Of a stretch of DNA of 34,657 nt, positions 1-34,657 are shown in pieces. The stretch is from Candidatus Azobacteroides sp. (lineage in GTDB: Bacteria; Bacteroidota; Bacteroidia; Bacteroidales; Azobacteroidaceae): assembly GCA_009778655.1 (NCBI GenBank), contig WRFZ01000168.1, positions 1-34,657 on the forward strand, read 5' to 3'. The notes under the pieces were generated by a model that was not told where the DNA came from, did not search any database, and was given only the letters and a program-made list of their open reading frames with translations. Each line of letters begins with the position of its first letter. The stretch's first letter is position 1. A program made the position numbers and the translations under genes.

Positions 1-195
1 ATTTTCAACAAGCGCGGCGTAGGTTATTTTGTATCGGACGATGCCCGACAGAAAATCCTCGGATACCGTAAAAAACAGTTTTTGGAACAGGATTTACCTC
101 CGGTATTCAAGAACATGATTCTCTTGGGAATGACAATGAAAGAATTAGAAAATGAATACAATAATTATAAGAAATATTATGAAAACAAGCAATAA
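1..195 (+). CDS. C-terminal end of a GntR-family transcriptional regulator (partial)
   Basis: An open frame enters from the left edge and stops at TAA 193-195, giving 64 residues. It begins IFNKRGVGYFVSDDA, which resembles the conserved segment just after the winged helix of short YtrA-like GntR regulators of Bacteroidota, where the wing ends in a G-V/I-G-Y-F-V motif. The rest is a helical, charged tail ending in NNYKKYYENKQ, as expected for the short C-terminal dimerisation region of this subfamily. Such regulators usually lie first in an operon of membrane or transport genes, which fits the overlapping membrane peptide and outer-membrane protein downstream. The DNA-binding domain itself is outside the window, so the family call is from the tail only. 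Confidence 0.72.
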   Translation: MFNKRGVGYFVSDDARQKILGYRKKQFLEQDLPPVFKNMILLGMTMKELENEYNNYKKYYENKQ

Positions 196-268
196 ACTTT
201 TGTTGGGCCTGTTGGCCGTTATCGTCATTGCGATGACCGTAGTAGTCGTTTTAGCGCAAAATATGTAA
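179..268 (+). CDS. 29-residue single-membrane-span peptide, overlaps the GntR gene
   Basis: ATG at 179 opens a 29-codon frame (TAA 266-268) overlapping the last 17 nt of the GntR gene in another frame. The peptide starts MKTSNKLLLG and continues with an unbroken hydrophobic stretch of about 18 residues, ending LAQNM. This is the shape of a single transmembrane segment or a signal peptide. The opening resembles, as I recall it, the N terminus of longer membrane or adhesin-like proteins that follow YtrA-type GntR genes in Bacteroidota, so it may be the stump of such a gene cut short by the early stop, or a real small membrane protein. The overlap implies translational coupling. No function is assigned. 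Confidence 0.45.
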   Translation: MKTSNKLLLGLLAVIVIAMTVVVVLAQNM

Positions 269-303
269 TTAAAAGCCCATAACAATAATAGAAAATATTT
301 ATT

Positions 304-2685
304 ATGAAAACAAGAATTATTTTTACTTTTTTCTTTGTTACCACGCTGACAACAAGCGCTTTTTCCCAAATCAAAGTAACGGGAAAGGTGACAGACAATA
401 AAAACGCGCCGCTTGAATTTGCGAATGTCGTACTTCAAGCGGCCGATACGCTCTTCGGCGCTTATTCCGATGAAAACGGAATCTTTGAACTGCAGGCTGT
501 TCCCGGAACCGATACTTTGAAAATTTCGATGCTCGGCTACAAGCCTTACGAACAATTAATTTCACTGCAAACAAATATTGATTTGGGAGAAATCCGATTG
601 GAAGATATGGCTGTCGAACTGAAAGAAGCGGTCGTTACGGGAAGACGGATTACCCGGATGTCCGACCGATTTGTGATGAATTTGGCAAACGACCCGACGG
701 TTTTCGGGAAAGACGGACTCAACGTTTTGAATACCGCACCCGGCGTTTTTATCTTGGAACGGGACGGCACTGTTTCGGTCAACGGGAAAACCGGTACGCA
801 GGTGTATGTTAATGAACGACCGTTGCATTATTCGGGAACGGATTTGGTTCGTTACCTGCAAAACTTGAAAGCCGAAGATATTGTGAAAATAGAAGTTTTG
901 CCTAATGCCGGTTCGGAATACGACGCCAGCGTTACGGGCGGGATTATTAAAATCACGCTGAAAAATCGCCGGGACGACGGAATAGACGGCAATGTCGGAA
1001 CTTCTTACAGTTTTGCGCCTGACGGAGAAGACTTATCAACCTTTTCTCCTTTTCTGAATGTGAATTACAGGATTAACAAACTCAGTTTATATACGCAATT
1101 AAACTATAATAATTTACATACGCTTGAACGTGTCGTTACGGATGCAAATACCTATTCGATCAACCAAAATGTGCATAGCGCTTTTGATTTGCCGCAGCCG
1201 ATTGGCGTCGGAAACGTCAAACTCGGCGGAATTTACGATTTAAGCGAAAGACAAAGCGTCGGCTTGGAAGTAAACTATTCCAATCTGTCGGATAAATTTA
1301 AAAGTTTTGGGGATTTAACAAGTACGACAGGCGGAAATCGGACCGATATTGCAAGTAACTATCAAGGAAAGATAACAACGGATAATTTTTCGGTTTCCGG
1401 AAACTACCTGTTGCGATTGGATTCTCTGGGTTCTATGTTTAAAATTCTCTTGGATTATTTCCACAATAAACTCGATAATAGTGAAGATTATCATGCCCAA
1501 TACAGCGGAGCCGTGAATATTGATTCCATCTATCGAAGCGATATTTTGACGAAAAACAATACGTATGCCGCAACTGTTGACTTTGCTCATCAATTCGACG
1601 AGCAAACCAAATTAAGCGTCGGTGCGAAATATGCTCGCAACGAAATGAATAACAATACATTATACGAATATTTACAGGCAACTGTCTGGAATAATATCGA
1701 ACCGCTTTCGAGCGTCAATACATTTACGGAAAATGTTTCCGCTCTCTACGGAATGTTTTCATCTCGAATTCAAAAAGTCAGCTATTCTTTGGGATTACGC
1801 GGCGAATATACAAAAGCAAATCCGTGGACAAATCAAACGGACGCCATTGAAAAACAAAGTTATTTCAAATTATTTCCTTCCGTCAATGTGATGCTGCCTT
1901 TTGGTACAAACGGAAAACATTCGATTGTATGGAATTATCATCGCACGATAACCCGCCCGTCGTTTCAACAGCTCAATCCGTTTCGAATTGCTTCTACGGA
2001 ATATTTATGTATTGCGGGAAATCCGAAATTACAACCGGCTTTGGCAGACGACGGTTCTGTCGCTCTGAATCTGTTTTACAAGTACAACTTGACGGCAGGC
2101 GTAACCAATACAAAAAACGCTTTCGGGAATGTGTTTGTTTCAGACCCCGATACGCAAGGAATGATCATTAAGACGGTTGACAATGTTACCCGAAATACCA
2201 ATTGGTATTTATCAATAAACGGATCGGTAAATATAACAAAATGGTGGCAGATGTACCTGACTACGACGGGAAAAATAAGCAGCATTGAAATATTCGGCGA
2301 AAAGCGTTCAATCAATGCCTTTTCTTTCTATATGAATCACACGTTTAGTTTGCCCAAAGATTTTAAACTCGATATCAACGGATATTATCAATCGCCATGG
2401 TTGGACGGTAATACGAAATATAAAATGGATCTGATAGCAAACGCAACGCTTCGCAAACAATTATTGAAGAACAAGTTGACGGCAACCGTCTTTGTCAATA
2501 ACATATTCGGCAGGAACAACGGTACTGTAGAAACCAATGAAAATGATTTCAGTCAAGTATTAAAGAGCAGTTATGGTAACAGAATGATTGGCGCCTCGTT
2601 GAGTTACAACTTCCAATCGGGCAAAAAAGTAAGCGATAAGAAAGTCGAAACCGGCGCGGCGGAAGAAAAAGCGCGGTTGAGATGA
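304..2685 (+). CDS. TonB-dependent-receptor-like outer-membrane beta-barrel protein
   Basis: A 793-residue outer-membrane protein. Residues 1-22 are a Sec signal peptide ending SAFSQ. Residues about 23-105 form a carboxypeptidase-regulatory-like (transthyretin-fold) domain (KVTGKVTDNKNAPLEFANV...). A plug-like region follows at about 120-220, including NVLNTAPGVFILERDGTVSV and the IEVLPNAGSEYDASVTGGII segment typical of receptor plugs. The rest is beta-barrel with many alternating aromatic strands, of the OMP_b-brl_3 type. It lacks the SusC signature and has no SusD neighbour, so it is probably not a polysaccharide importer; the substrate cannot be told. It lies 35 nt after the small membrane peptide and is likely in the GntR operon. 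The C terminus is a charged tail (GAAEEKARLR) beyond the last strand. Confidence 0.85.
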   Translation: MKTRIIFTFFFVTTLTTSAFSQIKVTGKVTDNKNAPLEFANVVLQAADTLFGAYSDENGIFELQAVPGTDTLKISMLGYKPYEQLISLQTNIDLGEIRLEDMAVELKEAVVTGRRITRMSDRFVMNLANDPTVFGKDGLNVLNTAPGVFILERDGTVSVNGKTGTQVYVNERPLHYSGTDLVRYLQNLKAEDIVKIEVLPNAGSEYDASVTGGIIKITLKNRRDDGIDGNVGTSYSFAPDGEDLSTFSPFLNVNYRINKLSLYTQLNYNNLHTLERVVTDANTYSINQNVHSAFDLPQPIGVGNVKLGGIYDLSERQSVGLEVNYSNLSDKFKSFGDLTSTTGGNRTDIASNYQGKITTDNFSVSGNYLLRLDSLGSMFKILLDYFHNKLDNSEDYHAQYSGAVNIDSIYRSDILTKNNTYAATVDFAHQFDEQTKLSVGAKYARNEMNNNTLYEYLQATVWNNIEPLSSVNTFTENVSALYGMFSSRIQKVSYSLGLRGEYTKANPWTNQTDAIEKQSYFKLFPSVNVMLPFGTNGKHSIVWNYHRTITRPSFQQLNPFRIASTEYLCIAGNPKLQPALADDGSVALNLFYKYNLTAGVTNTKNAFGNVFVSDPDTQGMIIKTVDNVTRNTNWYLSINGSVNITKWWQMYLTTTGKISSIEIFGEKRSINAFSFYMNHTFSLPKDFKLDINGYYQSPWLDGNTKYKMDLIANATLRKQLLKNKLTATVFVNNIFGRNNGTVETNENDFSQVLKSSYGNRMIGASLSYNFQSGKKVSDKKVETGAAEEKARLR

Positions 2686-2712
2686 AAAATGAGGTCATGT
2701 CAACGGCAAAGC

Positions 2713-2768
2713 GTCCCGCAGGGACAACATTTTATTAACCGTAGGTGAAGCGCCGGCGTAACCTACGG
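2713..2768 (-). repeat. Two-hairpin interspersed repeat, copy 1 (minus orientation), also a likely bidirectional terminator
   Basis: Two stem-loops lie back to back. The first is GTCCC-GCA-GGGAC at 2713-2725. The second has arms AACCGTAGGT (2737-2746) and ACCTACGGTT (2761-2770) around a loop containing CGCCGGCG. Its reverse complement aligns without gaps to 4180-4235. It lies between the convergent genes ending at 2685 and 2769, and its last arm includes the stop codon of the minus-strand gene. A role in ending transcription from both sides is plausible. Confidence 0.75.
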
Positions 2769-3995
2769 TTATTCCAACCATTTTTGAATAGAAGCCTTCA
2801 CTTGATCCAATGTCGGTAATTTGCTTATATCGGTATCATTCAGTTTCATTATTTCATTTTTATCGGGCGAAGGAATCGAGTCGTTTACATTCCTCAGCTT
2901 ATTAAGCGCTTGATTAAACAATGAATCTCTCTTGACATATTCGTCATAGAATCCATCCTCCATCAAATAAGGGACGCCCATACCCAATTCGAATTTTTCA
3001 ATCGGCATATAAAAAACAAAACCGGTAAACATATCTTTATAGGTATAATCATTTTTATAATAGGGCCAATCTTCAAACCGGTCATCGCCGAAAGGAGAAC
3101 CGTTGAAGTTAAACCCGGCATCTTCCAAATTCACGGCTTGAAAAGCGGCATCCCATTTGCCATCGTTGACGGCTTCCATTTTTTCAATGTTATTATAGCC
3201 GTTTATTCTTACATTAGCCACTCGTCCGGGATATTTGTTAAAGAGGAATCGTCCGGTATTTATATTCATTTTCCCCTCGTCGTAAGCAATATCGTACCGG
3301 TAGGCATGACGATAATTCATAATAACCAGCGCTTTACTTTTCGGATTATCTTTCTTCATCTGATCAAATGTATCTATGATAAAATCAGCCATAAGACTAT
3401 CCCTTACCATCGCATTTTCTAACATACCCATGTATTTGTCTGTTGTTTCTTCTCCTTCAACGTAAAGAATATCCGTAGGATACATTTGTATCTTTTTATC
3501 GCTTCGGAGGCTTTGATTGATTTGATGTATTCCTTTGATAAAATTCGAAAAATTAGGCTTTTCCCATAAAGGAAATTCACAATTTCTTTGAAAAATCAAA
3601 ACTTGTTTGTCAATTTCTTCTTTTGATAAATCCTCGGTTTGAAGAAAAATATCTAATCCCGGGTTTAAGTTTCTTGCCCCTACTTCGGTAAAAACGACGC
3701 CCACATGATTCACGAAATAAGGGTCACTCATTATATCTAAAAAAAGGTTATATTGAGTCATTTCCCGATGGTCTCTCTCACAAAGGATTACAATGTCATT
3801 ATTTTTAAACAATGAAAGAATATAATCTTTTGCCGACAGAGGCTTTTCATTCTTCAAAAAATGAATATAGGGTTCCAATTTTTCATTGAATTGATTCTTT
3901 TCGGCGGTTTGCGAAAAAGAAATATCAAATACAATACAACAACATACAAGCAACATTGTTTTCACCGCTCCTTTTGTTTTCATTTTTTCATTCAT
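2769..3995 (-). CDS. Secreted protein of unknown function, weakly EreA/ChaN-like
   Basis: A 408-residue protein with an N-terminal signal sequence (hydrophobic run MLLVCCCIVFDISFSQ), so exported. Met-5 is an alternative start that gives a more usual signal peptide. The mature part begins with a helical stretch, then NNDIVILCERDHREMTQYNLF, later GVVFTEVGARNLNPG, and in the middle KALVIMNYRHAYRYDI. The order of an E-x-D-H segment after a beta strand, a strand ending in E, and a late strand ending N-x-R-H recalls the erythromycin-esterase/ChaN-like fold, whose members use His and Glu residues in the same relative places. The match is weak and the true catalytic residues are not proven. It is a single gene, convergent with the outer-membrane protein gene. 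A promoter with the -7 element TATCTTTG lies upstream. No function is assigned. Confidence 0.7.
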   Translation of the reverse strand: MNEKMKTKGAVKTMLLVCCCIVFDISFSQTAEKNQFNEKLEPYIHFLKNEKPLSAKDYILSLFKNNDIVILCERDHREMTQYNLFLDIMSDPYFVNHVGVVFTEVGARNLNPGLDIFLQTEDLSKEEIDKQVLIFQRNCEFPLWEKPNFSNFIKGIHQINQSLRSDKKIQMYPTDILYVEGEETTDKYMGMLENAMVRDSLMADFIIDTFDQMKKDNPKSKALVIMNYRHAYRYDIAYDEGKMNINTGRFLFNKYPGRVANVRINGYNNIEKMEAVNDGKWDAAFQAVNLEDAGFNFNGSPFGDDRFEDWPYYKNDYTYKDMFTGFVFYMPIEKFELGMGVPYLMEDGFYDEYVKRDSLFNQALNKLRNVNDSIPSPDKNEIMKLNDTDISKLPTLDQVKASIQKWLE

Positions 3996-4021
3996 TATAT
4001 TGTTAAATTATCGCTAAAGCG

Positions 4022-4029
4022 CAAAGATA
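4022..4029 (-). promoter_or_regulatory. Predicted -7 element of the secreted-protein gene ending at 2769
   Basis: On the minus strand this reads TATCTTTG, a perfect match to the Bacteroidota -7 consensus TAnnTTTG, 26 nt upstream of the start at 3995. A TTTG occurs about 24 nt further upstream, slightly more than the usual spacing, so the -33 element is weak. The surroundings are very AT-rich. Confidence 0.55.
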
Positions 4030-4179
4030 AAGAAAAACGGCAAAAAAATCATACAAAAAGCAAAATTATTGATACAAAAATTGCAGGCGCCGGTTTGTCG
4101 GAGAACCTATTATCGCGTCACCGGTAAATTGTCCCTGCGAGGACTCAGGGTAGCGGCTCATACTGCTCGTGTCCGTAGT

Positions 4180-4235
4180 CCGTAGGTTCCGCTGTCGCTT
4201 CACCTACGATTAATAAAGTGTCGTCACTGCGTGAC
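4180..4235 (+). repeat. Two-hairpin interspersed repeat, copy 2 (plus orientation)
   Basis: Aligned to the reverse complement of 2713-2768 this segment is the same length, with differences scattered. It has the same CCGTAGGT...ACCTACG stem and the same AATAAA linker. The second stem is GTCAC-TGC-GTGAC, where copy 1 has GTCCC-TGC-GGGAC, so both arms changed together and pairing is kept. It sits in the 422-bp gap between the divergent genes at 3995 and 4418. Another small hairpin, GTCC-CTGCGA-GGAC, lies just upstream at about 4130. The rest of this gap holds the two promoters annotated separately. Confidence 0.75.
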
Positions 4236-4304
4236 TTTACCCCGGATAAATATGTAACGCTTCGTTTTTTATTTTCTTTATAATCAAACAAATAAACTTA
4301 AAAC

Positions 4305-4352
4305 AATGTAACGGAAATTCTTTGCCGCTTTCTTTGTTCCGCTTTACCTTTG
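4305..4352 (+). promoter_or_regulatory. Promoter of the RHS operon with upstream 13-bp box
   Basis: The -33 element TTTG (4321-4324) and the -7 element TACCTTTG (4345-4352) are separated by exactly 20 nt, the ideal Bacteroidota layout. The box AATGTAACGGAAA (4305-4317) lies 3 nt upstream of the -33. The same box with the same spacing stands before the regulator gene at 17642. The start codon is 65 nt downstream at 4418. Confidence 0.8.
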
Positions 4353-4417
4353 TCTGGTTATAATTCTTTCAAAAAGAAGTTTCAATACTAATTATAAATA
4401 TTTGAAAAACAGTAAAT

Positions 4418-5572
4418 ATGAAAACAACCACACTTATTTTGGCAGGTATCTGCGGGAGCGCTTTATCTGTTTTCGGGCAATTAAATGTCCAACACAACCG
4501 GTTTCGGGCCGGCGACGTACTTTATAAGCAACAAGTCGAATATGTCGAACCGGGAGAGGCCGGAGCCGACCGATTATGGAATTTCAGTAAACTGAAATCC
4601 ATTAACGACGAATACACGCTTGAATATGCTTTGCCTCCTTTGGAAGGCGACTCGGTATATATTCTTGGAAATACGCGACATAGAAAGAATGACGTAAAAG
4701 AGAATGAACTGATCGTCGGCAATGAACACAATACTATGTATTATTATCATTTGAAAGAAGATTCCCTGCTGCAAATGGGACACGAGAATCCGTCTGTGAT
4801 GCTTGCCTATACTTCTCCGATAGCGCTTCTGCATTTTCCGTTGAATTACGGACAAACCGTATCCTCCGGTTATCGGTCGCAAGGTCTTTATTCCGGAACG
4901 GTGGAAATACAAACCGAAGGAACGGTAACGACAACCGCCGACGCTTACGGTAAAATGATTCTGCCTTCGGGCGATACGCTCAACACCGTTATGCGGGTGA
5001 AAACCCTGCAAACCATTTTTGACCTCTCGGCCGGAAATAGCGATACAACCCGAACGGAGCATGTCGGCAAGCAGTTGGAAATCTATCGCTGGTACTGTAA
5101 AGGCTACCGTTATCCGGTTTTTGAAACGGTACGGAATATCAATACGGCCGACAACAGCGTCCTTTTCGCTACCGCTTTTTTCTTTCCTCCGCAAGATCAC
5201 CTGTATTTAGAAACCGACGCTGAGAATATGGCTTTATTGGATCAGTTGTGGGATTTGGATAAACAAAACATCGCCAACCCCGACGCCCGACAAACGGAAA
5301 CCGCGAATTTGAAAGATATTTTGACCTGCAAGATATATCCCGACCCGGTCAGCGCCCTTCTGACTCTGGAATACGAATTGAAAGCGGATGCCAAAGTCGG
5401 TTTTCAACTGTTCGCTATCAACGGACATCCCGTCAAGACGATCCACGCGAAAAATAGGGTAAAAGGCATCTATAGTGAAACGCTGGATTGTTCTTCCCTG
5501 CTTCCGGGAAACTATATCTTACGGATTACGGCAAACAATCTGTTTATGAATGAAGTGATTATAAAAAAATAA
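4418..5572 (+). CDS. Secreted protein with type IX secretion C-terminal sorting domain
   Basis: A 384-residue protein. Residues 1-20 are a signal peptide (MKTTTLILAGICGSALSVFG). The middle (about 21-300) is beta-rich and not recognised. The last 75 residues begin ILTCKIYPDPVSALLTLEY, contain GFQLFAINGHPVKTI and end LLPGNYILRITANNL...NEVIIKK. This is the pattern of the T9SS type A sorting domain: YPNP-like motif, seven-strand sandwich, G-x-Y-I-L-R/K and a basic end. The protein should cross the inner membrane by Sec and the outer membrane by the type IX system. It is the first gene of the RHS operon, 9 nt before the next start, which suggests that it accompanies the two RHS proteins to the cell surface. 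Its exact role is unknown. Confidence 0.8.
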   Translation: MKTTTLILAGICGSALSVFGQLNVQHNRFRAGDVLYKQQVEYVEPGEAGADRLWNFSKLKSINDEYTLEYALPPLEGDSVYILGNTRHRKNDVKENELIVGNEHNTMYYYHLKEDSLLQMGHENPSVMLAYTSPIALLHFPLNYGQTVSSGYRSQGLYSGTVEIQTEGTVTTTADAYGKMILPSGDTLNTVMRVKTLQTIFDLSAGNSDTTRTEHVGKQLEIYRWYCKGYRYPVFETVRNINTADNSVLFATAFFFPPQDHLYLETDAENMALLDQLWDLDKQNIANPDARQTETANLKDILTCKIYPDPVSALLTLEYELKADAKVGFQLFAINGHPVKTIHAKNRVKGIYSETLDCSSLLPGNYILRITANNLFMNEVIIKK

Positions 5573-5581
5573 AAATAATAA

Positions 5582-8500
5582 ATGATGAGAAAATATATTT
5601 GTTTCCTCCTGCTCTTTTCTTTTATATCTGTCTGTATAAAAAGCCAGTCGGACGGCATACAAGCGCCTGCGATTATACCCAAATCTCCGGAAGTAACCGA
5701 ATTGGAGCGCTATGGAGAATACCCGGTAAGTGAATATACTGGAATCCCGGGTATAAATATCCCTTTATATACCGTTAAAATAAAAGATTTTGAATTTCCT
5801 ATTTCTTTGGATTATCACGCTACGGGAATACAGGTCACCCAAGAAGCTACTTGGGTAGGATTAGGATGGAATTTACTGTCAGGCGGATGCATATCAATTT
5901 CGGCAGTGGGAGCTGTTGACGGGTCGCTGGCTTATGCCAGCACCAGTGATTGGGATTATATGTTGAATTATTCAAAACCCTATTGGCAAAGGCAAAGCAT
6001 GCCGCTTGGAGTTCCGACTACTTTTCCGGTAATAGATGGAAGCAGTTTTAATTTTAATGGTATAAGTCAATTTGATTTATTGTGCATGCTTAATGATAAT
6101 AGTAGAAAAGAATATAAAATAACGAGGGAAGCAAGATTGGGCGGCGGTGAAAGAGATATATATAATGTTTCTATTTTGGGTCAGTCTTTTAAATTTAGCA
6201 TACACCCCACTACCGGGGCATATATTTACAATGGAGAGAAAAATAAATACAAAATGGAGAAACAGGGCGATACATGGCTTCTTACCGATGAATTCGGCTA
6301 TCAGTATATATTTAAAAATACAGATAGAGAAATGATTTATATATCAGGCCAATACAACAGTCCGCAAGTAAGCTGGTATTTATCTCAAATTGTTTATCAA
6401 GGCAATATATTGGTAGAAATCAATTATAACAAGAGCGCTTTGGTACAAAAACTGCCTATTCTTAACGAATCCTGCGATTATCTTGACGGAAATAAATTTA
6501 GAGAATACAGATTTGCTTCCTATACAGAGGCTTATCATCCGTTATATATATCCAGTATTATTACTCCTTTAGACAGCATCGTATTTACTACCGGTTCCCG
6601 CGAAGATATGAGAGGGGCGCTTAAATTACAGGAAATGAAAGTGATGGACAGATCTTCCAAAACCGTGCAAAAAAGATATGAATTCAAATACGACTATTTT
6701 ACAGGGACAACCACAGGAGTGGGGGTATCATCCATACCGGATTATGTAAAGAAGAGATTGAAATTAACGCAGGTTGTGCAATGGGATAATTCGAACGCGA
6801 AAAGTATAAAATATGTGTTTGCTTATAATGAAAGTATAGCTTTGCCATGCAAAACTTCTTTTTCACAAGATTTTTGGGGCTATTATAACGGTTACATTAA
6901 CGCTTATCCGGGTGCGTTCAATCCTACGAATGGTACGGAATTTTTTTCTTCCAACAATACGCTCCTGCCTACGGTTAATTTCATAGCAAGCGGAGAAGAA
7001 CTTGCTCCCTGTTTACTTAATTTTACCGGCGCCGACCGGAGAGTGAACAAAGATGCTATCACTGCAGGCATGTTGAAAAGTATCACTTACCCAACCGGTG
7101 GAAAAACGGAATTTGAATTTGAGCCGCATATACTTGGCAATATGCCCTATCCTACCGAGCAGTCAATCGCCGGAGGTAATTATCAAATAGGAGATAATGG
7201 TTATCCTTCGTTTATGCCGAAGAGTAAAAGTTATCAGTTTGATTTGGAACGTACCGTTCCAAGAGCTAATGTTTGCGTTACGATTGTCGGAAAAAATTAT
7301 GACGTTTCAAAAATGGGTGAGTTTTATATAACGCTAACTGTAGCAGCAGGAAGCACATCGGCGAAAACGTATAAATATGCGATTACTACGGAAGCGCAAA
7401 AAGAAGAATTTAAAAAAAATAAGGTGGTTACCATAACAGACCAGGTTGATTTACCGGTAGGCAGAGTGGCTTTTTCAACGCATATCGACCCAAATTTGCC
7501 CAATCCGAATAATTATAATTTGAATAACGGAGTAATCGGAAGCTTGCATTTTACGTATGTTAAGGACAACGCAATAGCAGAAGGAACATCGCTTGGAGGA
7601 GGACTAAGGATAAAAAAAATAACAAACTATACAGATAACAGTATAAAAGCGTCAGTGAAACGGTATAACTATATCACAAAGGATGGAAAGCCCAGCGGAA
7701 AATTGATTCATCCGATGAAATTTACCGATCAATATTATACAAAAGAAGGCCTTCGGCCAAACAGAAATTATGATCTGCTTAACAGGATCAATTCATCCAA
7801 TGTCTGGAATTATTCCACGAGCGGATGTGAAGCGGTAGTAGGCTATGACCGGGTGGAAGTGGAAAACTTATCTTTGGATGAAAAATACAGTACAGGTAAA
7901 AGGATTATAGAATTCAATAATGCTGCCGTTATCAATGTATATTCTGAGATGGATATTTTCATTCCCTATAATAAAACCGCTTCTGTCCTCAACGGAAAGA
8001 TAGCCTCTTCCATTATTTTGAACGGCAATAACGATACGATCAACGTGGAAAAAAACACGTATAGTGTTGAAAACATGGAAAACAATTTCATCAATATCCG
8101 AGAAATGAAATGGCTTGGAGATATTCCAGAGTTTCAATTATACAGTGTCATACCTGTATTGATGGTATATCCCACAACTAACTATACTACTTATTTAAAG
8201 AAAAAGGAAGAATTTGCTTATTTCGGAACCGGTAAAGTCAATAAAACAACCGAGTTCGAGTATGATCCGTCAAATTATAAAGTGAAAAAAATAACGGAGA
8301 CGCTGGATAACAGTAAAAAGAAAATTACGGAATACCAGTATGGAGTGAGCAATAGCGCTTTATTGGCAAAAAACATGGTAAGCGTACCGATAAAGGAAAC
8401 GGTTTCGATGAACAGTACCCTCATTCAAACTAAAACGATGAACTACAATACCTCCGTTAATTCTGGTTTTGGTCTGGCGCTATCCAATGTCGCCATAAAA

Positions 8501-8953
8501 AATGGAAGCAATGCGGAAGAAATTCGGTTGAAATATGAGAATTACGATAACTTCGGAAATCCGGTTTATATCACCAAAGACGGTACCAACAATGTTGTTT
8601 ATATCTGGGGATATAATTACCAGCGTCCGATTGCAGAAATTAAGAATATCACTTATTCCCAACTGACAGGCATTATTTCGGCTGCCGATCTGAACGCTAT
8701 TGCCAAAAAGCCGGCACCGGCTGCGGCAGATATGGACCGGATCAACAACCTGCGGGACAATACGGCATTGAAAGATGCCCACATCACCACATTCTGGTAT
8801 CAACCCATGGTGGGGCTTATTCAGATAAAGGACCCGGCTAAGAAAGACGTCTATTTTGAATACGACACCTTCAACCGTTTAAAAAGCAGCTATATCATAG
8901 AAAACGGCACAAAAAAGATCGTTGAAGGTTACGATTATTATGTTAAACAATAA
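5582..8953 (+). CDS. RHS-associated partner protein (large secreted protein with YD-like repeats)
   Basis: A 1123-residue protein with a signal peptide (MMRKYICFLLLFSFISVCIKSQS). The start of the mature part has ERYGEYPVSEYTGIPGINIP, then LYTVKIKDFEFPISLDYHAT and VGLGWNLLSGGCISI. This is a conserved opening of large Bacteroidota proteins that sit directly before an RHS gene, and it resembles the GLGW region of SpvB/TcdB-type toxin carriers. The C-terminal third holds degenerate YD-type repeats (EFEYDPSNYKVKKITE, KYENYDNFGNPVYITK, YFEYDTFNRLKSSY) and YIWGYNYQRPIAEI, so it probably forms part of an RHS-like shell. Two Met codons overlap at the start; either could be used. It lies 9 nt after the T9SS gene and 13 nt before the RHS gene, so the three are cotranscribed. 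It has no toxin tip of its own. Confidence 0.78.
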   Translation: MMRKYICFLLLFSFISVCIKSQSDGIQAPAIIPKSPEVTELERYGEYPVSEYTGIPGINIPLYTVKIKDFEFPISLDYHATGIQVTQEATWVGLGWNLLSGGCISISAVGAVDGSLAYASTSDWDYMLNYSKPYWQRQSMPLGVPTTFPVIDGSSFNFNGISQFDLLCMLNDNSRKEYKITREARLGGGERDIYNVSILGQSFKFSIHPTTGAYIYNGEKNKYKMEKQGDTWLLTDEFGYQYIFKNTDREMIYISGQYNSPQVSWYLSQIVYQGNILVEINYNKSALVQKLPILNESCDYLDGNKFREYRFASYTEAYHPLYISSIITPLDSIVFTTGSREDMRGALKLQEMKVMDRSSKTVQKRYEFKYDYFTGTTTGVGVSSIPDYVKKRLKLTQVVQWDNSNAKSIKYVFAYNESIALPCKTSFSQDFWGYYNGYINAYPGAFNPTNGTEFFSSNNTLLPTVNFIASGEELAPCLLNFTGADRRVNKDAITAGMLKSITYPTGGKTEFEFEPHILGNMPYPTEQSIAGGNYQIGDNGYPSFMPKSKSYQFDLERTVPRANVCVTIVGKNYDVSKMGEFYITLTVAAGSTSAKTYKYAITTEAQKEEFKKNKVVTITDQVDLPVGRVAFSTHIDPNLPNPNNYNLNNGVIGSLHFTYVKDNAIAEGTSLGGGLRIKKITNYTDNSIKASVKRYNYITKDGKPSGKLIHPMKFTDQYYTKEGLRPNRNYDLLNRINSSNVWNYSTSGCEAVVGYDRVEVENLSLDEKYSTGKRIIEFNNAAVINVYSEMDIFIPYNKTASVLNGKIASSIILNGNNDTINVEKNTYSVENMENNFINIREMKWLGDIPEFQLYSVIPVLMVYPTTNYTTYLKKKEEFAYFGTGKVNKTTEFEYDPSNYKVKKITETLDNSKKKITEYQYGVSNSALLAKNMVSVPIKETVSMNSTLIQTKTMNYNTSVNSGFGLALSNVAIKNGSNAEEIRLKYENYDNFGNPVYITKDGTNNVVYIWGYNYQRPIAEIKNITYSQLTGIISAADLNAIAKKPAPAAADMDRINNLRDNTALKDAHITTFWYQPMVGLIQIKDPAKKDVYFEYDTFNRLKSSYIIENGTKKIVEGYDYYVKQ

Positions 8954-8966
8954 ATACGGCACAACA

Positions 8967-11900
8967 ATGAAAAAGACAATTTTATATATCATTCTTACTC
9001 TGTCGGGTATTGTGGGGATGTATTCTCAACCGGAAATTACCTCCAATTTGGGAACTATTGAAGGCAATTACACGTTTAAGATGGAACGAACGGCAGCGAA
9101 TGCCGCCAATACCTACTGTATAGGCTTTACTATTAATAACTCTTTTTCCATTACGATAAAAGAAACACTTTCCAACCCGAATTTTATGATTCAAGGTTAC
9201 TTTATCGGAACAAGCGCTACTCTGAACGACGGATTAAAGCTCAATACACCCTTTACTCTTTCCGCAGGACAATACAGGGTATTTTTAGTGGACCCAAATC
9301 CAAACAATAAAGCTTTTAAAATGGAAATGACTTTTACCGGCCAACAATCTGGCGGAGGAAGTACGGGAGGAACTCCGACGGGACTTCCTCTGAATGTTCA
9401 AGCCAATGGGGGAAACTACATCAAAACCGCTGTTCCCCGTACCGAAAAAAGCAGTGTTGCCTTTAATCCCGATAATAGCGAAATAATATCCATTCAATAT
9501 TTCGACGGATTGGGGCGTCCGGTAGAAACGGTACAAAACAAATTCACTCCTTCTCAAAAAGACCTTGTAACCCTGCAGGATTATGACGAATATGGAAGGG
9601 AATCTTTTAGCTGGCTGCCCACTTCGACTACGAATACCAACGGCGCATTTGTCGGCAGTATTGCTTCTCTTGCACAAACAGCGAATGGCGGCGACGCAAA
9701 ACCCTATTCCTACCTGGTGTATGAATATTCTCCGCTAAACCGCATCCAACAGCAGTATGGACCCGGCGCCGACTGGCAAGGCAATAGCAAAGGCGTAAAG
9801 ACCGAATACCTCGCCAACAGCGGAACTTCCGGAGCGCTGTCCTGCGCTCTTTTTATGACGGACGGTACGGGAGTCAATATCAAAGTGAAGAAAAACAATT
9901 TTTATCCCGATGCCCAGCTTTATGTTGTCAAGACAACCGACGAAGACGGCAACATCGGTTATCAATTCAAGGATAAGCTCGATCAGCTGGTGTTGACCCG
10001 GCAAATCCTCGGCGGAGCCAATCTGGATACCTATTATGTCTATGACGATTTCGGTAACCTGTGTTTTGTTCTTCCGCCCATGGCATCGGAAAAGCTGATC
10101 GCTACGAACGGTACCGCTTATGACGAAACCAACAGCACGCCGCTGAATCAATACGGCTACCAATACAAATACGACGGTCGCAACCGCTGCATCGCCAAAA
10201 GGCTTCCCGGCTGCGAGTGGATTTATTATGTCTATGATACGGCAGACCATCTGATTTTTACGCAGGACGGCGAAAACCGCAAGAAAAGCGAATGGCAGTT
10301 TTCCATTCCCGATGCTTTCGGTCGTGTGGTAATTACCGGAACCTGTAAAAACTCCCTCGGCTATTCCGCCGATCCGTTGAAAACGGTCGTAGTCAAAGGC
10401 GCGTACAATACTTCGCGAACCAATCTGGCAAACAGCTATACGGTTTCCGGCGTAACGCTTTCGAGTCCGGTTTATCTTACCGCCAATTACTACGACGATT
10501 ATGCCTTTACGGGAATCACCGAAGTTCCCAATAATGCGGATACGCAGTACAACGCGGAATCCGGTTATGCCACCCGTTACACCGTTAATTACAAAGGAAT
10601 GCCTACCGGAACCGTTACCGCGCAGATGAATCCCGACGGCACGGTATCTTCCTCCTATCTTTATTCGGTGATGTATTACGACTACCGAAACCGGCTGATA
10701 CAGACCAAGAGCAACAGTCAATTGGCGGGCGGGTTGGAAAAGGAATATATCGCCTACGATTTCATGAACAATCCGACGGGAAGGAAACATATTCATTCGG
10801 CTACCGGCAAGACCACTCAGACGGAAATCTATGTTTACGCTTACGACCACGCCGAACGGCTGACCAAAGCGACCCTCCAACTTAACGGAGGAACGACCAC
10901 CGCCATCGCCGAAAATACCTACGACGAACTCGGTCGGCTGAAGACCAACAAGAAAGGCGGGTTGGCGAATCTGAATACGACCTATGCCTATAATATCCGT
11001 TCGTGGATAAAGTCCGTCACGAATCCGTTGTTTACGGAGACGTTGTATTATAACGAATCCTACGGAGGAAGCGCCAAACTGTACAACGGCAATCTGTCGG
11101 CAATGAGCTGGAAGTTGTCCGGCGAATCCATGACGCGCGGCTATGCCTTTACCTACGATAACCTCTCGCGGCTGACCGTCGGCAATTACCTGGAAAACGG
11201 CGCTGCGAACACGAATTACAAAACAGCCTACAGCTATGATAAGATGGGTAATATCCTGACTTTGCAACGCTACGGAAAGAATACGGCAACTACTTATGGT
11301 ATAATTGACTATCAGGATGCAGCCTATAACGGGAACCGGTTGTATTCCAATGATGAGATGGCTTATAATATCAGTCTTGCCGAATCGGCGGATTTCAAGA
11401 AATATTCCCCTGCTAACCCGGCTCATGTTTACAATGCCAACGGAGCGTTGACAAAAGATATGAACAAAGGTATCTCGGATATTCAATATAATTTACTAAA
11501 TTTGCCACGCTTAATGGACATCAAAAATCCGGTGGCTGAAGCGAGAAACGAATATACTTATTCGGCAACGGGACAAAAGCTGAAAGTGGTGCAGAAATGG
11601 AATCCGAATTACGCCACGGCGCCGGTAGTCGGTTCGGCAATCAATACGAGTTCATTAACTTCGAGTAAAACGACGGAATATGCAGGCAATATGATTTACG
11701 AAAACGGCACGTTGAAACGGATATTGATAGACGGCGGATACATTGAAGGAGGCGCCTATTATTATTACCTAACCGATCATCAAGGCAATAACCGTTTGGT
11801 TGTCAATGCGAGCGGAAGCGCGATTCAAAAGAATCATTACTATCCGTTCGGCATGGCTTTTGCCGAAACTCCGATTGCCGAACAGGGCAAGCAGCCTTAC

Positions 11901-12776
11901 AAATACAACGGCAAAGAGTTGGACCCGATGAACGGATTGAACTGGTACGACTACTCTGCCCGCAACTACGACCCGGCATACGGCCGCTTCACGACCATGG
12001 ATCCGATGTGCGAAAAATATTACAACATCAGTCCGTATGCGTATTGTAATAATAATCCGGTGAATGCGATAGATTTGCAGGGGGATACTATTACAACCGT
12101 TATTAATACCACAATAACAAATTCTAATGGCAGCACAAGTGTTCAAAGCACGAGCTATTATTATGGGCAAAATACAAGTGGAAGCTACGGGTTTATTGAT
12201 AATAACGGTCAGACTTATTCCGGAGACAATACGTATGTAAACAATTTGACAACTGCGTTGAATGATTTACGTAACGGAGGAAATGTTGGAAACGAATTAG
12301 TTAGTGATTTGATGAATTCAACAAAGACGGTACAAATTGGACAGGGAAACAATGCAACAGATCCTAACGGAGCTTATATTAAATGGGATTCTAATAATAC
12401 ACAAGGTGGCTTTAATAAATTAGGTACCCAAGATAGACCATCTTTTATTGGTTTAGGACATGAAATGGCTCATATTCAAGATATTTGGAATGGAACAATA
12501 GATAATAAAACGTGGATTTCTTCTTCGATAACAGGTAAGGATCCTATTCTTAATGCAGAAAAATATGCTACTCATGTAGAAAATCAATTACGCGCAGAAA
12601 ATGGCATTACCCTGCGAGAATATTATGGTGTTAATAATTCAAATGGAGTACTAAAACCACTTACTAGTACAAAATTGATAAACAAAGATGGGAGTAGTAT
12701 TTTTTATCCCAATACTTATTATTATCGGACTATAAAGTTTTCTACTTACTCATTTCGTTATATTTGGAATTATTAA
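8967..12776 (+). CDS. RHS polymorphic toxin with HExxH metallopeptidase-like tip
   Basis: A 1269-residue protein from ATG 8967, chosen because it opens a good signal peptide (MKKTILYIILTLSGIVGMYS); a longer frame from 8922 would overlap the previous gene. After a beta domain and a Gly/Ser/Thr linker (SGGGSTGGTPTG) comes a Bacteroidota RHS N-terminal domain (SIQYFDGLGRPVETV..., DUF6443 type). Many YD repeats follow (YDGRNRCIAKRLPG, YDELGRLKTNKKGG, YDNLSRLTVGNY). The core closes with YYPFGMAFAE, NWYDYSARNYDPAYGRFTTM and SPYAYCNNNPVNAIDLQGD, the RHS boundary motif. The last about 235 residues are a separate AT-richer tip with GLGHEMAHIQD (H1165, E1166, H1169), a zincin zinc-binding motif, followed by EKYATHVENQLRAENG, whose Glu could supply a third ligand. 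The tip is therefore a probable metallopeptidase toxin. Candidate immunity genes follow at once. The target is unknown. Confidence 0.85.
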   Translation: MKKTILYIILTLSGIVGMYSQPEITSNLGTIEGNYTFKMERTAANAANTYCIGFTINNSFSITIKETLSNPNFMIQGYFIGTSATLNDGLKLNTPFTLSAGQYRVFLVDPNPNNKAFKMEMTFTGQQSGGGSTGGTPTGLPLNVQANGGNYIKTAVPRTEKSSVAFNPDNSEIISIQYFDGLGRPVETVQNKFTPSQKDLVTLQDYDEYGRESFSWLPTSTTNTNGAFVGSIASLAQTANGGDAKPYSYLVYEYSPLNRIQQQYGPGADWQGNSKGVKTEYLANSGTSGALSCALFMTDGTGVNIKVKKNNFYPDAQLYVVKTTDEDGNIGYQFKDKLDQLVLTRQILGGANLDTYYVYDDFGNLCFVLPPMASEKLIATNGTAYDETNSTPLNQYGYQYKYDGRNRCIAKRLPGCEWIYYVYDTADHLIFTQDGENRKKSEWQFSIPDAFGRVVITGTCKNSLGYSADPLKTVVVKGAYNTSRTNLANSYTVSGVTLSSPVYLTANYYDDYAFTGITEVPNNADTQYNAESGYATRYTVNYKGMPTGTVTAQMNPDGTVSSSYLYSVMYYDYRNRLIQTKSNSQLAGGLEKEYIAYDFMNNPTGRKHIHSATGKTTQTEIYVYAYDHAERLTKATLQLNGGTTTAIAENTYDELGRLKTNKKGGLANLNTTYAYNIRSWIKSVTNPLFTETLYYNESYGGSAKLYNGNLSAMSWKLSGESMTRGYAFTYDNLSRLTVGNYLENGAANTNYKTAYSYDKMGNILTLQRYGKNTATTYGIIDYQDAAYNGNRLYSNDEMAYNISLAESADFKKYSPANPAHVYNANGALTKDMNKGISDIQYNLLNLPRLMDIKNPVAEARNEYTYSATGQKLKVVQKWNPNYATAPVVGSAINTSSLTSSKTTEYAGNMIYENGTLKRILIDGGYIEGGAYYYYLTDHQGNNRLVVNASGSAIQKNHYYPFGMAFAETPIAEQGKQPYKYNGKELDPMNGLNWYDYSARNYDPAYGRFTTMDPMCEKYYNISPYAYCNNNPVNAIDLQGDTITTVINTTITNSNGSTSVQSTSYYYGQNTSGSYGFIDNNGQTYSGDNTYVNNLTTALNDLRNGGNVGNELVSDLMNSTKTVQIGQGNNATDPNGAYIKWDSNNTQGGFNKLGTQDRPSFIGLGHEMAHIQDIWNGTIDNKTWISSSITGKDPILNAEKYATHVENQLRAENGITLREYYGVNNSNGVLKPLTSTKLINKDGSSIFYPNTYYYRTIKFSTYSFRYIWNY
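11449..12061 (+). repeat. RHS core 3' segment, donor copy of a 613-bp direct repeat
   Basis: This segment aligns without gaps to 14394-15006 at a constant offset of 2945 bp. I counted about 47 mismatches, roughly 92% identity. It encodes the end of the RHS core from TKDMNKGISDIQYN to the boundary motif YAYCNNNPV. Identity stops abruptly where the variable tips begin. Confidence 0.9.
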
Positions 12777-12788
12777 TTTGTTTCTATA

Positions 12789-13385
12789 ATGAAAAAATAT
12801 ATATTCATAATATTGATATTGATGGAATCTTTTTCTATCTATGGCAGCAACAATCTCAGTTCTGAATCGGTGTCTAAAAAAATAAGAAAGATCGAATTAA
12901 AGATGCATGAAAAAGATAATATTTATATTAATTTATATAATAAGTTAAGAATAGATATTGATTTTATAAATCTGATGAATCTAAATTTGAAAAGTGATAC
13001 AATTTTTATACTACAAACCTATAATTTTATTGAAGGTTTTAATGAGTTATCCATAGCTATTGTTAATAGAAATGAAGAGTTTTTTTATATAGTAAGAGAT
13101 ACTTTACCTATTTACAAAAAGCCATTTTATAGAATATTGGATTATAAAAGAATGTGTCTATATAAAGTCAAAAAAGAATGTGGGTATTCTTTATATCCTA
13201 AATACATGATTCAACTTGTAAGTAAATGGGATATTGACGGATTGCGTAAAGAAGGGGAAACAAATTGGATGATTGGAGGAGGTACAATAACCGCGATTCG
13301 TATTATTTTGAAAAACGGAAAATATAATATTGATTGTATCAGTTTTAAAGAATTTTATAACCTCAAAAGAGATATGGTTCATTAA
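12789..13385 (+). CDS. Putative immunity protein for the metallopeptidase tip (exported, unknown family)
   Basis: A 198-residue protein with a likely Sec signal (MKKYIFIILILMESFSIYG) and no lipobox cysteine. The mature part is rich in Lys, Ile and Asn and I recognise no domain. It starts 12 nt after the stop of the RHS toxin, the usual position of an immunity gene, and shares the marked AT-richness of the toxin tip rather than the more balanced composition of the RHS core. That suggests that tip and this gene arrived together. The export signal implies neutralisation in the periplasm or at the membrane. It could instead be an unrelated small envelope protein; the immunity role is inferred from position only. 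Confidence 0.6.
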   Translation: MKKYIFIILILMESFSIYGSNNLSSESVSKKIRKIELKMHEKDNIYINLYNKLRIDIDFINLMNLNLKSDTIFILQTYNFIEGFNELSIAIVNRNEEFFYIVRDTLPIYKKPFYRILDYKRMCLYKVKKECGYSLYPKYMIQLVSKWDIDGLRKEGETNWMIGGGTITAIRIILKNGKYNIDCISFKEFYNLKRDMVH

Positions 13386-13442
13386 AAGTGATGATGTGGA
13401 ATTATAATGGAGGAAAATAATAATTCGTTAATTTATAAAATT

Positions 13443-13943
13443 ATGAAAAATGTATATTTAATAATGCTGTTGTCTGTTATGGTAGGATGCTCTAAAAAAA
13501 GCGATTTACCTTTTAGTGTCATTGATTATTCATGCAATAATGGATGGACTAGTGTATATTCGGTTAAAGTAGATAGTGTCGGGCAAACTTATATCCAAGG
13601 AGAGGATATAAAAAATGGAAAGTGGTTTATTCGAACGGAAATTTCCACAGCAACCTTAGATTCATTATGTACTATAGTAAACAAAATTGATTATACAAAG
13701 TTAGACACATTGTATGAGAAAAATTGTGTGGACTGCGGATATTATTACTTAATAATTAATCGGACAAAAGAGTCTGCTACAAAAGTATTGGTGAAAGATA
13801 ATAGCAATAATGATAAAGATATAGCTGAGATTAATGAACTTTCACATTTTTTAGATTCATTAGTGAGAACAATTCGTTCGAATATAGAATCAGTACAATT
13901 TGAAAGCAAAACGAAGGGTTTTTATCTTGTTTCGCCACCATAA
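13443..13943 (+). CDS. Putative immunity-associated lipoprotein
   Basis: The frame is open from ATG 13407, but ATG 13443 is preferred because it gives a standard lipoprotein signal, MKNVYLIMLLSVMVGC, with the acylated cysteine at residue 16. The mature protein is about 150 residues, acidic and Lys-rich, beta-like, with a C-x-x-C pair (NCVDCGYYYLI). It begins 57 nt after the previous gene and has the same AT-rich make-up. As the second gene behind the toxin tip it could be a second immunity protein, or the real one. I do not recognise the family. Nothing downstream in the same strand is coupled to it; the next about 400 bp are non-coding with a regulator remnant. Confidence 0.6.
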   Translation: MKNVYLIMLLSVMVGCSKKSDLPFSVIDYSCNNGWTSVYSVKVDSVGQTYIQGEDIKNGKWFIRTEISTATLDSLCTIVNKIDYTKLDTLYEKNCVDCGYYYLIINRTKESATKVLVKDNSNNDKDIAEINELSHFLDSLVRTIRSNIESVQFESKTKGFYLVSPP

Positions 13944-14250
13944 ATTTCTGAAGTGGCGAATCAATAATATTTTTGATTTTTTTATATTTAGTGTTGCTAA
14001 GAAAAATATCCATCGCTCAGTGTAGGCTTTGTCTTCATTGAGATAGAATAAGTAAGGCTCTTGTTTTGCAATACAATGAACGGTAAAAGACTACTTGCAT
14101 GTAACTCGCCATAACATAAGCAAAACAGCATATGAAAGTTTATTCAGAAGGAAATATTTTATGACAGGGGGTCATAAAATAGTATAAATGCATAACTACC
14201 CCAAGCTCGACGTGACGTGATGTTGCGTCGAGCTGATTTTATGCCCGGTT
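13944..14250. other. Non-coding stretch with two inverted repeats
   Basis: No credible gene. It holds a 10-bp perfect inverted repeat, ATTTTATGAC/GTCATAAAAT, at 14156-14180 with a 5-nt G-rich loop, and a 9-bp one, AGCTCGACG/CGTCGAGCT, at 14204-14234. The latter contains a 20-nt segment (14215-14234) matching 17465-17484 upstream of the intact regulator at 18 of 20 positions, so this is the leftover upstream region of a regulator copy. The T-rich run near 13965-13990 may end transcription of the lipoprotein gene, but no strong stem precedes it. Confidence 0.55.
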
Positions 14251-14340
14251 ACAATCCGACAAAACAAATTCCGTATCCGGAATAAGATGGCGGTTGATTC
14301 CGACAATTCGTTTCTGTTCGATTTTATATTTAGAAAATAG
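14251..14340 (+). pseudogene. Remnant of a LuxR-like regulator (last 29 codons)
   Basis: Read in frame this encodes TIRQNKFRIRNKMAVDSDNS and on to FDFIFRK and a TAG at 14338-14340. It matches the C terminus of the intact regulator at 17642-18061: I count 79 of 90 bases identical to 17972-18061. Only the recognition-helix end and tail survive; the first about 110 codons are missing. Since 14215-14234 matches the region upstream of the intact gene, the copy has suffered an internal deletion. It cannot encode a functional regulator. Confidence 0.8.
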
Positions 14341-14344
14341 GAAG

Positions 14345-15673
14345 ATGGTAGAGAAAGATGCCATTCCCGTAGGGAATAACGCAGTAGAATCCGTGACAAA
14401 AGATATGAACAAAGGCATCTCGGATATTCAATATAATTTACTAAATTTGCCGAGACAAATGGACATCAAAAATCCGGTGGCGGAAGCGAGGAACGAATAT
14501 ACTTATTCGGCATCGGGACAAAAGCTGAAGGTGGTGCAGAAATGGAATCCGAATTACGCCACGGCGCCGGTAGTCGGTTCGGCAATCAACACGAGTTCAT
14601 TAACTTCGAGTAAAACGACGGAATATGCGGGCAATATGATTTACGAAGACGGCACGTTGAAACGGATACTGATAGACGGCGGATATATTGAGGGCGGTCA
14701 GTACTTTTATTACGTTACCGACCATCAAGGCAATAACCGCTTGGTTGTGAATGCGAGCGGAAGCGCTATTCAAAAGAATCATTACTATCCGTTCGGCGTG
14801 GCTTTTGCCGAAACTCCGATTGCCGAGCAAGGCAAGCAGCCTTATAAATACAACGGCAAAGAACTTGACCAGATGAACGGACTGAACTGGTACGACTACT
14901 CTGCCCGCAACTACGACCCGGCATACGGCCGCTTTACTACCATGGATCCGATGTGCGAAAAATATTATTCCATTAGTCCGTATGCGTATTGTGCGAATAA
15001 TCCGGTAAGGTTTATTGATCCGGACGGACAAGACTGGTATGGGGATTTTCAGAATCTGGCACGACAGTTCAATCCAAATTTAAATAAAAACAATCAAGCT
15101 GAAATATTAGAGAAAGGACAAAAATATATCGGAGCAACAGATCAAGTCAAAGATGAAAAAGGGAATGTAATTGAAAATTATCGAAAAGATGGCAGTATTA
15201 TGTATTCCAATGAAACCGATGCATATAATCGAATGTGGAGCCAAGCAAATAAAGTAAACCGAGAACAATTGGCTGTAATAGGCGATGAAAATGTGTTAGT
15301 GTTACCGGAATATCTAAATGATAATACAACTTCCGAAGTAGAAAAATATGGATATTCTTGGAAAAACGGCAATATTACAGATGCTGATGGAAATACATTT
15401 AGTACAATAGCAACAATACACACTCACCAAGATGATCTTAAAGGCAAGTGGGGTTTTATTGCGGCTCCCGGTTTTGATGATCAGAAATATTTCTCTTATA
15501 GAACACCTGATAAACCTTATTTTACAATGGGGTATAATGGGAAAATATATGGTGAAATTGGAAATTCTAAAGGAAGACAAATACTTAGCAATATCATTCC
15601 CAAAGGCTACAATACGGTAAACGATTTGCTAAAAGGCGCTAAATTTCAACTATTAATAAAGAGTTTAAAATAA
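14345..15673 (+). CDS. Orphan RHS cassette with JAB-like toxin tip
   Basis: 442 residues if started at ATG 14345; the frame is also open from ATG 14294, but that part lies over the regulator remnant. After about 16 residues of unrelated junction sequence the protein runs as the end of an RHS core (TKDMNKGISDIQYN to SPYAYCANNPVRFIDPDGQD), nearly identical to the large RHS protein. It has no signal peptide and none of the earlier repeats. The tip (about 220 residues) is different: it contains STIATIHTHQDDLKGKWGF with H359 and H361, then APGFDDQKYF. The HxH followed by a later Asp is the metal-binding layout of JAB/MPN isopeptidases and recalls the JAB-like toxins fused to Bacteroidota RHS proteins. 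The stop overlaps the next gene's start. It is probably a silent cassette, expressed only after recombination into the main gene. Confidence 0.75.
   Translation: MVEKDAIPVGNNAVESVTKDMNKGISDIQYNLLNLPRQMDIKNPVAEARNEYTYSASGQKLKVVQKWNPNYATAPVVGSAINTSSLTSSKTTEYAGNMIYEDGTLKRILIDGGYIEGGQYFYYVTDHQGNNRLVVNASGSAIQKNHYYPFGVAFAETPIAEQGKQPYKYNGKELDQMNGLNWYDYSARNYDPAYGRFTTMDPMCEKYYSISPYAYCANNPVRFIDPDGQDWYGDFQNLARQFNPNLNKNNQAEILEKGQKYIGATDQVKDEKGNVIENYRKDGSIMYSNETDAYNRMWSQANKVNREQLAVIGDENVLVLPEYLNDNTTSEVEKYGYSWKNGNITDADGNTFSTIATIHTHQDDLKGKWGFIAAPGFDDQKYFSYRTPDKPYFTMGYNGKIYGEIGNSKGRQILSNIIPKGYNTVNDLLKGAKFQLLIKSLK
14394..15006 (+). repeat. RHS core 3' segment, cassette copy of the 613-bp direct repeat
   Basis: Gap-free copy of 11449-12061 at offset 2945. 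Differences are mostly at third codon positions, with a few clusters (for example at 14452-14459 and 14697-14710). The left end of similarity is sharp, at the T of TGACAAAAG, where the junction sequence holding the palindrome ATTCCC-GTA-GGGAAT (14363-14377) stops. Confidence 0.9.
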
Positions 15674-16287
15674 TGAATATCAAAAGAAATATAATAAGTA
15701 GTGTTCTATTAATGATATTTTTATTAATAGCATTTTGTTCGTGTAAGAAGCAAAATGAAATTGTGACGCTTCCAATGGATAAATTGTATATTCTTGAATA
15801 TAGATATACCCTTCCGGAAGAACATGAAGAACTTCGTTATAAATTTTATGTTGGAGGTTTCTGTGAACTGGACAAAGATTTTAGTGTAAAATATGCAAGG
15901 CGACTGTTTTACAATAGTAATGATTTCTATAATTCAGAGGATATTGTTCCCGATAGCTTACGCAGTGAAATTTCAAATATATTATTGAAATACCAAGCGG
16001 ATACAACATTTTTATATCAAGGAGGACTCAGAATCTATGATGGGAGTAAATATCGGTTTATCATACAAAAATACAATCAAAAAGATGTAACAATCAAGTT
16101 TGAACCTAAATTTTTACCTGAAGATTTGAAGTTTGTATATTCATATCTTTATGAGGATAGGGAAAAGACAGAAGACATAAGTACATATAACGAATTATTA
16201 GAGATGTTTGAAAATCAAGTTAAAGATGATACGCTTGAATTTCCTCCTCCGGAGCTTAAAAGTACAGTAAAATTTACGCTCCCTTGA
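15673..16287 (+). CDS. Putative immunity lipoprotein for the JAB-like tip
   Basis: A 204-residue protein. The first A of its ATG is the last base of the TAA of the orphan RHS cassette (TAATG), so translation is coupled, the strongest arrangement for a toxin-immunity pair. The N terminus, MNIKRNIISSVLLMIFLLIAFCSCKK, is a lipoprotein signal with Cys-22 or Cys-24 as acylation site. The mature part is acidic, rich in Tyr and Phe, with no domain I recognise, and ends with a short Pro-rich tail. Its AT-richness matches the toxin tip. The lipid anchor places it in the envelope. The immunity role is inferred from coupling to the tip. Confidence 0.68.
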   Translation: MNIKRNIISSVLLMIFLLIAFCSCKKQNEIVTLPMDKLYILEYRYTLPEEHEELRYKFYVGGFCELDKDFSVKYARRLFYNSNDFYNSEDIVPDSLRSEISNILLKYQADTTFLYQGGLRIYDGSKYRFIIQKYNQKDVTIKFEPKFLPEDLKFVYSYLYEDREKTEDISTYNELLEMFENQVKDDTLEFPPPELKSTVKFTLP

Positions 16288-16430
16288 GGTGCACAGGCGC
16301 TAAAAACAAATAAATATAGTATAATAAAAAATTATGAATATAATATGAAAATACAAGGAAAAGATTATTGGCAAGTCTGGAGACTTGCTGTTAATTCGAC
16401 GTAGCGCAGACGCTACGCCAAGCGAGGAGT
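16288..16430. repeat. Hairpin-rich intergenic repeat inside a toxin relic region
   Basis: Two perfect stem-loops: GCAAGTCT-GG-AGACTTGC at 16371-16388 and CGTAGCG-CAGA-CGCTACG at 16400-16417. They are separated by TGTTAATTCGA. The pair resembles a REP-type element. An in-frame reading passes through it into the toxin tail annotated next, so the element may have inserted into a former toxin gene. The first about 70 bp after 16287 are AT-rich and featureless. Confidence 0.55.
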
Positions 16431-16442
16431 ATCCCCGTACAG

Positions 16443-16528
16443 TTTTTGAAATAAATCTTCAATGGCTATATGGGATAAAAAACCCAAATACAGGCATATA
16501 TCTTTATAGACCTGAAAATTATAAATGA
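16443..16528 (+). pseudogene. Probable remnant of the C-terminal end of a third toxin tip
   Basis: In one frame the DNA reads VFEINLQWLYGIKNPNTGIY and ends LYRPENYK with TGA at 16526-16528. The stop lies 1 nt before the ATG of the next gene, exactly the junction expected between a toxin tail and its immunity gene. Codon content is protein-like, yet the frame upstream leads into the hairpin repeat and then a stop, with no start codon. So this looks like the last about 28 residues of a lost toxin. The call is tentative because the piece is short. Confidence 0.42.
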
Positions 16529-16529
16529 T

Positions 16530-17222
16530 ATGAAAGTTCTAATAAATTCAATACTATTAAGTTTGGGTGTTTCATTATTTGTTTCTTGCCAAGTTCAACA
16601 AAATGCAATAGGAAAATATTCAATAGTTCAACGAGGAAAATATCCTAAAATTATCCCTACAACATTTTATGTTACATTAAATAATGATAGCACCTTTAAT
16701 TATCTTTATCAGCCAAGTTGGTATAAAAAAGAAGTTTCTTTTGGCAATTGGAAAATGGATAAAGACAACAAGCGAGTTATAATAAACAGTTTTATTCAAG
16801 ATATTCATAATATTCCTGTTGTCGTAACGGAAACAAAAAATAACAATTATTCATTCCCTTTATTCGTTTTTGATAATCCGTTGAAATCGGATACTTCTGT
16901 AAAATGGGCGTTGAATGTGAATAATACAGACTATCCGCTGAATACCGACAGTTTAGAATTGGACAAAGGAATTGTTGTTGAACATTTTTATTTAACAGGA
17001 TGTATTGCACTTGAAGACAGTACCTACAGAGCTCCTTTCCCTTTGCAGGATACTATACAAAGCGAAAAGTATAATGTAAAGAATACAAGCAACAATCTGT
17101 ATCATATTTCTTTCCCTGCATTTGTTGATTATGACATATTCCAATACAAACCATTGCAGGATAGTTTGAAGTTAAATGGGAATACATTATTTTTTGAGGG
17201 AATAAGATTGAAGAGACGATAA
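16530..17222 (+). CDS. Orphan immunity-like lipoprotein
   Basis: A 230-residue lipoprotein: signal MKVLINSILLSLGVSLFVSC with Cys-20 as acylation site. The mature protein starts with a beta-type segment (IGKYSIVQRGK, FYVTLNNDSTFNYLYQ, GNWKMDKDNKRVIIN), a pattern seen in several small Bacteroidota lipoproteins. The later half (KWALNVNNTDYPL..., IVVEHFYLTGC) is also beta-rich and not recognised. It follows the toxin-tail remnant by 1 nt and is closed by a strong terminator. It may be an immunity gene kept after its toxin was lost, or it may have another envelope function. No frame damage is visible, so it is likely expressed. Confidence 0.65.
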   Translation: MKVLINSILLSLGVSLFVSCQVQQNAIGKYSIVQRGKYPKIIPTTFYVTLNNDSTFNYLYQPSWYKKEVSFGNWKMDKDNKRVIINSFIQDIHNIPVVVTETKNNNYSFPLFVFDNPLKSDTSVKWALNVNNTDYPLNTDSLELDKGIVVEHFYLTGCIALEDSTYRAPFPLQDTIQSEKYNVKNTSNNLYHISFPAFVDYDIFQYKPLQDSLKLNGNTLFFEGIRLKRR

Positions 17223-17232
17223 GAACTGAATA

Positions 17233-17263
17233 ACAGCCCGCCGAAGCGGGCTGTTTCTTTTTA
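17233..17263 (+). terminator. Rho-independent terminator after the lipoprotein gene
   Basis: Perfect 10-bp stem AACAGCCCGC / GCGGGCTGTT with a CGAA tetraloop (17243-17246), followed by TCTTTTT. It starts 10 nt after the stop codon at 17222 and closes the toxin-immunity region. Confidence 0.92.
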
Positions 17264-17280
17264 GTCAAAACAAAAACATT

Positions 17281-17327
17281 GCCGCTACGCGGCAAAAAGA
17301 AAGCCGGGTTTTGCGGCAAAGCCGCAA
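17281..17327. repeat. Pair of small GC-rich hairpins
   Basis: GCCGC-TAC-GCGGC at 17281-17293 and TTGCGGC-AAA-GCCGCAA at 17311-17327. They lie between the terminator and the MITE-like element. They may be part of a REP-like repeat; no gene is present here. Confidence 0.5.
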
Positions 17328-17340
17328 TAAGAAAAAGAAA

Positions 17341-17435
17341 ATCGGTAGTGTCATGAATTGACTGATTCTATTTTTCTAATGTCTGAGAATAAGCATATTA
17401 CAATAATATGCCAGATAGTTTATGACACTACCGAT
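17341..17435. mobile_element. 95-bp MITE-like element with terminal inverted repeats
   Basis: Perfect 14-bp terminal inverted repeats ATCGGTAGTGTCAT (17341-17354) and ATGACACTACCGAT (17422-17435). Similarity continues inward to about 24 bp with a few mismatches. The interior has a further hairpin, GCATATTA-CAA-TAATATGC (17393-17411). It is far too short for a transposase, so it would be a non-autonomous element or a fused pair of IS ends. No clear target duplication is visible. It lies about 105 bp upstream of the regulator's promoter. Confidence 0.65.
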
Positions 17436-17539
17436 AATCGAAAATATTTAGTTATGCAGCAAACACGTGATGTTACGTCAAGCTAATTGTAACACGCAGT
17501 TTTTTAATACATTGATAAACAGTAAAATAAAAAACACAT

Positions 17540-17587
17540 AATGTAACGGAAAATATTTGAAATCCGTCAGATTTCACTTTAACTTTG
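17540..17587 (+). promoter_or_regulatory. Promoter of the LuxR-like regulator with upstream 13-bp box
   Basis: -33 TTTG (17556-17559), 20-nt spacer, -7 TAACTTTG (17580-17587). The box AATGTAACGGAAA (17540-17552) stands 3 nt upstream of the -33, exactly as at the RHS operon promoter (4305-4352). The start codon follows 54 nt downstream. Upstream, 17436-17539 holds ACGT-GATGTT-ACGT (17465-17478), which is also present in altered form at 14215. Confidence 0.8.
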
Positions 17588-17641
17588 GTTGGTACTCGCA
17601 TTTAACGTGAGAAATGATTACTTTTACCCGAATTACTGACC

Positions 17642-18061
17642 ATGGTTAATTCTCTTTCGGATTGTTATCTTCAATTGATTCAATACAATAAAGAACGATT
17701 GATTGAGTTGTTGAATCCAATCGTGGATATTCATTATCTGCATTTCCAACAGACGGACATTCATTCCCAAATACCTCATTTAACCCGGACATTCAATTAT
17801 GTCGAACAAGATACGTTAGAAAAAGAAATTTATGTTCACTTCGCAATTTTTATCCGTAACCTGTCTCAATTATGTCCGTCAATTACGCGAACGGAAACCG
17901 TCATCTGTTGCTTGGCTTTCCGCTTTCCGATGAAAATAATCGGCTTGTGTCTGGGTTATACTTCGACCGATACCGTTCGGCAACATAAATTCCGTATCCG
18001 AAATAAGATGATGGTTGATTCCGACAATTCGTTTCTATTCGATTTTATCTTTAGAAAATAG
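17642..18061 (+). CDS. Short LuxR-like helix-turn-helix regulator
   Basis: A 139-residue cytoplasmic protein. The N-terminal about 85 residues are helical, with a hydrophobic pattern and no recognisable sensor. The C-terminal segment, SITRTETVICCLAFRFPMKI through IGLCLGYTSTDTVRQHKFRI to RNKM, matches the LuxR-type HTH layout: E in helix 1, the turn before the recognition helix, T-V-R-x-H-x-x-x-I-R. This form of C-terminal HTH is common in Bacteroidota regulators with TPR sensors, but here the sensor is missing, so the protein is unusually short. It has its own promoter with the same box as the RHS operon promoter. A deleted copy of its end sits next to the orphan RHS cassette. A role in controlling the RHS operon, and itself, is a reasonable inference. 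It converges with the wbqC-like gene. Confidence 0.72.
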   Translation: MVNSLSDCYLQLIQYNKERLIELLNPIVDIHYLHFQQTDIHSQIPHLTRTFNYVEQDTLEKEIYVHFAIFIRNLSQLCPSITRTETVICCLAFRFPMKIIGLCLGYTSTDTVRQHKFRIRNKMMVDSDNSFLFDFIFRK

Positions 18062-18106
18062 GAGAATGGTTATTTCTTGACTTCGACACGGTGATACGGC
18101 AGGCTG

Positions 18107-18724
18107 TTACTTGGTCAACCAAAACGCCGCTTCCGGCCCCAAGTTGAACAATAAATCAATGATGCTGAGATTCGATTGAAAACCATACTTCGTTTCGAAC
18201 ACTTGATAGTAGGGACGGAAGTCCCGGATAAACGGTAATTTTTTCGGATGTATGACTTCCCGCAAATCCAAAACGTCCGGCGGAGGAGAGAAGACGTATT
18301 CGGTCGAGTAGGATACAGCCGGAGAAATGTCTAACAAAGAACAAATCAATTCCCGTAACGCTTCGTTAAAATCGAATAAAAAACCGGCCGGCTTTTCATA
18401 AAAAGGACGAAAATCAGCTTCATAAAACTCGAAAAAAGGAGTGGAATTGTAAGCCGAAACAATGGCGTTCCAATGCACATGCCGCCAATTTCCATGTTCG
18501 GCAATGCGAATATCTTTCGTTGGACATTTCAACGAATCGGGTTTGACAATCGGAATGCTGAGCGTTTGTCGTCCGCCGGCAGAAGCAATTACGCAACGAT
18601 TGCGATAGGTTTGCTTGACATAATTGCAATGCGCTTCAATAATCGCCCGGGGATGATTGCACATTTGAACGTAATACTCGACGGGAGCAAGATAAGCCGT
18701 TGATAAAAGGACGGTACTTACCAT
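18107..18724 (-). CDS. WbqC-like family protein
   Basis: A 205-residue cytoplasmic protein without a signal peptide. It starts VLLSTAYLAPVEYYVQM, followed by CNYVKQTYRNRCVIASAGGR and LSIPIV, the typical opening of the WbqC-like family, and later has NWRHVHWNAIVSAYNSTPFF and FFEFYEADF. Some family members sit in polysaccharide-synthesis clusters, but their reaction is not established; the Bacteroidota members are usually found directly after the signal peptidase gene, as here. The start is 13 nt after the lepB stop, so it is the last gene of the dapB-lepB-wbqC operon. Length is normal for the family. Confidence 0.85.
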   Translation of the reverse strand: MVSTVLLSTAYLAPVEYYVQMCNHPRAIIEAHCNYVKQTYRNRCVIASAGGRQTLSIPIVKPDSLKCPTKDIRIAEHGNWRHVHWNAIVSAYNSTPFFEFYEADFRPFYEKPAGFLFDFNEALRELICSLLDISPAVSYSTEYVFSPPPDVLDLREVIHPKKLPFIRDFRPYYQVFETKYGFQSNLSIIDLLFNLGPEAAFWLTK

Positions 18725-18737
18725 TTTCGTTCTTGTT

Positions 18738-20141
18738 TTATTCCTTGCTTGCCAATTTGAAAATTCGGTTCCAGCGGATTCCTCCGTCGAATAAATTGCG
18801 ATCTTTATCGGTTGACAACCAAATCAATATCGGTTTTCCAACGATATGGTCTTCCGGAACGAATCCCCATGAACGCGAATCCTGCGAATTATGTCGGTTA
18901 TCGCCCATCATAAAGTAATAATCGTACTTGAAAGTATAATCGGTTGCGGGAGTCCCGTTTATTAATATTTGATTATCCTTTATTTGCAGGGAATTTCCTT
19001 CATAAGCCTCGATACAACGGGAATAAAGCGCCAAATTCACTTCATTCAACTCAATGGTTGCGCCTTTGCGGGGTATCCAAACCGGGCCGTAATTATCGCG
19101 AGTCCAGTCAAACAAATTACTGAACGGATAAATATCGCTTCCGAAAATATCATCGGTTTCGATTCGGACCGAGCGCGCCCAGCCGCTTTTTTCTAATTTT
19201 TGTAAGGCCTCTTTTGTTAAAGGGAGTAAATACACCGGATTAAAAGAACCTTCCGCGTTTCTTTCTATTCCGATCCGTTCCAAGAAGTAATCCGCATTGG
19301 AGATCCCATTTATGTAATTTCTATCGTCCCTGCTTACGTCTAATGTTCTGAATTGTTTATCGGATAAATGATTGCCTTGCGTTTCCACAAAGTAATTAAA
19401 TTGAGCGTTTTTAGGTAAAGGCAGAAGTGTTCCGTTAATATAGGTTTCATTATTAATGATTTGAAGCGAATCACCCGGCAAACCGATGCACCGCTTGACA
19501 TAATTTTCCCTTCGGTCAACCGGCCGATAAACAATGTCTCCAAACTTGCTTTTATTCGACCAAACCTCTTTTCTCCCGTACCTTCTCACCGAATAGTAGT
19601 AATCCTCGTTCGACGGACTTTTTAATGCAACCGTATCTCCTGCCGGATAATTGAATACGACAATCTCGTTGCGTTTCACCTGTCCGAGTCCTTTCAGTCG
19701 CTTATAGCTCCAACGCGGCCATTCAATGTACGATTTGGTATTGATAATCGGGAAAGTGTTCTGAACCAGCGGAAATGACAATGGCGTGTTCGGAACGCGC
19801 GGGCCGTAGCTCAACTTATTTACCATCAGATAATCGCCCACTAAAAGTGATTTTTCCAAAGAAGGAGTGGGTATTTTATACATCTGGAAGATAAACAGAT
19901 TGATAAAATAGACCGCTATCAAAGCAAAAAGAATAGCGTCGGTCCATTCGGCAATCTTCTTCAAGGATTTGTTTTTGGGATTTTTCCAAGCGCCCCAAGG
20001 AATAAATTTAGAAATATAAATATCAAATATAACCGGTATTCCGAGTAAAAGCCAATAGTTTCCATCCCAGATAATAAAGGCGAGATAGAGGGCGGTTACA
20101 ACGGAAAAGAATATCCATTGGTTTTTTGTTACTTTTTTCAT
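18738..20141 (-). CDS. lepB: Signal peptidase I
   Basis: A 467-residue inner-membrane protease that removes signal peptides from exported proteins. Hydrophobic segments at about 10-25, 30-45 and 68-88 anchor it. The catalytic serine should be S94 in IPTPSLEKSLLVGDYLMVNK, and the general-base lysine K216 in NYVKRCIGLPGDS. The downstream box MMGDNRHNSQDSRSWGFVP (GDN at about 413-415) completes the family signature. The protein is longer than proteobacterial LepB because of insertions between these boxes, as is usual for the Bacteroidota form. Usual motif P-S-x-S-M is changed to P-T-P-S-L here. It starts 11 nt after the dapB stop. Very likely essential. Confidence 0.95.
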   Translation of the reverse strand: MKKVTKNQWIFFSVVTALYLAFIIWDGNYWLLLGIPVIFDIYISKFIPWGAWKNPKNKSLKKIAEWTDAILFALIAVYFINLFIFQMYKIPTPSLEKSLLVGDYLMVNKLSYGPRVPNTPLSFPLVQNTFPIINTKSYIEWPRWSYKRLKGLGQVKRNEIVVFNYPAGDTVALKSPSNEDYYYSVRRYGRKEVWSNKSKFGDIVYRPVDRRENYVKRCIGLPGDSLQIINNETYINGTLLPLPKNAQFNYFVETQGNHLSDKQFRTLDVSRDDRNYINGISNADYFLERIGIERNAEGSFNPVYLLPLTKEALQKLEKSGWARSVRIETDDIFGSDIYPFSNLFDWTRDNYGPVWIPRKGATIELNEVNLALYSRCIEAYEGNSLQIKDNQILINGTPATDYTFKYDYYFMMGDNRHNSQDSRSWGFVPEDHIVGKPILIWLSTDKDRNLFDGGIRWNRIFKLASKE

Positions 20142-20152
20142 TCTTGTTTTTG

Positions 20153-20869
20153 TTAAAAATCCAACATATCGTTCATACTCAAAAATCCTTTTTTCCCTTG
20201 CACAAATTCGGCTGCCAAAACGGCTCCTAAAGCAAAGCCTTTCCTGTTCTTAGCATCATGCTGAATACGGATTGTATCGGCATCCGATTCGTAAATAATT
20301 TCATGAATACCCGCAACTTCGCCTTCTCTTTTCGAAAGAATCGGTAAATCTTCATTGGTTCCTCCCGAATCTTCTCTCCATTGTTTTTTTCGGTTGATAT
20401 TCTCCAAGATATGTTCGGCTAAAGTAATTGCCGTTCCGCTCGGCGAATCCAATTTATGGATATGGTGTACTTCTTCTATTCGAACATCATAGGTCGGAAA
20501 ATTATTCATGATTTTAGCCAAGTATTTATTAAGCGCAAAAAAGATATTCACTCCGATACTGTAATTCGACGCATAAAAGAAAGTATGATTTCCTTCGACA
20601 CAAAGGTTTTTTATTTCATCCCAACGCGCCAACCATCCGGTGGTTCCGGCAACTACCGGGATATTTCGTTCGAAACATTTCAAGTAATTAGTGAAAGCGC
20701 TTCGGGGTTGGGAAAATTCAATGGCTACATCTGCCGAAAGAAACTGCGGAGAATCAAAATCATATTGATTATCAACATCAATAACGGAAACAATCGTGTG
20801 TCCCCGATCGTTAGCAATTTCTTCAATCGCATGTCCCATTTTGCCGTAACCGATTAATGCGAGTTTCAT
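20153..20869 (-). CDS. dapB: 4-hydroxy-tetrahydrodipicolinate reductase
   Basis: A 238-residue cytoplasmic enzyme of lysine and diaminopimelate synthesis that reduces hydroxy-tetrahydrodipicolinate to tetrahydrodipicolinate with NAD(P)H. The nucleotide-binding loop is GYGKMG (7-12). AGTTGW (74-79) and the ASNYSIGVN segment line the active site. The signature EVHHIHKLDSPSGTAITLAE (133-152) contains the catalytic His and Lys residues and the substrate-binding S/G/T. The C-terminal part, RIQHDAKNRKGFALGAVLAA, is as expected. Length is slightly under the usual 250-270, normal for the short form in this phylum. First gene of the operon with lepB and wbqC; a well-formed promoter lies 25 nt upstream. 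Confidence 0.96.
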   Translation of the reverse strand: MKLALIGYGKMGHAIEEIANDRGHTIVSVIDVDNQYDFDSPQFLSADVAIEFSQPRSAFTNYLKCFERNIPVVAGTTGWLARWDEIKNLCVEGNHTFFYASNYSIGVNIFFALNKYLAKIMNNFPTYDVRIEEVHHIHKLDSPSGTAITLAEHILENINRKKQWREDSGGTNEDLPILSKREGEVAGIHEIIYESDADTIRIQHDAKNRKGFALGAVLAAEFVQGKKGFLSMNDMLDF

Positions 20870-20893
20870 AATGCAGTTTACCTATTTTGTCTG

Positions 20894-20925
20894 CAAATAT
20901 ACGGATTATTTTGAGTGTTAGCAAA
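20894..20925 (-). promoter_or_regulatory. Promoter of the dapB-lepB-wbqC operon
   Basis: On the minus strand: -33 TTTG (20922-20925), spacer of 20 nt, -7 TATATTTG (20894-20901), a perfect Bacteroidota consensus. It lies just downstream of the end of the large macroglobulin-like gene and gives the dapB operon its own promoter. Confidence 0.78.
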
Positions 20926-20945
20926 AAAAATTCCATCTGTCGTTT

Positions 20946-23900
20946 TTATTCCACCTTCACTCGTCCGCCTGAAGTATGCGACACAAATTCGGGCGCATAC
21001 AAACACTGAATGGTCGCAATTCCGTTTGAATAATCGCCGGCTGCATTCACATACAAAGGATATTCAAAAACGTATGTTCCTTTGGGCAGATTATAAAAAT
21101 AGAAATTCATGGAAGCGTCGCGAATTGTTTGGTAATAAATCGCCTGTTGCGCCCAACGAATTCCCGATAAGGTTTCCGCCGGTTCAAAACAGGAAGCGCG
21201 CATGTCCTTCAACAAAACGTATTCCAAATCCCGATCTGTGCGTACCACCAAACGTACCACCACTTTATCGCCGACTTTCAAAGATTGATTTTCCGCAACG
21301 GGAAGCAGGGATTTTCCGGCAGTCGTCACTTTTTCAATGAAAAGGGATTTTTCTACATTTAATCCGGTTTTTGCCGCTGCGATTTTATCCAAATCTTCAA
21401 AGTATTGTCCGTATATCGCTCCCCATCCCGGGCCGACGCCTTCTTTGGTAATGGTTATTCGATTCATATCCGGTGTGATGGCTTTTGCATCAAAGACCGT
21501 CTTGATATAACCGGTGCCGGCTTCGCCTTTTTCGGTAGCAACGATTTGATTTCCGATGTTAACGGATAATTTTCCTTCGCTTTCCAACCAATTGCTTCCG
21601 GTTTGCAGGAGTATGTTTACCGCGTTTACGGTGGCCGGAGTACTTTCCCATTGCTGCGTTTGTTTTTGTTTCAGCAACCAACGTTTCATTTCATCCATTT
21701 CTTCCGGTTTACTTCCGGTTTCATAAAACGCTTGCATCATAAAAGTATGTACGCAGGTTGCACTTTGGAACAAAAAGGATTGCGCTTGATTGTTTGCCCA
21801 GAACATTCCTTCGTCGGAGGCATGCGAGGCATGTTCCCGAAGCGATTTTATGACGGAAAGCGCCGCCGTTGTATTTCCGTTTCTTTGTAAAATCAATGCG
21901 GTAATGGCCCGATCGTACAATCGGGGCGATTTTACCCGATATTGCTCGGCCAAATCCAAATAGAATCGGAAAGCCTCCTCGGCTTCATTCAACGGAATGT
22001 CTTTATACAGAGAGCGAACCAATAAATATTCCAATTCGTAGGTAGAAATCGTTTCCGGTTTCTTTCCCGATGGATTGTATTTCTTGTAATCGTCATAATG
22101 ACGTTTGAATTGCCCGTCAATAAAACGAACGGCCTGCGCTTGCATTTGTTTGGTTTCGTCCGTATAATTTCCAACATTTAACCGCGACAGTTCTCCCATT
22201 CCGTAAAGCAGCCACTGCGTGATGGAGACGCTCGCCGGCATCCCCTTGAACCAAGTCCATCCGCCTTCTTCCGTTTGAAGCGACCGAAGCTTTTCAACGG
22301 CTTGACTGTTCAAATAATTGTTGCGATTGATGTCGAACAGCAGCGACAAACGTTGTCTTTGTTCCGTTTCGTTTTGCGCTTCCAACACCCAAGGCGTTTC
22401 TTCCAATAGAACGGCTTTTAATTCTTGATTCTTTTCCAATTGAGAGAGCAAGGTTTCTTTGGTTCCGCCTTGTTTCGTCCAAGCGTCAATGATTGATTTA
22501 ATTTTCGGCGTACTGTTGGCAATATGAACGGCAAAAGCATTGGAATAGTAAGCGGCAAACCACGACAAGACATTGTCCGATTCGGGAGTGGTCAAAGCAG
22601 GCAGAGCTTGAACGGCATACCAAATCGGATTACTCGTAAATTCCAACGTTAAGCGGTAATTTTCTCGTGTCGGCGAATTTGTATTTTTCATTCCGTCGAA
22701 GACAAATGTTTTGGTTTGGCCGCCTTGAATATTCAACGGCAAACTTTCCGTAACCAACATCCGATTGGGGAGTATGGGAATCAAATGCTGCTCGCCGTCG
22801 CTAAATTCGGACGAGCGTGCAACTATTTTTAAAGCGGTTAGGTCAATACCCGAAGGCACTTGAAAAGTCCATGAAACGGCGGCGGTTTTTCCCGGTTCCA
22901 AATGAAACGGCTGATTATTTCCCGGAATGGCGATATTCGTTTGCTCGTTTGCCGGATCAAAGCATTCGATTTGTATCGTTCCGTCAATTACTTTTTCCGA
23001 AAGATTCGAAATATTCGAAGCAATCGTTACTCGGTCGCCTTCCCGAAGAAAACGGGGGATGTTCGGGCGAACCATCAGTTGTTTTTGACTGATCGTGTTT
23101 TCGATGATTTGTCCGAATTTCATATCTTGGGTATGCGCCAACCCCATCAATTTCCAAGCGGTATTGCTTTCGGGAACGGTGAAAGAAATCAAGGTTTCTC
23201 CGGCTTCATTGGTTTTCAATTGCGGATAAAAAAATGCCGTTTCGTCGAAATTCCGACGGATTTGAACTTCGGATTGCGGAAGAGGCGTTTCTTCGACTGC
23301 GTTTTCTTCTCCGGAAATATTCGGAGGAGTAAATGCTACCGTTGTTTTCAGCTGAGGCGCCGGAACTTTTTCTGAACTCGGAGAGGCGGAAACAACTTCA
23401 GCAACCGAATAAGCAGCAGCTTCAGCAACACCACTCACTCTTCCCGAACGCATCATCACGGGGCCTCCTCCGGAAAGCGTATTATTGTAGATACTCCATC
23501 CGAACCAATTCAGTTGATCAAACGTAAACTCCGGCATCGTTGAGTAATCGGTCATTTTTCCCTCAAAGGCGGCATACGTCCGGTCAAATTCTTTTCCGGG
23601 GTAATAAGAAGGCGTTGAAAGATAAACATTCGGAACCGGATTAAATATCCAAGCGTGATTTCGGATTTTATCTAAAGAAGCGTCATACATAACCGCCAAT
23701 AATTCGGCCAAAATCGGATTTTTCTCGGCATCTTTGACGGAAATTTTCCACTCTTCTTTTTGTCCCGGAAGCAGTCGGTCACGAAAAACTTCCGGTTTCA
23801 AAGTCAGATTTTTGTCCGGTCGTTTTTTGTAAATTTCAACTTCTTCCGTAAAAACCCGGTTGTCTTTGATAAAGGTAAAACAAACCGTAGCGCCGTCGCC

Positions 23901-26885
23901 GTAATCTTCAAGAAAAGGAATCGTCAGTTTTTTGTTTTCGTTATTCAATTCAAAACGAGAGATAGCTGCACGTTTTCCGTTTTGCCGGAAAATCTCATAA
24001 AGCACATACGCATTTTTTGCCGATGAACCATAGACAATTTCGGCATTTTCACCTACGGCACAGGTAGTCTTAGGCGTCATCAGCCATTCGTAAACCGGAA
24101 CGGGCGGTTGTTTATCCTGCGCGGAAGCTAAAGTGAAATCGGTTTGTATTTCTTTTACATCTTCCGCACGAGCTGTGAAACGATAACGACCGGAAGCGAG
24201 CGATTGAAGTGCAACCGGACTGATTTCTTTTCCCGCTTCGAAATCGCCGCTTGCTATTTTTTTATCCGGAATCCAATCTTCAGACGGTGCGTCTAATTTT
24301 TCCAGATTTTTCGGTTTCAATCGGATGATTTCATAGTTGCCTTTGGCTTGAACCGGACGACCGTTAAGATTCGCCGCCCGAATCGTGAAGCTGGAAAATG
24401 TTTCTTTATCAACCGTTTCATTTAAAAGATCTATTACTAAATAGGCGGAGGTATCGCCGATATTCACATTCGTTTGCGACTGTTGCGTTTCTCCGTTGGA
24501 ATCGGTAATCGAAGCTTCAACGGTATAAACATAGAAAACCTCTTTTCGATCCCGATCTTCAAAGGCTCGTTCGGCGGTAAAAGTGATTTCGAAACGTCCG
24601 TCATCATTGGTTTGAACGATTCCTTCAGCTACTTGAATCGGAGCGCGCCATCCCCAACGATACAACCAATGTTGTTGACGGGTAACTCGATAGTGTAAAT
24701 CGGTATTTGGAATCGCAACTCCCGAAAATGTTTTCGCATTTCCTTCGACCGTTACCCGGTCGTCCAAGCGATAGGCTTTATCATTTTCCGAGAATCGAAT
24801 ATCAAAAGCAGGTCGTTTGTATTCTTCCACTTGAATCCATGCAGTCGTATTATCGTTATCCGACTGAAGCGAAAATTGTCCGTTTAACAAGCCTTGCGGT
24901 AATAAAAACTCACCGGTGAAAGAACCGAACTCATTGGTTATTACCGTTTTGTTAGCAATTTCTTTATAATTGGCGTCTCGCAAAGCGATCGTATATTTTT
25001 TATTCGGGATTGCCCGGGTTTCGTTTTTATTTGTTTCGTAAGCAATTCCTTTGAAATACACCGTTTGTCCCGGACGATAAATACTTCGGTCCGTAAAAAG
25101 TTGCAGATTGGTATAGGGTTTATTCGATTGTTCGGGAGTATAAATCCAAGGCGTCGGAGATAAAATCAGCGAAGTGTCGTTCTCGTAAGAGGCCTTGTAA
25201 AACAAATTGTTATCGGCCGTACACATAGCTAATCCCAACTTATCGGTAACGGTTGTTTTTCCGGAGACAGATTCAAACGTATTGTTTGTTCTACGGTAAA
25301 AATGAATCACTGCGCCTTCTATCGGTTTTCCGCTTAATCGGTCGGTGATCAGAAATTCCATCCAGCCGTCAATTCCTTTGGCTACACTTGCCAAGCGGCT
25401 GACCGAAAATTGTTTGTTGATCGGCAAATCCTTTGCTGAAATTGAATCGGCATAAATAACATATTCGTAATTTCCAAACTCGCCGGTCGGGATTTTTACG
25501 ATGGTATCATAATAAAGATAGGAATATTCATTCTTTAAATCAATTTCTTTCGTTTGAATTAATTTTCCTTTTTTTTCGTATTGCCCGGCTTGACCCCAAT
25601 TAACATAATAGACTACTGGAGCAGTGATTTTATAGATTCGGATGAAAACTTTGCCGACATTTCGGTGTCGCAGGGTAATTTCTAAGCTATTCCCCGGATA
25701 AACCACATTGTCTGCGTCCGAAGTTAAATTTTTCCCCGTAATGGATTGTAATAAATTCCGGAGTATTCCGATTCGCGCATATTGAGGATATTTTTTTATC
25801 CCTTCCGTACAAATTGTATATACTTGCCGGAGTTTTTCTTTTTGTAACGCGCTTTCATCCGGATTTGTTTCATCGGCATAATCATAGTCTGTAATTCCGC
25901 TTTTTTCGGAAGAACCCAAAATGGAGGAAGCTTTTTTGAACAGTATTTCTACGCAAAAATCACGATTGGCGTAGCGATTTTCCAATTGTTGAAGCGCGTC
26001 CAAATAAAGGTTTTCCGAATTTTCCGATTGAGTATTCCGAGACACAAATTCAAGTCGGTCTAAATCGACGGTTACCAAAGCCTCCGGATTATTTTCCTTC
26101 AAACGGAAATCCAATAAATCGCGATACAACTTCAATACGAACGGAACAAAATCATAATCGTTGACTTGAATTGACCGATTTACAAAAGCATCCGCCGGAG
26201 CGAAATCGGCTTTATCCGACAACTTGGTCTGCACAAAATAGTTTTGCACTTGGGGATTATTAACAAACCGATTCAAAAGATCAATTCCCCGATATACAAG
26301 GAAATCATACAGGGTAGGGCGTAAGTTTCGGGAAGATTCGCCTTCCGTTACGATTGCTCGATATTTCAGGACATCCGTATTTTGCAGTTCTTTAGCCGGA
26401 AGCAGCGATAAGCGAACATAATCGGTTATTTTCCGAATAAAAAGATTGGCCGACCATTCCCGAATATCATCCGGAACCAAACCGGCAACCGCCGTTCGTT
26501 GGTTGATGCGGTAAGCGTCTGCATTGTAGTAATTCGCATACAATTCGGCTGCGATGGAATAAAGCATAGCCTGCTCTACCGGATTTTTATTCGCTTGAAT
26601 ACGGAGTTCCAAATCCGCGATTTTCTCCGGTAACCGGTCTCGATTGATAGCCGTTTCGTATTTCAGTTGATAAATCAAGGCTTTAATCAATTCCGGACTA
26701 TTCCCGTCTTTGATTGCATCCTGCAAGATTTGATTGACTATTTCCAATGCGGATTGAGGAAGCGATTGCTTTTCCAATTCATTCACTTGGTTCCATTTAT
26801 CATTGTTCATACGCGCTTGGGGTGTTTGAGCTGCGGTTGAAAACACAAAAAAACATACGGATAAAATCAGAAAATACGTTTTCAT
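20946..26885 (-). CDS. Alpha-2-macroglobulin-like protein (MG2 domain), thioester motif absent
   Basis: A 1979-residue secreted protein. Signal peptide at 1-19 (MKTYFLILSVCFFVFSTAA). Residues about 20-380 are helical, perhaps TPR-like. An MG domain series follows; the MG2 segment at about 590-690 has FTDRSIYRPGQTVYFKGIA and later GSFTGEFLLPQG. The A2M domain (about 1205-1275) has DETAFFYPQLKTNEAGETLI and then SNTAWKLMGLAHTQD. At the site where thioester members have C-x-E-Q, it has TPESDNVLSWFAAY (about 1430), so no thioester can form. The TED-like toroid continues with GGWTWFKGMPASVS. Bacteroidota keep several such thioester-free proteins; their role may be protease trapping or envelope protection, but it is unproven. 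It is divergent from the hybrid regulator. Confidence 0.9.
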   Translation of the reverse strand: MKTYFLILSVCFFVFSTAAQTPQARMNNDKWNQVNELEKQSLPQSALEIVNQILQDAIKDGNSPELIKALIYQLKYETAINRDRLPEKIADLELRIQANKNPVEQAMLYSIAAELYANYYNADAYRINQRTAVAGLVPDDIREWSANLFIRKITDYVRLSLLPAKELQNTDVLKYRAIVTEGESSRNLRPTLYDFLVYRGIDLLNRFVNNPQVQNYFVQTKLSDKADFAPADAFVNRSIQVNDYDFVPFVLKLYRDLLDFRLKENNPEALVTVDLDRLEFVSRNTQSENSENLYLDALQQLENRYANRDFCVEILFKKASSILGSSEKSGITDYDYADETNPDESALQKEKLRQVYTICTEGIKKYPQYARIGILRNLLQSITGKNLTSDADNVVYPGNSLEITLRHRNVGKVFIRIYKITAPVVYYVNWGQAGQYEKKGKLIQTKEIDLKNEYSYLYYDTIVKIPTGEFGNYEYVIYADSISAKDLPINKQFSVSRLASVAKGIDGWMEFLITDRLSGKPIEGAVIHFYRRTNNTFESVSGKTTVTDKLGLAMCTADNNLFYKASYENDTSLILSPTPWIYTPEQSNKPYTNLQLFTDRSIYRPGQTVYFKGIAYETNKNETRAIPNKKYTIALRDANYKEIANKTVITNEFGSFTGEFLLPQGLLNGQFSLQSDNDNTTAWIQVEEYKRPAFDIRFSENDKAYRLDDRVTVEGNAKTFSGVAIPNTDLHYRVTRQQHWLYRWGWRAPIQVAEGIVQTNDDGRFEITFTAERAFEDRDRKEVFYVYTVEASITDSNGETQQSQTNVNIGDTSAYLVIDLLNETVDKETFSSFTIRAANLNGRPVQAKGNYEIIRLKPKNLEKLDAPSEDWIPDKKIASGDFEAGKEISPVALQSLASGRYRFTARAEDVKEIQTDFTLASAQDKQPPVPVYEWLMTPKTTCAVGENAEIVYGSSAKNAYVLYEIFRQNGKRAAISRFELNNENKKLTIPFLEDYGDGATVCFTFIKDNRVFTEEVEIYKKRPDKNLTLKPEVFRDRLLPGQKEEWKISVKDAEKNPILAELLAVMYDASLDKIRNHAWIFNPVPNVYLSTPSYYPGKEFDRTYAAFEGKMTDYSTMPEFTFDQLNWFGWSIYNNTLSGGGPVMMRSGRVSGVAEAAAYSVAEVVSASPSSEKVPAPQLKTTVAFTPPNISGEENAVEETPLPQSEVQIRRNFDETAFFYPQLKTNEAGETLISFTVPESNTAWKLMGLAHTQDMKFGQIIENTISQKQLMVRPNIPRFLREGDRVTIASNISNLSEKVIDGTIQIECFDPANEQTNIAIPGNNQPFHLEPGKTAAVSWTFQVPSGIDLTALKIVARSSEFSDGEQHLIPILPNRMLVTESLPLNIQGGQTKTFVFDGMKNTNSPTRENYRLTLEFTSNPIWYAVQALPALTTPESDNVLSWFAAYYSNAFAVHIANSTPKIKSIIDAWTKQGGTKETLLSQLEKNQELKAVLLEETPWVLEAQNETEQRQRLSLLFDINRNNYLNSQAVEKLRSLQTEEGGWTWFKGMPASVSITQWLLYGMGELSRLNVGNYTDETKQMQAQAVRFIDGQFKRHYDDYKKYNPSGKKPETISTYELEYLLVRSLYKDIPLNEAEEAFRFYLDLAEQYRVKSPRLYDRAITALILQRNGNTTAALSVIKSLREHASHASDEGMFWANNQAQSFLFQSATCVHTFMMQAFYETGSKPEEMDEMKRWLLKQKQTQQWESTPATVNAVNILLQTGSNWLESEGKLSVNIGNQIVATEKGEAGTGYIKTVFDAKAITPDMNRITITKEGVGPGWGAIYGQYFEDLDKIAAAKTGLNVEKSLFIEKVTTAGKSLLPVAENQSLKVGDKVVVRLVVRTDRDLEYVLLKDMRASCFEPAETLSGIRWAQQAIYYQTIRDASMNFYFYNLPKGTYVFEYPLYVNAAGDYSNGIATIQCLYAPEFVSHTSGGRVKVE

Positions 26886-26919
26886 ACGCTGATAATTTAT
26901 TATTTACCGAATCACGATG

Positions 26920-26927
26920 CTAAGGTA
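26920..26927 (-). promoter_or_regulatory. Possible -7 element of the macroglobulin-like gene
   Basis: TACCTTAG on the minus strand, one mismatch from TAnnTTTG, 34 nt before the start codon. No clear -33 element is visible, so the call is weak. Confidence 0.3.
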
Positions 26928-27012
26928 AGAAATAAAATGTATATTACCTATATCCGGCAGAAAAATAACCGCCGATTAAAGCATCATTTCCATGAAATAC
27001 TCAAAAAAATGC

Positions 27013-27020
27013 TACCTTTG
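27013..27020 (+). promoter_or_regulatory. Predicted -7 element of the hybrid regulator gene
   Basis: TACCTTTG, a perfect -7 match, 22 nt upstream of the ATG at 27043. A TTTC at 26987-26990, 22 nt upstream, could be the -33 element with one mismatch. Confidence 0.5.
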
Positions 27021-27042
27021 ATTCATTATATCGTTAAAATAT

Positions 27043-30000
27043 ATGTTTCGCCGTGTCGCATTTGTTTTCTTATTCCTGTTTCCCGGCTTGTTTGTTTTGG
27101 GACAGAGCGCCGCTTATCAATCGTTCGACAACATCAGCTTAGGGACGGAAGCTTCGGTAATTAATTGTTTCTTGCAGGACAATCAAGGATTACTATGGAT
27201 TGGTTCGGATAAAGGATTGTTCAGTTACGACGGATATACCGTTCAACAACATTTCACGCCGGGTGAAGAAAGTAATTCGCATATTTATTGCGGAGTGATG
27301 ATAGACAGTACTTATTTGTATCTCGGCGCGGATAATGGCTTACTTATTTATAATTATCGTACAGACCGGTATGAAAAATTGCAAGTATCTTTCCCAAGCG
27401 ATATTCGCGCGCTTGCCGTTAATAATAATACATTATGGATAGGCTCGCTGAACGGATTATATACTTACGATCTGCATTCGGGAAACTTGCAACGTTTTAG
27501 CAGGGAAGAATATAAAAATATACCTCATGAAACAATTTATTCCATTCTATGCGCTACCAACGGAAAAGTTTATATAGGCACCTACAACGGATTTTGCAGT
27601 TATGAACCGGAAACTCATATTTTTGAAAAGATAAATTTGCCTGTCTATAGCCATAAAAGCAATCAATTTGTCAATTCTCTATTGGAAGATACTTCGCGGA
27701 ATTGTATCTGGATCGGTATGGAAGGAAATCTTTTCAAATACAGTCTTCCGGACGGAAAGATTGAGCCGATCGAATTATTTTATAACAACTCCGTTAAATC
27801 GTTAACGTTGGATGCCGACGGCTATTTGCTTGCCGGAACGGACAACGGATTGTATGTCTATCATGAATCAGAGTCCACACTGCATCCGGTGCATGATTCC
27901 CGAAATCAACAATCTTTATCGAATAACATTGTTTGGTGCGTTTTTACGGATAAAGAAAAAAATATTTGGATGGGGACGGATTACGGCATTTCTTTGTCTC
28001 GCCGCAACGATTACTTTCGGTATGTTCCGATTGCCCGGATTACCGGAACGGGCGACGGAAATCATTTCTATTCTTTGTTTAAAGATTCCCGCGGAATTTT
28101 CTGGTTCGGCGGCACCAACGGATTGATTCGATTGAATGAACATTCGGGGAATTATTCCGCTATCGCATGGTATCGGATGGGGAATAAGGAACATCCGTTG
28201 CCTCACAACAGGATACGACAGATTTATGAAGATCGGGAGCATCAATTATGGATTGCTTCCGACGGAGGTCTCAATCGCTATGATTACAACACGAAGCAAT
28301 TCATTCGTTACAACATCACGGATAGTACGGGAACCTATAATAGCAATTGGGTCTATTTTATATCAGAGGATAATAACGGAAAACTTTGGGTTGCGACTTG
28401 TCTGGGTGGTATTTTTATTGTTGACCGGCAAAAATTAATCCGTACAACTGCCGGAAACTGCATTGCCGAATATAATTTTACCGTTCGGAACGGGTTGTCG
28501 GGTATGTTTGTCAACCAAATCGTTCCGGATAAGAAAGGCAATTTCTGGGTAGTGTTGTACAATAACGGCATTAATAAAATTGATGTCGCTACACACAAAG
28601 TTACGCGGATTCCCATTGAAAACCGGATAGGTGAAAAAAATCCCAACTTCGTGCTTTGCGACGGGGAAGGTCGAATTTGGATTGGTTTTCGGGGCGGAGT
28701 GGCGCGCATTATCCCCGAAACGGATCAATCCGAAGTGATCCGTTGGAATGAATTTAGTAATAATGAGGTTATTTCCATGGCGGAAGTCAACGAATATATT
28801 TGGGTATCTACTACCGATGGCGTTTGGGTGGTGGATAAACGACAATTGGAAGCTAAACATTTAAATATTGCAGATAAGATATTTACCAATCTTTTTTACG
28901 ATTCGGCCGATAACCGGGTTTATATGGGAGGAATGGACGGTTTTGCCGTCACTTCACCCGAAATAGTGAATATCAATATATCGGATCAACCGATTTATTT
29001 AACGGCGCTGTATGTTAACGACCGGCTATTTATTTCCAATGATAAAACCGATAGCCGGAGTATCCGTTATACGCGCTCGATTGTTCTGGATCATAATCAA
29101 AATAATCTTTCTTTTGAGTTTTCGGATTTCCCCTACGGATTGGAAGAAAAGAATAAATTTGTATATAAGTTAGTCGGAATGAATAATGAGTGGAGCCTTT
29201 TGAAGCAAAACAACAACCGAATCACTTATAACAATTTGGATTACGGAAAGTATCGGTTGACGATTAACAAATTGGATTTGCACGGAAAGCCTTCCGATAA
29301 CCAATACGTGTTATCCATTCAAATCCGTCCCCCTTGGTATTATACGACTTGGGCCCAAACGTTGTACATTATTTTATTGACCGGTTTGATTCTATGGACG
29401 GTGAATTTTTTCCGGATAAAGAATCGCTTGAAATTCGAGCAGATGGAAAAAGAAAAAATTCTCGAACAATCCCGTTCTAAAATTGATTTTTTCACCAATA
29501 TCTCCCATGACTTTAAGACGCCTTTGAGCATGATTATTGCTCCGGCAAGTAAATTATTGCTCGAAGTGAAAAATTCGGCCGAAAAGAAACAATTGGAAAT
29601 TATCAAGCGCAATGCCATGAAGTTAAATTCATTGATTCATCAGGCGCTTGATTTTAATCGGATGGATAGCAATGCCGACAGTTTTCTAATTCTTTCGAAA
29701 GTGGAATTTATTTCCTTTGCTAAAAGTTTGTTTGAAGTATTTGAAGAAGATGCGGCTAAAGAAAAGAAACTGAGCTTTGATTTTCACAGCGATTCCGATC
29801 AATGCTATATGAATATTGATGCGGTGAAATTCGAATCGGTTCTTAATAATCTATTCTCCAATGCATTGAAATATACTCCGGAGGGCGGGAAAATAACTTT
29901 TTCGATAGAGATTGAGGAAGAAACCGGAACTTTGAGAATGGTTGTTTCCGATACGGGAACAGGAATTTCTCCACAGGATATGCCGTATATTTTTCAACGC

Positions 30001-30969
30001 TTTTTTCAGTCGTCCGGGACTCGTCGGAAAAAAGAAGGTACGGGCATCGGTCTTTATTTGGTGAAAACCTACACAGAGTTGCATGGAGGGCAAGTGGAAG
30101 TCGTTTCGGAAGAAAACAAAGGAACAAGTATGATCGTTCGATTGCCGTTGCATACAAATGAAAATACAACCGCACCGGAGGAAGTCCGGATTGAAACCGA
30201 AACCGGGAATACCGACCGACCGCTCATCTTAATTGCAGAAGACAATACCGAAATATCTGATTTTATTTTCCGACTATTGGAACCGAAATATCGTTGTCGG
30301 ATGGCTGAGAACGGGAGAATCGGCTTGAAACTTTGCATTGAACTCTTGCCGGATTTGATTGTAGCGGATGCAGTGATGCCGGTGATGGACGGATTGGAAA
30401 TGTGCCGACGAATCAAAAAAAATATTCCGACCTCGACGATACCAATTATTATGCTTACGGCCAAAGATGATAAGGAGACTGAATTGGAGAGTATTCAGCT
30501 TAATATAGACAGTTTTATCGCTAAGCCGTTTGATTCCGGCATCCTTTTATCAAGGGTAGAACAGTTGTTGAACAGCAAGCTGCAAAGGGAAATCCAAGCG
30601 CGGATGGAAGTTATTTCCACTCCTAAAATTATTGAAGCGGTTTCTTCCGACGAAAAGTTTTTATCCAATATTACGAAAATAATCGAAGACCGGGTTTCCG
30701 ATTCGGATTTAAACGTGAATGCGCTCAGCGAGCTTTCGGGTTTCAATAGTAAGCATATTTACCGGAAGATCAAACAGCTTACCGGTGTGACTCCGGTAGA
30801 TTATATCAAATCCATACGTATGAAAAAAGCGGCCGTGTTGTTTAGCCGGAAAAAATTCTCGGTAGCGGAAGTCATGTATATGGTCGGTTTTTCCAATCAT
30901 TCGTATTTCTCCAAATGTTTTCAAGCCGAATTTGGTAAAACCCCGAAGCAGTTTATGGAAGAAGGGTAA
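27043..30969 (+). CDS. Hybrid two-component system sensor-regulator (HTCS)
   Basis: A 1308-residue inner-membrane protein that joins sensor, kinase, receiver and DNA-binding parts. Signal peptide at 1-21 (MFRRVAFVFLFLFPGLFVLGQ). Residues about 25-670 hold two-component propeller repeats (LLWIGSDKGLFSYDG, TLWIGSLNGLYTYD, NIWMGTDYGISL, IWVSTTDGVWVV). A Y_Y_Y domain follows at about 690-755, then a membrane span at about 769-789. The histidine kinase has FFTNISHDFKTPLSMI (phospho-His 822) and ATPase boxes NLFSNALKYTPEGG and DTGTGISPQDM. The receiver has LILIAEDNTEISDF and phospho-Asp 1109 in VADAVMPVMDG. The end is an AraC-type HTH (about 1210-1305: MYMVGFSNHSYFSKCFQAEF). Such proteins sense glycan breakdown products in the periplasm and activate the adjacent utilisation genes, here the glycosidase and susC. 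Confidence 0.96.
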   Translation: MFRRVAFVFLFLFPGLFVLGQSAAYQSFDNISLGTEASVINCFLQDNQGLLWIGSDKGLFSYDGYTVQQHFTPGEESNSHIYCGVMIDSTYLYLGADNGLLIYNYRTDRYEKLQVSFPSDIRALAVNNNTLWIGSLNGLYTYDLHSGNLQRFSREEYKNIPHETIYSILCATNGKVYIGTYNGFCSYEPETHIFEKINLPVYSHKSNQFVNSLLEDTSRNCIWIGMEGNLFKYSLPDGKIEPIELFYNNSVKSLTLDADGYLLAGTDNGLYVYHESESTLHPVHDSRNQQSLSNNIVWCVFTDKEKNIWMGTDYGISLSRRNDYFRYVPIARITGTGDGNHFYSLFKDSRGIFWFGGTNGLIRLNEHSGNYSAIAWYRMGNKEHPLPHNRIRQIYEDREHQLWIASDGGLNRYDYNTKQFIRYNITDSTGTYNSNWVYFISEDNNGKLWVATCLGGIFIVDRQKLIRTTAGNCIAEYNFTVRNGLSGMFVNQIVPDKKGNFWVVLYNNGINKIDVATHKVTRIPIENRIGEKNPNFVLCDGEGRIWIGFRGGVARIIPETDQSEVIRWNEFSNNEVISMAEVNEYIWVSTTDGVWVVDKRQLEAKHLNIADKIFTNLFYDSADNRVYMGGMDGFAVTSPEIVNINISDQPIYLTALYVNDRLFISNDKTDSRSIRYTRSIVLDHNQNNLSFEFSDFPYGLEEKNKFVYKLVGMNNEWSLLKQNNNRITYNNLDYGKYRLTINKLDLHGKPSDNQYVLSIQIRPPWYYTTWAQTLYIILLTGLILWTVNFFRIKNRLKFEQMEKEKILEQSRSKIDFFTNISHDFKTPLSMIIAPASKLLLEVKNSAEKKQLEIIKRNAMKLNSLIHQALDFNRMDSNADSFLILSKVEFISFAKSLFEVFEEDAAKEKKLSFDFHSDSDQCYMNIDAVKFESVLNNLFSNALKYTPEGGKITFSIEIEEETGTLRMVVSDTGTGISPQDMPYIFQRFFQSSGTRRKKEGTGIGLYLVKTYTELHGGQVEVVSEENKGTSMIVRLPLHTNENTTAPEEVRIETETGNTDRPLILIAEDNTEISDFIFRLLEPKYRCRMAENGRIGLKLCIELLPDLIVADAVMPVMDGLEMCRRIKKNIPTSTIPIIMLTAKDDKETELESIQLNIDSFIAKPFDSGILLSRVEQLLNSKLQREIQARMEVISTPKIIEAVSSDEKFLSNITKIIEDRVSDSDLNVNALSELSGFNSKHIYRKIKQLTGVTPVDYIKSIRMKKAAVLFSRKKFSVAEVMYMVGFSNHSYFSKCFQAEFGKTPKQFMEEG

Positions 30970-31030
30970 ATTCAAAAATCATTGAATCAAACAAAAGAGA
31001 ATAAGTATTATATCGTATGTCGTGCGCGGC

Positions 31031-31096
31031 TGTCCGAATTTTATCCTTTTATGTCCGAAATCTGCTTTTATTCCGTAAAAGGATATTTTATCTTTG
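31031..31096 (+). promoter_or_regulatory. Glycosidase promoter with candidate HTCS operator (direct repeat)
   Basis: The octamer TGTCCGAA occurs at 31031-31038 and 31052-31059, a period of 21 bp or two helical turns, the usual spacing of AraC-type half-sites. It ends just before the -33 region. The -7 element is TATCTTTG (31089-31096); the -33 element is poor (TCTG at 31061-31064), as expected for an activator-dependent promoter. An overlapping inverted repeat TATCCTTTTA / TAAAAGGATA is also present. Confidence 0.6.
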
Positions 31097-31122
31097 CCGC
31101 GTAAATCTATACTATTCGTTAT

Positions 31123-33693
31123 ATGCAAAAGTTTATTTTCATTGTTGTATTATCTTTGTTGTACTTGGGGATAATTTCTTCTGCCAGTCAGAAAAAACAA
31201 TCGGTATCTGTAGATAAAATATATATAGATAAAAAAGGCGTGATGCGTTGGAGTGATACCGGGCGGGAAGCTTCTTTTTTCGGAGTGAATTACACGCTTC
31301 CGTTTGCTCACGCTTATCGTGCGACCGGGTATTTGAATAAAGACCGAAAAAAAGCGATTGATAAGGATGTGTATCATTTTGCTCGCTTGGGATTCAACGC
31401 TTACCGTATCCATATCTGGGATGTGGAAATATCCGACGAGCAGGGCAATCTGCTTGCAAACGATCATCTCGATTTATTGGATTACTTGATTGGTAAACTG
31501 AAAGAGCGGAACATTCAAATAGTCCTTACAGCAATGACTAATTTCGGAAACGGCTATCCGGAGCGGAATTTTCCGACGGACGGTTTTTCTTATCAGTATG
31601 ATAAGTGTGAAATCCACAAAAATCCGGAAGCGATTCGGGCGCAGGAAAATTATATAACACAATTGGTGAAACATGTCAATCCCTACACCGGAAAAGCTTA
31701 CATGAACGATCCGGATATCGTCGGCTTTGAAATCAACAACGAACCTTGTCATAACGGTACTCAAGAACAAACGCGAGAATATATCAACCGGATGCTTACG
31801 GCGCTCAAGAAAGCGGGAAATCGGAAGCCGGTGTTTTACAATGTAAGTCATAATCTGCAACAGGAAACGGTTTATTATTCCACAAACATTCAAGGGACTA
31901 CCTATCAATGGTATCCTATCGGCTTAGTGGCGGGACATACCCGGCATGGAAATTTTCTCCCCTACGTGGATAATTATGCTATTCCCTTCAGTCACACAAA
32001 AGGTTTTGAGAACAAAGCCCGATTGGTCTATGAATACGATCCGGCCGATATTTTGTATTCCTACATGCACCCGGCTATGGTTCGCAGCTTTCGGAAGGCA
32101 GGCTTTCAGTGGATTACCCAGTTTGCTTATGATCCGATGGATATTGCCCGGTTTAATACCGAATACCAGACTCATTACTTGAATCTGGCTTATACTCCGC
32201 AAAAAGCACTCAGTATGAAAATTGCGGCAGAAGCCACCCATGCCTTACCTCTTCATCAGTCGTATGGAAAATATCCCAACGACACCGTCTTTGGTAATTT
32301 CCGAGTGAGTTATTTACGGGATTTAAGCGAATTAAACAGCGCCGAAAAATATTATTATTCCAATACGACCGATACGCAACCGCTTGATCGAGAACAACTG
32401 CAATCCATCGCCGGAACAGGCGATTCTCCGGTTATTCAATACGAAGGAACCGGCGCTTATTTTTTAGACCGCTTGGAAAAAGGCTTGTGGCGATTGGAGA
32501 TAATGCCGGATGCGGTCGTTATCAGCGACCCGTTTGCAAAACCTTCGTTGAAAAAAGAAGTCGTTGCAATAGCGTGGGGACAATGGGACATGAAGATAGA
32601 CCTTCCTTCGTTTAAATCCGGCTTTACTGTTACGGGAATCAATGAAGGGAACCGTTACCGAGCCGAAGCGACCGATGGCGTGATTCTTTCGGTCGGTCCC
32701 GGAGTTTATCTGCTGCAAAGCAAAGGTTTCACACCCTCTGCCACGTGGAATAAAGAGACTGTTTGGGGAAACATACGCTTGGGAGAGTATGCAGCGCCTC
32801 CAGCGGATACGATTCGGTACCGTATAGCTCATCAACCGGCGATGGTTGCAGAGAGCGGAAAACCTTTGGTATTGGAAATGCAGGTAGTCGGTCCCGCTTT
32901 TCCGGATTCGGTGATTGTTTATACCGATAAACTCTCATTCTGGAGCGATAAGAATCTTTCTTTCAAAGCTGAAAGAACTTGCGGCTATACTTACCGGGTA
33001 ACTATTCCCGCCGAGCAGATGCATCCGGGTAAATTCAGATATAATTTGGTAGTATGCGACAAGCAAAAGCGATTGACATTCCCCGGTGGAACGGAAGGCA
33101 GTCCGACGGATTGGGATTATATCTCTCCGGAATATTGGGAAACCACAGTGGTAGCTCCGGATAGCGAAATCCGCTTGTTCAGTGCAACGGATGAATCCGG
33201 CGATTTAGAATCCTATGCGATGCCGGAATGGAGTTATATCCGAAGAGAACGAATAGACAACGGGCCTGCCGAAATGCCAACGCTGAAATTCACTTTCGAA
33301 TCGAAAGAAGACCGGCCTCGGTATTTTTTGCGTAAAGATATTAAGAAGGCGGTCGAACACCGAGTTTCCCGTTTGCAACAATGCCGACAAATCTGCCTGT
33401 CTGGTAAAAATCTGCCGGAAACGTTGACGGTCGGTTTTATTACAAATACGGGATATACCTATACAGCGCCGGTTACGCCCGGTCAAGGGATTGTTCGGAT
33501 ACCGATTTCCGAATTAAAGCAAACTTCCACCGCTTTGCTTCCAAACTCTTATCCGGTATTTATGGAAAAGTATTTCGAGCCGGATTCACTTATTCCCTTT
33601 GCTATAGAAGACGTTGAAAAACTCGAACTGTCGTTTGACGGAGAAAAAGGAATAAAACAGGAACCGGAAATAGCCGATATATGGTTGGAATAA
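31123..33693 (+). CDS. GH5-like (clan GH-A) glycoside hydrolase, secreted
   Basis: An 856-residue enzyme. Signal peptide at 1-22 (MQKFIFIVVLSLLYLGIISSAS). Residues about 35-380 form a TIM barrel of the cellulase type: FFGVNYTLPFAHAYR, HFARLGFNAYRIHIWD, then IVGFEINNEPCHNG with the acid/base Glu at E207, and ARLVYEYDPADI with the likely nucleophile E304. The two glutamates on strands 4 and 7 are the clan GH-A signature. The remaining about 470 residues are beta-rich accessory domains of unknown type. The length is about twice that of a bare GH5 domain. The substrate cannot be told from sequence alone. It lies between the hybrid regulator and susC, so it belongs to a polysaccharide utilisation locus, and it should be induced through that regulator. 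Confidence 0.82.
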   Translation: MQKFIFIVVLSLLYLGIISSASQKKQSVSVDKIYIDKKGVMRWSDTGREASFFGVNYTLPFAHAYRATGYLNKDRKKAIDKDVYHFARLGFNAYRIHIWDVEISDEQGNLLANDHLDLLDYLIGKLKERNIQIVLTAMTNFGNGYPERNFPTDGFSYQYDKCEIHKNPEAIRAQENYITQLVKHVNPYTGKAYMNDPDIVGFEINNEPCHNGTQEQTREYINRMLTALKKAGNRKPVFYNVSHNLQQETVYYSTNIQGTTYQWYPIGLVAGHTRHGNFLPYVDNYAIPFSHTKGFENKARLVYEYDPADILYSYMHPAMVRSFRKAGFQWITQFAYDPMDIARFNTEYQTHYLNLAYTPQKALSMKIAAEATHALPLHQSYGKYPNDTVFGNFRVSYLRDLSELNSAEKYYYSNTTDTQPLDREQLQSIAGTGDSPVIQYEGTGAYFLDRLEKGLWRLEIMPDAVVISDPFAKPSLKKEVVAIAWGQWDMKIDLPSFKSGFTVTGINEGNRYRAEATDGVILSVGPGVYLLQSKGFTPSATWNKETVWGNIRLGEYAAPPADTIRYRIAHQPAMVAESGKPLVLEMQVVGPAFPDSVIVYTDKLSFWSDKNLSFKAERTCGYTYRVTIPAEQMHPGKFRYNLVVCDKQKRLTFPGGTEGSPTDWDYISPEYWETTVVAPDSEIRLFSATDESGDLESYAMPEWSYIRRERIDNGPAEMPTLKFTFESKEDRPRYFLRKDIKKAVEHRVSRLQQCRQICLSGKNLPETLTVGFITNTGYTYTAPVTPGQGIVRIPISELKQTSTALLPNSYPVFMEKYFEPDSLIPFAIEDVEKLELSFDGEKGIKQEPEIADIWLE

Positions 33694-33744
33694 TATATAA
33701 ATCAATATAAACACAATAAAATAACTATAAAATAAAGGAATAGC

Positions 33745-34657
33745 ATGAACAAAATTTTTTCTCAACAAACAGTAAAGCGTTTCTTTCTCCTGCTGAGAGG
33801 GAAAGCACGCAGTTCTCTTCTTGTATCGGGATTCCTGATCGTATCGGTTTCGGTTTTCGCTCAACAGGAAAAGCAAATTACCGGAACCGTTATTGATGAA
33901 GGAAACGAACCGCTTGTCGGAGTGTCTGTGTTCATACCCGGCTCGTCCGTAGGGACAACAACGGATCTATCGGGTAAATATACGTTGCCGGTTCCGGGTG
34001 GAAAATCGGAAATTCGGTTTTCATACATCGGCTATGAGACGCAAACGCTGCCGGTTCCGAGCGGAACTATGCTAAACGTTCAAATGAAACCGAGCGTAAT
34101 CGGATTGAATGAAACGGTTGTCATCGGTTACGGTACGCAGCGGAAGAGCGATCTTACGGGTTCGATAACCAACGTCAGCAGTAAGGATTTCAATGTCGGG
34201 TTGATCAGTTCTCCCGAACAATTAATCAACGGCAAGGTTTCCGGAGTACAAATCATGTCGAACAGCGGCTCTCCTTCCGCAGGGAGTACAATCCGTATCC
34301 GGGGCGGAGCTTCTTTGAATGCCAGCAACAACCCTTTGATTGTACTTGACGGAATGCCTTTGGAACAGGGCGGAATAAGCGGTAATTCCGACAACTTTTT
34401 GAGTTTGATTAATCCTTCCGACATCGAGAGTATGACAATTCTGAAAGATGCTTCTTCCACGGCAATTTACGGTTCAAGAGCATCCAACGGCGTTATTATC
34501 ATTACAACTAAAAAAGGAACCAACGACCGTTTGAAGGTCAGCGTTTCTACCACCCAATCAGTACAAACACATACCAAATTGGCCGATATGCTCAGTAGAG
34601 ACGAATTTATCCGGGTGATTCAATCGCAGGGGAATACTGCTCAACAATCGTTATTAA
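33745..34657 (+). CDS. SusC/RagA-type TonB-linked outer-membrane importer (partial, runs off the window)
   Basis: ATG at 33745 opens 304 codons with no stop before the window end. The N terminus is the extended signal typical of SusC proteins (MNKIFSQQTVKRFFLLLRGK..., ending VSVFAQQ). Residues about 48-125 are a carboxypeptidase-regulatory-like domain (ITGTVIDEGNEPLVGVSVFI). The SusC signature LNETVVIGYGTQRKSDLTGS follows, then the plug with GKVSGVQIMSNSGSPSAGS, STIRIRGGASLNASNNPL and ILKDASSTAIYGSRASNGVI. The barrel is only beginning. SusC works with SusD to import oligosaccharides; susD should lie just beyond the window. It starts 51 nt after the glycosidase stop with no promoter between, so the two are probably cotranscribed. 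Confidence 0.95.
   Translation, partial: MNKIFSQQTVKRFFLLLRGKARSSLLVSGFLIVSVSVFAQQEKQITGTVIDEGNEPLVGVSVFIPGSSVGTTTDLSGKYTLPVPGGKSEIRFSYIGYETQTLPVPSGTMLNVQMKPSVIGLNETVVIGYGTQRKSDLTGSITNVSSKDFNVGLISSPEQLINGKVSGVQIMSNSGSPSAGSTIRIRGGASLNASNNPLIVLDGMPLEQGGISGNSDNFLSLINPSDIESMTILKDASSTAIYGSRASNGVIIITTKKGTNDRLKVSVSTTQSVQTHTKLADMLSRDEFIRVIQSQGNTAQQSLL

What the first reader, a model, noticed from the sequence alone, without database searches (positions are those of the whole stretch)
11449..15673. Orphan RHS cassette set up for toxin-tip switching by homologous recombination
Seen: 14394-15006 is a gap-free copy of 11449-12061 at a fixed offset of 2945 bp (about 47 mismatches in 613 by hand), and identity ends exactly at the variable tips. 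Both copies are in the RHS reading frame. Known: in Enterobacteriaceae rhs loci, displaced orphan tips with partial core sequence lie behind the main gene and can replace its tip. Inference: one crossover would delete 2945 bp (the HExxH tip, its immunity genes and the regulator relic) and fuse the JAB-like tip in frame. Such cassettes appear little studied in Bacteroidota.
Basis: partly seen in the sequence, partly recalled or inferred. Interest (0 to 1): 0.8.

Follow-up and report, generated by a model that had tools for sequence, protein, structure and literature searches.

The report
Spare toxin tip behind Rhs gene
Behind a large toxin-delivery gene of a bacterium related to a termite-gut symbiont lies a spare toxin end with genes that probably protect its owner, left by a known kind of gene shuffling; it could in principle be swapped in, but nothing here shows that it is.

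Summary
The main gene carries a Peptidase_M91 tip, the orphan a JAMM/JAB-fold tip; each is followed by immunity-like genes. Best reading: C-terminal displacement, known from Enterobacteriaceae. Two units [Rhs core, tip, immunity-like genes, 3' end of a regulator-like gene] sit head to tail, the regulator end repeating at 14250-14349 and 17971-18070. The layout recurs in the genus: 6 of 27 long Rhs frames have an orphan behind, one with a homologous JAB tip; the tip family also sits on a full-length Rhs in Niastella. Against active switching: dS 0.30, differences spread evenly, no fused form among 45 family genomes, no second strain to examine, and a simple deletion would remove the genes that probably protect from M91. 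What differs from the classical case is the setting: T9SS SprA in 35 of 38 genomes, T6SS VipB in 0 of 38, a T9SS-sorted protein gene beside 15 of 17 such Rhs genes.

The parts
4418..5572 (+). secreted protein with a T9SS type A sorting domain, first gene of the Rhs cluster
   Evidence: PF18962 5.8e-7, TIGR04183 3.8e-7; homologue on 15 of 17 loci, window included, that hold a long Rhs frame of this kind
5582..8953 (+). 1123-aa partner protein, signal peptide and YD-like C-terminal part by eye; no Pfam family over cut-off
   Evidence: homologues in sister clusters
8922..12776 (+). main Rhs gene (signal-peptide-like start near 8967, by eye): DUF6443, Rhs core, M91 tip
   Evidence: PF20041 7.8e-37, TIGR03696 6.2e-18, PF14891 4.2e-17
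11449..12061 (+). core repeat, copy in the main gene
12063..12776 (+). variable tip of the main gene, Peptidase_M91 with HExxH
   Evidence: motif seen
12789..13385 (+). protein with signal peptide (by eye), possible immunity to the M91 tip
   Evidence: position and N-terminus; no Pfam match
13407..13943 (+). lipoprotein (by eye) with DUF6438, possible immunity
   Evidence: PF20033 4.7e-7, 30.5 bits, cut-off 30
14250..14349 (+). relic: last 100 nt of the regulator-like gene, directly before the orphan
   Evidence: 87% to 17971-18070
14350..14393 (+). 44-bp joint of unknown origin between relic and orphan core
   Evidence: no match to either flank in the alignments
14294..15673 (+). orphan Rhs frame (partial core + tip); no signal peptide by a simple heuristic
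   Evidence: (TIGR03696 1.2e-20)
14394..15006 (+). core repeat, orphan copy
15008..15673 (+). variable tip of the orphan, JAMM/JAB fold
   Evidence: model pLDDT 83.6; top matches JAMM proteins; PF14464 in 3 of 11 relatives
15673..16287 (+). lipoprotein (by eye), likely immunity to the JAB tip
   Evidence: a homologue (43%) follows the JAB tip in G004 as well; the gene behind the G032 JAB tip is unrelated
16530..17222 (+). second lipoprotein (by eye) of the orphan cassette; weak relative in G010 (E 2.4e-4)
17642..18061 (+). 139-aa regulator-like gene at the right edge, open throughout; its 3' end recurs as the 14250 relic
18107..18724 (-). chromosomal flank gene (WbqC-like, name recalled), found in 33 of 38 genus genomes
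   Evidence: no Rhs or regulator match within the 2.2-5.4 kb held beyond it in 6 relatives

Best explanation
This is a displaced Rhs C-terminal cassette. One allele of the locus ended in the JAB tip with its lipoprotein genes and the regulator-like gene behind. A block from a second allele, with an M91 tip, its own immunity-like genes and the same regulator end, was inserted at the Rhs core. The core now exists twice, the M91 block sits between, and the JAB cassette was pushed into a silent place behind the gene (shown: anatomy, repeats, recurrence; inferred: order of events and the recombination step). The main protein, with signal peptide and a T9SS-linked neighbour, is probably carried to the cell surface and delivers a peptidase-like tip to competing bacteria, and periplasm-facing lipoproteins protect the owner (inferred). 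Homologous recombination between the core copies could bring the JAB tip back; a crossover between the regulator repeats would instead remove the JAB cassette (inferred, not observed).
For: Exact ungapped in-frame repeat. Two repeats bound the structure, core and regulator 3' end. dN/dS 0.11 and equal branches of the two copies, 0.042 and 0.045, among 12 other cores: both mostly diverged as working coding sequence. The main/orphan pairs of G000, G032 and G010 are supported clades, 3 of the 3 such pairs in that tree. 6 of 27 long Rhs frames have a same-strand orphan within 6 kb, all 6 among the 16 with at least 3 kb held behind. G032 carries a homologous JAB tip as an orphan behind a full-length Rhs; Niastella carries it on a 1566-aa frame with Rhs parts. 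A partial M91-like match lies on an orphan in G036. JAB tip and immunity-like gene are linked again in G004. Core G+C near 0.5 falls to 0.26-0.34 over the tips and following genes, as described for rhs tips in Serratia (PMC2935791).
Against: The order of events cannot be read from one genome. The core copies are less alike than in E. coli, where they are called identical within a locus, or in Salmonella, 95% over 522 bp; but Serratia fragments at 91.6% amino-acid identity are comparable with 94.6% here. In G007:C33 the orphan core matches another genome best, and in G001 the two orphans match each other and other genomes better than their main gene. Of long frames only 7 of 26 have their best core match in the same genome. 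The 44-bp joint has no explained origin. The gene behind the G032 JAB tip is not related to the one here. Immunity function rests on position and lipoprotein signals only.
Confidence: 0.75

Rival explanations
1. Active switch: the cassette is a reserve, and recombination between the two core copies happens in the living population so that some cells deliver the JAB tip.
For: In-frame repeat of 613 bp at 92.3% with a longest identical run of 59 bp; recombination between main and orphan over a 522-bp, 95% repeat is reported for Salmonella (PMC3967940); tip family on a full-length Rhs in Niastella.
Against: No exchanged tract: the longest identical run fits a random spread, P 0.30; dS 0.30; no fused form in the family search (4 of 45 genomes with a tip match, frames of 478, 345, 251 and 65 aa, the 251-aa one cut by a contig end); deletion would remove the M91-side immunity-like genes.
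Confidence: 0.15
2. Silent immunity store: selection keeps the immunity genes of the orphan; the toxin fragment is a passenger.
For: No signal peptide on the orphan by heuristic, two open lipoprotein genes follow it, and orphan domains with immunity genes as defence are proposed for Gilliamella apicola (PMC8125069, passages).
Against: Orphan core and tip are open, and the orphan branch is no longer than the main one.
Confidence: 0.3
3. Tandem duplication within the genome followed by decay of the rear copy.
For: Head-to-tail repeats with the same flank on the right.
Against: Tips and immunity-like genes of the two units show no match to each other; synonymous changes dominate and the orphan core is not faster.
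Confidence: 0.05
4. Assembly chimera of two strain alleles in a draft genome.
For: Draft of 182 contigs; 14 of 84 cores in the set lie within 300 bp of a contig end.
Against: The joint 14350-14393 holds sequence found in neither flank, not a shared word; the main-then-orphan layout is found in five other genomes.
Confidence: 0.05
5. The orphan is itself made and exported, or acts inside the cell as a toxin-antitoxin pair.
For: An ATG lies just before the core; the G032 JAB orphan begins with a signal peptide; a toxin-antitoxin role is claimed for Salmonella Rhs elements (PMC7043789, title and start of abstract only).
Against: No signal peptide in the window's orphan; 3 of 39 orphans pass the heuristic against 16 of 27 long frames, so the heuristic also misses some.
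Confidence: 0.15

Closest known systems
rhs C-terminal displacement arrays of Enterobacteriaceae (Jackson 2009, PMC2935791)
   Same: full-length gene, then partial core fragments with unrelated tips in the same orientation, low G+C tips, core fragments close to the gene in front
   Different: other phylum; DUF6443-type Rhs with signal peptide and T9SS-linked neighbour; a regulator-gene end is repeated as well; core copies 92.3% alike in DNA
Salmonella LT2 rhs main/orphan pair (Koskiniemi 2014, PMC3967940)
   Same: main gene plus one orphan with immunity gene and a core repeat of similar size (522 bp, 95%, against 613 bp, 92.3%)
   Different: recombinant junctions were detected there; here only the anatomy is known
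Tox-JAB-1 polymorphic toxin tips of Bacteroidetes Rhs (Zhang 2012, PMC3482391)
   Same: JAB-type tip with HxH and D on Rhs cores of Bacteroidota
   Different: the window's tip itself matches no Pfam JAB model up to E 1; its immunity gene was not compared with their Imm65
Apibacter Rhs genes beside T9SS type A sorting genes (PMC8125069)
   Same: Bacteroidota Rhs with a T9SS type A neighbour, thought not to be T6SS effectors
   Different: SpvB and TcdB N-termini are mentioned there; here DUF6443 and a separate partner protein

Membership tests
displaced orphan Rhs cassette | partial core plus tip behind a full-length rhs gene, same orientation | tested here: met
displaced orphan Rhs cassette | core fragment closest to the core of the gene in front | tested here: met
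   91.7% within the locus against 72.9% or less in the other rows listed; clade 99/98
displaced orphan Rhs cassette | tips unrelated to each other | tested here: met
   M91 against JAMM fold; identity ends at the edge; no blastp match between them
displaced orphan Rhs cassette | linked immunity gene that protects from the tip | tested here: inconclusive
   linkage repeated in G004, not in G032; protection not testable here
displaced orphan Rhs cassette | orphan tip found attached in other strains of the species | not testable with these tools
   one genome per species is held; Niastella is a distant relative
switching main/orphan pair as in Salmonella | recombinant junction present in the population | not testable with these tools
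   no reads
JAB/JAMM domain | JAMM fold | tested here: met
JAB/JAMM domain | HxH and D plus a glutamate | tested here: met
   E86, H138, H140, D158 invariant in 11 sequences; that E86 is the JAMM glutamate is inferred
Pfam JAB-type toxin models | match of the window's tip | tested here: not met
   no JAB model up to E 1 for the window's tip; Prok-JAB in 3 of 11 relatives, best 7.6e-5
Peptidase_M91 | model match and HExxH | tested here: met
   PF14891 63.5 bits, cut-off 25; motif
T6SS Rhs effector | T6SS in the genome | tested here: inconclusive
   VipB 0 of 38, control E. coli found; the model may miss Bacteroidales systems and the drafts are incomplete
T9SS-linked Rhs | T9SS translocon in the genome and type A gene in the cluster | tested here: met
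   SprA in G000 and in 35 of 38; PF18962; export by T9SS itself not tested

The most novel reading that the evidence does not exclude
In this T9SS-bearing Bacteroidales lineage, Rhs loci are built from exchangeable units [core - tip - immunity - flank] with direct repeats on both sides, which enter and leave as blocks. The core repeat decides which tip is displayed and the flank repeat lets the spare unit be lost: a two-repeat cassette exchange tied to T9SS rather than T6SS. The window shows both repeats; that this is a general rule of the genus is weakly supported after the stricter control, so I lowered the probability from 0.25.
Probability: 0.18. Interest if true: 0.6.

Novelty: new member of a known kind. 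Interest (0 to 1): 0.36.

Why it matters
It extends tip displacement, worked out for rhs genes of Enterobacteriaceae, to DUF6443-type Rhs genes of a T9SS-bearing Bacteroidales genus, one of whose members is a Candidatus Azobacteroides bin, and shows that the layout recurs in that genus. If switching were seen here, it would show that the same toxin shuffling serves a different export route.

Tried and rejected
Chance repeat: rejected by 613 ungapped bp at 92.3%. Recent gene conversion: no tract seen. Neutral decay of the orphan: not supported by codon positions or branch lengths; polarising the 11 amino-acid differences against relatives gave a mixed picture. The regulator-like gene as regulator of the Rhs genes: of 10 genomes with a match (own included) I looked at the surroundings in two others, G024 (two places) and G036 (one, broken copy); by eye they lie beside small-peptide genes (NVEALA-like, name recalled) or a radical-SAM-like gene, not beside Rhs genes. 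It is therefore treated as flank carried along. A conserved site for the Rhs locus: in 6 relatives taken (of 32 others with the flank gene) wbqC and lepB are neighbours in 6 and dapB is seen in 4 (names recalled), with no match to the Rhs, partner, type A or regulator genes in the stretches held. More JAB tips: order search 9 of 393 genomes, phylum search 9 of 395; many of these match only the first 40-62 residues, two of those on long frames of 1185 and 1220 aa, which I do not count as JAB tips. Two tips sit on frames of middling length (L072 626 aa; G209 663 aa with a 96-aa Rhs piece in another frame before it). Viral contigs: no relative. Plasmids: 1060 records match, 10 listed; among those the match covers the core in nearly all, one (a cyanobacterium) reaches 47 residues into the tip; two Bacteroides records looked at, at least one with several housekeeping genes, so the 'plasmid' label may be wrong. 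Flank repeats: the DNA before an orphan recurs behind its cassette in 10 of the 34 orphans with enough sequence (of 39), against 0 of 20 and 3 of 503 random segments and 8 of 100 near and 2 of 30 far genes with a gap in front (Fisher P 0.003 and 0.03). But several of the 10 are homology between coding stretches (G026, G007:C166, G023:C308, and the regulator piece of the window itself). Counting only repeats that are mostly non-coding on both sides, 3 of 34 stand against 4 of 100 and 0 of 30, P 0.37, 0.24 and pooled 0.16, so no general rule is shown. No PDB sequence relative of the JAB tip up to E 1. Rows dropped: 91 core frames were cut to 84 by a length rule, and the tree kept 37 of at least 70 aa, which leaves out the pairs of G001, G007:C33 and G026. 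One search prints a wrong core column (index slip), put right from then on. Papers: PMC2935791 and PMC3967940 passages and one section each; PMC3482391 and PMC8125069 passages; PMC7073777 and PMC7043789 titles and abstract starts in listings only. No report of such arrays in this lineage stood in the rows listed for Azobacteroides + rhs (1 of 1), T9SS + rhs (13 of 13), Flavobacterium/cassette (8 of 8), termite (3 of 3) and Bacteroides + orphan (10 of 34); subscription papers are not in that library.
Full report
Observation. The direct repeat is exactly as described: 11449-12061 and 14394-15006, ungapped, offset 2945, 47 differences in 613. Outside the edges identity is at background. On the right the copies part where the tips begin; the left edge cuts the core. 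Both copies are open in the Rhs frame.

Anatomy. On the plus strand: a T9SS type A sorted protein (4418-5572), a 1123-aa partner (5582-8953), the main Rhs gene (8922-12776) with DUF6443, Rhs core and a Peptidase_M91 tip, a protein with signal peptide and a DUF6438 lipoprotein, then 100 nt that repeat the 3' end of a regulator-like gene (14250-14349), a 44-bp joint, the orphan core, the JAB tip (to 15673), two lipoproteins (15673-16287, 16530-17222), and the regulator-like gene (17642-18061), whose end at 17971-18070 is the partner of the relic. Signal peptides and lipoprotein signals were judged by eye. Thus two units [core, tip, immunity-like genes, regulator end] lie head to tail.

Age and mode. 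The two core copies differ by 31 synonymous and 16 non-synonymous steps, dS 0.299, dN 0.034; the G010 pair gives dS 0.218, dN 0.039 over 426 aligned columns. Mismatches are spread as expected by chance: longest identical run 59, P 0.30. Among 12 other cores the branches of main and orphan are equal (0.042 and 0.045). Of 48 differing positions in the 612-nt codon span (one lies just outside the repeat), 12 look derived in the main copy, 14 in the orphan, 22 are unclear. In the shorter 234-nt tree the main branch is longer (0.13 against 0.023). So the copies mostly diverged as coding sequence under constraint and have not been homogenised lately. That fits two alleles brought together better than a duplicate left to decay, and it speaks against frequent exchange.

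Relatives. The genus has 38 genomes in the set searched (own included), mostly drafts. Candidatus Azobacteroides pseudotrichonymphae is a termite-gut protist symbiont (abstract start of PMC5478533). Rhs cores over the cut-off occur in 24 of 38 genomes. I compared 84 cores from the stretches I took (27 long frames with the core after residue 700, 39 orphans, 18 cut at the front). For 44 of 83 with a match, the best match is in the same genome (7 of 26 long frames, 24 of 39 orphans, 13 of 18 cut); shuffled labels give 4.7 on average, 16 at most. In a tree of 37 cores the three same-contig main/orphan pairs present, G000, G032 and G010, are supported clades. Six of 27 long frames have an orphan within 6 kb behind; all six are among the 16 with at least 3 kb held behind. 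Against a uniform picture: in G007:C33 and G001 the orphan does not match its main gene best.

Tips change context. A homologous JAB tip is an orphan behind a full-length Rhs in G032, lies at a contig end in G004 with a homologue of the same immunity-like gene behind, while the gene behind the G032 tip is unrelated. It sits on a full-length 1566-aa frame in Niastella. An M91-like match of 69 residues lies on an orphan in G036. This supports tips as movable modules; it does not show a switch in this species.

Flank repeats. As the regulator end does in the window, DNA before an orphan recurs behind its cassette in 10 of 34 testable orphans, against 8 of 100 and 2 of 30 control genes. A stricter count of non-coding repeats leaves 3 of 34 against 4 of 100 and 0 of 30, not significant. 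The window's own pair of repeats stands; the general rule does not. A unit that carries its right flank along, as in the circular-intermediate model of Jackson 2009 (PMC2935791), would leave such a trace.

Delivery. SprA of the T9SS is present in 35 of 38 genomes including the window's; the three without it also lack Rhs cores. The T6SS sheath model VipB matches none of 38, with the caveat that it may miss Bacteroidales systems. A homologue of the type A gene is on 15 of 17 loci with a long Rhs frame of this kind, window included. A link of Rhs with T9SS type A genes was already noted for Apibacter (PMC8125069).

Mechanism. Most likely the JAB cassette was displaced by insertion of an M91 block from another allele of the same locus. 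It is probably silent as it stands: truncated core, no signal peptide by heuristic. A core-to-core crossover would restore its display, but would delete the M91-side immunity-like genes unless the locus is first duplicated, as proposed for Salmonella (PMC3967940). Peptidase-like tips and lipoprotein genes suggest action in the target's periplasm; this is inference.

Verdict. A real and well-formed orphan Rhs cassette, a new member of a known kind in a setting with different delivery; the switching claim is plausible and untested.

Noticed in passing
L081 and L082: Six and eight core-bearing frames in a row, long arrays of partial Rhs cores, in a Bacteroidales and a Flavobacteriaceae bin.
   Followed up: no
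L076 9638-10696, L077 9638-10699: JAB tips on short proteins with a shared signal-peptide-like N-terminus and only the end of an Rhs core: perhaps a compact export module of its own.
   Followed up: partly
L038 8167-9201: The G032 JAB orphan begins with a signal peptide, unlike the window's orphan; the partner gene in front is split into two frames.
   Followed up: partly
L043 (G036:C86): Partner gene followed by an orphan core with an M91-like match; no long Rhs frame in the 12.3 kb fetched.
   Followed up: no
G000:C11 622-2184: A third Rhs core of another kind in the same genome on a 3.4-kb contig.
   Followed up: no
2713-2768 and 4180-4235: A 56-nt inverted repeat (86%) flanks the gene at 2769-3995.
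   Followed up: no
G002, G003: The two smallest genomes of the genus (1.2 and 1.0 Mb) lack both Rhs cores and SprA; so does G020 (1.4 Mb).
   Followed up: no
L162: A Bacteroides finegoldii 'plasmid' record carries housekeeping genes such as miaB and truB and may be a chromosome piece; it holds a short frame annotated as JAB-like toxin 1.
   Followed up: no
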